Virus record (IMG/VR): IMGVR_UViG_3300036770_001455
Coordinates: 1-50,132 of that record
Direction: 5' to 3' (one strand)
Length of the DNA stretch: 50,132 nucleotides
From: a virus
Shown: positions 1 to 50,132 of the stretch, in pieces
Numbering within the stretch: position 1 is the stretch's first letter
How the letters are laid out: each line of letters opens with the position of its first letter
The notes under the pieces: model-generated
What the model was told of the DNA's origin: nothing
Database searches by the model: none
Seen by the model: only the letters and a program-made list of their open reading frames with translations
Made by a program: the position numbers and the translations under genes

Positions 1-2
1 TG

Positions 3-134
3 ATCGCACTAGAGGCGATCCGCGAGGCGATACGGGCAAGGCTGAAATACGGCGAACTGGGCGATCAGGCGCGCCATGAGCTGGAGGACTTGCGCGAGCA
101 ACTGCCGCATGAACTGATTGAGTTGCTGGTGTGA
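3..134 (+). CDS. 3' end of a truncated gene, hypothetical
   Basis: An open frame enters from the left edge and stops at TGA 132-134, giving 43 residues with no start in the window. The peptide is strongly helical and charged (many E, R and L residues, ending HELIELLV), as expected for the C-terminus of a small phage protein. No family is recognised. It is on the same strand as the following small genes and is followed by a 188-bp spacer, so it is probably the last gene of the preceding group. Function unknown. Confidence 0.45.
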   Translation: MALEAIREAIRARLKYGELGDQARHELEDLREQLPHELIELLV

Positions 135-198
135 CAAGGTGTGACAGCAAGAAAAACGTACAATGATTCCTTTTGAAACACTTTGCTCCCCGTCAGCC

Positions 199-219
199 GA
201 CGCCGCGCCACACGGCGTC
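199..219 (+). other. stem-loop in the spacer before the first complete gene
   Basis: GACGCCG (199-205) and CGGCGTC (213-219) are perfect complements around a 7-nt loop. No T-tract follows, so it is not a classic intrinsic terminator. It lies in the 188-bp gap between the truncated gene and the gene starting at 323 and could be a leader structure. Upstream, TACAAT (159-164) resembles a -10 box but has no well-placed -35. Confidence 0.35.
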
Positions 220-322
220 TATCTGGCTGCCGGTGGGTTGCCCCGAGACGTGCGCGGCGGGACACAAACCGACAGGCGGCGAGTGGGCCGGGGCAGTGGC
301 ATCACTGACGGAGAGTAGGGAC

Positions 323-547
323 ATGGCGACACTGAAAGACATTCTGACATCACCTGAGCGGCTTGAGGCTGAAATGAAGGCCGAAGTACGCCAGCGGCTC
401 CGCGACCAGTTCGCGGCGGCGGCGCTGACGGGCCTGCTCGCTGGCTTCCAGAACGGCAAGAGTTGCGACTCCTACGCTCAGGAAGCCTATGAAGTGGCCG
501 ACGCGATGCTGCGGGCGAGACAGCAGGAGGTGCCGACTGATGGCTGA
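323..547 (+). CDS. small phage protein, hypothetical
   Basis: Encodes 74 residues from ATG 323, chosen because GGAG precedes it at 310-313 and because the upstream extension in this frame (from 173) is Arg/Pro-rich and unlike coding sequence. The core pattern, a helix with FAAAALTGLLAG followed by AYEVADAMLRAR, is one I associate with small proteins seen in many tailed phages between early and structural genes; their function is not known to me. The end overlaps the next start by 8 bp, so the two are probably translationally coupled. No membrane or catalytic motif is visible. Confidence 0.75.
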   Translation: MATLKDILTSPERLEAEMKAEVRQRLRDQFAAAALTGLLAGFQNGKSCDSYAQEAYEVADAMLRARQQEVPTDG

Positions 548-956
548 CCGATACAAAGTTGTGGCCGGTTCGGAGTCAGGCCACTGTTGCTTCGACAGCA
601 CGGTAGTGGACATGACGCAGCCCGTGATGATGGACGACCAGCACTACAAGGACAAGTACGAAGGCGTTTGTGAGTGCATCTGGGAAGCTGATGCGAACGT
701 CATCTGCGATGCCCTCAACGCGGCAGACCGCTTTCGCTGGATTTCCGTGAGCGAGCGGCTGCCTGAGGAAGGTGTTTGCGTGCTGGTATGGCTTCCAGGG
801 TTCGGCCGCGCGTCCGTAGCAAGTGTGCGTTCCGACTTTTCTTCTCGGCATTGGTGGAATGGCGAGGAAGAATTCTTCAAGGGCGATTGTGGAGTTCTCT
901 TCGGAGACGACGATGCGCCGTCGCATTGGATGCCGCTCCCCGAGCCGCCTCAATGA
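540..956 (+). CDS. DUF551-containing protein
   Basis: 138 residues starting at ATG 540, inside the end of the preceding gene. The C-terminal half carries the signature of DUF551: WISVSERLPEEG near residue 65, a VLVW strand, and the terminal HWMPLPEPP. DUF551 proteins are common in phages and prophages; their role is unknown. The N-terminal part contains CECIWEADANVICDALNAAD, a helical motif often found on its own in small phage proteins, so this may be a two-part fusion. It overlaps the next gene by ATGA at 953-956, indicating a coupled operon from 323 to 1485. Confidence 0.8.
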   Translation: MADRYKVVAGSESGHCCFDSTVVDMTQPVMMDDQHYKDKYEGVCECIWEADANVICDALNAADRFRWISVSERLPEEGVCVLVWLPGFGRASVASVRSDFSSRHWWNGEEEFFKGDCGVLFGDDDAPSHWMPLPEPPQ

Positions 957-1174
957 TCCTTGACGCCAAGACTGACAGGTGCCGTGTTTTTGACGCCAAC
1001 GGCGTCGAACTGAAGTACGTTTTGTGGTGCGATACGGAAACCGGCGAGGCAGAGCGGTACGTTCGCGATGAAGGCGGATTTGTGATTGTTCACGAAGGAA
1101 ACTACGGCGGCATGTCATACGTCAAAACGGAGAGGGTTCACTATCCTGCTCCACTGACGTTCGCCCGCCAATGA
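953..1174 (+). CDS. small beta-rich hypothetical protein
   Basis: 73 residues beginning at ATG 953, which overlaps the previous stop as ATGA. The sequence MILDAKTDRCRVFDANG followed by VELKYVLWCDTETGEAERY suggests a short beta-sheet protein; phage proteins of this kind often sit beside DUF551 genes. No catalytic or metal-binding motif can be assigned. Its stop overlaps the next ATG in the same way, so it is part of a four-gene translationally coupled run. Confidence 0.7.
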   Translation: MILDAKTDRCRVFDANGVELKYVLWCDTETGEAERYVRDEGGFVIVHEGNYGGMSYVKTERVHYPAPLTFARQ

Positions 1175-1485
1175 CCCTACACACCTTAGGTGAAGACATG
1201 GACGCCGTGAAGCGTGGGATGGAAATGCTTTACACCCCTCAGAATCAGTTGCCGCCTCTTGCCTACGAATACGCTCGCTCGCTGTGCCAGAAGATCGGCA
1301 TGTGCGGCGAAGTGTTCCTGACGGCGTTCGCGGCCTACGCCCAGTGCGTCGAAGGGCTGGAATGCGAAGACAAGGGCTACGAGGCCAGCGACGATGCCCG
1401 CGAGTGGTTCGCCCAGCGGACCGTTCGGGATTCGCGAATTGCGAACGACGCTACTGCCGTCAGGAAGCGTCGAAACTGCCAGTAG
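1171..1485 (+). CDS. hypothetical helical protein
   Basis: 104 residues from ATG 1171 (ATGA overlap with the previous gene). An alternative start is ATG 1198 (MDAVKRGM), which would remove nine residues. The sequence is mainly helical with four cysteines and ends in a basic tail (KRRNC). It is the last small gene before the structural genes, separated by 27 bp from the head-closure gene at 1513. No family recognised. Confidence 0.65.
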   Translation: MTLHTLGEDMDAVKRGMEMLYTPQNQLPPLAYEYARSLCQKIGMCGEVFLTAFAAYAQCVEGLECEDKGYEASDDAREWFAQRTVRDSRIANDATAVRKRRNCQ

Positions 1486-1512
1486 CCCGCCCCTGCCGTC
1501 TACCGTAGGGGA

Positions 1513-1830
1513 ATGATCCGACCGGGCGAACTCCGCGAGCGTGTCACCGTCCAAGTCGCCAGCGGCACGACCAATGCCCTCGGCGAGACCGTGCTGGCGT
1601 GGAGCGATTCGTCTGCCGTGTGGGCCAGCGTCGAAGGCGTGTCGGCTCGGGAGGCTCTGCTGGCTGGGCAGCAGGACGCCGCGATCACTCACAAGGTGCG
1701 GCTCCGCTACCTGCCGGGGCTGACGAGCCGGGAACGGTTCGCGTGGCGGGGGCGGACGCTGGAGATCGTGAGCCTGCTTGAACACGGCAACCGATCGCAG
1801 CACGAAGCGGTCTGCGTGGAGAAGCGGTGA
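1513..1830 (+). CDS. head-tail adaptor / head closure protein (HK97 gp7, SPP1 gp16 type)
   Basis: 105 residues, the usual length of the phage head-tail joining family (Phage_H_T_join). The N-terminal MIRPGELRERVTVQ is the typical opening of this family (a short turn then beta strand), followed by the conserved W.S..AVWASVEG block and a later RLRYLPGL..RERFAWRGR block. These proteins close the portal/connector channel after packaging and dock the tail. The next gene starts at the last base of its stop (TGATG), and gp10-, terminator- and tail-tube-like genes follow in canonical order. The matching connector subunit lies at the other end of the window (44961-45566). Confidence 0.9.
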   Translation: MIRPGELRERVTVQVASGTTNALGETVLAWSDSSAVWASVEGVSAREALLAGQQDAAITHKVRLRYLPGLTSRERFAWRGRTLEIVSLLEHGNRSQHEAVCVEKR

Positions 1831-2387
1831 TGGCTGCCGATGGCCGCACTGCCGGGATCTCGATCACGGTGAACGTGCCGGGGCTGGAGCAGATCCGCAA
1901 CCAGTTTCTCGCCCTGCCTAATAACCTCGCGGCAAAGCATCAAGCGGCTGCCCTGCGGCGGGCGGCAGAACAAGGCGGAACGCTCCAGGCGTTGAAAGCG
2001 AACACGCCACGCGGACCGACTGGCAACCTCAGACGGGCGATTGCGGTGAAGTCGAAGCGGTATCGGTCTGGAGTTGGCATCGCCATCCTTGGATTCAAGG
2101 CTGGCCGCAGGCAAAACGAAGATTTCGACAACACCAGACTCGGCTACCATCAAGGGCTTGTCGAGTTCGGCACGAAAGAGCGTTTTCGCAAAACAAAAGA
2201 CGGGCGACAGGTCTCGACGGGCAAGATGCCGGTCGGAGGATTCTACGGTCGCCCGCCGATCCGTACCGCGTGGGAGCAGACGCGATCCCGCGTCGAGAGC
2301 CTCATGGTGCAGGAACTCACAAAAGCCTTTGACAAGGCTGCCCGCGAACTCGCCGATCAGATCAAGTCACTTCAGGGACCGTTCTAA
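1830..2387 (+). CDS. HK97 gp10-like tail component / neck protein
   Basis: 185 residues from ATG 1830, preferred over the in-frame GTG at 1827. The C-terminal half has the HK97_gp10 pattern: a VEFGT turn, then the GGFYGRPPIRTAWEQ motif (the family's P.RPFLRPA-type loop) and a long C-terminal helix. The N-terminal helix includes KHQAAALRRAAEQGG. Members act at the head-tail junction of siphophages. It is coupled to both neighbours by one-base TGATG/TAATG overlaps, fixing its place between head closure and tail terminator. Confidence 0.88.
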   Translation: MAADGRTAGISITVNVPGLEQIRNQFLALPNNLAAKHQAAALRRAAEQGGTLQALKANTPRGPTGNLRRAIAVKSKRYRSGVGIAILGFKAGRRQNEDFDNTRLGYHQGLVEFGTKERFRKTKDGRQVSTGKMPVGGFYGRPPIRTAWEQTRSRVESLMVQELTKAFDKAARELADQIKSLQGPF

Positions 2388-2806
2388 TGGCACTCAAATC
2401 CCCCGAAGCCGTACTGCGAAACGCTCTGGTCGCCAATGCCGACGTTCAGGCGTTGCTCGCCGGGCGCATCTACCCGCTCCGCTACACCGGCTCGGGAAAG
2501 ATTCAGTTCCCGATCGCCATCTGGCGACGGGCTCGCATCCTGCGGGTTCCGACCATGAGCGGCCCGGCTGGGCTGCCCCGCGTCACGGTCGAGTTCTCCT
2601 ACTACGGCACGACCTATGAATCCGTCCGCGATCTGGCGGACAAGGCTCGCCGCGTTCTGGATGGGTACGCCGGTCAGATTGAAAATACAGAGGTACGGCA
2701 GGCGACCCTCGAAGACGAATCCGACGACCTTGTGGAAGTCGAAGGCTCCGAGGATTCGCTCTACGTTGTTCGCCAAACCTACGACGTTTTTTGGGTGGAG
2801 ACCTAA
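2387..2806 (+). CDS. tail completion / tail terminator protein (DUF3168-like)
   Basis: 139 residues. An N-terminal helix (EAVLRNALVANADVQALLAG) leads into R.YP beta structure, then a region listing successive DVRDLADKARRVLDGY-like helix and a final VVRQTYDVFW strand; this is the layout of DUF3168 / lambda gpU-like terminators, which cap the finished tail tube. The position, directly after gp10-like and before the tail-tube genes, matches the HK97/lambda order. Start overlaps the preceding stop by one base (TAATG). Confidence 0.85.
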   Translation: MALKSPEAVLRNALVANADVQALLAGRIYPLRYTGSGKIQFPIAIWRRARILRVPTMSGPAGLPRVTVEFSYYGTTYESVRDLADKARRVLDGYAGQIENTEVRQATLEDESDDLVEVEGSEDSLYVVRQTYDVFWVET

Positions 2807-2809
2807 TAC

Positions 2810-3178
2810 ATGGCATCGCACGCTCAGGGCACGACGCTGACTTTCGCCGGAACCGGCTACACCGTCACCAGCATCACGTACTCGATGAACGACGTGTCGG
2901 CTGGCGATACGATCGACGTGTCGCACCTCGGGCTGTCGGCTGGCAGCAACGTCTTGACGATGGATCGTCCGCTCAAGGGCTCTGCCACGGACACGGGCCG
3001 CGAAGTGAGCATCGAGTACATCGGCACCAGCCCGATCGTCGATGGGTCGACGGGAACGCTGGCCATCACTGGCGGGCTGACGCTGTCGGCTGCCGCGACC
3101 GTGGCTTCTTCGTCTGTCACGCTGACGACGAACGACGCGACTCGTGGTCAGGCTACGTTCCGGGTGGCGCGGGTCTAG
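2810..3178 (+). CDS. tail tube protein, copy A
   Basis: 122 residues, almost all beta strand and rich in T, S, G and A, with no hydrophobic segment. It sits where the major tail protein is expected, after the terminator and before the tail chaperones. Features such as TSITYSMNDVSAGDTIDVSHLG fit a compact tail-tube beta-sandwich. It is shorter than typical tube proteins (about 150-250 residues), and the next gene encodes a similar small beta protein, so the tube may be built from one or both. Assignment is by context and composition. Confidence 0.65.
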   Translation: MASHAQGTTLTFAGTGYTVTSITYSMNDVSAGDTIDVSHLGLSAGSNVLTMDRPLKGSATDTGREVSIEYIGTSPIVDGSTGTLAITGGLTLSAAATVASSSVTLTTNDATRGQATFRVARV

Positions 3179-3196
3179 TCCGCTACGGAGGTTTCC

Positions 3197-3505
3197 GTGG
3201 CGACGTACTCGCAAGGCTGCACGGTCACGTTTCGCGGATCATCTCTGTCGGAGGTGGTCAGCGTTTCGATGGACCGTGGCGGCTCCGTGCCGATCGGCAG
3301 GACGTTCGGCGGTTACGCCCAGGACTACGGAAGCGTGACCGTCGAGACGCTTGGCGGCACGGCTGGGTACGGCGACTACGGCTCGCTGGTCATCTCCGGC
3401 GGCGGCATTTCCTTGACAGAGAACGCAGTCTGTACGGGCGTGTCTGCCACGGCGCAGACCAACGACGTGACGCGGTACTCGATCACGTTTGCCCTAATCG
3501 TTTGA
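3197..3505 (+). CDS. tail tube-like protein, copy B
   Basis: 102 residues from GTG 3197, with CGGAGG-type ribosome binding site 5-10 bases upstream. The opening MATYSQGCTVTFRGSSL parallels MASHAQGTTLTFAGTGY of the preceding gene, and both end in a TNDVTR/TNDATR segment followed by a final strand, so the two are paralogues from a tandem duplication. One may be the tube subunit and the other a decorated or tip variant. No sequence in either allows the roles to be distinguished. Confidence 0.65.
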   Translation: MATYSQGCTVTFRGSSLSEVVSVSMDRGGSVPIGRTFGGYAQDYGSVTVETLGGTAGYGDYGSLVISGGGISLTENAVCTGVSATAQTNDVTRYSITFALIV

Positions 3506-3512
3506 GGAAAAC

Positions 3513-3857
3513 ATGGCACTGACGAAAGAGCAGATTCTTGCAGCGGATGACCTGGGACTCTTAGAGGTGAAGGTCAAGGAATGGGGCGGCAGCGTCTTCA
3601 TTCGCGTGATGACCTGCGGCGAGCGGGACGCCTACGAAAACGATTGGGTCGCCAACAAGGGCAAAGGCGTCGACAACTTCCGCACGAAGTTTCTCGCCAA
3701 GTGCCTGTGTGATGAGAAGGGCGAGCGGCTCTTTTCTGACGCCGAGGTGGAGCAGCTGGCGAAGAAGTCCGCCAAGGTAATGAGTCGAGTGTGGGCGAAG
3801 GCGATGGAGCACAACGCTCTGACTGACAAAGACGTGGAGGAACTCGCAAAAAACTAG
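3513..3857 (+). CDS. tail assembly chaperone (lambda gpG-like)
   Basis: 114 residues ending at TAG 3855-3857. Helical and charged, with LLEVKVKEWGG near the N-terminus and a GERDAYEND turn, as in small phage tail assembly chaperones of the gpG type, which coat the tape measure before tube assembly. The last sense codons are GCA AAA AAC before the stop; A AAA AAC at 3848-3854 is a textbook -1 slippery heptamer, so a fraction of ribosomes should shift into the frame that encodes the downstream protein to 4165. GAGGAAA provides the ribosome binding site. Confidence 0.85.
   Translation: MALTKEQILAADDLGLLEVKVKEWGGSVFIRVMTCGERDAYENDWVANKGKGVDNFRTKFLAKCLCDEKGERLFSDAEVEQLAKKSAKVMSRVWAKAMEHNALTDKDVEELAKN
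3848..3854 (+). other. programmed -1 ribosomal frameshift site (A AAA AAC)
   Basis: The heptamer A AAA AAC is in the correct phase (zero frame GCA AAA AAC TAG). Slipping one base back reads AAA AAA CTA GCA and continues without any stop through 3857-3907 into the gene at 3908-4165. The 17 residues before that gene's ATG include FRLAAHLG, which belongs to the conserved start of this chaperone family, so the -1 frame upstream of the ATG is genuinely coding. The fused product would be about 217 residues, equivalent to lambda gpGT. Confidence 0.88.
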
Positions 3858-3907
3858 CAGTCCGCCCGACGCGGGTTTTCCTGTTTCGTCTGGCGGCACA
3901 TCTCGGA

Positions 3908-4165
3908 ATGACGGTCAAGCGGCTCTGCGAGGAAATGGATTCGCGGGAGTTTGCCGAATGGGTTGCGATCCACAGGCACTTCCATCCATTGCCCGACGCA
4001 TGGCGTCAGACGGGGTTGATGGCAAGTGCGACCCTCGCCCCGTACTGCCCGCGAGGGCGGACGCCGAAGGTCGATGACTTTATTCCGGTGGTGAAGGCAC
4101 CGCAGCACGAGTTGCAGATACAGGCAGCGTTGGAACAGTTGGCGAAAGATCTGGCGGGTGACTGA
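3908..4165 (+). CDS. tail assembly chaperone, T-type extension (DUF4035-like)
   Basis: 85 residues if translated from ATG 3908, but more likely made as the C-terminal part of a frameshift fusion with the preceding gene. The motif LGMTVKRLCEEMDSREFAEW, part of which lies upstream of the ATG in the same frame, is characteristic of DUF4035/gpT-type chaperone domains, where a conserved LG.T...L...M...E...W recurs. The T domain recruits tail-tube subunits to the tape measure. No good ribosome binding site precedes 3908, supporting frameshift expression. It ends at the tape measure start (TGATG). Confidence 0.85.
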   Translation: MTVKRLCEEMDSREFAEWVAIHRHFHPLPDAWRQTGLMASATLAPYCPRGRTPKVDDFIPVVKAPQHELQIQAALEQLAKDLAGD

Positions 4166-7100
4166 TGGCGACGGTGATCGGACTTGGCGTGCAGTTCTCG
4201 GCCAATGCCAACGGCATGACCAAGGGGCTGTCGCAGGTCGATCGCCAGTTGCAGAACCTCGGCAAGCAAGCCAGCCAAGCAGCGAGGCTCTTTGACGGGT
4301 TCGCCTCATCGAGTGGTGCGGCAGCAGCGGCACAGCAGCAGGTCGCCACCGATATTGCGTTCCTGACGAGTGCCTTCAAGACCGGGCAAATCTCGTCAGA
4401 GACGTTCGCCGAGACACTGCGAGACATCACCTCCAGTGCCCAGCAATCGGCGGCTGCGTTCGCCGAAGGGGCACGGATCACGGAGCAGACGGCAACCGCC
4501 GAAGAGCGGCGTGTCGCTCAACTCGACCGGCTTGGCGACCTGCTCCAGCAAGGTGCAATCGACGCGGAGACCTACGGGCGGGCCGTGGCATCGTCGACTG
4601 CCGGATTCGACGGCACGCAGGCGGAAAGGTTTGCCCAGGCTATCGCTCCGCTGCGTGAGCAGTTGCAGTCGGGTGCTATCTCGCTGGAGGAGTTCAATCG
4701 GCAGGCGGGTGGCGTAGCCGATGCCGTCTCTGGCTCCACGTCGTCGGCGCAGCGTAGTGCCGAGGCGATTCTGGAACTCAAGCGGCAACTTGATGCCGGG
4801 GCGATCTCGATTGAGGAGTACCGCAATCAGTTCTCTCAGATCCAGGCGGGCAACATTTCCAGCACGCTCTCGGTCGAGGTGCTCGGGATTCGTGAGGGCA
4901 TTGCGGCGAGTGCGGACCTCCAGGCTGCGATCGCCAGTCTTGAAGGCACGCAGATCGAAGCGGCGTTGCAGATCACGGGCGTCGATTCGATTGACGACCT
5001 GCGGCAGCGGTTTGACGGCGTCGATGGGCGGCAACTCGATGCGTTGCTGCAAGTGCTGGGTGTCGAGTCGATCGAACTGGCACGGCAGCAGTTGGCGGCG
5101 ATCGACGGCACCGAGGTGCTGGCCCAGTTGCAGACTGCCGGGTTTGAGTCGATTGAGGAAGCCCGGTCGCTCCTCGACAGCGTCGAAGGCAAAGACATCA
5201 CGCTCCTCGCCGAGACGCTTGGCATCGAGTCGATCGAGCAACTCACCGCCGTCATCAACGCGGTCGAGTCTCGCACGGTGGAGTTCAACGTTGACTCCAA
5301 CGCGGACGAGACGGCGGCTCAGGTCAAGGCGTTGGTCGATGAGCAGGCGGCGTATCAGCAGTTGCTTTCGGAAGCGGCTCGCATCACCCAGAAATACACG
5401 AGCGACGAAGAGCGGAGGGCGGCAGCCATTGCCAAGATTGAGGAACTCAATCGGGCGGGCGTGCTGTCCGAGGAGATTTACTCGCGGGCGATCGAGGACG
5501 CGAGCGGGGCGAAGGCGGAAGCGGCCCGCGTCGACCAGCAGAGGGCGGCGGATTCCGCCCGTGCCGCGCAGATCATCGAGGCGAATCTGTCTGCTGAAGA
5601 GCGGGCGAGCCGCGACTACGCTGCCTCGGTCGCGGAACTTGATCGGCTCGTGGCGGCTGGCGTTCTCACCGAGGCGGACTACGCCAAGGCGGTTGAACGC
5701 TCGGCGGCGGCCTTTGCGAAGGCGACCGTGGCGGCAGCCCGCTACGAAGACGCGGCAGACGGTGCCGGTGACGCGGGCGTGCTGAAGTTCAATGAACTCA
5801 GCGGCGTGCTCGCTGCGATCCCCGGCCCGATCGGCAACGTCGCTGGTCGGCTCTCTGGGTTGGCGAGTGCAGGCGAAGGGTTGAGCAGAGTCTTTGCTGG
5901 CGGACTCTCGCAGGGGCTCGCGAGTATCGGCACGTCCGTTGCCGGGCTTGTCAATCCGTTTACGGCGGGGCTGGCTGCGGTTGCGGCGTTTGGTGCCGGT
6001 GCGACTGCGGTGGCTCGCGGGCTCCTCGATCTTGAGGACCGCGTCGAGAACCTCGGCAACATCGCCGACAAGTTGGGCGTGTCGTTCGAGTTCATCCAGA
6101 CGCTCGAAGAATCCGCCAATCGTTCCGGCACGAGCATCGACGCCGTGAGTGCGGCATTCGGTCGGCTTCAGAAGTCGGTGCTGGGCGTGGACGAGGAAAG
6201 CAAGGCGGCACAGAAAGCCCTGGCCGAGATCGGCGTCACGGCGGAGCAGTTGCAGTCGCTCAGTCCCGAAGAGCAGTACAAGCTCATCGGCGATGCGTTG
6301 TCGGGTATTGAAGATCCCGCCCGGCGGACGGCGGCGGCTACGGCGTTGTTTGGGCGTGCCGGTGCTGACCTGCTTCCGTTCTTCCGCAACCTCGGGCCTG
6401 CGGCAGCGGACATCGAGCGGCTTGGCGGTGCGTTGTCGGACATCGACCGGCGGCGGATCGACGACTTCGGAGCCGGGCTCGATGCCCTTGGCGTGGCGAG
6501 TTCGCGGCTTGGCGAGTTGCTGCTAGTGCCATTCGCGGGGCTTGGCGAAGGGATCACGCAGGGCACAGCGGAGTTCCTCGGTGGCATCAACCGTATTGCC
6601 GATGCGATTGGAGACATTCTCGCGCCTGAGATGAATACTCTTGGCAACCTGTTTCAGGCGATCGGCGCGGCTGCGTCTGTGGCCGCCGACATCATCGCCA
6701 CGTCGTTTCGGCTTGTGCAGCAAGTGTTGGAGCCGATCGGCGGGAGCATCCTGCCAGCGGTCGGGGCTGGCATCGCGTTTGTCAATCGGCAGATCCTTGT
6801 CGGTGCCGTGGCGAATCTGGCGAAGTTCTTCACGGCGGCTGCGGCTGCGGCTGTTGCGTACGCCACGTCCGCCGGTGCTGCAACCGTATCGACTGCGGCT
6901 CTCGGCGTGGCGATTCGCGGGGCAATCAACTCGACGGGCGTTGGCGTTCTCGTCACTGGCTTTGGGCTCGCGGCGGGGGCGTTGCTGGAGTGGGCGTTTT
7001 CCTCTGATGAGGCTGCTGAGTCCACGAATCGCCTGTCAGAAGAAATTACGAGCGCAACGAATCAAGCATCGGCATTCGGCCAAGAGGGTGTCGCAGCCCT

Positions 7101-8244
7101 AGAGCGATACAAGCAGCGGCTCGAAACGATTGCTGAATTGCAAGACAGCGGCGTGTTCTCTCCCGAGCGAGCCAAAGCTGCTGCTGACCAGGCGAGGCAG
7201 GGTTTTGAGCAGACGATCGCCGGATTCAATGCCGAGGCGGTCGCCAACAAGTTTTCGGATGCAGTTGGAGATGCCGCGACGGCGGCTTCAGAGTTTGGGC
7301 AGGCGGGTTTTGAAGCCGCATTTGCCTACCAGCAATCGCTCCAGCAAATCTCTGAACTGCTGGCTGATGAAACTCTGACGCTGGACGAGGCGAAACGTGC
7401 TGCCGAGCAAGAGAAGGCTGCGTTTGAGGCTCGCATCAAACTGCTCGATGAAGAGGCAAAAGCCCGCGAGCGAGTTGCGGATGCAGCCGAACGTGCCGCC
7501 GAAGCCGCGATCCAAGCCGATCAGCGGCGAGCCGACTCGTTCATCGCCAACCAAGGGCTCGGCGGCGAAGACCCGGCGACCAAGGCGGCGGAAGACCTTC
7601 TTGCGATCACTCGCCAGATCGAGGAAGCCGAGGCGGCGATCGTCGCGGCTCGTGCTGCCGGTGACGCTGCGGCGGAACAGGCTGCGACTCGACGCCTTGC
7701 GATTCTCGACCAAGCTGAAGCCGCCGCGCAGGAGACGGTCGAGTTCGGGTTTTCGTCTCGTGATGCTGCCCGTGCGATCGAGGAAGTTCGCGGTCGGCTC
7801 GATGAGACGTTCACGTTCGACAACTTTGAACTCGCCCCCGAGGCGTTCGCTGCCGCTCAGGAACAGTTGCGGCAGTTGGAGCTTGACCTTGAGGCGAAGG
7901 TCATCGACCCAGACACCTTCGAGGAAGCCGCCGACGCCATCCGCCGTGGCTTCGATGACGCTCTGCGGACTGCCGAGCAGATCCGCGACCTCAATGAGCA
8001 ATACGCCGAACGGGCTGCGGAGATTGATGCCGAGCGGATTCAGGCTCTCTCGCAAGTCTCGCAGCAACCGCTCCAGATCGAGGACGTTCGGACGGGCGCT
8101 GGCATCAGCGAGTTTTTGAGGTTGGCGACCGGGCGTGAAGACCCTGCGATTGCTGAGTACCGCAAGCAGCTTTCCGAACTCCAGAAGATCGCCCGCGAGA
8201 TCCGCGAGTTGGGTGGCGTCGTCGACATCGTGGGGGCGAACTGA
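4165..8244 (+). CDS. tape measure protein
   Basis: 1359 residues, by far the longest gene, directly after the tail chaperones. Mostly alpha-helical coiled sequence. Residues about 60-240 and 395-510 repeat a helical hairpin with the pattern L..G.(I/L)S.E.Y..A. Residues about 245-380 hold a 27-residue tandem repeat keyed on GVESI/GFESI/GIESI. Two hydrophobic stretches (about 580-625 and 885-945, the second rich in Ala and Gly) match the membrane-interacting segments of tape measures. The C-terminal third is Glu/Ala coiled coil. At the usual rule of about 0.15 nm per residue the tail would be near 200 nm. The protein sets tail length and assists DNA entry. No lytic domain is evident. Confidence 0.93.
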   Translation: MATVIGLGVQFSANANGMTKGLSQVDRQLQNLGKQASQAARLFDGFASSSGAAAAAQQQVATDIAFLTSAFKTGQISSETFAETLRDITSSAQQSAAAFAEGARITEQTATAEERRVAQLDRLGDLLQQGAIDAETYGRAVASSTAGFDGTQAERFAQAIAPLREQLQSGAISLEEFNRQAGGVADAVSGSTSSAQRSAEAILELKRQLDAGAISIEEYRNQFSQIQAGNISSTLSVEVLGIREGIAASADLQAAIASLEGTQIEAALQITGVDSIDDLRQRFDGVDGRQLDALLQVLGVESIELARQQLAAIDGTEVLAQLQTAGFESIEEARSLLDSVEGKDITLLAETLGIESIEQLTAVINAVESRTVEFNVDSNADETAAQVKALVDEQAAYQQLLSEAARITQKYTSDEERRAAAIAKIEELNRAGVLSEEIYSRAIEDASGAKAEAARVDQQRAADSARAAQIIEANLSAEERASRDYAASVAELDRLVAAGVLTEADYAKAVERSAAAFAKATVAAARYEDAADGAGDAGVLKFNELSGVLAAIPGPIGNVAGRLSGLASAGEGLSRVFAGGLSQGLASIGTSVAGLVNPFTAGLAAVAAFGAGATAVARGLLDLEDRVENLGNIADKLGVSFEFIQTLEESANRSGTSIDAVSAAFGRLQKSVLGVDEESKAAQKALAEIGVTAEQLQSLSPEEQYKLIGDALSGIEDPARRTAAATALFGRAGADLLPFFRNLGPAAADIERLGGALSDIDRRRIDDFGAGLDALGVASSRLGELLLVPFAGLGEGITQGTAEFLGGINRIADAIGDILAPEMNTLGNLFQAIGAAASVAADIIATSFRLVQQVLEPIGGSILPAVGAGIAFVNRQILVGAVANLAKFFTAAAAAAVAYATSAGAATVSTAALGVAIRGAINSTGVGVLVTGFGLAAGALLEWAFSSDEAAESTNRLSEEITSATNQASAFGQEGVAALERYKQRLETIAELQDSGVFSPERAKAAADQARQGFEQTIAGFNAEAVANKFSDAVGDAATAASEFGQAGFEAAFAYQQSLQQISELLADETLTLDEAKRAAEQEKAAFEARIKLLDEEAKARERVADAAERAAEAAIQADQRRADSFIANQGLGGEDPATKAAEDLLAITRQIEEAEAAIVAARAAGDAAAEQAATRRLAILDQAEAAAQETVEFGFSSRDAARAIEEVRGRLDETFTFDNFELAPEAFAAAQEQLRQLELDLEAKVIDPDTFEEAADAIRRGFDDALRTAEQIRDLNEQYAERAAEIDAERIQALSQVSQQPLQIEDVRTGAGISEFLRLATGREDPAIAEYRKQLSELQKIAREIRELGGVVDIVGAN
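4978..5301 (+). repeat. 81-bp tandem repeats inside the tape measure gene (four units)
   Basis: Units start at 4978, 5059, 5140 and 5221, each 81 bp and opening with codons for G-hydrophobic-(D/E)-S-I. The encoded 27-residue unit is roughly G.ESIE.AR..L..(I/V)(D/E)G..(L/V)..L(Q/L)..L. A degenerate preceding unit (LEGTQIEAALQIT, about 4930) shows the array once extended upstream, and a decayed final unit runs into VESRTVEF. Such an array can expand or contract in frame. Confidence 0.8.
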
Positions 8245-9116
8245 TGGCTGTCCTATCTACCCGCGAAGTCCTGCCCCGCACGTTCACGCACCGATTCGGC
8301 GAGTCGCCGACAGCGGAGATCAAGTATCACGCGACGACGGACGGGCCGACGCCGACGCAGACGGTGCTGAACACGATCGGGATCTTCCACGGGGCGGCAC
8401 ACCCCGAGTATTCGTACCTGCTCTGCACTGAAGGCAGCCTCAACGAACTCGATCGGTTCCATGTCGAGGTTACGTACAGCTATGAAGTGCCTGCCACCGG
8501 CACGGCGGACAGCGACCCGAATCCGCTGGCCCGTGCTGACGTGTGGAGTTTCTCAACCGGCGGCGCGGCGATCCCGGCTCTCGCGTACTACGATGGCAGC
8601 GGCAACGGAAACATCAAGCCTCTCGTAAACTCGGCGTATGACTTCATCGAAGGGGCGATGACCGAAGAGGCTGAACTGCGGGCGACGATCAGCGGCAACC
8701 GGGCGATCTTCCCCGTTGGGCTCGCCGCACAGGTCACAAATGCCCTCAACTCCGATGCGTTCCTTGGGGCTGCCGCGTACCAGTGGAAATGTCAGGGGAT
8801 CAGCGGCCAGCAGCAGGTCGAGGTAGTCAACGGGGCCGAGATCAAATACTGGTCCGTCAGCGTCGAACTCGCGTACCGGCAGAGCGGGTGGCGGCTCATG
8901 CTGCCCAACGTGGGCTGGAACTACATCGAGGGCAGCCAAAAAAAGCGGGCGTACGTGACCGACCCGGAGAGCAACGAAAAGGTCGCATCTGCCAACGTAG
9001 TAGCTCTCAACACGAACGGAAGTATCAAGTCTCCGGGCGTGGCCCCCGACATTCTCTACCGCCGCGTTCATCCAGAGGTGGCGTTCCAGCCGCTCTTCGG
9101 CACGCCGCCGTTCTAA
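8244..9116 (+). CDS. tail protein following the tape measure, hypothetical
   Basis: 290 residues, starting at the last base of the tape measure stop (TGATG). Beta-rich with many aromatic residues (Y, W) and no recognisable Dit, Tal or peptidase motif. N-terminal LPRTFTHRFGESPTAEIKY, a central ISGNRAIFPVG and a C-terminal segment of HPEVAFQPLFGTPPF give it the look of a minor structural protein. Position suggests a distal tail or tip protein that connects tube to fibres, replacing the larger tip genes usual in siphophages. Identification rests on context only. Confidence 0.55.
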   Translation: MAVLSTREVLPRTFTHRFGESPTAEIKYHATTDGPTPTQTVLNTIGIFHGAAHPEYSYLLCTEGSLNELDRFHVEVTYSYEVPATGTADSDPNPLARADVWSFSTGGAAIPALAYYDGSGNGNIKPLVNSAYDFIEGAMTEEAELRATISGNRAIFPVGLAAQVTNALNSDAFLGAAAYQWKCQGISGQQQVEVVNGAEIKYWSVSVELAYRQSGWRLMLPNVGWNYIEGSQKKRAYVTDPESNEKVASANVVALNTNGSIKSPGVAPDILYRRVHPEVAFQPLFGTPPF

Positions 9117-9148
9117 AAGCAGCCCCACAAACACGGTAGGTTGGCACT

Positions 9149-9514
9149 ATGGCTGAGTTCATCGCACTGCCGGGCACGCTCAACATCTCGCTGACGGTTG
9201 GCGATGAGTTCGGGATGCTCGCGGATCTGGACATCGACGTTTCTTCGTTCACCTGGACGGCGATTGTCTACGAAGTCTCGACCAGCATTTCGTTCAGCAA
9301 CCCGAGCGGCGTGAACACGCAGGGAGCGACGGCGGCGACGTTTACTGTCACCGAAGTGAACGCTGCCGCCGGGCAGGTCAATCTGTCGCTGACCGAAGTA
9401 CAGACGGGAGCGTTTGACCCGTCGAAGAAGTACCGCTGGTACTTGCGTGGCGTCTCCCCTGCCCTTGTGACGCGGACGTATCTCTCTGGCACCCTGACGG
9501 CGGTGGCCCCATGA
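9149..9514 (+). CDS. fibre-cassette A beta-sandwich protein (BppU-N/Ig-like)
   Basis: 121 residues. The opening MAEFIALPGTLNISLTVGDE closely parallels the start of the protein at 45566-45889 (MATYTQLPGSLGLSLRRGDE), and both continue as a single beta-sandwich with a TVTEV/ALTETQT strand and a YRWYLRG/YGWRLEW strand. Such domains resemble the N-terminal domain of baseplate upper or fibre-anchoring proteins. It overlaps the fibre gene at 9511 by ATGA, suggesting that it anchors that fibre. The paralogy is visible; the anchoring role is inference. Confidence 0.65.
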   Translation: MAEFIALPGTLNISLTVGDEFGMLADLDIDVSSFTWTAIVYEVSTSISFSNPSGVNTQGATAATFTVTEVNAAAGQVNLSLTEVQTGAFDPSKKYRWYLRGVSPALVTRTYLSGTLTAVAP

Positions 9515-10866
9515 GCATCAACGTCACGGTATCGTCTACCGCTGCTGGCGTGAGCGTGTCGGGCGGCACTGCCGTTGCGATCACGGTTGGGGGCGGCATC
9601 GGCCCGGCTGGGTTCCTTGTCGCCCCAGGCACGGCGACAAACGCTTTCGGCACGTTCCAGTTGACGGCTGGCGACGGTATCACGATCTCGACCAGTGCGG
9701 CACAGTTCCAGATCGCGTCCTACGGCACCGCTGCTGTGGCGGGCTTCGCGCCGGTGCAATCGGTGGCGGGCCGCACGGGCAACGTCGTGCTCCAGGCGGC
9801 GGACGTGACCGCTGGCACGTTTGCGATCGGCCGCATCCCGACGATCTCGTACACGGCGTTGTCGAACGTTCCGGCGTCGTTCACGCCTTCGGCTCACACG
9901 CACTCCACGGCGGACGTTGTTTCGTTCACCGCGTCTGCGGCGGCGGCTGCCCCGGTGCAGAGCGTGGCCGGTCGCACAGGAGCGATCTCGCTGGCAGCCG
10001 CAGACGTGAGCGGGCTGGCATCCGTGGCGACCAGTGGCTCCTACACGAGCCTGTCGGGCGTGCCTACATCGTTCGCACCGTCTGCCCACACTCATAGCAC
10101 AGCCGACATCACGGGCATCACGGCATCGTTCGCGGCGGCGAGCCACACGCACGACGCGGCGGCGATCGACAGTGGCGTGTTGAACATCGCACGCATTCCC
10201 ACGATCGGCTACACGGCTCTGAGCGGCGTTCCGAGTACGTTCGCCCCCGAGGCTCACACGCACTCCACGAGCGACGTAGTGGGGCTCACGGCGACGTTCT
10301 CGCAGGTCGGGCACACCCACGACTATGCGGCGTCGATTCACACGCACTCGACTGCCGACATCAGCGGCTACTCGTCTCTGCCGGCTCAGGCTGGAGCGAA
10401 TGGCCCGCTCGTGACGGACGGCACGGCGGCGACATGGGCGACCCGGTACAGCGTGGTCGATCCCGTGCTGGTTCAAGGCGCAGGAATGACGCTCACCCGC
10501 GATACGTCGGCGGGCTCGATTACCGTGGCGTTTGCTGGCGGCACCTCGGGAATCGTCGTCAGCAGTGCCACGCCGCAAGCGTTAGGCGTTGCAGCGGCTG
10601 GCTCCAGCGGTGACGCCTCGCGGGCGGACCACGTTCACGCCATGCCATCGGCGGCAGACGTTGGGGCGGCTGCAATCGGGCATACCCACACGACTACTGA
10701 CATCACCGGCTACACGCTCACGAGCATCAATGGGCTCTCCGGCTCAGTCACGATTGCCTCCGGTGATAACGTGACGGTCTCGACGGCATCGAGCACGATT
10801 ACGATTGCCGCTGGTGGTGGCAGCGGAGACGGTGGCGGTATCGGAATGTCCTACCTGTTCAGTTGA
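9511..10866 (+). CDS. tail fibre protein with multiple HxH motifs
   Basis: 451 residues, low complexity, rich in T, S, A, G and V. Eight His-x-His motifs occur (AHTHSTADV, SHTHDAAAI, GHTHDYAAS, IHTHSTADI, DHVHAMPSA, GHTHTTTDI and others). HxH-bearing repeats are found in long phage fibres, where T4 gp37-like tips bind iron through histidines. Two SVAGRTG(N/A) segments and repeated SY.ALS.VP motifs mark internal duplications; the DNA string GGCTCACACGCACTCCAC appears twice (about 9889 and 10250). A trimeric, metal-stabilised fibre shaft is likely, ending in SGDGGGIGMSYLFS without a large adhesin. Confidence 0.8.
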   Translation: MSINVTVSSTAAGVSVSGGTAVAITVGGGIGPAGFLVAPGTATNAFGTFQLTAGDGITISTSAAQFQIASYGTAAVAGFAPVQSVAGRTGNVVLQAADVTAGTFAIGRIPTISYTALSNVPASFTPSAHTHSTADVVSFTASAAAAAPVQSVAGRTGAISLAAADVSGLASVATSGSYTSLSGVPTSFAPSAHTHSTADITGITASFAAASHTHDAAAIDSGVLNIARIPTIGYTALSGVPSTFAPEAHTHSTSDVVGLTATFSQVGHTHDYAASIHTHSTADISGYSSLPAQAGANGPLVTDGTAATWATRYSVVDPVLVQGAGMTLTRDTSAGSITVAFAGGTSGIVVSSATPQALGVAAAGSSGDASRADHVHAMPSAADVGAAAIGHTHTTTDITGYTLTSINGLSGSVTIASGDNVTVSTASSTITIAAGGGSGDGGGIGMSYLFS

Positions 10867-10873
10867 GGTTTTC

Positions 10874-11227
10874 ATGGCTGCCCCGAACATCAAGGCTCCT
10901 ACGTCGATCACGCTCAAACAGTTTTCGTCTACGGTCGGCACTGCCGCGATCACGCTTGTGACCTGCGCAGCCGACAAGGCGGTGAAAGTCTCGACCCTGT
11001 TTGCAGCGAACGTGCAGGGTTCCAACGCTGGCGACATCACGATCCGCGTGTCCGATGGCACGGCAACCCACGCCGTTTGCTCCACGGTGAGCGTTCCCGC
11101 TGACGCCTCGGTGGTCGTGGTCGACCGCAACTCGCCGGTCTATCTGGAGGAAGGCGACAAGATCGAAGCGATCGCGTCCGCAACCGGCACGATCGAGATC
11201 GTAGGCTCGTTTGAAGAAATCGCCTAG
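10874..11227 (+). CDS. fibre-associated beta protein, cassette A
   Basis: 117 residues from ATG 10874. The segment TVSVPADAS plus (V/L)YL.EGD and AT(G/A)..E..(G/I)S(F/Y)E.I also occurs in the protein at 47576-47932, so the two are paralogues in the two fibre cassettes. The fold is likely a single beta-sandwich. Its location between the fibre and two further surface-type genes suggests a structural accessory of the fibre. Start at 10874 rather than an earlier in-frame codon, because the previous gene ends at 10866. Confidence 0.65.
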   Translation: MAAPNIKAPTSITLKQFSSTVGTAAITLVTCAADKAVKVSTLFAANVQGSNAGDITIRVSDGTATHAVCSTVSVPADASVVVVDRNSPVYLEEGDKIEAIASATGTIEIVGSFEEIA

Positions 11228-11236
11228 GGGTGAGCC

Positions 11237-11680
11237 GTGGCGAAGAAACCAGACGGCGCATCGGCTGGCACCCAGCGGGTGACGTTCACGAAGACGGCAG
11301 CCGAGCGGATCGGCAAGGTTGTGCGCGAGGTTGAGGCGGGCGACCGCGACCTGGGGCCGCTGACGTTTGGGCCGCGAGTCGGCGGCGCGGGCGGCAAGGT
11401 GTTTCGCGTCTGCACCTTCACCGGCGCGTGGAGCATCAACGCCGAGAAGACGGTGACGTTCAAAGGCGTGACGAGTACGCCGAATACGGTGGCGGCGATC
11501 AACCTCGTCTGCGGCATGAACCCTAGCGGCTCGTGCGACGTGTCGATCGCGAAGGACGGCACGGCGTGGTACTTGATCCAACCCAACCTGACGCAGCAGC
11601 CGGGGTACTCTGGCAGCGGGACGCAGGTTCTCACCATCCAAAACGGCTCACTGCGGTGGGTCGGGACAACGGCGTGCTGA
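11237..11680 (+). CDS. hypothetical structural protein of fibre cassette A
   Basis: 147 residues from GTG 11237 (sequence GAGCC GTGGCG, so initiation strength is moderate). A short charged N-terminal helix (ERIGKVVREVEAGDRD) precedes a beta-domain with VFRVCTFTGAWSINAEKTVTF and IAKDGTAWYLIQPN. The helix-then-beta layout is that of an attachment protein with an N-terminal docking helix. No family recognised. It precedes the adhesin-like gene at 11682 by 1 bp. Confidence 0.55.
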   Translation: MAKKPDGASAGTQRVTFTKTAAERIGKVVREVEAGDRDLGPLTFGPRVGGAGGKVFRVCTFTGAWSINAEKTVTFKGVTSTPNTVAAINLVCGMNPSGSCDVSIAKDGTAWYLIQPNLTQQPGYSGSGTQVLTIQNGSLRWVGTTAC

Positions 11681-11681
11681 T

Positions 11682-12452
11682 ATGACGATTGCAACGAAGA
11701 ATGGCGTGCCGATTATCAAGGATGGCAGCATTGCTACGGGGTGTGGGTGCTGCAAACCGTCTGAGGAATGCAACCTTTCAATTCCCGCAGTGTCAGATGT
11801 TGTAACAGTCTCTGCGCACAGTTCAATTTACGGTGAATCTTTGAGGCAGCTCCCTCACGCCGCTCCGCCATTTATTCGGCAATCTGAAATAACTTCAAAG
11901 CAAGACTCGTTTTCAGGTTATAGATATCTAAACAACCTCGTCGGATTTGGCTCAAGTGCTTCGAAAATGCTTGCAGCTTCGTGGTATGGGTGGAACGCAA
12001 ATGCAACGCCGCCGCTGACTCCGAGGGAAAGCGCAACTTGGGTTCGGTTTGGTTTTTTTGAGATGGACACTTACTGCCAGAACTTGCTGCCGTTTGCATC
12101 TTCAAAAAGCTTTCGGCGGTTGGATTGCCGGTTCAACACATTTACTTACACCAACTCGGAGCTTATGAACGTGTCTGTGACACTAAACATGCTCGACGAG
12201 CCGCCATTGGTTATTGAAAGAACCAGCGTAAACTCTTTTAGTAACTCTCCCTTTGTTTTTTCTCTTTCCGCCAGCCAATTTATTGAAAGCGTGGTGCTGT
12301 CTTATCAGTTTACGACGACAACCGACTCGCTATTTCATGGATACCGAGACCAATCAATACCGGCATCGGAAACGATTACATTTCGAGGTTTTTACAACTC
12401 GACTCTTTCGCAGTTGATGTATCGCTTCACCGAAAACTATCCCCTCCCATGA
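11682..12452 (+). CDS. putative receptor-binding protein with foreign base composition
   Basis: 256 residues. The first 30 residues (MTIATKNGVPIIKDGSIATG, then CGCC) are written with the local GC-rich codons, but from about 11770 the DNA becomes visibly AT-rich, with TTT, AAA and TTA runs and many codons unlike its neighbours. The rest is rich in S, F, Y, T and N, as in adhesin domains. Four cysteines cluster at residues 21-30. It ends cassette A, overlapping the next gene by ATGA. A conserved N-terminal adaptor joined to an exchanged receptor-binding body is the best reading. No family recognised. Confidence 0.6.
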   Translation: MTIATKNGVPIIKDGSIATGCGCCKPSEECNLSIPAVSDVVTVSAHSSIYGESLRQLPHAAPPFIRQSEITSKQDSFSGYRYLNNLVGFGSSASKMLAASWYGWNANATPPLTPRESATWVRFGFFEMDTYCQNLLPFASSKSFRRLDCRFNTFTYTNSELMNVSVTLNMLDEPPLVIERTSVNSFSNSPFVFSLSASQFIESVVLSYQFTTTTDSLFHGYRDQSIPASETITFRGFYNSTLSQLMYRFTENYPLP

Positions 12453-12883
12453 CCACCTGCCACCGCACCTTCCTTGAATCCCGCTGCCGCGAGCGTGGCT
12501 ACACGCTCGACGAGGTAATGCCTTGCGTTGTCGCTCAGGACGGCGACTCGTGGACGATTGACACAGATCATCCGGCGTACCCCAAGACGCCGAAGCCGGG
12601 GCGCGAGCCACCAGCGCCGACGCCGACGCACGGCGGCCCCGGCACCGAACTGAAGAAACTTCTCGCCAAGGTTGGCATCACGGCGTCTCCAGACTGCTCG
12701 TGCAATGCCCGCGCCCGAACGATGGACGAACGCGGCTGCGACTGGTGCGAGGCGAACCTCGACGAAATCGTCGGCTGGCTCCGCGAGGAGGCCGCGAAGC
12801 GGGGGCTGCCGTTCCTCGACATGGCGGGGCGGATGCTGGTGAAGCGGGCGATCAGGAATGCCCGCAAGGCAGAAGCCGCTTGA
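12449..12883 (+). CDS. conserved phage protein with CxC and WC motifs, hypothetical
   Basis: 144 residues. The N-terminal half (CRERGYTLDEVMPCVV) and proline-rich linker (KPGREPPAPTPT) are followed by a compact domain in which DCSCNARARTMDERGCDWC and NLDEIVGWLREEAAKRGLPF are typical of a small protein found in many phages of GC-rich bacteria. The Cys pattern suggests metal binding, but no function is established for it. It overlaps the adhesin gene by ATGA, so it is translated as part of the fibre operon although its role may be regulatory. Confidence 0.7.
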   Translation: MTTCHRTFLESRCRERGYTLDEVMPCVVAQDGDSWTIDTDHPAYPKTPKPGREPPAPTPTHGGPGTELKKLLAKVGITASPDCSCNARARTMDERGCDWCEANLDEIVGWLREEAAKRGLPFLDMAGRMLVKRAIRNARKAEAA

Positions 12884-12904
12884 CGCGACTGCGACCATCG
12901 GGGC

Positions 12905-13201
12905 ATGGGCGAGACGCATCACTTCAAGCTCGGCGGCAAGGTCTGGCCCGTGAAGTTCACGCGACTTCGCGGCAACGCCGTTGGGTGGACGTTCATCGCC
13001 GACACAAAGAACCCGTGCGTTCAAGAAAAGATCCTGATTGACGAGCGTGCGTACCTCAAAGGACGCAGCGGGCTTGAGTTGCTGATTCACGAACTGCTTC
13101 ACGCTCTTAATCCATCGTTCTCGGAAGAAGCCGTGACGGAGCAGGCGGCTGACATCGCCCGTGTCCTATGGGCGCTAAAGTGGCGGCGCAAGGAGGAATG
13201 A
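12905..13201 (+). CDS. small zinc metallopeptidase-like protein (HExxH)
   Basis: 98 residues. IHELLHAL at 61-68 supplies an HExxH motif (H62, E63, H66), and E79 in VTEQAADI is placed to be the third ligand, as in ImmA/IrrE or SprT-like small metalloproteases. The N-terminal part is a short beta domain (KVWPVKFTRLRG). ImmA-type proteases cleave phage repressors; here no repressor partner is adjacent, so substrate is unknown. Its stop overlaps the start region of the next gene. The motif is seen; peptidase activity is inferred. Confidence 0.65.
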   Translation: MGETHHFKLGGKVWPVKFTRLRGNAVGWTFIADTKNPCVQEKILIDERAYLKGRSGLELLIHELLHALNPSFSEEAVTEQAADIARVLWALKWRRKEE

Positions 13202-13449
13202 TGGCGGAGCCCAGCTTGCTCGATGAAGTTATGGCCGCTGTCGAGAGCCATCGCATTGGCGTCCTCACGTGGTTTGAAAAGTTGCCGCCTGAGTCGCAGG
13301 CAGCACTCGACGCAGTACGAAAGACGTATGACCCGAAGGTTCATCGCAAACACATCTTCGCACGAGCGTTGATTGCGGCAGCCGACAAACGTGGCATTCC
13401 GATAGCACGAGAGAAGCAGGTAATCAAATGGCTCGAAAACCAACCCTAG
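13201..13449 (+). CDS. small hypothetical protein, possibly DNA-binding
   Basis: 82 residues from ATG 13201, chosen over the adjacent ATG 13198 because AGGAGG (13190-13195) gives better spacing. Helical throughout: LLDEVMAAVESHR, SQAALDAVRKTY, ALIAAADKRGIPI, VIKWLENQ. The last part resembles a short helix-turn-helix of the kind in phage terminase- or ParB-associated small proteins, but this is not secure. It overlaps the metallophosphoesterase gene by 22 bp. Confidence 0.6.
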   Translation: MAEPSLLDEVMAAVESHRIGVLTWFEKLPPESQAALDAVRKTYDPKVHRKHIFARALIAAADKRGIPIAREKQVIKWLENQP

Positions 13450-14513
13450 CCGATGACGTAGCGGATCAACTGGCGTCGGTGGAGCAGTTGCAGTCCGATG
13501 CGGAACTCGCCCGGCTGCGTAGTGAAGTCGCATCGCTCAAGGGCAGGTACAAGGCGGCACTCGCACAGATCGACCGCGAGCGGGAGCGGGCCGACGCCCT
13601 TGTGCAACTCAAGGGAATCAAGCCCGCGAAGTCCTTGACCAAAAGCGTCAAAGGAAAAAAACACCCTGCCACGATGGTCGTGCTGCTCTCTGACATTCAC
13701 TGTGAGGAGACGGTGCGACCCGAGACCGTCAACGGGCTCAACTCGTTTGATCTTGAGGTATGTCAATCGCGGCTCGATGAGTTGCAGCAGCGATTCTTCA
13801 CGATGCTGGAGCACGAGCGGACACTGTGCGACATCGACCGTGTGGTGATCTGGCTTGGCGGGGATCTTATCAGCGGCATGATCCACCCGGAACTCGCCGA
13901 AGAGAACAGCCTACACCCTCTGGCGGCGATACGTTGGATCGGCGAACGGATCAGAGCGTTCATCGACGCGGTGAGCGACCAGGCCCGCGAGGTGATCGTA
14001 GCGACATCATGCGGCAACCACGGGCGAACCACGGAGAAACTTCGCACGAACGAAGCCGACACGAGCTATGAGCATCACCTGTACCTCACGCTGCGGGCTG
14101 CCGAGACGAAGGGCAACGTCGAGTGGCGGATCGGCGAAGGGCATCTGAACTACGTCGATCTCGACGGGTTCGTGATTCGCTTCTGCCACGGTCACGCAGT
14201 GCGCTACCAAGGCGGCATCGGTGGTATTCATGTGCCACTCAACAAGGCGATCGCGGCGTGGAATGCGACAACGCACGCTGACCTGACGTGCCTAGGGCAC
14301 TGGCATCAGTTCTCGTGGGGCCGCGCCGGTCGATACGTCAGCAACGGCTCAGTGATTGGACACTCGGCATACGCTGTCCGAATCAAGGCGACCTGCGAAC
14401 CTCCATGCCAAGCGGCGATCGTCATCGACCACGGGCGGCAGGAAGTCACCAAGGCGTATCCGTTGTTTTGCGACCGTGATTTGAGGACTGCAAAACGTGA
14501 GCCCAATAACTAG
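13428..14513 (+). CDS. calcineurin-like metallophosphoesterase
   Basis: 361 residues. A coiled-coil N-terminus (about 15-65) precedes the catalytic domain, whose metal ligands are all visible: LSDIH (D89, H91), LGGD (D146), GNHGR (N197, H198), CHGH (H254, H256) and GHWH (H291, H293). These define the two-metal phosphoesterase fold of the MPPED/SbcD/lambda phosphatase class. Phage members are thought to act on nucleic acids or nucleotides. It overlaps the ParB-like gene by 17 bp, suggesting joint function in DNA metabolism. The substrate cannot be told from sequence. Confidence 0.85.
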   Translation: MARKPTLADDVADQLASVEQLQSDAELARLRSEVASLKGRYKAALAQIDRERERADALVQLKGIKPAKSLTKSVKGKKHPATMVVLLSDIHCEETVRPETVNGLNSFDLEVCQSRLDELQQRFFTMLEHERTLCDIDRVVIWLGGDLISGMIHPELAEENSLHPLAAIRWIGERIRAFIDAVSDQAREVIVATSCGNHGRTTEKLRTNEADTSYEHHLYLTLRAAETKGNVEWRIGEGHLNYVDLDGFVIRFCHGHAVRYQGGIGGIHVPLNKAIAAWNATTHADLTCLGHWHQFSWGRAGRYVSNGSVIGHSAYAVRIKATCEPPCQAAIVIDHGRQEVTKAYPLFCDRDLRTAKREPNN

Positions 14514-15414
14514 CAGTCGCCCGGCCAAGGTAAACAACGATCGCGACGGTCGCAGGCTTGTCGAACTAAGCTCAAAGTTGGCTCCTGTGATCGAAGACGA
14601 GTTTCTTGCCCTTATCCCGCCGCTGTCGTTTGACGAGTTGGCCGAACTTGAGGCAAGCCTGGTTGAATACGGCGGCGCTCGTGACCCGCTGATTGCGTGG
14701 GATCGCGGGCCGAAACTGCCTCCGGTACTGGTTGACGGTCACACGCGGCTGCGTATCTGCGAACGGCTAAAGCTGCCATATCACGTCAAGGGGCTGCGGT
14801 TTCGGGACAAAGACGATGCGCTCAACTGGATGCGGCGTAACCAGATCGGTCGCCGCAACCTGTCTCGCAAGGCATTCATGCTGTTGCTTGGCGAGATTTA
14901 CAACCGCACCAAACTGCCAGATGGAGGGCGTGCAGGCCGAAAGTCGCATCCGTATGCGGGCCGTGAAGTGCGCCGCACGGCAGACGTGCTAGCCGAGGAG
15001 TATGGCGTAGACGAAAAGACGGTTCGTCGCGCCGCTGCTTTTCAGAATGCGGCAGAAAAGCTCGGAATTGCTGACGAGATAGCTGCTGGCCGCATCAAGG
15101 CTGACGCTGCTGCGGTGATTAAGCTCGCTGCCTCCCTTCCTGAGAATCCGACTAAAGATCAGATAGCAGAGGCATTGAAGGCCGGACTCACGCGGGCTCG
15201 TGCTCAATGCAAGAAAGATTCTCTCAGCCGTGCCTCGCAGGGCTGGCTTATACCGGCAGAGCCATCTGACTGTCTGAAGGCAATCTACTTTTACGCCAAG
15301 AGTTTTCTATGCCGTCGCCCGGACGGAGTCGAGGCACTGAACGCGCTTTTGCTGAAGCTCATTGAAGAGAACGAACTTCAAGTCATCAATCAGCGTCACG
15401 AGAGGGGTCGGTAG
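14497..15414 (+). CDS. ParB-like nuclease/partition-domain protein
   Basis: 305 residues. The ParB/Srx N-terminal domain is shown by SLVEYGGARDPLIAW followed by LVDGHTR (D80-R84), the family's phosphate-binding loop. A helical region (MRRNQIGRRNLSRKAFML), a Lys/Arg-rich linker and a helix-turn-helix (VLAEEYGVDEKTVRRAAAF, about 168-186) follow. This is the arrangement of phage ParB-like proteins that bind DNA and may nick it or hydrolyse nucleotides. The C-terminal part (KAIYFYAKSFLCRRPDG) is unassigned. Its end overlaps a minus-strand gene (15386-15679) tail to tail by 29 bp. Confidence 0.8.
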   Translation: MSPITSSRPAKVNNDRDGRRLVELSSKLAPVIEDEFLALIPPLSFDELAELEASLVEYGGARDPLIAWDRGPKLPPVLVDGHTRLRICERLKLPYHVKGLRFRDKDDALNWMRRNQIGRRNLSRKAFMLLLGEIYNRTKLPDGGRAGRKSHPYAGREVRRTADVLAEEYGVDEKTVRRAAAFQNAAEKLGIADEIAAGRIKADAAAVIKLAASLPENPTKDQIAEALKAGLTRARAQCKKDSLSRASQGWLIPAEPSDCLKAIYFYAKSFLCRRPDGVEALNALLLKLIEENELQVINQRHERGR

Positions 15415-15679
15415 TCCCTCGCAGCAAGTTGAGCACGGCCAGTTTTGCTTGCAGCAGTATGTGATCGCCTACGCTCGGCTCACTCAACATTTCGTGCTGG
15501 ATCGCAATCCCAGACGCCACACGCTGCCCGTTAGGCAGGTGCGTGTAAACGTCAAAACGAACTTCGCCCTTCTCTACGTACGTCGTCCCGTCCTCTGTGC
15601 TTCGCTTGCTCTGCCGCATCACGACGTAACGGCGTTCATCCTCTGCAAGCCATTCGGCGAGTGTCTGTGTTGTTGGCAT
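15386..15679 (-). CDS. small minus-strand protein, hypothetical
   Basis: 97 residues on the minus strand, initiated at complement ATG 15679 with a good ribosome binding site (AAAGGAAA, 6 bases before). The sequence mixes a helical N-terminus (TLAEWLAEDERRYVVMRQS) with beta strands (VRFDVYTHLPNGQRVASG), as in a small compact domain. It is one of only three minus-strand genes in the window and faces ParB end to end, so it belongs with the lysogeny-side transcription units rather than the structural operons. Function unknown. Confidence 0.65.
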   Translation of the reverse strand: MPTTQTLAEWLAEDERRYVVMRQSKRSTEDGTTYVEKGEVRFDVYTHLPNGQRVASGIAIQHEMLSEPSVGDHILLQAKLAVLNLLRGTTDPSRDAD

Positions 15680-15771
15680 GCCGGTTTCCTTTCGGGTGCG
15701 ATTCTATACGGAAAACAAGTTGACACGAAACATACGCTGCCGGAATCACCGCCCAACCGAAAGGATGACCG
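15680..15771. promoter_or_regulatory. divergent intergenic region with promoter-like elements
   Basis: 92 bp separate the minus-strand gene from the plus-strand gene at 15772. On the plus strand TTGACA lies at 15720-15725 without a clear -10. On the minus strand TATAGAAT (complement of ATTCTATA at 15701-15708) is a good -10 match without a strong -35. The plus gene has AAAGGA before its ATG. A pair of divergent promoters is likely; neither is fully convincing. Confidence 0.4.
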
Positions 15772-16233
15772 ATGCCAGGACTGACACTCGAAGAAACCAA
15801 CGCCGCACTCCGCCACGCAGTCGAGACTCGCTTGGCGGCGGGGATCGTCGACGATGGGGAAGATTGCGTCACGACCGAGGATCTCCGCGAGGTGAGGCTG
15901 CGTGGGGATTCGCTGATGCAGGATCGTCGCCACCCGAGCAGCCGGGCGTTCGTCGACCTGCTCGATGAGATGCGTCGGCTACACGAAAGCAAGAGTGCCG
16001 ACTACGGCAGCGAAGATGACCCGCTCGCGAACATTCGCCAGGGTGCCGAGTTCGTAGATATCGAGCACTGGCGCGGGTGCATGGTGCGGATCGCCGACAA
16101 GGTGCAGCGGCTGCGGACGTTCTGCCGCACTGGCCGGCTCGTGCATGAGGGAGTCCGCGATACGCTGCTCGATCTCTCAGCGTATAGCCTGCTGGCGATC
16201 GTCTTGTTTGACGAGGCGCAGCGTGACTCGTGA
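15772..16233 (+). CDS. DUF1599/Nmad1-like nucleotide-modification-associated protein
   Basis: 153 residues. The C-terminal two-thirds (from about residue 60) carries the pattern of this phage family: FVDLLDEMRRLHESKSADYG, DPLANI, a W..C..RIADKVQRL helix and a terminal RDTLLDLSAYSLLAIVLF helix. Proteins of this type occur in phages with nucleotide or base modification, whence the Nmad name, and adopt an all-helical fold reminiscent of MazG-like enzymes; biochemical roles are largely unproved. In this window they would fit with two DNA methyltransferases and several glycosyltransferases. Family assignment is by eye and moderate. Confidence 0.6.
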   Translation: MPGLTLEETNAALRHAVETRLAAGIVDDGEDCVTTEDLREVRLRGDSLMQDRRHPSSRAFVDLLDEMRRLHESKSADYGSEDDPLANIRQGAEFVDIEHWRGCMVRIADKVQRLRTFCRTGRLVHEGVRDTLLDLSAYSLLAIVLFDEAQRDS

Positions 16234-16423
16234 GCCGCTGACACCGGAGTACATCGCAGACTGCCGTAGGCGGGCGTACAAGTACGGCACAGGCACTTGG
16301 ACCGGGATGACCGGCGGGCTTAGTGCAGACGTTATCCGGTTGTGCTACGAGATCGACCGGCTGAAGGTGGAGTTGGCGCGACGCCAGGAGCGTGAGCCGT
16401 ACTGGCTGCGACCGCATGACTGA
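16223..16423 (+). CDS. small hypothetical protein
   Basis: 66 residues from GTG 16223 inside the end of the preceding gene; the longer upstream frame is unlike coding sequence. Sequence: Arg-rich helix (IADCRRRAYKYG), a Gly/Thr loop, then a charged helix ending LKVELARRQERE. It may be a coupled partner of the upstream protein. No family recognised. Confidence 0.5.
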   Translation: MTREPLTPEYIADCRRRAYKYGTGTWTGMTGGLSADVIRLCYEIDRLKVELARRQEREPYWLRPHD

Positions 16424-16450
16424 TCCGGGCCGGGGCTTGAGCGGCTGGGC

Positions 16451-17302
16451 TTACCCTTTCACCAGCTGTTCGCCCCGCGCCCGGTCAGCGTGGCGAAACT
16501 CTTTGACGAGCGACCAGAAAAGAGCGGCTGCATCGTCCGTGACGGTCGCGCCCTTCTTTAGGTTCTCGATGCCCCACTGCGGCCTACAGTTTCGCCAGTT
16601 GAATACGGCTAGTCGCTGTGGCTCATCTTCTAAGTCAGCGGCAGCGATCGGGTATATGTGGTCTACGTGCCATCCGTCGCGCCCGGCGAATGTTTCCCAA
16701 GTCATGCCATCAGCGAACTGGCTTTCAAGGTGGCTAACAAAATGCTCGACAGTGCAGCCAAGCAACTGAAATGCCTGCCCTTTGCTTGTCACGGCCCTGC
16801 CTTCACGAACTGCCCGCAACGCCATGGCGATTCGCGAGCGAGTTCTTGCTACCAATCGAACGACAGGATTTGTGGCACGAGTTCTCCGGTCGTACTCGCG
16901 CTTGTATTGCCGAACTCGCTCGCGGTTCTTTTCCCGGTCGCGGCGTTTTTGGTCCGCACGTTTGTCAGGGTTTTTGGCGAGCCATTTCTTGTACCGTGCT
17001 CTTTCAGCAGCAAGCACTTTCTCCCTAAATGCCGGGTCTTTCTTGCATCGTTCTTTCTTTTTCTGCTTGCGGAGCTTTGAAATCTTTTTTGCCCTTTGGT
17101 CCACAAATGCAATCTGGCACTGCTGGCATCGAATGACGACTCCAGCCTTAAAAAACTCAACGCCGCAGTCAGCACAGGGCCAACGCACGCGGGTGTCCTG
17201 CGATCTCAATGAGCACTCAGGACACCGTATCCTTCTCGGCCACTGGGATGTGGCTTGTTTGTTGCACTCTCGGCAGACGTATGCGTAATTGCCTGAATCC
17301 AT
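16451..17302 (-). CDS. HNH endonuclease with four CxxC zinc knuckles
   Basis: 283 residues, complement start 17302 with AAGGAAA upstream. Three parts are visible: residues 1-65 with CxxC at 10/13, 27/30, 43/46 and 59/62 (two zinc ribbons); residues 66-150, a very basic helix (KLRKQKKKERCKK..., many K and R); and a C-terminal HNH domain with GWHVDHIYP (D214, H215), NWRNCRPQW and GIENLKKG (N247). It starts 15 bp after the integrase stop, in the same direction, so the two are probably co-transcribed. It resembles free-standing HNH homing-type enzymes. A DNA-cutting role is likely; whether it is selfish or helps the phage is unknown. Confidence 0.8.
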   Translation of the reverse strand: MDSGNYAYVCRECNKQATSQWPRRIRCPECSLRSQDTRVRWPCADCGVEFFKAGVVIRCQQCQIAFVDQRAKKISKLRKQKKKERCKKDPAFREKVLAAERARYKKWLAKNPDKRADQKRRDREKNRERVRQYKREYDRRTRATNPVVRLVARTRSRIAMALRAVREGRAVTSKGQAFQLLGCTVEHFVSHLESQFADGMTWETFAGRDGWHVDHIYPIAAADLEDEPQRLAVFNWRNCRPQWGIENLKKGATVTDDAAALFWSLVKEFRHADRARGEQLVKG

Positions 17303-17317
17303 TTTGGCTTTTCCTTT

Positions 17318-18208
17318 TCAGTCGAGGTTCAACGGCGGCAGGTAGTCCAACGCCGTCTTTGGGGCCGTGATCCGAGGGTCTAGGTAGTGAGCCCGCGTCA
17401 TCTCCGGGCTGGCGTGCCCAAGGTGTTCCGTTGCATCCCCGCCACCGAGGGCGACGTATGAGGCGGAAGACTTCCGCATCCGATGGAAGCCCGTGCCGCG
17501 AACCCCCGCCCGCTTGCAGAGCAGGGCGAGGCTCGGCCACAGCGAGTGGTAGTGTCGATCCCAACGCCAGACGAGGGATTCGGGCTTCCCCTGCCGGGCA
17601 CGCAGCATCTTGGCGAGATCAGGCGTGATGGCACGCTGAATGTCAGCCGATCGCCCCTTGCGGGTCTCGGCCCGGAAGAGGATCGTCTGCCCGTCTAGAT
17701 CGACATCCTGCCAGCGGACTTCCAGAAGGGCACCGATCCGCTCCCCGGAGCACCACGCCGCGTACAGCAGCGTCGACCACCACCAGGCACTCGGCTTCCC
17801 GTCAATCGTGCCGATCCGCGTCTTCGCCAGCCGGATCAGCCGGGCGACCTCGTCGGCGGTATATGCCTGCGGGGCGTGCCTGATTTTCCTAGAGCGTGGC
17901 AGCGACAGGAACTCTACGTCAGTGCCGTCGCTGCGCTTCAGACGCTTCTTTGCTGCCCAATTGGCGAGGGCGGTGAGTTGGCTCTTGTCTTTCGCCACAG
18001 AGGCGGCAGAGGGCTTCCCACGGCGTCTGGGCGTGTTTGCTCGCCACCTCAGGAACCCAGCCACCACAAGATCGTCGATATCGTCAAGCGTCGGCTCGTG
18101 GCCGAGGTGCTCGGCAAACCGATCGAGCGTATGCCCGTAGAGCGTCACGGTGCGATCGGTCAGGTTCTGCAAGATTGCGTACTTCGCAAGAATCTCTCTC
18201 AGCGTCAT
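17318..18208 (-). CDS. int: tyrosine-family integrase (site-specific recombinase)
   Basis: 296 residues from complement ATG 18208, preceded by AGGAGA; the 78-codon upstream extension is rejected. N-terminal SAM-like DNA-binding domain (about 1-105) then a catalytic domain with R157 in SGERIGALL, K184 in ETRKGR, H242 and R245 in FHRMRKS, H265 in LGHASPEM and the nucleophile Y275 in AHYLD. All catalytic residues are present, so it should be active. It integrates and excises the phage. A promoter and palindromic operator lie upstream and a tRNA-derived core site adjoins, fixing it as the main integrase. Confidence 0.92.
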   Translation of the reverse strand: MTLREILAKYAILQNLTDRTVTLYGHTLDRFAEHLGHEPTLDDIDDLVVAGFLRWRANTPRRRGKPSAASVAKDKSQLTALANWAAKKRLKRSDGTDVEFLSLPRSRKIRHAPQAYTADEVARLIRLAKTRIGTIDGKPSAWWWSTLLYAAWCSGERIGALLEVRWQDVDLDGQTILFRAETRKGRSADIQRAITPDLAKMLRARQGKPESLVWRWDRHYHSLWPSLALLCKRAGVRGTGFHRMRKSSASYVALGGGDATEHLGHASPEMTRAHYLDPRITAPKTALDYLPPLNLD

Positions 18209-18233
18209 GGTCCCGTCTCCTGTTGCTAGGGGC

Positions 18234-18262
18234 AGGATATCAATCGCTGTACAGGTGTACAA
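18234..18262 (-). promoter_or_regulatory. predicted integrase promoter (minus strand)
   Basis: On the minus strand TTGTAC (complement of 18257-18262) and TATCCT (complement of 18234-18239) are separated by 17 bp. Transcription would begin near 18227, leaving about 19 bases before the ATG at complement 18208. TATCCT matches the -10 consensus at four positions. The palindrome at 18248-18261 overlaps the -35 and spacer, so a bound protein would block it. Confidence 0.55.
18248..18261. promoter_or_regulatory. palindromic operator TGTACA-GG-TGTACA
   Basis: Perfect 6-bp arms TGTACA (18248-18253 and 18256-18261) with a GG centre. It lies over the predicted integrase -35 and beside the tRNA-like core at 18269. 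TGTACA is itself palindromic, so the element is both a direct and an inverted repeat, as expected for a dimeric repressor or an integrase arm site. Confidence 0.55.
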
Positions 18263-18268
18263 GAGGGG

Positions 18269-18286
18269 GAATCCCGCCCTCTCCGC
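18269..18286. other. attP: putative attP core (identical in type to a tRNA 3' end)
   Basis: The 18-mer GAATCCCGCCCTCTCCGC reads as the T-arm/acceptor 3' half found in serine-type tRNAs (TTCGAATCCC...CTCTCCGCCA). No tRNA gene surrounds it: the bases before it (AGAGGGG) and after it (TAAACATC) do not complete one. Phage integrases of this family commonly use tRNA 3' ends, and the phage keeps the end of the tRNA as core. It stands 61 bp upstream of the integrase start. The tRNA identity (serine) is inference from the acceptor sequence. Confidence 0.6.
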
Positions 18287-18293
18287 TAAACAT

Positions 18294-18328
18294 CTGCCCG
18301 GTTCCTCGACTGTAAGGGGGCCGGGCAG
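18294..18328. other. inverted repeat beside the att core
   Basis: CTGCCCGG (18294-18301) and CCGGGCAG (18321-18328) are perfect complements with a 19-nt spacer. The repeat lies between the att core and the excisionase-like gene, where integrase arm or excisionase sites are expected, and could also fold as an RNA hairpin in a transcript from either side. No T-tract. Confidence 0.35.
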
Positions 18329-18394
18329 CGGCGGGCAAGCAATCGGCCAGAAGCGGTGAGGACTAGAAATCTGGTCAGCAAAGGAGGCGGCGAT

Positions 18395-18422
18395 TTGATT
18401 CGGCTTGCTACGTCGGTAGAAT
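18395..18422 (+). promoter_or_regulatory. early promoter P3 with operator half-site
   Basis: TTGATT (18395-18400), 16-bp spacer, TAGAAT (18417-18422). TCGGTA at 18413-18418 overlaps the -10 by two bases, exactly as in the promoter at 18740-18768. The left half is degenerate (TTGCTA). The expected start is at about 18429-18430, coincident with the ATG of the excisionase-like gene, implying a leaderless message. Confidence 0.5.
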
Positions 18423-18429
18423 CGCTGGA

Positions 18430-18696
18430 ATGATCGTGGCACTCAAAGAACCGAAACGAACGCTCTGCACATGCCGTGAGGCGGCGAAGATCCTCGACTG
18501 CACGATGGGCAGGGTGCGGCAGCTTTGCCGGAAGCCGAAGACGGGCGACCCGGTGCTCTGGTCTGCCAAATTCAATGATCGCGCCCTGGTGCTGGACCTC
18601 GACGAGGTGAAGCGGCTCGCCAAGGCCCGCCAGAAGGCCCGAGACGCTGGCATCCTGCCGGGAGCCAGGCCGGGCGGGTTTGAGCCGGATAGATGA
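18430..18696 (+). CDS. excisionase-like helix-turn-helix protein
   Basis: 88 residues. CREAAKILDCTMGRVRQLCR (15-34) is a helix-turn-helix of the MerR/excisionase type, followed by a wing-like strand (ALVLDLDEVKRLAKA), which is the typical layout of phage excisionases and Cox-like proteins. It is divergent from the integrase across the att region, as excisionase genes often are. The C-terminal RPGGFEPDR is unstructured. It could alternatively be a small repressor; no second domain is present. Regulation: it lies directly behind promoter P3. Confidence 0.65.
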   Translation: MIVALKEPKRTLCTCREAAKILDCTMGRVRQLCRKPKTGDPVLWSAKFNDRALVLDLDEVKRLAKARQKARDAGILPGARPGGFEPDR

Positions 18697-18739
18697 TTTC
18701 CCGGCAAAAACGCCCCAGAAAAAAATCTTCTCAAGCCCC

Positions 18740-18768
18740 TTGACCTAATCTACCGATGTCGGTATAAT
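18740..18768 (+). promoter_or_regulatory. strong early promoter P1 with TACCGA-TG-TCGGTA operator
   Basis: TTGACC (18740-18745), 17-bp spacer, TATAAT (18763-18768): the best sigma-70-type promoter in the window. The palindrome TACCGA-TG-TCGGTA (18751-18764) fills the spacer and overlaps the first two bases of the -10, an ideal repressor position. Downstream is a 45-base leader with GAGGAGA before the gene at 18820. Confidence 0.8.
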
Positions 18769-18819
18769 ACTGGCAGACGCGGACGAGTGAGCCGCGAGAC
18801 ACTTGCGAGGAGACGAGCG

Positions 18820-18996
18820 ATGACGAAGGCAGAAGAGGTTGATCGGACAGACCTTTCGACCGCGAGCGATACAGAGCTGCGGTCGCTGAAGAACCTTGCC
18901 GACTTCGAGCGGCGGGGAGTCGTGATTGGAGACCGCGTCTTTGAGATGTTGCTGCCAAAGGTCGAGCAGGAGATTGCCCGGCGGCTGGCATGCTAA
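18820..18996 (+). CDS. small early protein, hypothetical
   Basis: 58 residues from ATG 18820 preceded by GAGGAGA; the longer frame from 18787 is rejected because it would place the start in the leader. One long helix pattern (DTELRSLKNLADFERRG, then VFEMLLPKVEQEIARRL). It is the first gene behind the strongest promoter of the window, under the shared operator, so it is probably made first after infection or induction and may be a regulator or host-takeover factor. No family recognised. Confidence 0.6.
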   Translation: MTKAEEVDRTDLSTASDTELRSLKNLADFERRGVVIGDRVFEMLLPKVEQEIARRLAC

Positions 18997-19006
18997 CCGC
19001 CAAACG

Positions 19007-19030
19007 CCCGGCGGCACTGGTGCCGCCGGG
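19007..19030 (+). terminator. perfect hairpin after the first early gene
   Basis: CCCGGCGGCAC (19007-19017) and GTGCCGCCGGG (19020-19030) are perfect 11-bp complements with a two-base centre (TG). No T-tract follows (CTGACGGACA), so it may attenuate or protect message ends rather than terminate. It separates the P1 gene from the gene at 19062. Confidence 0.5.
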
Positions 19031-19061
19031 CTGACGGACACAATCCCAAAGGGCTTAGGAA

Positions 19062-19358
19062 ATGAGCAACACGATCCGCATTCCGGCAAGATTCATCGAT
19101 GACCACCACGACCGTGGCCTTCCAACTCCAAGTGACTCCAGCGACAGCCATCGATACGCCTTGATCCGATGTGATGACCCAGCCTTGGCCGAGTTGCTCA
19201 ATGACGCAGAGCACTACGCCATCATGACTGAGCGGCGAGGTCGATATGACTGCATGCCTCGCGGGATCGTGGCATCTGCCGCAGCGACGGTGCGAGCGAT
19301 TCGCAACGTCATTGGATGGGATGACGCCTCCCCGGCAATCAGGGAACTACGCAAATAG
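19062..19358 (+). CDS. small hypothetical protein
   Basis: 98 residues with AGGA 5-8 bases before ATG 19062. His/Asp-rich N-terminus (RFIDDHHDRGL), a DDPALAELLNDAEHY helix and a C-terminal helix (SAAATVRAIRNVIGW). The pattern of small early phage proteins with an unknown host or DNA target. It is not clearly membrane-associated. No family recognised. Confidence 0.6.
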   Translation: MSNTIRIPARFIDDHHDRGLPTPSDSSDSHRYALIRCDDPALAELLNDAEHYAIMTERRGRYDCMPRGIVASAAATVRAIRNVIGWDDASPAIRELRK

Positions 19359-19434
19359 ACCGCACACGGTGGGGCCACCCGGCCAGCCGACCAGGTGCAA
19401 AACGGGTGGCAACCGCACAACGAAAGGACTCACG

Positions 19435-19671
19435 ATGATCCGCGACATCCTCCGAGCCGCTCTGTTCGTCGCCTGCATGACCATCGGTGCCGCGTTGCTG
19501 ATCGAGACACGCTACCAGATGGCGGCGATCGACGTGGCTCACCGGCAGGCCCTCGCCCCGCAGATGGTGGCCCAGCAAATGCCGCAGCCGATCGAGCAGC
19601 CAGGACGGCTTCGCCAGTTTGGGCGATCCGCTCTGAACCTTGCGGATGCCACCTTGGGTATTTTCCGTTGA
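19435..19671 (+). CDS. small membrane-anchored protein
   Basis: 78 residues from ATG 19435, with GAAAGGA upstream. Residues 6-22 (LRAALFVACMTIGAALL) form one hydrophobic helix, followed by a soluble Gln/Pro-rich tail (QMVAQQMPQPIEQPGRLRQF). The topology is an N-terminal anchor with a cytoplasmic or periplasmic tail. Such proteins in early regions may act in exclusion or membrane association of replication; neither can be shown here. Confidence 0.55.
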   Translation: MIRDILRAALFVACMTIGAALLIETRYQMAAIDVAHRQALAPQMVAQQMPQPIEQPGRLRQFGRSALNLADATLGIFR

Positions 19672-19696
19672 CACGATCTACCGACATGGCTACCGT
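19668..19696 (+). promoter_or_regulatory. early promoter P2 with shared operator half-site
   Basis: TTGACA (19668-19673), 17-bp spacer, TACCGT (19691-19696). The spacer CGATCTACCGACATGGC aligns with that of P1 (TAATCTACCGATGTCGG) from its third base, with TACCGA at the same offset (position 6). The -10 is weak, so it may need activation. It overlaps the stop region of the preceding gene and would serve the gene at 19845. Confidence 0.55.
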
Positions 19697-19734
19697 ACTG
19701 CCGACGAGAGCAACGAAACACCCCGCACCGTTGG

Positions 19735-19746
19735 TCACTCTAGTGA
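19735..19746. promoter_or_regulatory. short palindrome TCACT-CT-AGTGA
   Basis: Perfect 5-bp arms in the 173-bp leader before the gene at 19845, about 40 bp after the P2 -10. This may be a second regulator site. Nothing else in the leader (19697-19844) is recognisable apart from the GAAAGGA ribosome binding site. Confidence 0.3.
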
Positions 19747-19844
19747 ACACGATTTCTAGTCCCCCCATTTTGTTGATGGACCCCCTTGCAAACAGACTGA
19801 ACGGTTTTACACTTCGGACCCCACCTGAACGAAAGGACACGCAG

Positions 19845-20138
19845 ATGACTCAGACGAATCTCTTCCAACCCGGTGACGCCGAGGCTTCCGCCGCGATCGC
19901 GGCACTGACTGACACGAACCCCGGTCGCGGAGTGCTGATCGACGGCAAGCTCTGCAACGTGTGGGCCGTGAACGACATCGTGCTTTTCCGCACGCCTGAC
20001 GGCGAGACGAGGAAGGGCATCGTGGTTGAGGTGCTGGTCGACGCGGGGAACGACTCGGAATACCACATCGCGGCGCACGTCCCCGGCAAGGGCAGGCAGC
20101 ACTACGCGGTTGCGAACAAAGACGTACAGATTTTTTGA
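19845..20138 (+). CDS. small hypothetical protein
   Basis: 97 residues from ATG 19845 after GAAAGGA. A short helix (AEASAAIAALTD) leads to a beta-barrel-like portion (VLIDGKLCNVWAVNDIVLF, then TRKGIVVEVLVDAG and YHIAAHVPGKGRQHYAVA). It may be an OB-fold or tudor-like small domain, although I cannot identify one. It precedes the RecT-like gene in the same transcription unit. The upstream continuation of this frame (19395) is a shadow of the preceding gene. Confidence 0.6.
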   Translation: MTQTNLFQPGDAEASAAIAALTDTNPGRGVLIDGKLCNVWAVNDIVLFRTPDGETRKGIVVEVLVDAGNDSEYHIAAHVPGKGRQHYAVANKDVQIF

Positions 20139-20184
20139 GCAAACAGGAGCGGCGGTGGAACCGCTGCGAGCCAAGGAAGGGTTG

Positions 20185-20215
20185 CCCGGCGAGGCAGGAC
20201 GCGGAGCCGGGTTTT
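20185..20215 (+). terminator. candidate intrinsic terminator
   Basis: CCCGGC (20185-20190) and GCCGGG (20206-20211) with a 15-nt loop are followed by TTTT (20212-20215). A short stem and a short T-run suggest partial termination between the gene ending at 20138 and the RecT-like gene. A second small hairpin, GCGGT-GGA-ACCGC, precedes it in the same 104-bp gap. Confidence 0.4.
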
Positions 20216-20242
20216 CATCAACAGCAACGAAAGGGACTCGAC

Positions 20243-21040
20243 ATGAGCACAGAGATCAGCACCCAGCGGGGAGGTTTGGCCCTGCAAAGTTTCGATGACT
20301 GCTTTCGGTTCTCGAAGATCGTCGCGAATACGGAGTTCGCGCCGAAGGATTTTCGCGGCAAACCTGAGGCGTGCATGTTGGCGATCCAACACGGCAGCGA
20401 GATCGGGCTTTCGCCGATGCAGGCTCTCCAGAGCATCGCGGTCGTGAACGGCAGGCCAAGCGTCTACGGCGACACGGCCCTGGCGGTTGTGATGGGCAGC
20501 CCGGTCTGCGAGTTCGTCCGCGAGCGGATCGAGGGCGACGGCGATCAGATGGTGGCGATCTGCGAAGCGAAGCGGAAAGGCTATGAGCGGGCGAACGTCG
20601 TGACGTTCAGCGTTGCGGATGCGAAGAAGGCTGGGCTGTGGGGCAAGAGCGGCCCTTGGCAATCCTATTCCCGCCGCATGCTTCAGATGCGGGCACGCGG
20701 CTTCTGCTTGCGTGACACGTTCCCTGACGTGCTGCGTGGTCTTGTGACGGTCGAGGAAGCCCAGGACTACGCCATGCCGCCCGACGCGCCGCCGGTCACG
20801 GTGACGCAGCCTGAGCCGACGCCTGAGCCGCAGCCGGTGAAGGTGGCGACCGACGCCGACATGCAGAAGGCGAAGCGGGCCATCAACGGGACGAAAGACC
20901 TCGGCAAGTTGGGCGACTTTCTTGCCACGGTCAACGAGCGATACGAGAGCGGCTACTACAGCGACGATCAGGCGAACGAGCTTCGCAACTTGATCGACGT
21001 GGCGATGGCGGTTCTGAATGAAAGCGAGGTGGCGGCATGA
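20243..21040 (+). CDS. recT: RecT-like single-strand annealing recombinase
   Basis: 265 residues from ATG 20243 (AAAGGG upstream); a TTG start at 20135 would add 36 unlikely residues. The core MLAIQHGSEIGLSPMQALQS, VVNGRPSVYGDTALAVV, a TFSVADAKKAGLWGKSGPW strand-turn and SYSRRMLQMRARGFCLRD is the arrangement I know from phage RecT-family annealing proteins, which pair complementary single strands in recombination and replication. The C-terminal tail (from about 200) is a Pro/Glu linker (PEPTPEPQPV) and a helical domain, likely a protein contact. It acts with the exonuclease or Hjc/RusA-type enzymes encoded nearby; no exonuclease gene was recognised. Confidence 0.7.
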   Translation: MSTEISTQRGGLALQSFDDCFRFSKIVANTEFAPKDFRGKPEACMLAIQHGSEIGLSPMQALQSIAVVNGRPSVYGDTALAVVMGSPVCEFVRERIEGDGDQMVAICEAKRKGYERANVVTFSVADAKKAGLWGKSGPWQSYSRRMLQMRARGFCLRDTFPDVLRGLVTVEEAQDYAMPPDAPPVTVTQPEPTPEPQPVKVATDADMQKAKRAINGTKDLGKLGDFLATVNERYESGYYSDDQANELRNLIDVAMAVLNESEVAA

Positions 21041-21318
21041 CCCGCTATAGCAGCAAGAGCGCAAGGCGGCTGCCCCCGCCTGCACCGCAGACAGCAGACG
21101 ATACCTTCCGCTGCACCGATGACATCGTCGCCGAGCTGCGGCGGCTGCATCGTCCGCAGATGGCGGCGTGGGTGGCACGGCAGGGTCACGAAAACGCTGC
21201 AAGCTGGCGCAAGGTCCGCGATTTGATGAAAGAGATCCACGAACTGCGCGAGCGGCTCGGGCTCCACAAGCGAGAGAAGGTCCACGACCCACGACCACCA
21301 GCGGAGGCAAGCGACTAG
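21037..21318 (+). CDS. small hypothetical protein of the recombination region
   Basis: 93 residues, ATGA overlap with the RecT-like gene. Helical: DDIVAELRRLHRPQMAAWVA and WRKVRDLMKEIHELRERLG, with basic N-terminus (RYSSKSARRL) and Pro/Asp tail. A coiled-coil accessory protein is likely. It may partner the annealing protein because of translational coupling. The following 163 bp to the next gene hold no recognised element. Confidence 0.6.
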   Translation: MTRYSSKSARRLPPPAPQTADDTFRCTDDIVAELRRLHRPQMAAWVARQGHENAASWRKVRDLMKEIHELRERLGLHKREKVHDPRPPAEASD

Positions 21319-21481
21319 CGATTTCGCCCGGCACGCGATTGCCGCAGTGGCCCGCATAGCCACATTCACCGCCCTGGCCGCGTGGCGTTGTAACGAGCCG
21401 TTGCGATACGCGGGACATCTCCCCTGCCGAGGCGCAACCGTCCGCCGCACGTTACGCGGCCAATACACGGAAGGAAAGACG

Positions 21482-22309
21482 ATGGCACGAAAGAAGCCCC
21501 ACACATTCGCCACGCTCGCGAAACACTACCTAGCGGCACGTTCAGTCTCGCCTGTCTACGCAGACAACGTGCGGCGTGTCGCGGGCCGCATCGGTGACGT
21601 GACCAAGGAGCGGCTGAACAAGTACCTACTCACACGGATCGAGCAGGTGAGCGGCATCACGGTGCGATCGGAGCGGACGATCTGTCTGTCGATCTGGCGA
21701 TTCGCGTATGACGCCGGGATCATCGACGTTGCCCCTCGCGGCATCCTGCGGATGAAGGCTCACCGCAAGCCTACGAAGGCGTGGACGATCGCCCAACTGA
21801 AGACGCTGCTCGATGCCGCCGCAGAGCGAAACGGCAAGACGCTGCGATCTGGTGCCGACCTCGGGCTGTTCCTCCGGTGCTGGATTCTCGTCTGCTACGA
21901 GACCGGAAGCCGGTTCGGCGATTGCATGGCGTTCACCCGCGACCACCTGCAAGACGATGCCCTCGCGTGGACGCAGAGCAAGACCGGCGATCCGCTCACG
22001 CGACCGCTGACGCCAGCCTGCCTAGACGCGATCGACAAGATGCTGGCGGCGTCACCGGACGGGAGGATTCTCGGCTGGGTGTGTGGTCGGCGAATGGCGA
22101 TGCGTCACATGCGAAAGCTGATTGACTCAGTGGGCATCGGCGGCAGCAGCAAGTTCCTACGCCGCAGTGGAGCTACGCATGTCGAGATGGAACAGGCAGG
22201 AGCCGGGCGGCTGCACCTGGGCCACCGCTCGCCGCAGTTGTTTGAGCAGGCTTACTGCGATTGGTCGCAGCTGCGAACGAAGACACCGAAGACGCCGGCA
22301 TTGGTTTGA
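21482..22309 (+). CDS. second tyrosine-family recombinase, variant active site
   Basis: 275 residues from ATG 21482 (GAAGGAAAG upstream); the frame upstream of it is not coding-like. An N-terminal core-binding domain (about 5-90) precedes a catalytic domain: R144 in ETGSRFGD, K167 in QSKTGD, R227 in KFLRRSG, H248 in LHLGHRSP and Y258 in QAYCDW. The usual HxxR is KxxR here (K224), a substitution of one catalytic His; H248 and the Arg/Tyr residues are intact. It is in the replication region on the opposite strand from int and far from the att core. It may act in dimer resolution, inversion or a second integration reaction. Either is inference. Confidence 0.8.
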   Translation: MARKKPHTFATLAKHYLAARSVSPVYADNVRRVAGRIGDVTKERLNKYLLTRIEQVSGITVRSERTICLSIWRFAYDAGIIDVAPRGILRMKAHRKPTKAWTIAQLKTLLDAAAERNGKTLRSGADLGLFLRCWILVCYETGSRFGDCMAFTRDHLQDDALAWTQSKTGDPLTRPLTPACLDAIDKMLAASPDGRILGWVCGRRMAMRHMRKLIDSVGIGGSSKFLRRSGATHVEMEQAGAGRLHLGHRSPQLFEQAYCDWSQLRTKTPKTPALV

Positions 22310-22328
22310 TCTACACGGAGGCTCAAGG

Positions 22329-22811
22329 ATGAGCAGCAGCACTACCGTAACGCTGACGTGGCACGAGGCTGCAATGGCAAGCCACGTCGGATGGATGCGT
22401 CAACTCGCAGCCATCAAGGCTGGAAAGCACGACTGTCATGGCTATGACGGCGAAGGGTGGAGCGAGCATATCGAGGGCGCATGCGGAGAGATGGCGGTAG
22501 CAAAGCTCCTCGGCTTGTTTTGGGATGGCAGCGTGAACACATGGAAGGCGAACGATCTTCCCGGCCTACAGATCCGTACTCGCAGCCGACACGACTACGA
22601 CCTGATCGTCAGGCCGGGCGACTCCGAAGATGCGACGTGGGTTCTCGTCACTGGCCGATGCCCTGAGTACCGCGTGCATGGCTGGATCGTTGGACGTGAC
22701 GCGAGGCGAGCCGAGTGGCTGCGAACTTATGGCGGCAGGCCAGCGGCGTTTTTCGTGCCCGCGTCTGAACTCAGGCCCGTTGGCGATTTGCAGCAGGCAG
22801 GAGCTTTTTGA
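22329..22811 (+). CDS. conserved phage protein, hypothetical (possible nuclease fold)
   Basis: 160 residues from ATG 22329. Conserved-looking blocks: GACGEMAVAKLLGLFWDG, NDLPGLQIRTRSRHDYDLIV, WVLVTG and VHGWIVGRDA. The order Glu, Asp, (Q/E)xR with an intervening beta strand resembles PD-(D/E)xK restriction-like folds and I have seen similar phage proteins, but the catalytic Lys is replaced by Arg. It may recognise or process DNA ends. It follows the variant recombinase by 20 bp. Function not established. Confidence 0.55.
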   Translation: MSSSTTVTLTWHEAAMASHVGWMRQLAAIKAGKHDCHGYDGEGWSEHIEGACGEMAVAKLLGLFWDGSVNTWKANDLPGLQIRTRSRHDYDLIVRPGDSEDATWVLVTGRCPEYRVHGWIVGRDARRAEWLRTYGGRPAAFFVPASELRPVGDLQQAGAF

Positions 22812-22819
22812 ACGAACAC

Positions 22820-22845
22820 GCCGCGACAGCCTCGCTCGGGGCGGC
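22820..22845 (+). repeat. intergenic stem-loop element, copy 1
   Basis: GCCGC (22820-22824) and GCGGC (22841-22845) bracket GACAGCCTCGCTCGGG. A near-identical element is at 23766-23790. Each precedes an A/G-rich ribosome binding site by some tens of bases. Confidence 0.5.
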
Positions 22846-22886
22846 GGCACGGTTGGTGAAAGGAAGAGAAAGAAAAGGGTTCAAGC

Positions 22887-23288
22887 ATGGCAGTTATCAG
22901 CTTGGTCAGGAAATCACATGGACGGTCCCCAAGCGGTGGGTCCGACCTGCGCGTGTATGCCACTTCGGAGAAGAACAAAACTGGAGAGCCGATCCGCTAC
23001 AGCGTCGGCCTGCGAGTGAGCGAGTCTTGCATGAAGAGGCTGCGATGGATTATCGGCGATCACGTCGCTGCCGATTTCGACAATGAGGCGATGACGTGGA
23101 CTCTTCGCCGTGTATCAGACCAGCAAGGCAACTGCCTGAGCGGACAAGGCAAGAACGGCGGATCTGGCACCGTCCGGTTTGCTGTAGACGAATCTGAGTT
23201 GCAAACGCTCGGACTAAGTCTCGGCCAAGGATACGACGGCTCTCTGAAGTCAGAAGATCAGGGGGCCGCCGTATTCGCGATTGAATAA
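22887..23288 (+). CDS. hypothetical beta-rich protein
   Basis: 133 residues from ATG 22887, preceded by an A/G-rich tract (GAAAGAAAAGGG). Beta strands (GSDLRVYATSEK, IRYSVGLRVSE) surround a WIIGDHVAADFDNEAMTWTL segment, and the end (TVRFAVDESEL, ...AAVFAIE) gives a second strand group. Composition is slightly less GC-rich than neighbours. No catalytic residues stand out. It is probably a small DNA-metabolism accessory in the early operon. Confidence 0.6.
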   Translation: MAVISLVRKSHGRSPSGGSDLRVYATSEKNKTGEPIRYSVGLRVSESCMKRLRWIIGDHVAADFDNEAMTWTLRRVSDQQGNCLSGQGKNGGSGTVRFAVDESELQTLGLSLGQGYDGSLKSEDQGAAVFAIE

Positions 23289-23368
23289 CCGCAGCCGCCC
23301 CCGTGATAGGCACGACGCCGCTTCGACGCGGCGGGGCGGAATGGAAAGGAAAAGGTTTGGAGGTTGGC

Positions 23369-23764
23369 ATGAGTCGAGAACGTGGCTTTGCTTTTGAGCG
23401 AGAGTTTGTCGACATGGCTCGTGCCAATGGATACGCGGCGCGTCGCATTTATGGTCACAAGCCGCACGATGCTGTTGTTGGAACTAAGAGGGTTCAGTGC
23501 AAAGACAAACTGTTTCACGAGCATGGTCGTGTGCGAATAGCTAGAGGGCAACACAAGTACAAGCAGGGCTCGTGGGACGTTCTTGCTCTGAGGTTTCAGG
23601 GAGTTCTTTACCTGATTCCAGAGCGACTGCTGCGATCGGGCGGCGGAACCATGCTGACCGTTATTAAGCCAGGGTCATTTCGGCGATGGATTGACGCATG
23701 GCACGTTTTTGACGGCGAACCCGCATTGGTCGATCAACCAACTCTTTTTGAATACGAGACATAG
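23369..23764 (+). CDS. Hjc-like PD-(D/E)xK Holliday-junction-type nuclease
   Basis: 131 residues from ATG 23369, with GGAGG overlapping the expected spacing. The N-terminus GFAFEREFVDMARANG, then ARRIYGHKPHDAVVG and RVQCKDK, gives E10, D34 and a (Q)xK at 43-45 in the order E...D...(E/Q)xK, the architecture of archaeal Hjc resolvases and similar phage nucleases. The usual second acid is Gln here, which some active members share. It could resolve junctions or trim ends in replication, alongside the RusA-like gene at 29353. Assignment is by motif only. Confidence 0.65.
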   Translation: MSRERGFAFEREFVDMARANGYAARRIYGHKPHDAVVGTKRVQCKDKLFHEHGRVRIARGQHKYKQGSWDVLALRFQGVLYLIPERLLRSGGGTMLTVIKPGSFRRWIDAWHVFDGEPALVDQPTLFEYET

Positions 23765-23765
23765 A

Positions 23766-23790
23766 GCCGCGACAGACCGCTCGTGGCGGC
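23766..23790 (+). repeat. intergenic stem-loop element, copy 2
   Basis: GCCGC (23766-23770), GACAGACCGCTCGTG, GCGGC (23786-23790). Shares GACAG and GCTCG with copy 1 at 22820-22845. The strong AAGGAGG ribosome binding site (23805-23811) follows. Confidence 0.5.
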
Positions 23791-23821
23791 TGGGCTGAAT
23801 GGAAACAAGGAGGTTTTGACT

Positions 23822-24181
23822 ATGAGTAGTGAACAGGTTGCCCCGTGGCTTGCGGAGATTGGCAGGCGAGCCCAGGTCAGGCAGACGGGCAGGCCAGTGC
23901 CGCCGATTACGCAAGGGCTCAAGGTCGCCAAAGAACTTGACGAACGGTCGGCGGCGAAGCTGGAAGATGATTTCCGCGATGCCATTCGTTCGTCGGAACC
24001 AGAAGACGAGTACGACCTGAACAGCAGGGTTCTGGATGCCGTCACTTGCAACCGGCTTTCCAGCAAGCAAGGCGTGCGACTCCTTCGGATGCTGTTTGGA
24101 AGAAACGACGGCACACCTGGCTTCCAGCGGGTTGACGCCCACGGTGACATGCACGACGTGAATCGCTGGGGAGCCGCCTGA
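23822..24181 (+). CDS. hypothetical helical protein upstream of the replication protein
   Basis: 119 residues from ATG 23822 with AAGGAGG 10 bases upstream. Mostly helical, with WLAEIGRRAQVRQTGRPVPP and VTCNRLSSKQGVRLLRMLF; the C-terminus GDMHDVNRWGAA is coupled to the next start (TGATG). It may be a small helicase-loader or origin accessory, as such proteins often precede DUF1376 genes. This is inference from position. Confidence 0.6.
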   Translation: MSSEQVAPWLAEIGRRAQVRQTGRPVPPITQGLKVAKELDERSAAKLEDDFRDAIRSSEPEDEYDLNSRVLDAVTCNRLSSKQGVRLLRMLFGRNDGTPGFQRVDAHGDMHDVNRWGAA

Positions 24182-25137
24182 TGCCACGAAAGAAGCTCTG
24201 CCGCCTCGATGATGAACGGGTTGACATGTTCCTCCCGTTGTTCTGCCGCGACTTCCTTATGAGCACGATCGGGTGGACGGCTGCCCAGCGGGGGCACTAC
24301 CTGACGCTCCTTATGGTGCAGTGGGACGGGGGCGGATTGCCTCCCGATCTGGAACATTTGGAGCGCATTTCGGGAGGCGTTTCGGAACACTGGGAACTAC
24401 TGGAAAACAAGTTTCCAGTAGGCACCGATGGTCAACGAAGGAACATGCGGCTAGAGGAACACCGAAAGGCTGCCGTCGAAATCCGCCAAAAACGCCGAGA
24501 AAACGGCAAAAAAGGAGGGAAACCTAATGGGGTACCAAATGGGGTACCAAATGGGTACCCATCCGGTACCCAAATGGGTGCCCATCCGGGGGTGCATCCA
24601 GAACCAGAACCAGAACCAGAACCACAGTCTCTCTCTAAAGAGAGAGACACGGGGAGTCCCGTCTTTCGGTCTTCGGATGGCGATCCATCGGCTAGGCAGG
24701 CAGGACACGCTGTGACCGCTTGGGAGTCTCTGCTGTCCGCCTGGAACGCTGCGGCTGGCAGGTGCAAGCACATTGCCCGGTTCGACTCGCTTCACCCTCC
24801 ACGGGCCTTCCACGATCGCTACGACGAACTGGCGTGGCAGGAGGATTGGCGGCGTGGCGTTGAACGGCTTGAGCGTTGCCGATGGTTCACAACCCCGGTC
24901 TCGCTGACGTTCTTTCTCAAGGAAGACACGCTCGCTTCAATCCTAGCCGGGCAGTACGACCCCAAAAAGCCGACGCGACCCGGCGATCAGGCGAGTGCTG
25001 GGCCAGTTGTCTCGACACGCATGTGGCGAGATGACGCCTGCCAAAACATGACAGACGAGCAATATGCCGCATGGAGGCGAACGCAAAAGGGCAGTCCAGT
25101 TGCGTCTACTGCGAACATCACGGAGGAGGATCTATGA
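24181..25137 (+). CDS. DUF1376 replication-initiator-like protein
   Basis: 318 residues. The N-terminal domain (about 15-80), FLPLFCRDFLMSTIGWTAAQ then RGHYLTLLMVQWD and a LPPDLEHLERISG helix, is DUF1376, a winged-helix domain at the start of phage replication proteins. A basic linker (KAAVEIRQKRRENGKKGGK), then a Gly/Pro/Asn repeat region and a GluPro stretch (120-150), then a C-terminal region (AWESLLSAWNAAAG to FLKEDTLASILAG) like the primosomal/DnaT-like or helicase-loading part. The linker DNA is itself repetitive and looks like a replication origin, as lambda O contains ori. It probably loads host helicase. Confidence 0.8.
   Translation: MPRKKLCRLDDERVDMFLPLFCRDFLMSTIGWTAAQRGHYLTLLMVQWDGGGLPPDLEHLERISGGVSEHWELLENKFPVGTDGQRRNMRLEEHRKAAVEIRQKRRENGKKGGKPNGVPNGVPNGYPSGTQMGAHPGVHPEPEPEPEPQSLSKERDTGSPVFRSSDGDPSARQAGHAVTAWESLLSAWNAAAGRCKHIARFDSLHPPRAFHDRYDELAWQEDWRRGVERLERCRWFTTPVSLTFFLKEDTLASILAGQYDPKKPTRPGDQASAGPVVSTRMWRDDACQNMTDEQYAAWRRTQKGSPVASTANITEEDL
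24526..24648. other. candidate replication origin inside the replication gene
   Basis: Three repeat types are packed into about 120 bp: five 12-bp units AATGGGGTACCA/AATGGGTACCCA and variants (24526-24584) with four GGTACC palindromes including the 12-bp palindrome ATGGGTACCCAT (24551-24562); GAACCA repeated four times (24601-24624); and a perfect inverted repeat GTCTCTCTCT-AA-AGAGAGAGAC (24627-24648). Iterons within an initiator gene are the lambda O arrangement. The A-rich tract CAAAAACGCCGAG...GGCAAAAAAGGAGGG (about 24488-24520) just upstream could be the unwinding element. Confidence 0.6.
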
Positions 25138-25388
25138 CCGAGATCGAGACCATCGAAAAGCCCAGCCCTAGCGAGCCCACCGACCGGCAGCGAGCCGTGT
25201 ACGAATGGGTTGTCGACTACTGCGAGGCCCACGGGTACAGCCCCAGCATCCGCGAACTCATGGCGGCGTTCGGCTTCAAGAGCCCTAACGGTGCGATGGC
25301 TCATCTGCACCCGCTGCGGAAGAAGGGCTGGCTGACCTGGAACGATCGGCACTCGCGCACCATCCGCCCGATCGGAGGCGTGAAATGA
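25134..25388 (+). CDS. LexA-type DNA-binding domain without the protease domain
   Basis: 84 residues from ATG 25134 with GGAGGA upstream and ATGA overlap with the replication gene. Residues 17-80 form a LexA-like winged helix: RQRAVYEWVVDYCEAHGYSP, SIRELMAAFGFKSPNGAMAHL, then a LRKKGWLTW wing. The Ser-Lys autoprotease part is absent; the typical LexA is about 200 residues. Such short proteins could compete with host LexA, regulate phage early promoters, or block the SOS response. The palindrome TACCGA-TG-TCGGTA in this window is a candidate target. Confidence 0.8.
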   Translation: MTEIETIEKPSPSEPTDRQRAVYEWVVDYCEAHGYSPSIRELMAAFGFKSPNGAMAHLHPLRKKGWLTWNDRHSRTIRPIGGVK

Positions 25389-25630
25389 GCGACAAGCCCT
25401 ACGATCTCCCCCCTGCCCTGACGGTCGCCGACATGTGTGCCATGCAGGCATGGGAAAACGACGTTGACGATGAATCCCGGCTACGCCTGGAGATGGCAGC
25501 CGACACGATCCGTGCGTTGCATCGCCGGCTGATCGAGAACGCTCGGACGCTTGAGAATACCGAGGCTGACGCCACGGTGATGGCGCGATACATCCGCTCG
25601 CTCGCCGGGCAGAAAGGCGGGGCGGCATGA
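25385..25630 (+). CDS. small hypothetical protein
   Basis: 81 residues, ATGA overlap with the LexA-like gene and also with the methyltransferase. Helical, acidic (ENDVDDESRLRLEMAADTIRALHR and TEADATVMARYIRSLAG). It could be a partner of either neighbour. No family recognised; a methylase-associated specificity protein is possible but unsupported. Confidence 0.6.
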   Translation: MSDKPYDLPPALTVADMCAMQAWENDVDDESRLRLEMAADTIRALHRRLIENARTLENTEADATVMARYIRSLAGQKGGAA

Positions 25631-26697
25631 CCACGCAACGCATCATTGCGGGCGACTGCATCGAAGGGCTGCGGACGCTGCCCGACGCGAGCGTCCACTG
25701 CTGCGTGACATCGCCGCCGTACTGGGGGCTGCGTGACTACGGCCACGACGGGCAGATCGGCTTGGAAGCCACGCCGGAAGCCTACGTCGCCCGCATGGTG
25801 GAGGTGTTCCGCGAGGTGCGGCGGGTGTTGCGGGATGATGGGACGCTGTGGCTGAATCTTGGGGACTCCTATGCCGCCGCGCGGGGCGGCACGTCCATGC
25901 CAGCGGAAACGCTGGCGGGCGGTGTTTCAGGTCGTGGCGATACAGTCGCCAAACGTGGGCGTGAATCCGGGTATACGCCGCACCGTGACCCGGCTGCGCA
26001 CGGCCTGAAACACAAGGATTTGGTCGGAATCCCGTGGCGTGTCGCCTTCGCGTTGCAGGCTGACGGCTGGTGGCTGCGGCAGGACATCATCTGGCACAAG
26101 CCGAACCCGATGCCTGAGAGCGTGCGGGATCGCTGCACGAAGGCGCACGAGTACGTTTTCCTGCTCACCAAGAGCGAGCGGTATTTCTATGACGCGGAGG
26201 CGGTGAGCGAGCCAGTAGCGATGACTAGCGTGGCTCGCGTTTCTCAAGCAACGTGGGATCAACAGCCCGGCAGTGACCGCGTGCCCGGAAAAACAAACGG
26301 GCCAATGAAAGCAGTGCTCAAGCGAAGCGGCAACAAAGCACGCAAGCCTGCGACGGATAGGGATTGCCCGCGAGATGGCGTGTGCGGAAGTGTGCCGTGG
26401 GAAGGAACGACCCGCAACCGTCGCTCCGTCTGGACGATCACGACGAAGCCCTACAGCGGCGCTCACTTTGCGGTGATGCCGTCGGGACTGGTTGAGCCGT
26501 GCATCAAAGCGGGATGTCCGGAAGGCGGCACTGTTCTCGACCCGTTCGCAGGCAGCGGCACGACGCTGGCCGTGGCGGCAGAGTTGGGCCGCAACGCTAT
26601 CGGGTGCGAACTGAACCCGGAATACATCGCCCTTGCCGAGCGGCGTATCAAGGACGCACGGGCAAGCGTGGCACTGTTTGAAGGAGCAGTCGCATGA
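25627..26697 (+). CDS. DNA methyltransferase, beta class, probably N4-cytosine
   Basis: 356 residues. The catalytic motif TSPPYWGLRDYG starts at residue 28 and precedes the SAM-binding motif DPFAGSGTT (near 307-316), the beta-class order. The SPPYW form is typical of N4-cytosine methylases; a few act on adenine. The central region (100-290) with QDIIWHKPNPMPESVRDR and TKSERYFYD is the usual target-recognition part. No endonuclease partner is adjacent, so it is an orphan that likely protects phage DNA from restriction or marks it. It is coupled by ATGA to the preceding and following genes. Confidence 0.88.
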   Translation: MTTQRIIAGDCIEGLRTLPDASVHCCVTSPPYWGLRDYGHDGQIGLEATPEAYVARMVEVFREVRRVLRDDGTLWLNLGDSYAAARGGTSMPAETLAGGVSGRGDTVAKRGRESGYTPHRDPAAHGLKHKDLVGIPWRVAFALQADGWWLRQDIIWHKPNPMPESVRDRCTKAHEYVFLLTKSERYFYDAEAVSEPVAMTSVARVSQATWDQQPGSDRVPGKTNGPMKAVLKRSGNKARKPATDRDCPRDGVCGSVPWEGTTRNRRSVWTITTKPYSGAHFAVMPSGLVEPCIKAGCPEGGTVLDPFAGSGTTLAVAAELGRNAIGCELNPEYIALAERRIKDARASVALFEGAVA

Positions 26698-26879
26698 CGA
26701 TCGAACAATTCACGCTTGTCAGCGTGGGAGTGTTGGTGAACGGACTTACTTTTGCCCTCGGCCTAGCCGTTGGCGCATCTCTACGAAAGGAATCGAAGAA
26801 TGGGAACGAAAACGAAGCGGGCCGCTGGCATCGCGTTGAACGCAGCGGATCTCAAGGCGGCACTGGCAACGGTGCGTGA
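26694..26879 (+). CDS. small membrane protein
   Basis: 61 residues. ATGA overlap with the methyltransferase stop. Residues 6-27 (FTLVSVGVLVNGLTFALGLAVG) make one transmembrane helix; the rest is charged and Gly-rich. Its 3' part overlaps the clamp gene (start 26800) by 80 bp, with the clamp in another frame, which limits its real C-terminus. Such short anchors are common in early phage regions. Role unknown. Confidence 0.5.
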   Translation: MTIEQFTLVSVGVLVNGLTFALGLAVGASLRKESKNGNENEAGRWHRVERSGSQGGTGNGA

Positions 26880-27906
26880 CGCGGTTCAGGAGCGGTCTCC
26901 GAAGCCGATCCTGCGGAACGTGCTCATCAGCGGCGGGCAGATGACCGCGACCGACCTGGAGTTGCAGGTGACTACGGCGATTGACTTCGACGGCCCGGCG
27001 TTGCTCTTGCCTCACGGGCGGACGGCGTCGATCCTCCACGAGTGCCGTGATGACGAGGTGACGATTGCACCGGGCGATACGTCGTGCGTGATCTCGTGCG
27101 GGCGTGGCTCGTGGACGCTGCCCACCGAAGACGCCGCCGAGTTTCCGCAGATGAGTGCGGAGGGGGCGACGAATCGGATCAAGCTCCCGGCGGACCAGTT
27201 CGCACGGGCGATCCGCTCGGTGGTCTACGCCTGCGATCGCGAGAGCAGCCGCTACGCCCTCGGTGGCGTGATGATCGAGGTGAAGGGTGAGACCGTAAGT
27301 TTCGTTGCGACCGATGGGCGGCGGCTGACGCTGACTCGGATCGATCACGACCTGGCTGTCGACGATTCGGAAACGCTCGTGCCGCAGCGGGTGGCGAAGC
27401 TGCTGGCCCGGATCGCGGAGCAGGCGGGTGGCGAGGAACTCGTCGAGATCGACGCCAGTGGCAACACGGTCGTCTGCACGATCGGCACTACCATCGTGAC
27501 GGCTCGGCTCGTGGAAGGGCGTTTCCCGAAGTGGCGTGATGTGTTCCCGAAGCGTGACGTGAAGGCAACGGTGGTTGATCGTGAGTTACTAGCGGCTGCG
27601 ACTAGAGCAGCGGCGATTACTACCAGCGAGGCGAGCAAGGGCGTTGACTACTCGATCGTCGAGAACGGCATTCACCTGCACTCGCAGAGCAGCGAGGCGG
27701 GCGAGAGCAGCGTGACGTGCGAGATCGTCGAGCCGGGCGAGACAGTGACGGTGAAGCTTGACCCTCGGTTCGTCACGGATTTCCTTGCTGGACTGCCAGC
27801 GGATAGTGAGCCGAACGTCGAGATCGAGGCGGTAACGCCGGGCGACGCCGTGCAACTCCGCAACGGCGACGTATTCGGAATCATCATGCCGCTGGCGAAC
27901 GACTGA
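26800..27906 (+). CDS. dnaN: DNA polymerase III beta sliding clamp
   Basis: 368 residues, the length of the bacterial beta clamp, from ATG 26800. The three-domain repeat is visible: NAADLKAALATVRDAVQERSPKPIL, then ATDLELQ, then VSFVATDGRRLTLTRI and VTVKLDPRFVTDFLAGLP, ending VFGIIMPLAND, where clamps end in the conserved (Y/V).(V/I)MP(M/L)R. A phage clamp would hold host or phage polymerase on the template. No DNA polymerase or clamp loader was recognised in the window, so it must use host factors or genes lying outside it. Confidence 0.9.
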   Translation: MGTKTKRAAGIALNAADLKAALATVRDAVQERSPKPILRNVLISGGQMTATDLELQVTTAIDFDGPALLLPHGRTASILHECRDDEVTIAPGDTSCVISCGRGSWTLPTEDAAEFPQMSAEGATNRIKLPADQFARAIRSVVYACDRESSRYALGGVMIEVKGETVSFVATDGRRLTLTRIDHDLAVDDSETLVPQRVAKLLARIAEQAGGEELVEIDASGNTVVCTIGTTIVTARLVEGRFPKWRDVFPKRDVKATVVDRELLAAATRAAAITTSEASKGVDYSIVENGIHLHSQSSEAGESSVTCEIVEPGETVTVKLDPRFVTDFLAGLPADSEPNVEIEAVTPGDAVQLRNGDVFGIIMPLAND

Positions 27907-27920
27907 CAGTCGAGGCACGA

Positions 27921-27952
27921 GGGGGCTGGCGGCGATGGATGCCGCCGCCCCC
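27921..27952 (+). terminator. strong hairpin after the sliding clamp gene
   Basis: GGGGGC-T-GGCGGC (27921-27933) pairs with GCCGCC-GCCCCC (27941-27952) around GATGGAT, twelve G-C pairs with one bulge. No T-tract follows, so termination would depend on other factors. It closes the early operon before the transcription-regulator-like gene at 27977. Confidence 0.5.
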
Positions 27953-27976
27953 GGCTGCCGCAACACGAGGAACACA

Positions 27977-28453
27977 ATGGATCTGGAGCGACTGAAAGCG
28001 ATGTGGGCGGAAGGGCTGCCGCCTGCCGTGATTGCCGATCAGCTTGGCGTGACGCCTGGTGGTTTGTGGAAGGCACGGAGGAAGCTCGGTCTGCCGCCAC
28101 GCCGGAGAGAGGCGTGGAACGCAGGGCAGGAATCTCCTGTCGATGTGCCGCTCCTGTTTCGCCTGTGGCACATGGGCACCCGGGAAATGCCGATTGGCGA
28201 GATTGCGAAGCGGCTGGGAGTCAGCGAGTCGACGGTCTACAAGCACGCAGAGCGTCACAAACTGCCACGCCGTGAGCGCGTCTACGATCAGAATGAGTAT
28301 GTGCCGACACTCGAAGAGATCGCGGAGAAGACTCGCGAGATTCGCGAGCGTCACCTCCGGGCGTTGCGTGAAGAGCCGGAAGACGTGACACGATCGCGAC
28401 TGTGCAAACAGGAGGAACGATGGCACCAAGCCTCATCGCAATCACAGGCGTGA
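27977..28453 (+). CDS. GcrA-like double helix-turn-helix protein
   Basis: 158 residues from ATG 27977. Two helix-turn-helix units: LKAMWAEGLPPAVIADQLGV (residues 5-24, resembling the start of GcrA-type regulators) and PIGEIAKRLGVSESTVYKHA (about 75-94). The C-terminal charged helix (EEIAEKTREIRERHLRAL) is coiled. GcrA and relatives control transcription at methylated promoters in alphaproteobacteria; here the similarity is limited to the N-terminus. A late-gene activator is plausible because it stands between the early and late blocks. It overlaps the next gene by 34 bp. Confidence 0.6.
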   Translation: MDLERLKAMWAEGLPPAVIADQLGVTPGGLWKARRKLGLPPRRREAWNAGQESPVDVPLLFRLWHMGTREMPIGEIAKRLGVSESTVYKHAERHKLPRRERVYDQNEYVPTLEEIAEKTREIRERHLRALREEPEDVTRSRLCKQEERWHQASSQSQA

Positions 28454-28563
28454 TCTACCTCTACGTCGCGTGCGACCTCGCGTATCACGGGAAGGCTGCA
28501 CTGGCGATCGCATACGCAGGGTATGCCTTTGCGAACATCGGCCTGTACTACGCTGCCCGCTGA
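28420..28563 (+). CDS. 47-residue membrane protein of a widespread phage family
   Basis: Short gene missed by length filters: ATG 28420, GGAGGA ribosome binding site at 28411-28416, stop 28561-28563. Two hydrophobic helices (LIAITGVIYLYVACDLAYHG and AALAIAYAGYAFANIGLYY) leave almost no soluble part. I recognise the pattern (ITG.IYLYVA.DL......LA.AY.GYA.AN.G.Y) as a small protein recurring in many phages; its function is unknown, though membrane topology suggests a role in lysis or host-membrane change. Confidence 0.75.
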   Translation: MAPSLIAITGVIYLYVACDLAYHGKAALAIAYAGYAFANIGLYYAAR

Positions 28564-28600
28564 CTGCAAGCACGCTTGATACGCCTGCCATGCTCAGGGC

Positions 28601-29356
28601 ATGAGGTGGGCCGCGTTACTCGCCGGGCTCAGTTGCGTTGCCGCTGTCGCTGGCACGATTGATGACGCCGTTCCCGATGCCCGGTATGTCGAGTATGGTC
28701 GGGCGTTCTCGAAATACACGGCGAAGTTTCGCGGCACTGCGGAAGACGGTCGGACGCATGTAGCGAGCGCCGTGCTCGTGGCTCCACGGTGGGCGATTAC
28801 GGCGGCGCATGTCGCCGCCGGCTGCACGGGCGTGACGCTGACTTACAGCGGCGACCGCGTCGGCGAGATCGAGCGGGTGATCGTCCATCCCGAGTGGGCC
28901 GATGAAGGGCTCGGACGGCACGACATCGCACTTCTGGAGGCGGCTGCCGACTTCGGGCTGGAGTTCTACCCGCCTCTTTCCGAGGGCGGCGAGGTTGGCA
29001 AAGTCGCCAGCGTGGTCGGCTACGGGGCGACCGGCCCCATGAGCTACGGGCACACCAAGGTCGACGGCATGCTCAGGGCTGGAACGCAGCGAGTCGACAG
29101 GATTGAGAGAAACTGCCTCGTGTGTAACCTCACGCTTCGCGGTTCGTCGATGGAAATCGGCATCGCCCCCGGCGACTCCGGTGGCCCGCTGTTCGTTGAT
29201 GGCAAGCTGGCGGGCATCAACAGCTACACGGCATCGCCACGCTCCTACACGCGAAGCCAGTACGGCGAGGAGAGCGGGCATACGCGGGTGGCGGTGTACC
29301 GCGAGTGGATCGCGAGAGTCGCCGGCTTGACACCGCCGCCATCCTCGCCGGAATGA
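28601..29356 (+). CDS. secreted trypsin-like serine protease (S1 family)
   Basis: 251 residues. A signal peptide is plausible at the N-terminus (RWAALLAGLSCVAAVAG). The catalytic triad is complete: H70 in ITAAH, D108 in RHDIALL and S193 in GDSGGP. Disulphide-type Cys are at 172/175. Trypsin-type proteases are unusual in phages. Being exported, it could cleave host envelope or extracellular proteins, or block competing phages. The gene is coupled to RusA by ATGA, so its timing is early-to-middle rather than late. No inhibitor gene is adjacent. Confidence 0.85.
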   Translation: MRWAALLAGLSCVAAVAGTIDDAVPDARYVEYGRAFSKYTAKFRGTAEDGRTHVASAVLVAPRWAITAAHVAAGCTGVTLTYSGDRVGEIERVIVHPEWADEGLGRHDIALLEAAADFGLEFYPPLSEGGEVGKVASVVGYGATGPMSYGHTKVDGMLRAGTQRVDRIERNCLVCNLTLRGSSMEIGIAPGDSGGPLFVDGKLAGINSYTASPRSYTRSQYGEESGHTRVAVYREWIARVAGLTPPPSSPE

Positions 29357-29760
29357 AATCGATCACGTTCTCAGTGCCGGGCGATCCCGTGCCGCAGCCA
29401 CGGGCACGCATCACCGTTCGTGGCAAGCACGGGCACGCCTACACGCCAAGCACTCACGCTATCCACGGCTACCGTGCCAGCATCGCAGCGGCAGCGAAAG
29501 CCGCAGGAGCCGAGCCGACAGACGCCGCTCCAATCACTCTGATCGTCGATCTTGTTTTCGCCCGCCCGAAGAGCCACTACCGCAAGAGCGGCCTGAAGGA
29601 AGACGCCCCGAAGCTGCCGAGACCCGACTGCTCGAACTGCCTCAAGGGGATCGAGGACGCACTGAACGGCATCGCATGGGCTGACGATTCGCAGGTCGGT
29701 CGAGTGGTAGTCGAGAAGTCCTACGGCACGGAACCACGCACCACAGTGAGGATCACATGA
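29353..29760 (+). CDS. rusA: RusA-family Holliday junction resolvase
   Basis: 135 residues from ATG 29353, ATGA-coupled. The family hallmarks are visible: a basic N-terminus (GDPVPQPRARITVRGKHGHA), LIVDLVFARPKSHYRK and the acid cluster RPDCSNCLKGIEDALNG followed by AWADDSQVGRVVVEKSYG, whose aspartates bind the catalytic metal. RusA resolves four-way junctions in replicated DNA before packaging. The Hjc-like gene at 23369 may overlap in function. Length matches RusA (about 120). Confidence 0.9.
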   Translation: MKSITFSVPGDPVPQPRARITVRGKHGHAYTPSTHAIHGYRASIAAAAKAAGAEPTDAAPITLIVDLVFARPKSHYRKSGLKEDAPKLPRPDCSNCLKGIEDALNGIAWADDSQVGRVVVEKSYGTEPRTTVRIT

Positions 29761-30281
29761 CATGGGTTGAGTACCTCGCAAGCATCGACGCATCGCATCC
29801 TATGACCACGGCACCCAAACACATCGCCGAACTTTGCGAGATCGTCGCGGGCAAGGATTGGCGGATCTTGGAACTCGGCACTCACGCCGGGCTTTCGACT
29901 GCCGCCCTGGCGATAGCGTCCCCGGAGTCGACGATCGTGAGCGTCGATCTGTGCGACACGATCCCGCAGGAAACCCGCGAGGAATACTGGCGGCTCCTCG
30001 GCATCGAGAACATCCAGCCCGTGCAGGATGACGCCGCGCGGTTCTTGTGGGAGTCGAGCCAGCACCTAGAGGCGTGGGATCTCATCTTTCACGACGCCGT
30101 GCATGGCGAGCCGGCGTTGAATGAGTACCTCACTGCGGCGGGCATGTGCGACATCCTCGCCATTCACGACTTTGAGCAGCTAGGTAGCACATCGCGCCGG
30201 GAGGTGCGGTCGCGGTTTTACTTCTACAGCGAGTCAGCAGACGACCGGGGGCGAACGTTGTTCGTCGGCTACCATGGCTGA
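29757..30281 (+). CDS. class I SAM-dependent methyltransferase (Methyltransf_24 type)
   Basis: 174 residues. The SAM-binding motif is ILELGTHAGLSTAA (37-50), followed by TIVSVDLCD (acidic end of strand 2). FHDAVHGEPALNEYLTAAG (about 104-122) matches the LVFIDG.H....... region of Methyltransf_24 enzymes, which act on small molecules or sugars rather than DNA. It is coupled by ATGA to RusA and overlaps the glycosyltransferase by 8 bp. A role in sugar modification with the two downstream glycosyltransferases is the natural reading. No DNA-target domain is present. Confidence 0.75.
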   Translation: MTWVEYLASIDASHPMTTAPKHIAELCEIVAGKDWRILELGTHAGLSTAALAIASPESTIVSVDLCDTIPQETREEYWRLLGIENIQPVQDDAARFLWESSQHLEAWDLIFHDAVHGEPALNEYLTAAGMCDILAIHDFEQLGSTSRREVRSRFYFYSESADDRGRTLFVGYHG

Positions 30282-30903
30282 CCTCATCCTGACCGGCTGG
30301 AGCGGGCGAGACTTCGCCCGGATCGCAGGCTACACGGTGCCGCTCGTCACGCAGTATGCGGAGCGACATAGTCGCGAGTGGCGTGTGTGCGATCTGCGAG
30401 GAAGCCGCCCGCCATCGTGGATGAAGCTGCGGCACATCGTCGCCGCTCTGGCAGCCTATGAGCGGGTGTGTTGGATCGACGCCGACGTGGTGATCCGCGA
30501 GCACGACGCGAATATCTTTGACGAGATGCCCGAATACGCATGGCAGGGGCTCGTGGAGCATGAGACCGAGAGCGGCACGGTGCCGAACTGCGGCGTGTGG
30601 ATCGTGACCAGAGCGATGGAGACGATTCTGGAGCAGGCGTGGAGGATAGAGCGTTTCGTCAATCATCCGTGGTGGGAGCAGGCGGCGATTCTCACGCAGA
30701 TGGGCTACGCGGTGACGGACGCTCCTCACGCCGAACTTGACACGCCGACCAGATTGCACGCTCACACGGCGTTCTTACACCCAGCGTGGAATCATCACCC
30801 GCACGATGCCCGGCGAGTTGACGCGCCAAGGTTTGTGCATGTGACGCAATACCATGACCGACTCTCCGCAGTCCGCGCGTACGCGAACCAAGTCCGTACC
30901 TAG
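30274..30903 (+). CDS. GT34-like glycosyltransferase
   Basis: 209 residues. DxD motif D69-A70-D71 in CWIDADVVI, preceded by SWMKLRHIVAAL, where the Lys/His region normally contacts the nucleotide sugar. PNCGVWIVTR (about 109-118) and HPWWEQAAILTQ fit GT-A enzymes of the alpha-galactosyl/mannosyltransferase family 34. The C-terminus includes HAHTAFLHPAWNHHPHDA. A cytosolic enzyme with no signal or membrane segment. It overlaps the second glycosyltransferase start by 50 bp. Confidence 0.75.
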   Translation: MADLILTGWSGRDFARIAGYTVPLVTQYAERHSREWRVCDLRGSRPPSWMKLRHIVAALAAYERVCWIDADVVIREHDANIFDEMPEYAWQGLVEHETESGTVPNCGVWIVTRAMETILEQAWRIERFVNHPWWEQAAILTQMGYAVTDAPHAELDTPTRLHAHTAFLHPAWNHHPHDARRVDAPRFVHVTQYHDRLSAVRAYANQVRT

Positions 30904-31777
30904 CCACCTGCTCATGCCGCTGGAACCGTTCGCCGACTCCTGGCGGACGAAGGCGTTAGAGGGGCAGGCCCGGATGGCGTTTGCGAACGTCGCCATCGTC
31001 GGGCTCGCCCGCAACTGTGCTGGGCCGCTACGGCAGAACCTCCAGCGGGCTCATGCAATCGGCACAGGCTGCCGATCTTGGCGGTTGCACATCGAGACAA
31101 ACGACAACACGGATGACACCGTGGCGGTGCTTGAGGACTTTTGCTCGCGGCATCCGCAAGCGAGCTACCGCGACCAGACGCTGAACCGGCAGCAGTTCTC
31201 CGCAGAGTTCGCGGGGCCGCGAACGATTGCCCTGGCGGAGTACCGAACGGCGTGCCAGCAGTGGGTGCGAGATCACGCTGCCGATGCCGACTACGTGATC
31301 GTGATCGACTTCGACGCATGGGGTGGCTGGTCGCTTGACGGCGTGCGAAACGGATTTGGCTGGCTCGTGGAGTTGCCCGGTGCCTACGGCATGGCGAGCG
31401 TGAGTCTGATGGAGCATCCGGCGGCAGTGACCGATGAATCGGGCGTTACAAGGGTTATGCCCTCATGGATGCACTATGATTCCTGGGCGATGAGGGGCGT
31501 CGGGCAGGCCCGCAACTACTGGGATGACTACACGGCTGGCTTCGGCGGGTGGAAGTTTCAGTGGTTGCCGCCGGTCGGCTCGCCACCTGTTCTCGTGTCG
31601 AGTGCCTTCGGTGGCATGGCGATCTATCGCACCGAAGCGTACCTCGCTGGGACTTATGACGGTGCCACGGATTGCGAACACGCGCCTTACCACGAGTCGA
31701 TCGCTTACGCGACCGGCCAGCATCTCTACCTGAACCCGTCGATGCGGACGGTCATGAGGTGGTGCGATGGCGGGTAA
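30854..31777 (+). CDS. glycosyltransferase (CAP59/GT69-like)
   Basis: 307 residues from ATG 30854; ATG 30914 (MPLEPFADSW) is an alternative that removes the overlap with the preceding gene. ANVAIVGLARNCAGPLRQNL starts a GT-A fold; ETNDNTDDTVAVLEDF matches the N(D)NTDDT block of CAP59-type mannosyltransferases; ALAEYRTACQQWVRD and VIVIDFDAWGGWS (D152, D154) supply the acceptor helix and DxD. It likely works with the upstream glycosyltransferase and methyltransferase on one glycan. What the glycan is attached to (capsid, tail, or DNA) is unknown. Confidence 0.7.
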   Translation: MTDSPQSARTRTKSVPSHLLMPLEPFADSWRTKALEGQARMAFANVAIVGLARNCAGPLRQNLQRAHAIGTGCRSWRLHIETNDNTDDTVAVLEDFCSRHPQASYRDQTLNRQQFSAEFAGPRTIALAEYRTACQQWVRDHAADADYVIVIDFDAWGGWSLDGVRNGFGWLVELPGAYGMASVSLMEHPAAVTDESGVTRVMPSWMHYDSWAMRGVGQARNYWDDYTAGFGGWKFQWLPPVGSPPVLVSSAFGGMAIYRTEAYLAGTYDGATDCEHAPYHESIAYATGQHLYLNPSMRTVMRWCDGG

Positions 31778-32156
31778 CACGGCACGCATTGACATCGTGC
31801 AGTTCCGCAAGGATTGGGGATCTCACATTCCGATCTCCGCTCTCTGTGTTCGATACACGGTCACGAAGGATCAAGTCGTTCGTCTGCGTAACGTCTGGCA
31901 TCTGCCACTGCGGCTCGATCGCAGCCTGCGATTCAAGCCACCACGCCCGAAGCCGCCGACGCCAGACGAGATCGCGGCATCGGAATCGAGCCTGAACTTC
32001 GCCCCCGCGATAGCCGCCGCTGTCACCTGCGTGCAAGTGACGTGGGATGCCCGCACCCGCGAAGAGCGGCAGGTCACTAAGCCGACCGCGTTCAGCCTCC
32101 GGCGGATCGAGTTGAGCGAAGAACTGCGTGACGAGATCGACGACGAGGCGTGGTGA
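31767..32156 (+). CDS. hypothetical protein with N-terminal HTH-like region
   Basis: 129 residues, 11-bp overlap with the glycosyltransferase. WGSHIPISALCVRYTVTKDQ then VVRLRNVWHLPLR is a candidate helix-turn-helix (CVRYTVTKDQVVRLRN). A Pro-rich linker (KPPRPKPPTPDE) leads to a C-terminal domain with VQVTWDARTREERQVTK and an acidic tail. It may regulate the glycan or lysis genes. The family is unrecognised. Confidence 0.55.
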   Translation: MAGNTARIDIVQFRKDWGSHIPISALCVRYTVTKDQVVRLRNVWHLPLRLDRSLRFKPPRPKPPTPDEIAASESSLNFAPAIAAAVTCVQVTWDARTREERQVTKPTAFSLRRIELSEELRDEIDDEAW

Positions 32157-32407
32157 TGGTCGACCAAGTGCATCGCCGTATCGTTGTCGAGTACGGCTTG
32201 GAATACGTCTACCTTCGACACGAATACGCAGACGGGAAGATCGTTTCTGGCACTGAGGAAGTCTGGCGTCAGCCGTACCGTCTAGAGCGTGCCGAGGCCG
32301 CCGAAGAAGCGACGGAGTGTTACCAGTTCCTGTTCCAGTGGATGCAGGACACCGTGCTAAACGTGGGCGGGAAACTGCAAGGTGATGAGGACGACGGGGC
32401 AGACTGA
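32156..32407 (+). CDS. small hypothetical protein
   Basis: 83 residues from ATG 32156 at the TGATG overlap. VHRRIVVEYGLEYVYLRHEY is a beta hairpin; a helix (ERAEAAEEATECYQFLFQWM) and an acidic tail (GDEDDGAD) follow. A dimeric acidic protein is likely. No functional motif. Start choice is fixed by the coupled overlap rather than by a ribosome binding site. Confidence 0.55.
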   Translation: MVDQVHRRIVVEYGLEYVYLRHEYADGKIVSGTEEVWRQPYRLERAEAAEEATECYQFLFQWMQDTVLNVGGKLQGDEDDGAD

Positions 32408-32425
32408 GGGCAGGAGGACACGCCC

Positions 32426-32725
32426 ATGTCGTTTGAGATGACGCCCGCCGAAGCCCAGCAATACGGCGATTCGCTGACTTGGTTTCAGAAGCTCGCCCTG
32501 ATCCAAGCTTACGCCCCGCTGATCGGCTACCTGCAAAAGTTCGCAACCGAGGGCGACCCGTTCAAGCGTGGCCTCGTGATCGCGGACGCCTGCGAATGGC
32601 TCGCGAGCAAGACGAACAACCGGGTCGATGACGAAGCCGTTCGGCACATCGCGGCGGTCTTGAAGACCTCTGAGGGCGAGCAGCTGGTTCGCTGGGTCCT
32701 GATGCAGATCGAGGCTGCCCGATGA
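32426..32725 (+). CDS. small hypothetical protein
   Basis: 99 residues, GGAGGA at 32411-32416 before ATG 32426. All helical: MTPAEAQQYGDSLTWFQKLA, LIQAYAPLIGYLQKFAT, RGLVIADACEWLASKTNN and VDDEAVRHIAAVLKTSEG. An amphipathic rather than transmembrane protein. It opens the run of small genes ahead of the papain-like protease and overlaps the next by ATGA. Confidence 0.6.
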   Translation: MSFEMTPAEAQQYGDSLTWFQKLALIQAYAPLIGYLQKFATEGDPFKRGLVIADACEWLASKTNNRVDDEAVRHIAAVLKTSEGEQLVRWVLMQIEAAR

Positions 32726-33009
32726 CCAATGACGACATCATTCGCTCCGTTGCCGCATTGGCGGCAGTGGCTCTCATCGCTGCTCCCGCGTCGGCCAGCA
32801 TGGTGGCAACCATTCGCGGATGGCTCACGGCACGACCGCGACCGGCAGCCCCCGTCGCAGCCGACGAAACCGAAGCCCGCCGTCTAGCCGACATGCGGCT
32901 CGTGCTCGATCTCGCGGCAAGGCTCAAGTCGGACGGCGTGCCAGAAGGCGTAGCCCTCTGCCAGCAGTTGCTCGACGTGATGCTCTCCGGTTCCAAGGCG
33001 AAGAAATGA
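32722..33009 (+). CDS. membrane-anchored small protein, lysis-region candidate
   Basis: 95 residues. Residues 8-27 (SVAALAAVALIAAPASASMV) are one hydrophobic helix that could be a signal or an anchor; Pro-rich linker (RPRPAAPV) and a charged C-terminal helix (EARRLADMRLVLDLAARLKS) follow. The topology is like an antiholin or i-spanin precursor, but no specific signature is present. Overlaps the next gene by 4 bp. Confidence 0.5.
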   Translation: MTNDDIIRSVAALAAVALIAAPASASMVATIRGWLTARPRPAAPVAADETEARRLADMRLVLDLAARLKSDGVPEGVALCQQLLDVMLSGSKAKK

Positions 33010-33491
33010 ACACGCAACTGCGGATCATCGTGGCGATCGTCTGCGGCTACATCGCCGTGTTTGGCGTGCCGTCGATTCCGAGCGTTCCGCCTGCCCCTGT
33101 TCCCGTTGCCGTCGAGCCCCCTGCCCCGCACATGCAAGCCAGAGTCAAAGACGTTGCCGATGCCCTGGCGAACGCAAACATCGTCGACCGCATGGTATGG
33201 GCCGACACGTGGACGAAGGCGGCTCTGGTTGTGCAGGGCGATGCCACGGTGAACCCGCCATCGTTCACCGACACTAAGTCGCTGCGGGAGTTCAACAAGC
33301 TGGCCCTCGGCATCGCATGGCGTCGAATCGCGGGCAACCCGCCCGGCAAGTACGAAGGGCTCGCCGAAGCGACTGAGGCGGCTTTCAGGGCAACGCTCGG
33401 CATGGAGGTGCGACCTGTCACGCCGGATATGCGGCGAGACTACGCCGAACTCTGTAAGGCTCTCGCGTGGGCCGGGCTGAACCGGGAGTGA
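33006..33491 (+). CDS. membrane-anchored Pro-rich protein, possible spanin
   Basis: 161 residues from ATG 33006. A hydrophobic N-terminus (LRIIVAIVCGYIAVFGVPS) followed by a Pro/Val stretch (PSVPPAPVPVAVEPPAP) and a soluble helical domain (VADALANANIVDRMVWADTW... LCKALAWAGLNRE). An inner-membrane spanin has this type of layout, one N-terminal anchor plus periplasmic helices, and the lipoprotein at 34481 could be its partner. This is a guess from topology and order. Confidence 0.5.
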   Translation: MNTQLRIIVAIVCGYIAVFGVPSIPSVPPAPVPVAVEPPAPHMQARVKDVADALANANIVDRMVWADTWTKAALVVQGDATVNPPSFTDTKSLREFNKLALGIAWRRIAGNPPGKYEGLAEATEAAFRATLGMEVRPVTPDMRRDYAELCKALAWAGLNRE

Positions 33492-33495
33492 CGCG

Positions 33496-34491
33496 ATGCC
33501 GTGGGAACCGCAGAGCGAGTACCTCCGTGGGCTGGTCGGCGTCTACGCCGATCCCGAGGCGACTGATCGGCTCAATGCCCTGCTGACCGCTCAAGGGCAG
33601 TCGCCAGACGGCAGCGAGATTTGCCAGCGGTACGGGCTCTTCGGCTCCGGGGCTGGCAAGCTCTCAGCACCGTTCGCGGTGATCGAGCAAGTGTTTCCGG
33701 GTTCGCTCCCAGCATCGGCTCAGACTCGTGGGGATTGCGTGGCCCATTCGACACGCAATGCAGCTTTGGGCACCCTCGCCTGCGAGATTGCAGCCGGTCA
33801 GCCTGATGAGGTCACGAGCGAGATAGAAGGCGTGCCCGACGTGAGCGAGGCGGGACGCAAAGACGGCGTGCTGGCAACCGAGCCGATCTACTGGTGGCGT
33901 CGACACGGTGGCGATGGCTGGTCGTGCGATGCAGCCGCCGAAGTCGTGCTCAAGGAATCCGGCTTGTGGCTGCGGAAAGCCTACGGCGACATTGGCGACT
34001 TGACGCGATACAGCGGCTCGCTCGCGGGCAAGTGGGGACGAACGCCGCCGCCCGACAGCGTGAAGCAGATCGGGCAGGAGCACCTGATCCGCACGGCAAC
34101 CCACGCTCGCACGTTCGAGGAAGTCCGCGACCTTATCCACAACGGGTACTGCATTTCGTCGTGTGGCATGGAGGGTTTTTCCAATAAGCGCGATGACAAC
34201 GGTGTGAGCCAACGTCAAGGCAGCTGGGCTCACGCGATGGCGTACCTGGGCGTCGATGACCGCGATACCACGAAGGCACGCTACGGCGAGCCGTTGGTGA
34301 TGGTCCAAAACTCATGGAATAGGTGGAACACAGGCGGACGCAAGGTGTTGAACTCCGTGCTGGAAATCCCCGAGGGTGGATTTTGGTCACGGTGGAGCGA
34401 CCTGCAACGCCGCTACTGCGTGGCGTTCTCTGGCGTCATGGGCTGGCCCGCACAAACACTTCCCGATTGGGGGCTGGGCGATGTGCTCTAG
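33496..34491 (+). CDS. papain-like cysteine protease (C1 family)
   Basis: 331 residues from ATG 33496 with GGGAG upstream. The papain order of catalytic residues is visible: Q76 and C81 in SAQTRGDCVAHS, H246 in GSWAHAMAYLGV and N272 in VMVQNSWNRWN. The GSW(A)HAM and QNSWG-type blocks are close to C1A peptidases, with the usual Gly after W replaced. About 100 residues precede the catalytic Cys, as a pro-segment or docking domain. It has no signal peptide. In phages papain-like proteases are uncommon; it sits amid membrane proteins where an endolysin would normally be found, so it may be the envelope-degrading enzyme or a structural maturase. Confidence 0.8.
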   Translation: MPWEPQSEYLRGLVGVYADPEATDRLNALLTAQGQSPDGSEICQRYGLFGSGAGKLSAPFAVIEQVFPGSLPASAQTRGDCVAHSTRNAALGTLACEIAAGQPDEVTSEIEGVPDVSEAGRKDGVLATEPIYWWRRHGGDGWSCDAAAEVVLKESGLWLRKAYGDIGDLTRYSGSLAGKWGRTPPPDSVKQIGQEHLIRTATHARTFEEVRDLIHNGYCISSCGMEGFSNKRDDNGVSQRQGSWAHAMAYLGVDDRDTTKARYGEPLVMVQNSWNRWNTGGRKVLNSVLEIPEGGFWSRWSDLQRRYCVAFSGVMGWPAQTLPDWGLGDVL

Positions 34492-34789
34492 GTTTTTGGT
34501 GATAGCGTGCGCGCTCGCCACCGGCTGCGCCCAGCCCCCTCTTCACACGGGCGATGCCGCCATCACTGCTGACCTCGCCTGCGAGACGGCACACATGCTG
34601 ATCGGGCTGCGGAACGCAACGCCCCCGGCACCGGCTCCCGTCAGCGAGGTTTGTGAAAATTGCAACGGCACCGGCAAGGTCGGCGACGGTCGCGTATCTG
34701 TCACCTGCCCTGTTTGCAAGGGCAGCGGAAAGCCGATCAAGAGCGTGTTGGTGCCGAAGGACTGCCCCGATGGGAAGTGCCGCCCGTGA
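34481..34789 (+). CDS. lipoprotein with two DnaJ-type CxxCxGxG motifs
   Basis: 102 residues from ATG 34481. A short signal sequence ends in the lipobox LATGC (12-16), so C16 should be lipidated. CENCNGTG (58-65) and CPVCKGSG (76-83) are two copies of the DnaJ zinc-finger motif, with an intervening GRVSV turn. DnaJ zinc centres bind unfolded protein; in an outer-membrane-anchored phage lipoprotein they could be structural. It overlaps the protease gene by 11 bp and is followed by a membrane protein, so an o-spanin-like role is plausible though the motif is unusual for one. Confidence 0.7.
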   Translation: MCSRFLVIACALATGCAQPPLHTGDAAITADLACETAHMLIGLRNATPPAPAPVSEVCENCNGTGKVGDGRVSVTCPVCKGSGKPIKSVLVPKDCPDGKCRP

Positions 34790-35145
34790 AGATGGACGAA
34801 CTGCAAACGTGGGTCTGGCGAGAACTGCCGCTGCGGAAACGCATTGTCGGGCGGAAGGTCGTCGATGACCTCGTACAACTCACTATCGAGACGTGGCCCG
34901 CCGACCTGATGAACCACGCCGCAGACGGCGAGCAACGCGAGATCGTGGCGATGGAAGTTGAGCGGAGCGTGAGGCGTCTACATCAGGCGTGTACCACAAT
35001 TGATACAGCGACCTACGGCGTGCTCTGGACGTTCGTCCTACAAGCCCTTGTATCACTGGTGGTACGTTTGATCCTCGAATGGTGGCTGGAGCGGCGCTCT
35101 AACCGGGCGCTGATGATCGTATGGAAATCGGAGCTAACGCGATGA
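34786..35145 (+). CDS. membrane protein of the lysis region
   Basis: 119 residues from GTG 34786 (GTGA overlap with the preceding stop) or 117 from ATG 34792. A long charged N-terminal part (WVWRELPLRKRIVGRKVVDD, REIVAMEVERSVRRLHQACT) precedes one strong transmembrane segment (YGVLWTFVLQALVSLVVRLI, about 81-100), then a basic tail. A cytoplasmic domain with a single C-terminal anchor suits a pinholin-like or assembly factor. ATGA overlap with the next gene. Confidence 0.55.
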   Translation: MKMDELQTWVWRELPLRKRIVGRKVVDDLVQLTIETWPADLMNHAADGEQREIVAMEVERSVRRLHQACTTIDTATYGVLWTFVLQALVSLVVRLILEWWLERRSNRALMIVWKSELTR

Positions 35146-35399
35146 CCAAAGAGGCTGTCGAAGGCGGGCTGCATTACATCCTCAACAACTACGCTTTCCC
35201 GGTTGTGGTAGCAGTCGCCGCTGGCTGGATGCTCCGCAATGACGTGCTAATCCCACTCACCGAAGAGCATCGCGCCCTGATCCGCACAGTAAGCGAGACG
35301 CAACGCGAGATCGCCAAGAGCGTCGAGGAGCAGACGCGGCTCCTCTATGCGTTGATGCCAAAGGAGTCGAGAAAGACCCTAGACCAGCAAGGCGAGTAG
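35142..35399 (+). CDS. holin-like membrane protein
   Basis: 85 residues from ATG 35142. One hydrophobic segment (YAFPVVVAVAAGWML) about residues 15-29, followed by a long charged coiled coil (EEHRALIRTVSETQREIAKS, VEEQTRLL). Small size, membrane segment and charged C-terminus are holin-like, and it ends the run of lysis-region genes just before HNH. Only one transmembrane helix is evident, so it would be a class III-type holin or an accessory. Confidence 0.55.
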   Translation: MTKEAVEGGLHYILNNYAFPVVVAVAAGWMLRNDVLIPLTEEHRALIRTVSETQREIAKSVEEQTRLLYALMPKESRKTLDQQGE

Positions 35400-35735
35400 A
35401 TGCCGCAGAGAGTGCCAGCGTTCCGAGCGCCTCGCGTGAGGATGCACCGGGCGAAGCGAGAGGAGAACCGGCCCAACGCCTACCGGCGTGGCTACGTCGA
35501 CTCCAAGCATTTCGCCTGGCGACAGGCTGTGCTACTGCGTGACAACTGGCAATGCCAGGACTGCGGGCGGATCTGCGGGAACAAACGCGAGGCCCACGCG
35601 GATCACATCTCGCCGATCGTCGCGGGCACCGATCACTGCGAGGATGGACGCAGCAGGTATGACGTTGAGGGCGGGCAATGCTTGTGCGTGCGTTGCCACT
35701 CACGCAAGACCGCGACCGAGCAGGAAAAAAAGTAG
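35400..35735 (+). CDS. HNH endonuclease of the packaging module
   Basis: 111 residues. HNH motif with structural zinc: CQDCGR (about 57-62), HADHISPIVAG (68-78) and CLCVRCHSRKT (94-104). An Arg-rich N-terminus (APRVRMHRAKREENRPNAYR) binds DNA. Small HNH proteins next to terminase genes assist HK97-type terminases in specific cos cutting. The gene ends 132 bp before the ParB-methyltransferase gene, in a spacer with a long inverted repeat. Confidence 0.85.
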   Translation: MPQRVPAFRAPRVRMHRAKREENRPNAYRRGYVDSKHFAWRQAVLLRDNWQCQDCGRICGNKREAHADHISPIVAGTDHCEDGRSRYDVEGGQCLCVRCHSRKTATEQEKK

Positions 35736-35742
35736 ACACCCC

Positions 35743-35831
35743 ATACCCCCCCATATTTGGGTATGCCAAAAATGGCGAACCACGGTTGTAACCACAAGAT
35801 TTGCGCCCGCAGGTTTTGACTGGGGGGGTAT
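35743..35831. repeat. 11-bp inverted repeat around the HNH-terminase spacer (possible cos region)
   Basis: ATACCCCCCCA (35743-35753) and TGGGGGGGTAT (35821-35831) are exact complements, 67 bp apart, in the 132-bp spacer between HNH and the ParB-methyltransferase. Within it ATACCC...GGGTAT also pairs locally and GGTT-GT-AACC forms a third small palindrome near 35784-35793. The G/C run pair can form a cruciform. It lies where cohesive-end sites occur in related phages. Confidence 0.5.
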
Positions 35832-35867
35832 CGTGCGGTTTTCCCGCAGAAAAACGGAACACGCAGA

Positions 35868-37064
35868 ATGAACATCCGCAACCGCGTCAAAGCCCTTCGG
35901 ACTGTCAAGGCGTCGGAGTTGTTTCCCAACCCGAAAAACTGGCGGACGCATCCCAAGGCACAGCAGGACGCACTCAAGGGAATCTTGGCTGAAGTCGGCT
36001 ACGCCGATGCCTTGCTCGCCCGCGAGTTGCCAGATGGCTCGCTCATGCTGGTGGACGGTCACTTGCGTGCCGAGACCACGCCCGAGCAAGAGGTGCCGGT
36101 TCTCATCCTCGACATCAATGAGGCGGAAGCCGACAAGCTGCTCCTATCGCTCGACCCGCTCGCGGCGTTGGCCGAGACGAACGCCCAGGCTCTCGACGCC
36201 TTGCTCCGCGAGGTGGACACCGGAAGCGAAGGGCTCCAGCAGATGTACGCCGACATGGCCGAGGCGGCAGAGCTCTACCAAGACGGCGACAAAGACATCG
36301 TCGAGGACGAGGTGCCAGAGCCGCCCGTCGATCCGATCACGAAGCCGGGCGACCTGTGGCTACTTGGCGAACACCGCCTGTTGTGCGGCGATTCAACAAA
36401 GGCTGAAGACGTTGCGCGACTGATGGCTGGGGCGAAGGCGAACTGCATGGTCACCGATCCGCCTTACGGCATCGGTATTGCGTCCAATCCGGTCAGGCAA
36501 AAGCACGCGAAAGCCGATTGGGATGCAAAGCCGGTCGAGCCGAGAGCGTTCGTTGAATCTGTTTCACAGTCGATCGTGTGGGGTGGCAACTACTTCGATC
36601 TGCCGCCCGCGAAAGGTTTTTTCGTGTGGGACAAGAAACAGCCAGAAGACTTGACTCTGGCGATGTGCGAGATGGCATGGACTAACGTCGACACCCCAGC
36701 AAAAATGTTTCGCCTATCTGTCACGTCCTACGACAAGGAGCACCCGACACAAAAGCCCGTCGGTCTCATTGCGTGGTGTCTTTCTTACGCAGGCGGCGAC
36801 GTGTTCGACCCCTTCCTCGGCTCTGGCACCACGCTCATCGCCGCCGAGCAACTGGGCCGCAAGTGCTACGGCATGGAGATCAGCCCGCAGTATTGCGACG
36901 TGATCGTAAAGCGGTGGGAGACGCTGACCGGCAAGAAGGCAACACTGGAGGATTCCGATGGGCAAGCGAGGGCCACGCAAAGAGCCGACGATCATCAAGA
37001 TCGCCAAGGGCAACCCCGGCAAAAGGCCGCTGAACAAAAGCGAACCAAAGCCGCCAAGCGATGA
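35868..37064 (+). CDS. ParB-domain / DNA adenine methyltransferase fusion
   Basis: 398 residues. The first 150 are ParB/Srx-like (KASELFPNPKNWRTHPKAQQ, LVDGHLRAE at 61-69, then an acidic linker). The second part is a beta-class methyltransferase with TDPPYGIG (DPPY 197-200) and DPFLGSGTT (314-322); DPPY favours N6-adenine. HPTQKPVGLIAWCLSYA (about 292-308) is a family hallmark. Such fusions are common upstream of phage terminases and probably modify DNA to protect it or mark packaging. The last 35 residues, in the 107-bp overlap with terminase small subunit, are basic and Gln-rich and may be an unconstrained tail. Confidence 0.88.
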   Translation: MNIRNRVKALRTVKASELFPNPKNWRTHPKAQQDALKGILAEVGYADALLARELPDGSLMLVDGHLRAETTPEQEVPVLILDINEAEADKLLLSLDPLAALAETNAQALDALLREVDTGSEGLQQMYADMAEAAELYQDGDKDIVEDEVPEPPVDPITKPGDLWLLGEHRLLCGDSTKAEDVARLMAGAKANCMVTDPPYGIGIASNPVRQKHAKADWDAKPVEPRAFVESVSQSIVWGGNYFDLPPAKGFFVWDKKQPEDLTLAMCEMAWTNVDTPAKMFRLSVTSYDKEHPTQKPVGLIAWCLSYAGGDVFDPFLGSGTTLIAAEQLGRKCYGMEISPQYCDVIVKRWETLTGKKATLEDSDGQARATQRADDHQDRQGQPRQKAAEQKRTKAAKR

Positions 37065-37461
37065 CATCACGCCGCCCGAGTGGGTGACGGGCGTGGCCCG
37101 CGAGAAGTGGGATAACGTCGTGCCGAAACTCATCGGCATGGGCGTGATGACGAACGCCGACGTAGACACGATTGCCCGCTACTGCACGATGCACGAGCAG
37201 TTCGTGAAGTACCTCGACCAGTGCCGTCGCGGGCTTGACGTGCTCGTGATCCGTGACGATGTCGGTAAGGTGAAGTACATGCAGTCAACGCCTGCCGCGA
37301 CGATGCTGTCGAAGTTGGCCGCGTCGATGCTGCGGATCGAGCAAGAGTTCGGGCTGACTCCATCGGCCAGGAGCGGATTGAGTGGCACGCAAGGCCAGCA
37401 ACAAGAGAGCGTCATTGAAAAGTTCCGACGCCTCAAGGCTGCCTCCGAAACGGCGGGCTGA
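36958..37461 (+). CDS. terS: terminase small subunit (P27 family)
   Basis: 167 residues with GGAGG (36948-36952) before ATG 36958. The N-terminus GKRGPRKEPTIIKIAKGNPG with KRPLN is the signature of P27-type small terminases, followed by helical DNA-binding and oligomerisation regions (VAREKWDNVVPKLIGMGVMT, NADVDTIARYCTMHEQF) and LRIEQEFGLTPSARS, also typical. It recognises the packaging start and regulates the large subunit. Overlaps the ParB-methyltransferase by 107 bp and the large subunit by 80 bp. Confidence 0.93.
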   Translation: MGKRGPRKEPTIIKIAKGNPGKRPLNKSEPKPPSDDITPPEWVTGVAREKWDNVVPKLIGMGVMTNADVDTIARYCTMHEQFVKYLDQCRRGLDVLVIRDDVGKVKYMQSTPAATMLSKLAASMLRIEQEFGLTPSARSGLSGTQGQQQESVIEKFRRLKAASETAG

Positions 37462-39028
37462 GGAAGTTGACGGCTACCACTGGGACGAGAACAGATCCCA
37501 GCTAGTCATCAACTTCCTAGAGTCTGTCTGCGTCCACACCAAAGACTCGCCGACTGCGAAGGCTGGCGAGCCGATGCGGCTTCTGGAGTGGCACAAGCAC
37601 GATGTGATCGAGCCGCTCTACGGGTGGCGAACCGAAGAAGGGCTGCGGCGGTATCGGCTCGCGTATCTAGAAGTGCCTAAGAAAAATGCGAAGTCCACGA
37701 TTCTCTCGTGCCTCTCGATCTGGCACCTGCTCATGGAGGGCGAAGGCGAACTTGGGTGCATCGCGGCGAAGGATCGCAACCAGGCGGCGATCATCTTTGA
37801 CGAGACTGCCGCGATGGTGAAGCGGTCGCCGGAACTGGCGGCATCGCTGGAGGTGGTGGATTCCCGCAAGACGATCGTTTGTGCTGCCACCGGGTCGAGT
37901 ATGCGTGTGATCTCGCGTGACGCCGGGGCGGCTGAAGGCCCGTCCTACTCGTTTGTGTTCTGTGACGAGTTGCACGCATGGCCCGATCGTCGGCTCTTTG
38001 AGGCGTTGCGGTACTCAGGCCGATCTCGCCGGGAGCCGCTGCTGGCGACGATCACGACGGCGGGCAGTTCGCGTGACACGATCTGCTGGGAGCAGCACGA
38101 GTACGCAGAGCAGGTGATGGCCGACCCGAACTACGATCCCCGCTTTTACGGCAAGATCTTCGGGGCAAAGACAGACGGCAGCGAGGACTACTTTGATCCG
38201 AAGACTTGGCGGCGATGCAATCCAGGCATGGGCATCACGATGACCGAGGAGTCGTTTGCCGCCGATGCCCAGGAGGCTCGCAACAAGGCGACCAAGCTGA
38301 ACGGGTGGCTGCGGTACTCGCTGGGGGTGTGGACCGAGAGCACGAATCGCTGGCTCGATCCCGAGAAGTGGGCCGATTGCAGCGAGAAGCCGCCGACGCC
38401 GCTGGCTGGCAGGAAGTGCATCCTCGGCATGGACTTGTCGAAGAGCACTGACCTCTCGGCGTGCGTGGCGTTGTTCCCGAATGATGACGGCACGTTTGAC
38501 GTTGACCCGATGTTTTGGGCACCTCGTGATCTCATCATGGAACGCGAGCGGACAGACCGGCAGCCGTTTCAGCACTGGGTGAATCAGGGGTTCATCACGG
38601 CGACTGACGGCAACGTGATCGACCACTCAAAGATTCGTGAATACGTGCTGGAATATGCGAAGCGGCACAGCGTCGAGCACGTCTACATGGACATCCACGG
38701 AGCGGTGCAGTTGTCGGTTGAACTGCAAGGGGCGGGGCTTGCGGTGGAATCATACGGACAAGGATTTCGCCACATGTCAGGGCCGACTCGCCTGCTTGAG
38801 CGGCTCGTCTTGGAGCGAAAGATCCGGCACGGCGGCAACCCCGTTCTGTCGTGGATGGCCGGTTGCGTGACGGTGGAGACCAATGCGTTTGAGGACGTGC
38901 GGCCAGTGAAGAAGAAATCCACGGGCCGCATCGACGGCATCGTGGCATTGATCTTCGCTCTCGGCGGCTATGAGGCTCAGTCGATCGCGAACGCCGCTGG
39001 CACCAACCCCGAGATCTTCTTCATATGA
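37382..39028 (+). CDS. terL: terminase large subunit
   Basis: 548 residues from GTG 37382; the first 20 residues overlap the small-subunit gene in another frame. ATPase: Walker A-like VPKKNAKST (98-106), Walker B VFCDE (192-196), coupling motif TAGS near 226. Nuclease: GMDLSKSTDL (D351), with further acids in DIHGAV (after 440) and the late RIDGIVALI. This is the HK97/Terminase_1 class. It cuts concatemers and drives DNA into the prohead. It is 4 bp overlapped by the portal gene. Confidence 0.95.
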   Translation: MARKASNKRASLKSSDASRLPPKRRAEEVDGYHWDENRSQLVINFLESVCVHTKDSPTAKAGEPMRLLEWHKHDVIEPLYGWRTEEGLRRYRLAYLEVPKKNAKSTILSCLSIWHLLMEGEGELGCIAAKDRNQAAIIFDETAAMVKRSPELAASLEVVDSRKTIVCAATGSSMRVISRDAGAAEGPSYSFVFCDELHAWPDRRLFEALRYSGRSRREPLLATITTAGSSRDTICWEQHEYAEQVMADPNYDPRFYGKIFGAKTDGSEDYFDPKTWRRCNPGMGITMTEESFAADAQEARNKATKLNGWLRYSLGVWTESTNRWLDPEKWADCSEKPPTPLAGRKCILGMDLSKSTDLSACVALFPNDDGTFDVDPMFWAPRDLIMERERTDRQPFQHWVNQGFITATDGNVIDHSKIREYVLEYAKRHSVEHVYMDIHGAVQLSVELQGAGLAVESYGQGFRHMSGPTRLLERLVLERKIRHGGNPVLSWMAGCVTVETNAFEDVRPVKKKSTGRIDGIVALIFALGGYEAQSIANAAGTNPEIFFI

Positions 39029-40869
39029 GCGTCACCACCCGCGACACCAACCGGATTCTCTGGCTCCCCGGCGAGGAGCGGATGTGGGATGACGAGGGCT
39101 CAAGCCGGTCTGCCGCTGGCGTGCGGATCACGAGCGACAACGCATTGCAGGTGACGGCGGTATTCGCCTGCCTGCGGATTCTTGGCGAGACGGTCGCCAG
39201 CCTGCCTCTGCATCTTCTGGAGCGGATGGCGGAAGGCGGCAAGCGGCAAGCCCGCGAGGTGCCTCTGTATCGGCTCCTGCATCAGCAACCGAACGATTGG
39301 CAGACATCGTTTGAGTGGCGAGAGCAAGCCGTGCTGCACATCGGCTTGTGGGGTGACGCCTATTCCGAGATCAAGGGTGCTGGCACTGGCACGCAACTGA
39401 TCCCGTTGCACCCGAGCCGCATGAAGGTGGAGCGGATCGAGAACGGTCGACTTCGGTACAAGTACCGCGAGGATCGCGGCAGCGAAACCGTCTACTCGCA
39501 GGATCAGATCCTCCACCTTCGCGGCCCGAGCGATGACGGCGTGCATGGCATCTCGATCGTGGAGAGTTGCAAGGACGCGATCGCGCTGGCGCGGGCGTGC
39601 GAACTCCACGGCGCGAGATTCTTTGGCAACGGTGCCCGTCCTGGCTTCGTGCTGTCCACCGATGGGCAATTGAACGCCGAGGCCCGCGAGCAGCTTCGGA
39701 GCCAGTGGGATCGTCGGCATGGGGGAGTGGGAAATTCCCACTCGACGGCGGTGCTCACGGGCGGGCTGAAGCCCTACGACATCCCGCAGATCAACAACAC
39801 CGACGCTCAGTTCATCGACGCTCGCCGCTACCAGTTGGAAGAGATCGCCCGGCTCTTCCGCGTGCCCATGCACCTGCTTGGCGTCATGAACGGCGGGTAC
39901 GGCTCGATCGAGCACGCCGGTCTCGACTTCGTGCAGCACACGATTCTGCCGTGGCTGCGTCGGTTTGAGTCTGCCTTCATGCGTGACCTGATCGCAGACG
40001 ATGACCGCTATCTGGTGGAGTTCGACGTTCGCGGGCTCTTGCGTGGCGATGCCGCGAGCCGGTCGGCGTACTACCGTGCGATGTGGGACATCGGGGCTCT
40101 CAGCACGAATGACATTCTGGAGTTGGAGAACCGCAACCCGGTCGAGGGTGGCGACACCCGCTACCGCCCGCTCAACATGGGCACGCTTGGTGCCGACCCG
40201 AGCGAGGCGGACGTTCTCGCCCAACAGCAGCCGGGCAGCGGCATCGACGGGCAGGCGGTCGAGGGCGGGTTGGATGCGGCCACGGAACCGGCCACGGCTG
40301 CGGAGCCGCAGGTCGCCGACGTGAGCCTCAACGGCGCCCAGATCACGGGGCTGATCGCCATCATTCAGTCGGTGGTCGACGGGCTGGTAAATCGTGAAGG
40401 GGCGGCAGCGATGATCTCGGCATCGTTCCCGAGTATGAACACCGATCAGATTGCCGCGATCCTGGCTGGGGTGGTTGAGCGTCAGCCGGTCGCCGAGGCT
40501 CCTGCTGTGGAGCCGGAGCAGGTTGTCGAACAAGTCTCCGAGCGTGCTGCTCCCGGAAGCGTTGTCGAAGGTGACTTCGTCTCATGGGATTCGTCTGGCG
40601 GTCGTGCCCGTGGGCGAATCGACCACGTCATGGACTACGGCACGCTGGACATCCCCGGCACTGACTTCAAGATCGAGGCGAGCGAGGAAGATCCGGCGGC
40701 ACTCATCACGGTCTACGAAGAGGTGAGCGGCGGCTGGCGTGCGACCGATACGCAAGTCGGGCACAAGGTCGCAACGCTCACCAAGATCGAACCGCTGCCT
40801 GAGCCGCCGGCAGTGGAGGAGAACGCCTACGGCAAGCCGAAGCGGAAAGGGCGGAAGCGTGGCAGCTAG
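39025..40869 (+). CDS. portal protein with C-terminal tudor-like extension
   Basis: 614 residues, about 200 more than a usual HK97-type portal. Residues 1-400 hold the portal fold: NALQVTAVFACLRILGETVA, HPSRMKVER, a DQILHLRGPSDDG clip, RRYQLEEIARLFRVPMHLLG and WDIGALSTNDILELENRNPV. Residues about 400-490 are a linker with helices (LIAIIQSVVDGL). The C-terminal 100 residues, with EGDFVSWDSSGGRARGRIDH and DTQVGHKVATLTKIEPLP, resemble the DUF2945/tudor-like module often met as a separate phage gene. It ends basic. The portal forms the dodecameric DNA gate. Confidence 0.92.
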   Translation: MSVTTRDTNRILWLPGEERMWDDEGSSRSAAGVRITSDNALQVTAVFACLRILGETVASLPLHLLERMAEGGKRQAREVPLYRLLHQQPNDWQTSFEWREQAVLHIGLWGDAYSEIKGAGTGTQLIPLHPSRMKVERIENGRLRYKYREDRGSETVYSQDQILHLRGPSDDGVHGISIVESCKDAIALARACELHGARFFGNGARPGFVLSTDGQLNAEAREQLRSQWDRRHGGVGNSHSTAVLTGGLKPYDIPQINNTDAQFIDARRYQLEEIARLFRVPMHLLGVMNGGYGSIEHAGLDFVQHTILPWLRRFESAFMRDLIADDDRYLVEFDVRGLLRGDAASRSAYYRAMWDIGALSTNDILELENRNPVEGGDTRYRPLNMGTLGADPSEADVLAQQQPGSGIDGQAVEGGLDAATEPATAAEPQVADVSLNGAQITGLIAIIQSVVDGLVNREGAAAMISASFPSMNTDQIAAILAGVVERQPVAEAPAVEPEQVVEQVSERAAPGSVVEGDFVSWDSSGGRARGRIDHVMDYGTLDIPGTDFKIEASEEDPAALITVYEEVSGGWRATDTQVGHKVATLTKIEPLPEPPAVEENAYGKPKRKGRKRGS

Positions 40870-41875
40870 GTACGACCACATCGACTTCACGCCACCGGCT
40901 GGCGTGAGGGAGGAAGCGGCTAAAGGGCTTGCGTGGCGAAGCGAGTACGGACGCGGCGGCACGGCAGTCGGCGTTGCCCGCGCCAGAGACCTGAGCAACG
41001 GAGTGAACATCAGCCCCGACACGGCGAAGCGAATGGCGAGCTACTTCGCCCGGCACGAAGTGGACAAGCAAGGCGAAGGATGGAGCCCGAGTCAGGACGG
41101 CTTCCCAAGTGCGGGGCGCATCGCCTGGAGTTTGTGGGGCGGGGACGCCGGGCAGGCGTGGGCTAACAAACTTGTGCGGCAGATGAACGCGGCGGACGAG
41201 AACGACAGGAGTGCAACCATGAGCATCGAGCGACGGGCGATTGCGATCGACGAAGTGGAATCCGCTGTGCCGCTTCTGGCGGTCGAGAGCCGCAGCGAAG
41301 ATGACGGCAGCGAGCGTGAATACATCGTCGGCTACGCGGCGAAGTTCGGCGTGTTGTCGCTGGACCTGGGCGACTTCGTGGAGCGGATTGATCCGGCTGC
41401 GTTCGGCATCGTCAGCGAGCGTCGCGGGCGGAAGAAGCCGCTGGAGACGCGGGCTCTCTGGAACCACGACCCGAACTATCCGCTTGCGAGGTTTCCCGGC
41501 ACGCTGTCAATGCGGGTTGATGATGTGGGGCTGCGGTATGAGTTCCCAGTGCCCGACACGACCTACGGGCGAGACATCGCCGCGAACATCCGGGCGGGCA
41601 TCGTCAAGGGAAGTTCTTTCAGCTTCACCGTTCCCAGCGGCGGCGACTCGTGGGCGATCGAGGACGGTCGCAGCGTGCGGACGATCAACCGGATTGACTC
41701 GCTCCTCGATGTCGGGCCGGTGACGTTTCCGGCGTACCCGGATGCAGACGTGACGGTTGCTCAGCGTTCGTATGATGCCTTCCGCCAGCAGTCGGAGGCG
41801 GCGATTGCCCGCCGGGTTGCGGCTGCGAAGCGAGCGAATGATCTCCGCGAGTATCTCAAGACGCATGGCCGCTAA
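40859..41875 (+). CDS. prohead protease fused to an N-terminal accessory domain
   Basis: 338 residues from GTG 40859. Residues about 1-115, with GVREEAAKGLAWRSEYGRGG, ARARDLSNGVNISPDTAKRM and FPSAGRIAWSLWGGDAG, match a small DNA-less module often found beside or fused to phage proteases. Residues 121-338 are the HK97-type serine protease (U35): YIVGYAAKFG, ALWNHDPNYPLAR (catalytic His in NHD) and GIVKGSSFSFTV (nucleophile Ser). ATG 41219 with AGGAG (41207-41211) upstream is a plausible internal start giving protease alone. It cleaves scaffold/delta domains of the capsid protein. Confidence 0.88.
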   Translation: MAARYDHIDFTPPAGVREEAAKGLAWRSEYGRGGTAVGVARARDLSNGVNISPDTAKRMASYFARHEVDKQGEGWSPSQDGFPSAGRIAWSLWGGDAGQAWANKLVRQMNAADENDRSATMSIERRAIAIDEVESAVPLLAVESRSEDDGSEREYIVGYAAKFGVLSLDLGDFVERIDPAAFGIVSERRGRKKPLETRALWNHDPNYPLARFPGTLSMRVDDVGLRYEFPVPDTTYGRDIAANIRAGIVKGSSFSFTVPSGGDSWAIEDGRSVRTINRIDSLLDVGPVTFPAYPDADVTVAQRSYDAFRQQSEAAIARRVAAAKRANDLREYLKTHGR

Positions 41876-42041
41876 GTCGGGCGATCTCTGTGAGCGTTGC
41901 GGTCGTGGGCGGCTGAACGTCGCGTCGTCGCAATCGCGTGGCGAGTACCAGACTCGCTATCTGCGGTGCCAGTGCTGCGGTGCCACGGCAAAGAGCGTGG
42001 TGCCAGCGGAGTACATCCGCCGCCGCACGCTTCCTTCCTAG
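41865..42041 (+). CDS. small zinc-ribbon protein
   Basis: 58 residues from ATG 41865, overlapping the protease by 11 bp. Two CxxC pairs (CERC at about 9-12 and CQCC at about 35-38) define a zinc ribbon, with Arg-rich loops. Similar short zinc-ribbon genes occur next to capsid genes in phages; their role is unknown. After its stop, 104 bp to the capsid gene contain only a weak hairpin (about 42046-42061). Confidence 0.7.
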   Translation: MAAKSGDLCERCGRGRLNVASSQSRGEYQTRYLRCQCCGATAKSVVPAEYIRRRTLPS

Positions 42042-42145
42042 TAAAAGACGCGGCTGCGTTTCTGGATGGGTGGGGGTTTGGATTCCTAGCGTGAGGGTAT
42101 CGGCGTCGTGGAGATGCCGTTTCCCGAACACAAGGAGTTCGCCTC

Positions 42146-43510
42146 GTGGACAAGATCAAGGCACTGCTCGACGAACTGGCCGCCGTTGTCGCTGAGATGG
42201 AAGCGATGACCGATGACGCCCCCGAGGGTGAAGAGGCCGCTCCCATGACTGAGGAGCAAGAGGCTTCGCTGCGGAGCCTGACCGAGCGTGCTGACAAGCT
42301 CCGCGAGCGGATCGAGTTCCTCGAAAAAGTCCGTGCCAAGGAACTGGAGTTGCGGTCCGTGCTGGAGCGGGCCGCCCCTGTCAAGGCTGTGATCGAAACC
42401 CCTGAGGTCAAGGAGACTGCCGTGGAGACTCGTGAATACGCGGTGCCGAAGGCTCACAACAGCCTGCGGGCGTTCAAGGATGCCGAGAGTGCCTACCGGG
42501 CCGGAATGCACATCAAGGGCTTCGTGTTCGGTGATGCCGAAGCCCGGCGGTGGTGCAAAGACCACGGCGTCGAAAGCCGCGTTCAGGCCGGTGGCGTGAA
42601 TGCCCTCGGTGGTGTGCTCGTGGCTCCTGAGATGAGCAACGAGATCATCCGGCTCGTCGAAGAGTACGGCGCGTTCCCGCAGTACGCTCGCCGGGTGAGC
42701 ATGAGCAGCGACACGCTCGTGATCGCTCGCCGGACGGGTGGCCTCGCCGCTCGCCCGGTTGGCGAGAACGTCGAGGTGACTGCCAGCGACGTGACCTTCG
42801 ACAACGTCGAACTGTCGGCGAAGATTTGGGGCGTGGCGAACCGCGTTCCCAACTCGCTGCTCGAAGACTCCATCATCGACCTCGCCGATGCGATGGCTGT
42901 CGAAGTGGCCCAGGCGTTTGCTGAAGCCTTCGACAACTCCGGGTTCATCGGCGATGGCACGAGTGCCTACCACGGCGTGACCGGCATCTGCACCAAGGTG
43001 CTGGACGCCGCTCACACCGCTTCGGTCGTGACTGCTACTGGCAACGCGACTTTCGGTGCCCTGACGATGGCGAACTTCACCGACATGGTCGCCAAGCTCC
43101 CGCTCTACGCTCGCCGGAACGCTGCGTTCTACGTCAGCCCGGCTGGCTGGGGCTCTGCGATGCTGCGGCTCGCGATGCTGCCCGGCGGTGCCTCTGGCCC
43201 TGGCGGAAACAGCACGAGCGACGTGGCTGCCGGCTTCGGCGAGCGGTTCCTGGGCTATCCGGTGCGTCTGGTTCACTCGATGGAGTCGGCTCTTTCTGGC
43301 ACGACCGGCAAGGTGGCTGTGCTCTTCGGCGACCTCTCGCAGGCGGCGACCTTCGGCGAGCGTCGGGCTGTCTCGATCCGCACGGCTTCCGAGCGGTACA
43401 TCGAGTACGATCAGACCCTCACCTTCGCCACGACTCGCAATGCGATGGTCGTTCACGATCTCGGCAGCACGACCAAGGCTGGTCCGGTCGTGGCCCTCAA
43501 GTTCGGTTGA
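42146..43510 (+). CDS. major capsid protein (HK97 fold)
   Basis: 454 residues from GTG 42146 with AAGGAG 8 bases upstream. Residues 1-~110 are a coiled, acidic delta/scaffold domain (DKIKALLDELAAVVAEMEAM, ASLRSLTERADKLRERIEFL) removed by the protease. Then GGVLVAPEMSNEIIRLVEEY, SSDTLVIARRTGG, the E-loop, P-domain (NRVPNSLLEDSIIDLADAMA) and A-domain (FLGYPVRLVHSM, VLFGDLSQAATFGERRAVSI). These define a Phage_capsid-family shell protein. It is followed by a decoration-like gene and a terminator. Confidence 0.95.
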   Translation: MDKIKALLDELAAVVAEMEAMTDDAPEGEEAAPMTEEQEASLRSLTERADKLRERIEFLEKVRAKELELRSVLERAAPVKAVIETPEVKETAVETREYAVPKAHNSLRAFKDAESAYRAGMHIKGFVFGDAEARRWCKDHGVESRVQAGGVNALGGVLVAPEMSNEIIRLVEEYGAFPQYARRVSMSSDTLVIARRTGGLAARPVGENVEVTASDVTFDNVELSAKIWGVANRVPNSLLEDSIIDLADAMAVEVAQAFAEAFDNSGFIGDGTSAYHGVTGICTKVLDAAHTASVVTATGNATFGALTMANFTDMVAKLPLYARRNAAFYVSPAGWGSAMLRLAMLPGGASGPGGNSTSDVAAGFGERFLGYPVRLVHSMESALSGTTGKVAVLFGDLSQAATFGERRAVSIRTASERYIEYDQTLTFATTRNAMVVHDLGSTTKAGPVVALKFG

Positions 43511-43542
43511 TCCACACCCCTTCCTACGGAGAACTCTGACAG

Positions 43543-43956
43543 ATGAACTACGTTGAAGCTAGTAAGACGGTAGCGAAGGTCGTGGACGGGGCGAGCATTG
43601 CCCACCCGATCGACTGCAAGGGCTACAGCCACGCCTCGATCGACGTGTGCTACGAGCCCGTCGCTGCGGCTGGCACTGCCTCTGCCGTTGCCACGGTGCT
43701 GAAGCTCCAGAGCAGCGACACGGACGGCTCCTATGCCGACCTGACGGGCTACGTCGGCGGCACGGATTTCACGGTTCCGACGCCGGCCAACACCAACGAC
43801 ACGGTCGTGGTGCGGTTCGATGTCGACCTGCGTGGCAAGAAGAGGTATTTGAACGTCGCTTCGACGCTCCAGACCTCGGGCGGCGTGGCCTCGGTCGTGC
43901 GTCTGAGCAAGGGCGAAGTCGGCGGTGCCAAGGGTGCCAACGTCTCGGTCGGCTGA
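43543..43956 (+). CDS. capsid-associated beta protein (possible decoration protein)
   Basis: 137 residues with GGAGA before ATG 43543. Beta-rich: HPIDCKGYSHASIDVCYEPV, VATVLKLQSSDTDGSY and KKRYLNVASTLQTSGG. LQ(S)SDTDGSYADLTG is the kind of strand seen in head-decoration and tail-tip beta sandwiches. Coming directly after the capsid gene and before a terminator, it should be strongly expressed and is best read as a capsid decoration or minor head protein. No family confirmed. Confidence 0.6.
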   Translation: MNYVEASKTVAKVVDGASIAHPIDCKGYSHASIDVCYEPVAAAGTASAVATVLKLQSSDTDGSYADLTGYVGGTDFTVPTPANTNDTVVVRFDVDLRGKKRYLNVASTLQTSGGVASVVRLSKGEVGGAKGANVSVG

Positions 43957-43979
43957 CGCTTGACACAAGTGCAACTCTG

Positions 43980-44019
43980 AACGGGCGGCTCTCACTCGGG
44001 GGCCGCCCGTTCTCTTTTT
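43980..44019 (+). terminator. rho-independent terminator after the capsid operon
   Basis: AACGGGCGGC (43980-43989) and GCCGCCCGTT (44002-44011) are perfect 10-bp arms with a 12-nt loop, followed by CTCTTTTT (44012-44019). This is the clearest intrinsic terminator in the window. It ends the terminase-to-decoration transcript just ahead of the glycosyltransferase. Confidence 0.85.
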
Positions 44020-44029
44020 GAGGTTGCAA

Positions 44030-44767
44030 ATGATCGTCAAGGTTGGTGGGTCTGAGGTTGACGTGAGAGTCGAGGCGATCATGTCGATGCCTCGCCTGTC
44101 GTTCACGGCGAACCACTTCGCATGGGCTCAGGCTCTCATGCCGCTCGGGATTCGCCCGACGATGGGCACCGGGGCGTTCTGGTCGCAGGTGAACACCCGC
44201 GTGATGGAGCAGTTCATCGACTCGTGCGAATACCTGCTGACAATCGACTATGACACGTTTTTCACGAAGGCGGATCTGGAGCATCTCTTCGCCCTGGCGT
44301 TGACGTTCCAGTGTGACGCCGTGACAGGGCTCCAGACGAAACGCGAGGACGGTCGCCCGATGCTCACGCTCAAGGGCACGCTGGACAACCCGCCAAAGGA
44401 TGGCGTCACGACGCTGCCTGCTTCATGGTTTGCCGAGCCGGTGCAGGAAGTCGATTCGGCTCACTTTGGGCTCACCGTGATTTCAACGGCTGCCCTCAAG
44501 CGGGCGAGGAAGCCTTGGTTCTGGAGCAAGCCGGGGCCGGATGGCTCGTGGAATGAAGGCCGGGTCGATGACGACATCTACTTCTGGCGGAACTGGCGGG
44601 AGAGCGGGAACCGCGTTTTCGTCTCGCCTCGCGTCACGCTAGGGCACGGCGAGTATGTCATTACGTGGCCGAGCAAGGACTTTTCTAAGCCTGTTTTCCA
44701 GTGGACGACGGAGTTCACCAGCACATCCAAGAAGCCCGAAACTGCATGGAGTATCGCCGGATCATGA
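44030..44767 (+). CDS. GT-A glycosyltransferase in the head operon
   Basis: 245 residues from ATG 44030 (GAGG upstream); a TTG at 44018 lies within the terminator. DxD: TIDYDTFF (D73, D75); CDAVTGLQTKRE, AHFGLTVISTAALKR and RVDDDIYFWRNWRES (acid cluster for the metal or acceptor) are consistent with a GT-A enzyme. No membrane segment. It lies between the capsid and connector genes, so a virion glycosylation role is likely. It is a third glycosyltransferase after those at 30274 and 30854. Confidence 0.7.
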   Translation: MIVKVGGSEVDVRVEAIMSMPRLSFTANHFAWAQALMPLGIRPTMGTGAFWSQVNTRVMEQFIDSCEYLLTIDYDTFFTKADLEHLFALALTFQCDAVTGLQTKREDGRPMLTLKGTLDNPPKDGVTTLPASWFAEPVQEVDSAHFGLTVISTAALKRARKPWFWSKPGPDGSWNEGRVDDDIYFWRNWRESGNRVFVSPRVTLGHGEYVITWPSKDFSKPVFQWTTEFTSTSKKPETAWSIAGS

Positions 44768-44964
44768 AAATCAAAATGAGCAGAGCGTATGCCAGCTACA
44801 AGGCTGGCGAACTGGTCGAGGTCGATGACGGTCTGGCGGCGCGGCTCCTGGCGTGGGGCTACGCGGTCGAGGATCGCCAGCGTGATCTGATCGAGACGGC
44901 GGCGGTAGAGCATCGGGCGGAATCGGCGGACGTGACGCCCAAACGGAGACGCGGCAAGCAATGA
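44764..44964 (+). CDS. small conserved protein between capsid and connector genes
   Basis: 66 residues from ATG 44764 at an ATGA overlap. KIKMSRAYASYKAGELVEVD then DGLAARLLAWGYAV is a pattern I associate with a short protein in this slot of many siphophages; the fold is a small beta barrel plus helix. The tail (KRRRGKQ) is basic. Function unknown. Confidence 0.75.
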   Translation: MKIKMSRAYASYKAGELVEVDDGLAARLLAWGYAVEDRQRDLIETAAVEHRAESADVTPKRRRGKQ

Positions 44965-45566
44965 GATACCGCAGCCTCAGGCGAATCACGCAGCCGGTCG
45001 TGGAGCCGGTCAGTCTCGCGGAGGCGAAGACGCACTGCCGCGTCGACTCAGACGAGGCGAGCGAAAACACGTACCTCACGTCGCTGATCTCGGCTGCCCG
45101 TGAGTGGGTGGAAGACTACATCGACCGCTCGCTTGTGAAGACTCGCTGGCAGATGCGTCTCGACAAGTTCCCGGCTGAGATTGAACTTCCTCGCCCGCCG
45201 ATGCTGCCGGTAACGTCTGAAACGCCGGTCACTCTGACGTATACCGTCAACCAAACCGGACAGACGGCAGCGCTGTCGACGGCATCGTACCGCGTGGACT
45301 CCGACTCGACGCCGGGTGTGCTGCGGAACCTGTACGGCGGAACGTGGCCCAGCAATCTCGATGATCCCGGCTCGATCACCGTGACGTGGTGGGCCGGCTA
45401 CGGCGAGGATGGGCGAGCGGTGCCGACGCGGGCGAGACACGCGATGCTGATGCTGGTGGGTCACTGGTATGAACGACGGCTTGCGGCGGACAACGTCGCG
45501 GCAGCCGAAGTGCCGTTCGGCGTGAAAGCCCTGCTCGATAGCGTCTCGTGGGGGAGTTACACCTGA
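44961..45566 (+). CDS. head-tail connector protein (HK97 gp6-like)
   Basis: 201 residues, ATGA overlap with the preceding gene. VEPVSLAEAKTHCRVDSDEA with a following helix (YLTSLISAAREWVEDYIDRS) is the standard start of the gp6/phiE125 gp8 connector family; a central beta region and a terminal helix (HAMLMLVGHWYERRLAADN) complete it. It forms the ring below the portal. The head-closure partner lies at 1513, at the other end of the window. Confidence 0.92.
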   Translation: MRYRSLRRITQPVVEPVSLAEAKTHCRVDSDEASENTYLTSLISAAREWVEDYIDRSLVKTRWQMRLDKFPAEIELPRPPMLPVTSETPVTLTYTVNQTGQTAALSTASYRVDSDSTPGVLRNLYGGTWPSNLDDPGSITVTWWAGYGEDGRAVPTRARHAMLMLVGHWYERRLAADNVAAAEVPFGVKALLDSVSWGSYT

Positions 45567-45889
45567 TGGCTACGTACACGCAACTGCCGGGTTCGCTGGG
45601 GCTGTCGCTTCGCCGTGGCGATGAGCTCGGCACGACGATTGATTTCTCGCCCACGACGATGACCGGCTACACGGTTACGGCAGTTATTACGTCCGTGGTA
45701 ACTGGTGAGGTTGTCGAGACGATCACGGCCAGCGTGAGCGATGGCCCGAATGGAGTCGTGTCGCTCGCTCTCACGGAGACGCAGACGGCGGCGTTGCCGG
45801 TCGGCACCTACGGCTGGCGTCTTGAGTGGGATGCTCCAGGCAACGTGCGACGTACCGCCCTGCAAGGCATGGTGGAGGTTGTGGGATGA
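45566..45889 (+). CDS. fibre-cassette B beta-sandwich protein (paralogue of 9149-9514)
   Basis: 107 residues from ATG 45566 at a TGATG overlap with the connector. Opening MATYTQLPGSLGLSLRRGDE parallels the 9149 protein, as do the ALTETQTAALP and YGWRLEWDA strands. Its role is inferred as the anchor of the fibre genes downstream. In this genome the fibre cassette starts immediately after the connector, an unusual position. Confidence 0.65.
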   Translation: MATYTQLPGSLGLSLRRGDELGTTIDFSPTTMTGYTVTAVITSVVTGEVVETITASVSDGPNGVVSLALTETQTAALPVGTYGWRLEWDAPGNVRRTALQGMVEVVG

Positions 45890-46152
45890 TCGTAGCGAAC
45901 GTCAGCAGCAACCGGATCACTGCCAGCGTGACGGGCTCCGCTGTCGCGGCGGCTGTGTCGGCAAACGTCGTGACTACCGCAACGGCTGGCGGCATTGGCC
46001 CGCAGGGGCCTCAGGGAGTCGCTGGTGCGGCATTGCAGTCGGCCTCAGATGTTGCCCTATCTGGGGTCTCGGAAGGCGACGTTCTGAGGTATTCATCGAG
46101 CAAGTGGCGGAACTACGCGGACGCAAACCTGACTGACGGCGGAAACTTCTAG
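45886..46152 (+). CDS. short fibre component with collagen-like GPQGPQG
   Basis: 88 residues from ATG 45886. The N-terminus (IVANVSSNRITASVTGSAVA) is beta-rich, like the start of the 9511 fibre (SINVTVSSTAAGVSVSGGTA). GGIGPQGPQGVAGAA is a collagen-like triplet stretch, and it ends in a short globular part (DVLRYSSSKWRNYADANLTD). The matching gene in cassette A is a full-length fibre, so this may be a truncated equivalent. ATGA overlap upstream. Confidence 0.65.
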   Translation: MIVANVSSNRITASVTGSAVAAAVSANVVTTATAGGIGPQGPQGVAGAALQSASDVALSGVSEGDVLRYSSSKWRNYADANLTDGGNF

Positions 46153-46163
46153 GAGAGACTGCG

Positions 46164-47339
46164 ATGGCGAACACACTGAGGATCAAGCGTCGGGCAGCCG
46201 CGAGCGGCGCGGGCGCACCTTCGAGCCTGGCGAACGCTGAACTCGCGTTCAACGAAGCATCGAATATCCTCTACTACGGCACGGGCACCGGCGGTGCGGG
46301 CGGCTCCGCGACCAGCGTGATTGCCATCGGCGGTGATGGTGCGTACCTCGGGCTTTCGAGTGGTCTGACGCAGACTGCGGCTGGCACCTACACGTTCTCG
46401 GGCGGCGTGACCTTCTCTTCGACGGTCGCCCTTGGCGCATCAGCCACGGCGACCACGCCTGCCGCTGACGATAGTTCTACGGCAGTCGCCACGACAGCCT
46501 ACGTTCAGAATGAAATCGCTGGGCTTGGAGTCGGCTCGGTTACGAGCGTGGGGCTTTCGCTGCCAGACATTTTCACTGTCAGTGGTTCTCCGGTTACTTC
46601 GAGCGGCACGCTCTCTGCCACGCTGGCGAGCCAGACGCAGAACTACGTGTTCGCCGCCCCCGGCTCTGGCGGCAACGGCTCGCCGACGTTCCGGGCGCTG
46701 GTGGCCGCTGACATCCCCGATCTGTCGGCGACGTACCTAGCACTCACTGGCACGCAGACGGCGAGTGGCACCTACACTTTCAGCGGGACGGTAAATCACA
46801 CCGGCACATTCCAGATCGGCAGCACGACGGTCACTTCGTCCGCCGCTGAGTTGAATCTGGTCGATGGCTCGATCGCCAATGCGGTCGTGAACAGCAAGGC
46901 CGTGGTCTACGGATCTGCGGGCGAGGTTGCCGCATCGTCGATCACGACCACCGGCAATGTCACGGTCGGCGGTGATCTCACGGTCAATGGAACCGTGACC
47001 AGCATCAACTCGACCACGATTTCGGTTGACGACAAAAACCTTGAGCTTGGCAGCACAGCCAGCCCGTCCGATGCGACTGCTGACGGTGGCGGCATCACGC
47101 TGAAGGGCACGACCGACAAGACGCTCAACTGGGTGGACTCGACCGACGCCTGGACGAGTAGCGAGCACATGAACCTGCTCGCCGGCAAGGAATACAAGAT
47201 CAACGGATCAAGCGTGTTGTCATCAAACACGCTCGGCAGCGGCGTCACGGCATCGAGCCTGACCAGCGTGGGCACGATCACCAGCGGCACCTGGTCGGCG
47301 ACCATCGATAATGCGACGATCGACGGGGGGACGTTCTAA
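46164..47339 (+). CDS. tail fibre protein with Mtd-N-like start
   Basis: 391 residues. The first 40, NTLRIKRRAAASGAGAPSSL and ANAELAFNEASNILYYG, follow the K(R)..(T)..P..L..GELA......Y.G pattern of the Mtd N-terminal-type adaptor domain. TTAYVQNEI, SVTSVGLSLPDIFTVSGSP and AALALTGTQTASGTYTFSGT repeats are usual in fibre shafts. A C-terminal repeat (SSNTLGSGVTASSLTSVGTI, TSGTWSATIDNATIDGG) is typical of intramolecular trimer repeats. It ends without an obvious adhesin, the next genes supplying further parts. Confidence 0.75.
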   Translation: MANTLRIKRRAAASGAGAPSSLANAELAFNEASNILYYGTGTGGAGGSATSVIAIGGDGAYLGLSSGLTQTAAGTYTFSGGVTFSSTVALGASATATTPAADDSSTAVATTAYVQNEIAGLGVGSVTSVGLSLPDIFTVSGSPVTSSGTLSATLASQTQNYVFAAPGSGGNGSPTFRALVAADIPDLSATYLALTGTQTASGTYTFSGTVNHTGTFQIGSTTVTSSAAELNLVDGSIANAVVNSKAVVYGSAGEVAASSITTTGNVTVGGDLTVNGTVTSINSTTISVDDKNLELGSTASPSDATADGGGITLKGTTDKTLNWVDSTDAWTSSEHMNLLAGKEYKINGSSVLSSNTLGSGVTASSLTSVGTITSGTWSATIDNATIDGGTF

Positions 47340-47576
47340 GTGGCGAACACGATCCAACTCAAGCGGTCGACGATTTCGGGGGCTATCCCGTCCTCGCTCG
47401 CCGATGGTGAGCTGGCGGTGCAGCGGGCAGACAAGACGATTTATTTCAAGGACGCGACGGATACGATTCACGACCTTCTGAACATTGACTGCGGCGAGAT
47501 ACTGCCGGCGGCGACGGCCGGCGGCCTCTCGCTATGGGCGGCTGAACTCGACGGCAACTGGCACTGGAGCGATTGA
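47340..47576 (+). CDS. short fibre adaptor protein (Mtd-N-like)
   Basis: 78 residues from GTG 47340, 0 bp after the fibre stop. ANTIQLKRSTISGAIPSSLA and DGELAVQRADKTIYFKDA match the start of the 46164 protein and the partial gene at 49399; the rest is a short domain ending in GNWHWSD. Three such N-termini in one cassette suggest repeated recruitment of the same attachment adaptor. Coupled to the next gene by TGATG. Confidence 0.65.
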   Translation: MANTIQLKRSTISGAIPSSLADGELAVQRADKTIYFKDATDTIHDLLNIDCGEILPAATAGGLSLWAAELDGNWHWSD

Positions 47577-47932
47577 TGGCACACCCGAATATGAACAGCC
47601 CGACGACCGTGGAAGGCTTGTCGCTCGCGACAGCCGTAGGCACGTCGGCGACCACGATCGTGAGCAACGGCACCGCGTCATCGGCGACGATCCGAATCGT
47701 TTCGATGTTCGTGGCGAACATAGACGGCTCATCTGCCGCTGATGTTACCGTGAAGCTCGCCACTGGCACGAACGCTTGGTCGATCGCCAGCACCGTGAGC
47801 GTTCCAGCCGATGCGAGCCTCGAAGTGATTTCGGGTCGCCCACTGTATCTCAAAGAGGGCGACAGCCTGACCGCCACGGCAAGCGCGGCCGGCGACCTCG
47901 AAGCGGTCATCTCATACGAGAGGATTACGTGA
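47576..47932 (+). CDS. fibre-associated beta protein, cassette B (paralogue of 10874-11227)
   Basis: 118 residues from ATG 47576. TVSVPADAS and LYLKEGDSLTATASAAGDLE repeat in the 10874 protein; I count a shared core of about 50 residues. It probably shares the fibre-accessory role. Start is fixed by the TGATG overlap; the next gene starts at its stop in the same way. Confidence 0.65.
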   Translation: MAHPNMNSPTTVEGLSLATAVGTSATTIVSNGTASSATIRIVSMFVANIDGSSAADVTVKLATGTNAWSIASTVSVPADASLEVISGRPLYLKEGDSLTATASAAGDLEAVISYERIT

Positions 47933-48453
47933 TGGCAAACATCGGCGATTCGTGCTGGCGTCGAAACGGCGTAGCCGCGTTGGAACTCCCGTTCCGCGTT
48001 CGTCTCCCTGACGGTTCGACTCGCACCGACCCCTCTCAGTGGAGCAACGACGAATCTGTTCTGGCGGCGACCGGCTGGAGCCGATCAACGCTGACGCAGG
48101 ACGATCTGGATGCCCTGTTCCCGCCGCCGCCGCCTGCGCCGGAGCCGACGCCGTATGAGGCTGGCTATGACACCGGACTCGGCTGGCGTCTCGGCTGGCA
48201 ACCCGATGACGTGGCCCTGCTCACGGGGATGTACGTTCTCGCGAGCCGTGCCGCTGAACTGGGAGTCGACCAGCCGGTGAACGTCGTCGATATGGACGGC
48301 GTGGCCCACACGCTGCCGTTCGCGGAATACGAGGCGATCATGCTCGCCTACGGTGCGGCGAGGGCCGCGTTGTCGGCACCGCCGGCTCCTGAGCCTGAAC
48401 CGGAGCCAGAACCGGCTCCTGAGCCTGAACCTGAACCGACTCCCGAAACCTAA
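47932..48453 (+). CDS. putative tail fibre assembly protein (DUF4376-like) with PE-repeat tail
   Basis: 173 residues. The N-terminal part (SCWRRNGVAALELPFRVRLP) and the middle WRLGWQPDDVALLTGMYVLA, VVDMDGVAHTLPFAEYEAIM resemble the DUF4376 region of fibre-assembly proteins, which help trimerise fibres. The C-terminus is PAPEPEPEPEPAPEPEPEP-type, a 25-residue rigid Pro-Glu arm, and a second Pro run (FPPPPPAPEP) separates the halves. It is encoded before the LamG adhesin, where an assembly chaperone is expected. Confidence 0.6.
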   Translation: MANIGDSCWRRNGVAALELPFRVRLPDGSTRTDPSQWSNDESVLAATGWSRSTLTQDDLDALFPPPPPAPEPTPYEAGYDTGLGWRLGWQPDDVALLTGMYVLASRAAELGVDQPVNVVDMDGVAHTLPFAEYEAIMLAYGAARAALSAPPAPEPEPEPEPAPEPEPEPTPET

Positions 48454-48481
48454 GTTCCCCACATCACAACGGTAGCGCACC

Positions 48482-49261
48482 ATGTCACTTCGCTCTAACG
48501 GCTCCTACATCGGCCCTCGCCCGACCGGGCCTAATACCACGGTGGCGTCTGGCATTTGGGACTTGCGAACCGTTCAGCGGCAGCGGTCGCTTAATGCGTG
48601 GCCGGGGCAGGCTGCCACCGACCCAGACTTTTCCAGCGTAGCACTGCTGCTCCACATGGACGGCAGCGGAAGTACGTTTACGGATTCCAGCGGGTCGCCG
48701 CAGACCATCACTGCCACAGGGAACGTCACGCAATCGACGACGCAATCGAAATTCGGCGGAAAGTCCGCGTCATTCGACGGCAATGGTGATTATTTAGAAA
48801 CTGGTAGCGGCAGTCAAAACACGTTCGGGACTGGCGATTTGTGCATCGAATTTTGGACGTATGCAAATTCAATCGGCAGCAACACATGCCTAGTGGATCA
48901 ACAGAACGGGCTGCTGATTCGTCAAGCCAGCACAAACATGCTGTCGATTTACTCTCGCGTCGGCGAGGTGTTCTTCAACTCAGCCAACAATGTCCTAACG
49001 ACAGGCGTGTGGCAGCACATCGCCGTATCGCGTTCTGGCACTACGTTGAGCGCCTACGTTAACGGTCAGCGCGTTGTGACAGGCACATCGTCAGCAAACC
49101 TGACAGGCACAGTTTTTCGCGTTGGTGCGTTTATTGACAACTCAGGCAGCGGATTTGTGCTAAATGGCTACATCGACGAACTGCGCATCACAAAGGGCAC
49201 GGCTCGCGGCTACACAGGTTCAACCATCACGGTGCCGACAGCAGCCTTCCCCGACGCATGA
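48482..49261 (+). CDS. LamG/concanavalin A-like lectin-domain fibre protein
   Basis: 259 residues. The N-terminus (SLRSNGSYIGPRPTGPNTTV, GIWDLRTVQRQRSLNAWPG) is the adaptor common to phage fibre proteins. From about 55, LLLHMDGSGSTFTDSSG, SAFDGNGDYLE-like, FTVEFW-type CIEFWTYANS, HIAVSRSGTTLSAYVNGQRV and YIDELRITKGTARG are successive strands of a LamG-like jelly roll that binds carbohydrate. The DNA of the lectin part is more AT-rich than the adaptor. A receptor-binding role is likely. Confidence 0.8.
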   Translation: MSLRSNGSYIGPRPTGPNTTVASGIWDLRTVQRQRSLNAWPGQAATDPDFSSVALLLHMDGSGSTFTDSSGSPQTITATGNVTQSTTQSKFGGKSASFDGNGDYLETGSGSQNTFGTGDLCIEFWTYANSIGSNTCLVDQQNGLLIRQASTNMLSIYSRVGEVFFNSANNVLTTGVWQHIAVSRSGTTLSAYVNGQRVVTGTSSANLTGTVFRVGAFIDNSGSGFVLNGYIDELRITKGTARGYTGSTITVPTAAFPDA

Positions 49262-49377
49262 GCAACGACGCCTTCGCCGCCGCGCTGGTTCTCGCCTCAT
49301 TCCCGGCAGGCGTGGCGGGTGGCGTGTTGGGGGTGTGGATCGCCCGCTGGACGATTGTGTTTTTCATCGCCCCGTAA
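49258..49377 (+). CDS. 39-residue membrane protein
   Basis: ATG 49258 overlaps the LamG stop as ATGA; stop 49375-49377. The sequence is nearly all hydrophobic (ALVLASFPAGVAGGVLGVWI, then WTIVFFIAP), one or two membrane helices. A short gene inside a fibre cassette is unexpected; it may be a small accessory of the attachment or lysis apparatus, or a leftover. Coupling supports translation. Confidence 0.5.
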   Translation: MSNDAFAAALVLASFPAGVAGGVLGVWIARWTIVFFIAP

Positions 49378-49398
49378 CGACGCTACACAACAAACATA

Positions 49399-50132
49399 AT
49401 GCCGCGCGTCCAAAACAAACGAGGCACCGCCGCGAACCTGACGAGCGTCAACCCGACGCTGCTGGCGGGGGAGTTGCTCGTCGTTACCGACGAAAACACG
49501 CTCGTCATCGGCAACGGCACCGACGCTTACACCTCGCTGGCGTATGTGACGGCCACGCCGCGTAGCCATACGCACACACTCGCACAGATCACCGACCTCA
49601 ATATTGTGTCGGCCGGCTCTCCGCCGAAACCCTACGATGTGGCACTCAGCTACAACTATTCGTCGGCAACGTGGTCGACGAAAACGATCGGCAATGTTGG
49701 CGTCGGCTCGCAGCCCATTGGCGGCTGGCCGGCGGGGAGTCTGGGGTCGTCGCTCGCTGGCAAGGCATCGACCACCCATGCCAGTTCCCACGCGACCGGC
49801 GGCAGTGACGCGTTGACGCCGAGCGACATCGGTGCGGCGCCGGCCGCGAGTCCTGCCATCACCGGCAACGCTACCTTCACGGCATCGTCTGGCGTGCCGC
49901 TCACGGTGACAAATACCGGCGGCGGCAACTCATTTGTAGTCAATGACGAGGCGAGCGATACCACGCCGTTTGTGATAAATGCGTCTGGGTTGGTAGGAGT
50001 AAATGCCGAGCCCACCACCCGCAGGCTCACTGTTCGCGGCAGTTCCGCCGGCGACGGTGCATTGCTGCTCCAATCGTCATCAACAGGCGCAGGAACTAGC
50101 AATGGGTTTATTATCCAGTGTTTCGGCGCGTC
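49399..50132 (+). CDS. tail fibre protein, truncated by the window edge
   Basis: At least 244 residues from ATG 49399, still open at 50132. RVQNKRGTAANLTSVNPTLL then AGELLVVTDENTLVIGNG is a clear Mtd-N-like adaptor, followed by a HTHTLAQITDL HxH-type motif, then SSHATGGSDALTPSDIGAAP, a common phage fibre module, and beta-repeat shaft (TFTASSGVPLTVTNTGGG, NASGLVGVNAEPTTRRLTVR). The ending SSSTGAGTSNGFIIQCFGA suggests a longer tip outside. Not terminated in the window. Confidence 0.8.
   Translation, partial: MPRVQNKRGTAANLTSVNPTLLAGELLVVTDENTLVIGNGTDAYTSLAYVTATPRSHTHTLAQITDLNIVSAGSPPKPYDVALSYNYSSATWSTKTIGNVGVGSQPIGGWPAGSLGSSLAGKASTTHASSHATGGSDALTPSDIGAAPAASPAITGNATFTASSGVPLTVTNTGGGNSFVVNDEASDTTPFVINASGLVGVNAEPTTRRLTVRGSSAGDGALLLQSSSTGAGTSNGFIIQCFGA

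Follow-up and report, generated by a model that had tools for sequence, protein, structure and literature searches.

The window, that is the whole stretch of DNA analysed here, corresponds to a complete virus record of IMG/VR, 50,132 bases long, in which terminase, portal and capsid genes are present. It carries a tyrosine integrase on the minus strand (17318-18208, Pfam PF00589 and phrog_1) with a probable ATG at 18208, and divergently from it, on the plus strand at 18430-18696, the gene of an 88-aa protein which is placed in the excisionase family of winged-helix proteins by an AlphaFold2 model, by structure matches and by the HMM matches of its relatives. From the gap between these two genes, and running opposite to the integrase, the 88-aa gene is followed by two early units, among whose genes are recT and those for a primosome-like protein, for a LexA DNA-binding domain standing alone and for a DNA polymerase III beta clamp. 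The first gene behind promoter P1 (18820-18996, plus strand, 58 aa, with GAGGAG ahead of its start) and the first gene behind promoter P2 (19845-20138, plus strand, 97 aa, with relatives in L002-L004 and L044) have no assigned function, and most early genes are without annotation. The RecT-type annealing protein of the early operon behind P1 and P2 lies at 20243-21040 on the plus strand (PF03837, phrog_561), and the LexA-like gene, at 25134-25388 on the same strand, encodes the DNA-binding domain alone (PF01726) with the peptidase domain absent, TIGR00498 being matched only over residues 5-67 of 203. Of the predicted genes that were scanned many have no match at all, and no XRE-type protein, as in a lambda-type CI/Cro pair, was recognised in the set.

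Several other features of the region can be described as well. Between the integrase start and promoter P3, at 18240-18300, there are TGTACA repeats and a ATGCCCTCCGCT-like block, which recur in the int-xis gap of many relatives and are probably the attP core and the integrase sites. The excisionase-like gene adjoins both this probable attP block and the tyrosine integrase, from which it diverges in the window as well as in the relatives. A second tyrosine-recombinase-like gene at 21347-22309 lies within the early operon, and the phage encodes a trypsin-like protease (28601-29356) and its own sliding clamp (26770-27906).

The putative operator sites lie in three separate promoters, all of which point in one direction, along the plus strand. 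The early promoter P1 (18740-18768, TTGACC-17-TATAAT), as read directly, has its -35 at 18740-18745 and its -10 at 18763-18768, and inside it at 18751-18764 is the putative operator O1, a perfect palindrome TACCGA-TG-TCGGTA (TACCGATGTCGGTA), an inverted repeat whose half-site centres are 8 bp apart and which ends on the two bases that open the -10. This is the sole exact copy of the palindrome in the 50,132-base record, where with twelve specified bases about 0.003 exact copies would be expected by chance. P2 (19668-19696, TTGACA-17-TACCGT) has its -35 at 19668-19673 and a weak -10, TACCGT, at 19691-19696; its putative operator O2 (TACCGACATGGCTA, 19679-19692) retains the left half intact with 2 mismatches to the full palindrome, and the TACCGA at 19679 begins 11 bases past the start of the -35, an offset identical to that in P1. 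A possible second box (TGCCGACGAGAGCA, 19699-19712, plus strand), degenerate here, lies 20 bp from O2. P3 (18395-18422, TTGATT-16-TAGAAT), the promoter of the excisionase-like gene, has its -35 at 18395-18400 and its -10 at 18417-18422, the latter ending 7 nt before the ATG, and its spacer of 16 bp is one shorter than that of P1. Its degenerate putative operator O3 (18405-18418, 3 mismatches to the palindrome) consists of a left half TTGCTA and an intact right half TCGGTA (18413-18418), the final TA of which is common to the -10, the same overlap as in P1. An earlier note on this DNA had described the perfect palindrome in P1, the shared spacer offset of TACCGA in P1 and P2, and the two-base overlap of TCGGTA with the -10 in P3; all three descriptions hold, and by direct reading the coordinates given for all three promoters proved right.

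The same note had named an equal frequency of the motif in coding regions as something that would refute its reading, and the outcome does not refute that reading, as exact sites are unique and promoter-bound. When three mismatches are allowed, the window contains 27 matches against 12.3 +/- 3.4 in shuffled sequences, nearly all of them in coding sequence. Since such matches are common and mostly coding, sites with three mismatches are uninformative by themselves, and it is because of their conservation in relatives that O1-O3 stand above chance.

This conservation was followed in 18 viral contigs which encode the excisionase-like protein and were collected by a protein-based search. The palindrome of P1 is found in every one of them (16 perfect, 2 with one mismatch), located 287-378 bp past the start of the excisionase-like gene and 3' of that gene, within a promoter of the pattern TTG-N16-18-TANNNT; the -35 and -10 of P1 are kept in all 18, with spacers of 16-18 bp. 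Over 15 loci aligned without gaps, conservation is 99% in the twelve columns of the palindrome and 53% in the flanks, and when the half-sites were permuted, a mean of 0.01 exact palindromes (maximum 1) was obtained against 12 observed in the same set of loci. Likewise P3 is present upstream of the excisionase-like gene in all 18 relatives, and the right half TCGGTA of O3 is kept in all but one of the 19 promoters compared, the exception (L005) having CCGGTA; the left half drifts among the relatives, being nearly intact in L005 and L006. In every relative the ATG follows the end of the P3 -10 by 6-10 nt, so that transcription likely begins at the start codon or very close to it, and thus the mRNA of the excisionase-like gene is probably leaderless. 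The P2-like site, with its TTGAC..TACCGA element, is found in 14 of the 18 relatives and was not found in the other 4 loci; a second box 20 bp past it is often seen, and five relatives (L140-L144) have there a clear and full TGCCGA-NN-TCGGCA palindrome. As a separate observation, L003 bears one more promoter-operator, TTCCGATGACGGTA, at position 7465, beyond the integrase and some 2.5 kb upstream of the excisionase-like gene, and no counterpart of it was found in the window.

As for the protein itself, the AlphaFold2 model shows a winged helix-turn-helix over residues 10-70 with a pLDDT of about 90 in the core, and its succession of elements (E10-14 H15-22 H26-33 E45-47 E53-56 H57-72) is that of a wHTH, with two helices, a wing of two strands and a C-terminal helix. 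The nearest solved folds are Xis of mycobacteriophage Pukovnik (Z 7.2, Foldseek probability 1.00) and BldC (Z 7.3-7.7); with Z below 8, such matches back the predicted fold and not the function. The profile TIGR01764 matches 7 and phrog_2655 matches 10 of 17 family members, the window protein itself matching just HTH_17 at E 0.11, and a PDB sequence search with the family profile gave nothing significant. No match to the excisionase-like protein was obtained in bacterial genomes and plasmids, and the integrase has a single match, at 28%, in phage records, which together indicate that there is no cultured relative.

The operator can also be followed by its DNA pattern, without the protein. A pattern scan of viral contigs found the int-xis-operator locus again in L044, L046, L068, L105 and L106, and the same scan also gave L116, which bears recT. 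In more distant phages which the scan likewise brought up (L154, L155 and L054, and L023 and L063) the operator stands in promoter geometry and is adjoined by the gene of a small winged-helix protein, whose recognition helix has the form [VI]R[QRK]L and which is 26-34% identical to the window protein; for example in L154, a site with one mismatch lies immediately ahead of the start of the winged-helix gene. In L023 (about 5000-5218) and L063 (1338-1523) a csrA-like gene comes directly behind the operator-bearing promoter. A looser viral pattern gave 120 matches, most of which were judged to be chance, the -35 being absent.

In a further pattern-only scan, which covered 84,980 species of bacteria and archaea with a single genome each, the operator was sought in promoter geometry. 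There were 12 matches, 9 of them in Bacilli, and 8 of these 9 lie 35-37 bp before a gene that joins an excisionase-type HTH to a Fic domain (HTH-Fic). Two other matches, one in a coding region (L129) and one near a tRNA-Arg gene in Woeseiaceae (L135), appear to be chance matches or unrelated promoters. Three of the Bacilli genomes with an HTH-Fic match, each about 1 Mb in size, have no exact palindrome other than the one at the HTH-Fic promoter. Moreover, among 117 genomes of the order, the palindrome with at most 2 mismatches is located 29-39 bp upstream of 10 of 13 Fic homologues with an intact HTH and of none of 17 without it (Fisher P about 1e-5, a statistic that ignores shared descent). 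The HTH profiles of the phage and Fic groups align with each other (hhalign 87.7%, E 3.4e-6) at just 23% identity over 44 columns, and TIGR01764 ('excise') matches both groups. The HTH-Fic genes of Bacilli resemble the phage in that an identical 14-bp operator, placed in the promoter in the same way, stands ahead of the coding region for a homologous HTH, and they differ in being chromosomal and in the Fic domain to which the HTH is joined; their mRNA, unlike the probably leaderless one of the phage, would carry a leader containing a ribosome site of the GAGGTG type. In the fusion genes L128, L130, L132, L134 and L136-L139 the operator is in the register of the phage promoters, and in several of them another copy lies 34 bp upstream.

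Since the operator travels with the excisionase-type HTH in such unrelated settings, the phage's own excisionase-like protein is the likeliest reader of O1-O3. We thus regard it as probable, on the evidence of sequence comparison, that O1-O3 are operators of the 88-aa protein, which would repress P1 and autoregulate at P3. A dimer, or two monomers head to head, would cover the inverted repeat TACCGA-N2-TCGGTA, and as this lies between the -35 and the -10, RNA polymerase would be occluded. At O1, the full palindrome would keep P1, from which the early operon (recT, primosome, clamp) is read, tightly repressed; at O3, where the right half alone is intact, the gene of the protein itself, probably leaderless, may be expected to be under a weaker negative feedback; and at O2, the left half, perhaps with the second box 20 bp downstream, would give an intermediate control of the second early unit. 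The gradient of site quality, perfect in P1 and reduced to the right half in P3 and the left half in P2, thus predicts a tight shut-off of the early operon and a loose autoregulation. The outcome would be a homeostat for the prophage or for early infection, in which the protein level is held steady and the early operon is kept off. What is in hand are the sites with their conservation and their register in the promoters, the predicted fold, and the co-occurrence of the sites with homologous HTHs elsewhere, and it is from these that we infer binding, repression, the order of affinities and any second role in excision. Against this reading stand the inverted arrangement of the half-sites, where the solved relatives of the fold bind direct repeats, the low identity between the HTHs of phage and Bacilli, the weak -10 of P2, and the 4 of 18 loci in which a P2 site was not found. 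The suggestion of the earlier note that one repressor controls the excisionase-like gene and two early units and would bind P1 most tightly is supported by the comparison, with P1 as the symmetric and invariant site and P3 and P2 as conserved, half-degenerate versions of it. As a more tentative extension, which we consider possible and somewhat doubtful, the excisionase-like protein may be the lysogeny (immunity) repressor through the palindromes and the directionality factor at attP at the same time, replacing CI/Cro and made from an autoregulated leaderless mRNA, with the same palindrome-reading HTH reused as an autorepressor domain on the Fic enzymes of Bacilli.

The earlier note had named two candidate binders, the excisionase-like and the LexA-like protein, and of these it is the former that is now favoured, as the operator tracks its type of HTH. 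That the LexA-like protein of the phage, or the LexA of the host, binds the sites as SOS boxes seems quite improbable to us. A LexA DNA-binding domain is indeed encoded among the early genes, and most relatives conserve it, so that co-occurrence alone would leave a LexA-like binder in play; however, L150 and L151 keep the operator, and no LexA-like match was found there, and the HTH-Fic promoters of Bacilli bear the same operator with an excisionase-type HTH as the common neighbour. As for the host, a planctomycete is tentatively proposed on the basis of a single contig (L131) that carries the operator and belongs to a MAG of Planctomycetota. Beside planctomycete LexA-type matches, the motif with at most 3 mismatches is absent from 17 of 17 upstream regions, at least 10 of the 17 having recognisable LexA N-termini, and in 91 kb around 30 such matches no motif was seen at up to 1 mismatch. 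A planctomycete MAG has a single exact copy of the palindrome genome-wide, and among 149 genomes of the phylum 5 have a match, about the same as with a reversed-pattern control and thus without excess. A host-wide regulon was accordingly rejected, the four contexts shown other than the phage-like L131 being without the promoter geometry.

It is also conceivable, and in our judgement unlikely, that another regulator of the phage or the host binds the sites and the excisionase-like protein is a linked passenger acting in excision. The scarcity of annotation among the early genes would leave room for such a regulator, and the case for the excisionase-like binder is drawn from comparison; against this, the operator tracks the excisionase-type HTH across unrelated phages and Bacilli, and a host regulon was seen neither in the MAG nor in the 149 genomes of the phylum. 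Least probable of all, and hardly to be expected, is that TCGGTA and TACCGA belong intrinsically to the promoter, as an extended -10 or a spacer element, and are read by a host sigma factor. The fusion of the right half to the -10 in P1 and P3 of all relatives would agree with this, but in P1 the two halves are kept as a strict inverted repeat and in P2 it is mainly the left one that remains, half-sites elsewhere in the window fall outside this cluster, and the host genomes show no enrichment. The reading that we prefer, with the excisionase-like protein as repressor, offers a testable model of early control for uncultured phages that possibly infect planctomycetes, and the 14-bp tag can be searched for to locate early control regions in phages without a recognisable repressor.

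Excisionase-type regulators are known to read direct repeats, often as filaments. For the solved relatives of the fold, namely Apl, RdfS and BldC, the bound sites are direct repeats spaced by one turn (PMC7498355, PMC11963761), and Apl of phage 186 represses pR and pL by way of direct repeats of 6 bp that lie 10-11 bp apart (PMC7498355). Like Apl and the Cox proteins of P2-like phages, the window protein is a small DNA-binding protein of the excisionase class which is encoded in the integrase region and would act at early promoters, and it probably works like them there; however, the operators of Apl are direct repeats bound cooperatively in arrays, whereas the putative ones of the window are single inverted repeats inside core promoters, and since O1 is a 14-bp inverted repeat, the protein is not filed as a member of Cox/Apl. 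RdfS of ICEMlSymR7A, a wHTH excisionase, represses its own promoter, apparently with a weaker affinity there (PMC11963761), and it differs in that it binds as an oligomer, has no palindromic operator in an early promoter and activates intS. BldC of Streptomyces binds direct repeats head to tail, and both BldC and Pukovnik Xis are only 17-20% identical in sequence to the window protein. Euo of Chlamydiae, in the PVC superphylum, is an excisionase-like wHTH turned promoter-binding master regulator (PMC4989314), which differs in having two tandem wHTHs, AT-rich repeated minimal boxes and a chromosomal gene. The palindrome itself is printed in none of the literature examined. As dual excisionase-repressors are already known, the departure from the known excisionase-type regulators lies in the inverted-repeat operator, and, if true, such a palindromic operator within the core promoter would represent a second mode of recognition for the excisionase fold family, extending across phages and the Fic genes of Bacilli.

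Follow-up and report, generated by a model that had tools for sequence, protein, structure and literature searches.

A putative phage replication origin with phased iterons and a hexamer array inside a DUF1376-like initiator gene

Introduction

The replication origin of phage lambda is located in the middle of the O gene, where iterons adjoin an AT-rich tract (PMC7466680) that carries its purines almost entirely on one strand (PMC5043065). In plasmids, iterons are helically phased (PMC5043065). An active origin, oriJ, has also been reported in the Rac prophage (PMC3945230). Phages and prophages commonly encode proteins of the DUF1376 (YdaU) family, and the family still bears the name "unknown function". 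In the open-access literature searched, none of the matches for DUF1376 describes an origin; since subscription journals were mostly outside the scope of this search, this is weak evidence of novelty.

Here we analyzed the DNA of an IMG/VR virus record over a stretch of 50,132 bases (the window), in which the linker-coding part of a DUF1376-like gene carries a set of repeats. This locus resembles lambda ori and the origins of Stx phages in its site midway through a putative initiator gene and in the placement of several inverted-repeat iterons next to a strand-asymmetric tract that melts easily (PMC7466680, PMC5043065). In contrast to lambda, the protein is DUF1376-like and matches no lambda O family, the iterons are 11-12 bp apart rather than units of ~19 bp, and the part of lambda's simply A+T-rich melting tract would be taken by an ordered 6/7-nt array. 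The locus also resembles the iteron origins of plasmids (P1, F, RK2, pSC101, R6K), where helically phased direct repeats adjoin an unwinding region, and differs from them in that the repeats are within the initiator gene and a short periodic array presumably serves for unwinding.

Results

The window carries genes for head, portal, terminase, tape-measure, RecT, exonuclease, integrase-like, methyltransferase and sliding-clamp proteins. In a Pfam scan, the protein encoded by the gene under study (Table 1) scored 24.3 bits against PF07120 (E 4.2e-5). As this falls below the curated cut-off of 30.1 bits, we call the protein only DUF1376-like: its sequence resembles the family, and it is not filed as a member. 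The alignment made by hhalign with DUF1376 covered residues 17-115 (99 columns, the whole domain; E 7e-6, probability 84%), PHROGs matches were to phrog_3992 and phrog_9327, both "primosomal protein", and phmmer tied the protein to that of L055 (E 2e-7), which itself scores 39.7 bits and thus exceeds the Pfam cut-off. AlphaFold2 predicted a small helical fold with a wing for the N-terminal domain (mean pLDDT 92.3). Foldseek searches with the full-length and domain models found no significant solved structure, the domain matches being mostly winged-helix DNA-binding proteins, and a PDB sequence search returned no match. The lambda O family was absent from the Pfam and PHROGs scans, and the putative initiator appears not to be recognisably related to lambda O. 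The window ORFs scanned included no recognisable helicase or helicase loader. The end of the gene is overlapped by a gene (25071-25388) for a LexA DNA-binding-domain protein without the remainder of LexA; the phage-borne DNA polymerase sliding clamp (PF02767/PF00712) is encoded at 26770-27906, and a trypsin-like serine protease gene (PF00089, E 2e-19) adjoins the replication genes at 28601-29356.

Table 1 Features of the putative initiator gene and its candidate origin elements (positions in the window).
Feature	Coordinates	Strand	Basis or detail
DUF1376-like gene, 318 aa, putative replication initiator / primosomal protein	24181..25137	+	PF07120, PHROGs, hhalign
N-terminal DUF1376-like domain, predicted folded, residues 17-115, winged-helix-like secondary structure	24229..24525	+	AlphaFold2
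Second perfect inverted repeat, CTACTGGAAA-ACAAG-TTTCCAGTAG, 10-bp stem, 5-nt loop, in the domain-coding part of the gene	24397..24421		sequence
Iteron array: GGTACC at 24531, 24543, 24554 and 24565, GGTGCC at 24577	24530..24583		spacing 12, 11, 11, 12 bp
Hexamer array, (GAACCA)4 at 24601-24624 within a period-6 run; candidate unwinding element	24598..24624	+	sequence, melting, relatives
Perfect hairpin, GTCTCTCTCT-AA-AGAGAGAGAC, 10-bp stem, 2-nt loop	24627..24648		sequence

An earlier reading of the DNA (the original prediction) had described five 12-bp units with GGTACC in this gene. The repeats exist; their spacing alternates between 11 and 12 bp, and the fifth unit is GGTGCC. GGTACC occurs four times in the entire window, always inside the iteron array. 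The five units fall, in order, in coding frames 2, 2, 1, 0 and 0, the last being GGTGCC, so that GGTACC is read in three frames and the repeated unit is therefore one of DNA and not of peptide. The four GAACCA copies and the perfect hairpin with an AA loop were both found as described. Within the array, AACC occurs at 24602, 24608, 24614 and 24620, on the coding strand only, and by nearest-neighbour duplex stability the 40-bp segment from 24600 melts more easily than 99.3% of the genome. Perfect stems of at least 10 bp with a loop of 2-8 nt number three in the window, and two of them are those listed for the initiator gene in Table 1. No perfect hairpin of the contig is longer than GCCCGGCGGCAC-TG-GTGCCGCCGGGC at 19006-19031. 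An inflection of GC skew, also anticipated at this site, was absent: none was seen at 24.5 kb along the window, where skew may merely mirror gene direction.

Repeats in a coding sequence could be kept by selection on the protein, here as an acidic or polar EP/NQ spacer, and NQNQ and EPEP linkers do recur. We generated 5000 synonymous codon shuffles of the window gene, keeping its protein and codon composition. Four GGTACC copies were reproduced in 0/5000 shuffles, the count of the most frequent 6-mer was matched in 2/5000, the repeat score in 8/5000, and a 10-bp stem arose in 1/5000. Thus, the protein sequence alone does not account for the iterons or the hairpin. The hexamer taken by itself is not very unlikely under the codon use of the gene, its full length being reached in 52/5000 shuffles, which is a point in favor of protein selection; with codon usage from the other genes of the contig the figure was 0/5000. 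Elsewhere in this genome, a late gene encodes an EP-rich stretch (48388-48447) with a mixture of codons, indicating that EP repeats alone do not yield pure GAACCA. Another low-complexity coding repeat, with an 18-bp period, is present at 27686-27742, and the two form an internal contrast to the codon-pure GAACCA array. The same array DNA, moreover, yields linker peptides of NQ, EP or TR type, the 7-residue NQEPITN and, when reversed, SG. Given this variety, and GGTACC in three frames that no shuffle recreated, we regard protein selection as a highly improbable explanation. The shuffles, together with arrays read in all three frames in relatives, suggest that the elements are under selection at the DNA and not the protein level, as had been proposed.

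When viral contigs were scanned for (GAACCA)4, many DUF1376 genes proved to contain it, with NQ or EP as the encoded peptide, or SG where it is on the opposite strand. Because such a scan favours the motif, we collected genes by their N-terminal domain alone, thinned them to 78 non-redundant genes via shared 11-mers, and restricted all statistics to domain-selected sets. An AACC chain, defined as at least three AACC spaced 5-8 nt, was present on the coding strand directly after the domain in 68/78 DUF1376 genes. The spacings in these 68 arrays were 6 nt (155 times) or 7 nt (144 times), together 299/308. By reading frame, the AACC copies were distributed 227/87/58, with more than one frame used within a single array in 45/68, and chains of the opposite-strand GGTT never exceeded two. 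There were 69 AACC chains in 69 kb of DUF1376 genes versus 1 in 317 kb of flanking DNA, a ~300-fold higher density, and the position of the array is a sharp local minimum of nearest-neighbour duplex stability.

A second period was present in the 110 bp upstream of the array. Autocorrelation at 11 bp was 0.428, compared with 0.336 in protein-preserving shuffles, with echoes at 22 and 33. This 11-bp period was significant at p<=0.01 in 34/68 genes versus 3/68 in the domain-coding control, among genes that are mostly from Betaproteobacteria and mutually related, so that the per-gene p-values are not independent. In the 25 genes with GTTSAAC-type iterons, the units were 11 bp apart in 48 cases and otherwise separated by multiples of 11; the final iteron begins exactly 7 bp before the array in 14/25. 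The order of the elements is fixed and recurs across DUF1376 genes with the 11-bp and 6/7-nt periods.

These data also bear on whether the repeats could be functionless, having arisen by neutral microsatellite slippage where the linker of the protein is under no constraint. Linkers tolerate repeats, and the copy number of the array differs among relatives, as slippage would produce. Against it, strongly diverged genes share one word, the array combines steps of 6 nt with steps of 7 nt, changing the frame, the iteron period of 11 bp is not a multiple of 3, the chains are far denser than in flanking DNA, and the distance between iterons and array is constant in many genes. Neutral slippage is, thus, barely credible, and we consider it already largely refuted.

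Stems located 3' of the array were only mildly enriched, reaching p<=0.01 in 1/68 genes, and some relatives carry striking examples, among them CCCCCGCAAGCGGGGG and, in L176, a stem of 10 bp. A universal downstream hairpin was rejected, as the enrichment in relatives is only mild; the hairpin is the least general part of the layout and is kept as optional. The expectation that the repeats would be conserved despite protein divergence held strongly for the iterons and the array and weakly for the hairpin.

Next to the window gene itself, the close relatives located were an identical contig (L003/L250) and L004/L251, the only diverged one, while a search of annotated phages yielded only two distant Komagataeibacter phages. 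L003 is 100% identical to the window over 10 kb and is uninformative. The L004 protein is 38% identical to that of the window in the domain and 81% identical in the C-terminal segment. At the corresponding position, L004 carries repeats of a different sequence (CATTGCGATCG type) that are 11, 11, 11 and 12 bp apart, the first unit being identified by eye at 5322, and it also has a hexamer array, with the word CCCTTC, and a hairpin, AACAACAGGC-TGCC-GCCTGTTGTT. Read from the DNA of these two genes, the sequence has been swapped and the architecture retained. In L004 the reading frame (4962-5842) is broken at two places 3' of the repeats, one of them near a six-A run, through sequencing error, decay or frameshifting.

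We also sampled 25 PF07120 genes at random from other bacterial genomes of the phylum. Significant 6/7-nt arrays were present in 14/25 and repeats of the 11-bp type in 12/25, compared with 1/25 for the domain control. The array words were CACCAGA, CTCCAGA, CACCCA, TGACAG and others; thus, as far as their sequences indicate, these genes follow a matching plan with other words. E. coli Rac ydaU, a DUF1376 gene, likewise shows by eye iteron-like repeats of the TTGAAC/TTCAAC kind at ~11-13 bp, a short A-rich hexamer-like array and a C-run/G-run inverted repeat; in contrast to the AACC genes, its array word is AAAGAT/ACAGAT. In L262, six CAACGGCGTTC copies exactly 11 bp apart are located directly before the DUF1376 start codon (1-170 of the open frame), and therefore the element need not sit within coding sequence. 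Among ten downstream neighbours scanned in relatives were an IstB/DnaC-like protein (L214), DnaB (L233) and a lambda P homologue (L218). In this last relative, the DUF1376 gene precedes a P-like helicase-loader gene, as O precedes P in lambda.

A further explanation is that the repeats are a regulatory operator or an RNA-level signal and not an origin, acting, for example, in autoregulation by the protein or as a C-rich Rho-loading stretch followed by an mRNA hairpin. Rho-binding RNA is C-rich and G-poor, with regularly spaced YC steps. The RNA of the AACC array is similar in each of these respects, the arrays of the main survey are on the coding strand, with GGTT chains of two at most, and inverted repeats are present downstream of some arrays. 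Several observations point away from such a signal. L055, L014 and L066 carry the array in reverse orientation, their coding strand reading GGTTCT, and repeats are still present upstream in L014 and L066. The 11-bp palindromic units upstream, at a fixed distance from the array, together with the minimum of duplex stability, indicate a function at the DNA level; the neighbours in relatives are replication genes; and the 11-bp repeats of L262 precede the start codon. We consider an operator or RNA signal unlikely.

Discussion

We think it likely that the linker-coding part of the putative initiator gene holds a phage replication origin in the manner of lambda ori in O, composed of iterons, an unwinding element and, often, a hairpin. 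The original prediction of lambda-ori-like iterons, hexamer array and hairpin within an initiator gene is supported by the AACC arrays in most surveyed DUF1376 genes, the 11-bp iteron period upstream of them and the layout of L004.

Our model suggests that the N-terminal DUF1376-like domain would occupy adjacent 11-12-bp palindromic iterons along a single face of the helix. The stacked initiator complex could then open the adjoining GAACCA array, which is of low stability and strand-asymmetric. One opened strand, presenting AACC every 6-7 nt, would be held by the initiator or by a helicase loader while the replicative helicase is loaded. The downstream inverted repeat may limit the bubble or act in priming, a role to which the mild stem enrichment lends weak support. 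The 11-bp phasing, the adjacent melted tract and its strand asymmetry fit with a mechanism of the lambda or iteron type. Since the sequences of iterons and array drift while the spacing persists, every initiator probably co-evolves with its own iterons.

More tentatively, DUF1376-type initiators might mark out an extensive class of phage origins that has so far gone unrecognised. Its code would have two parts, 11-bp duplex iterons and a single-strand array with a 6/7-nt period (the word being AACC or specific to the lineage), the array being read by one initiator or loader protomer per repeat. Such an array could be the phage counterpart of the DnaA-trio of bacterial oriC, although we hold this broader proposal to be doubtful. 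By analogy, both would place a short periodic motif by binding sites in double-stranded DNA, with the initiator reading a single strand; they differ in that the period is 6-7 nt rather than 3, the word varies by lineage and no DnaA is implied.

For genomes that bear DUF1376 genes, the layout predicts the start site of replication; it gives the DUF1376 protein a testable role and would account for the NQNQ, EPEP and NQEPITN appearance of the linkers. It also suggests a periodic single-strand element distinct from the usual A+T-rich unwinding region. The array may be present in initiator families other than DUF1376. GAACCA/GGTTCT arrays were also seen in phage proteins in which no DUF1376 domain was recognised (L023:9340-10326, L066:8002-8622, L070:568-1446 and L084:7377-7868), several of them with upstream repeats.
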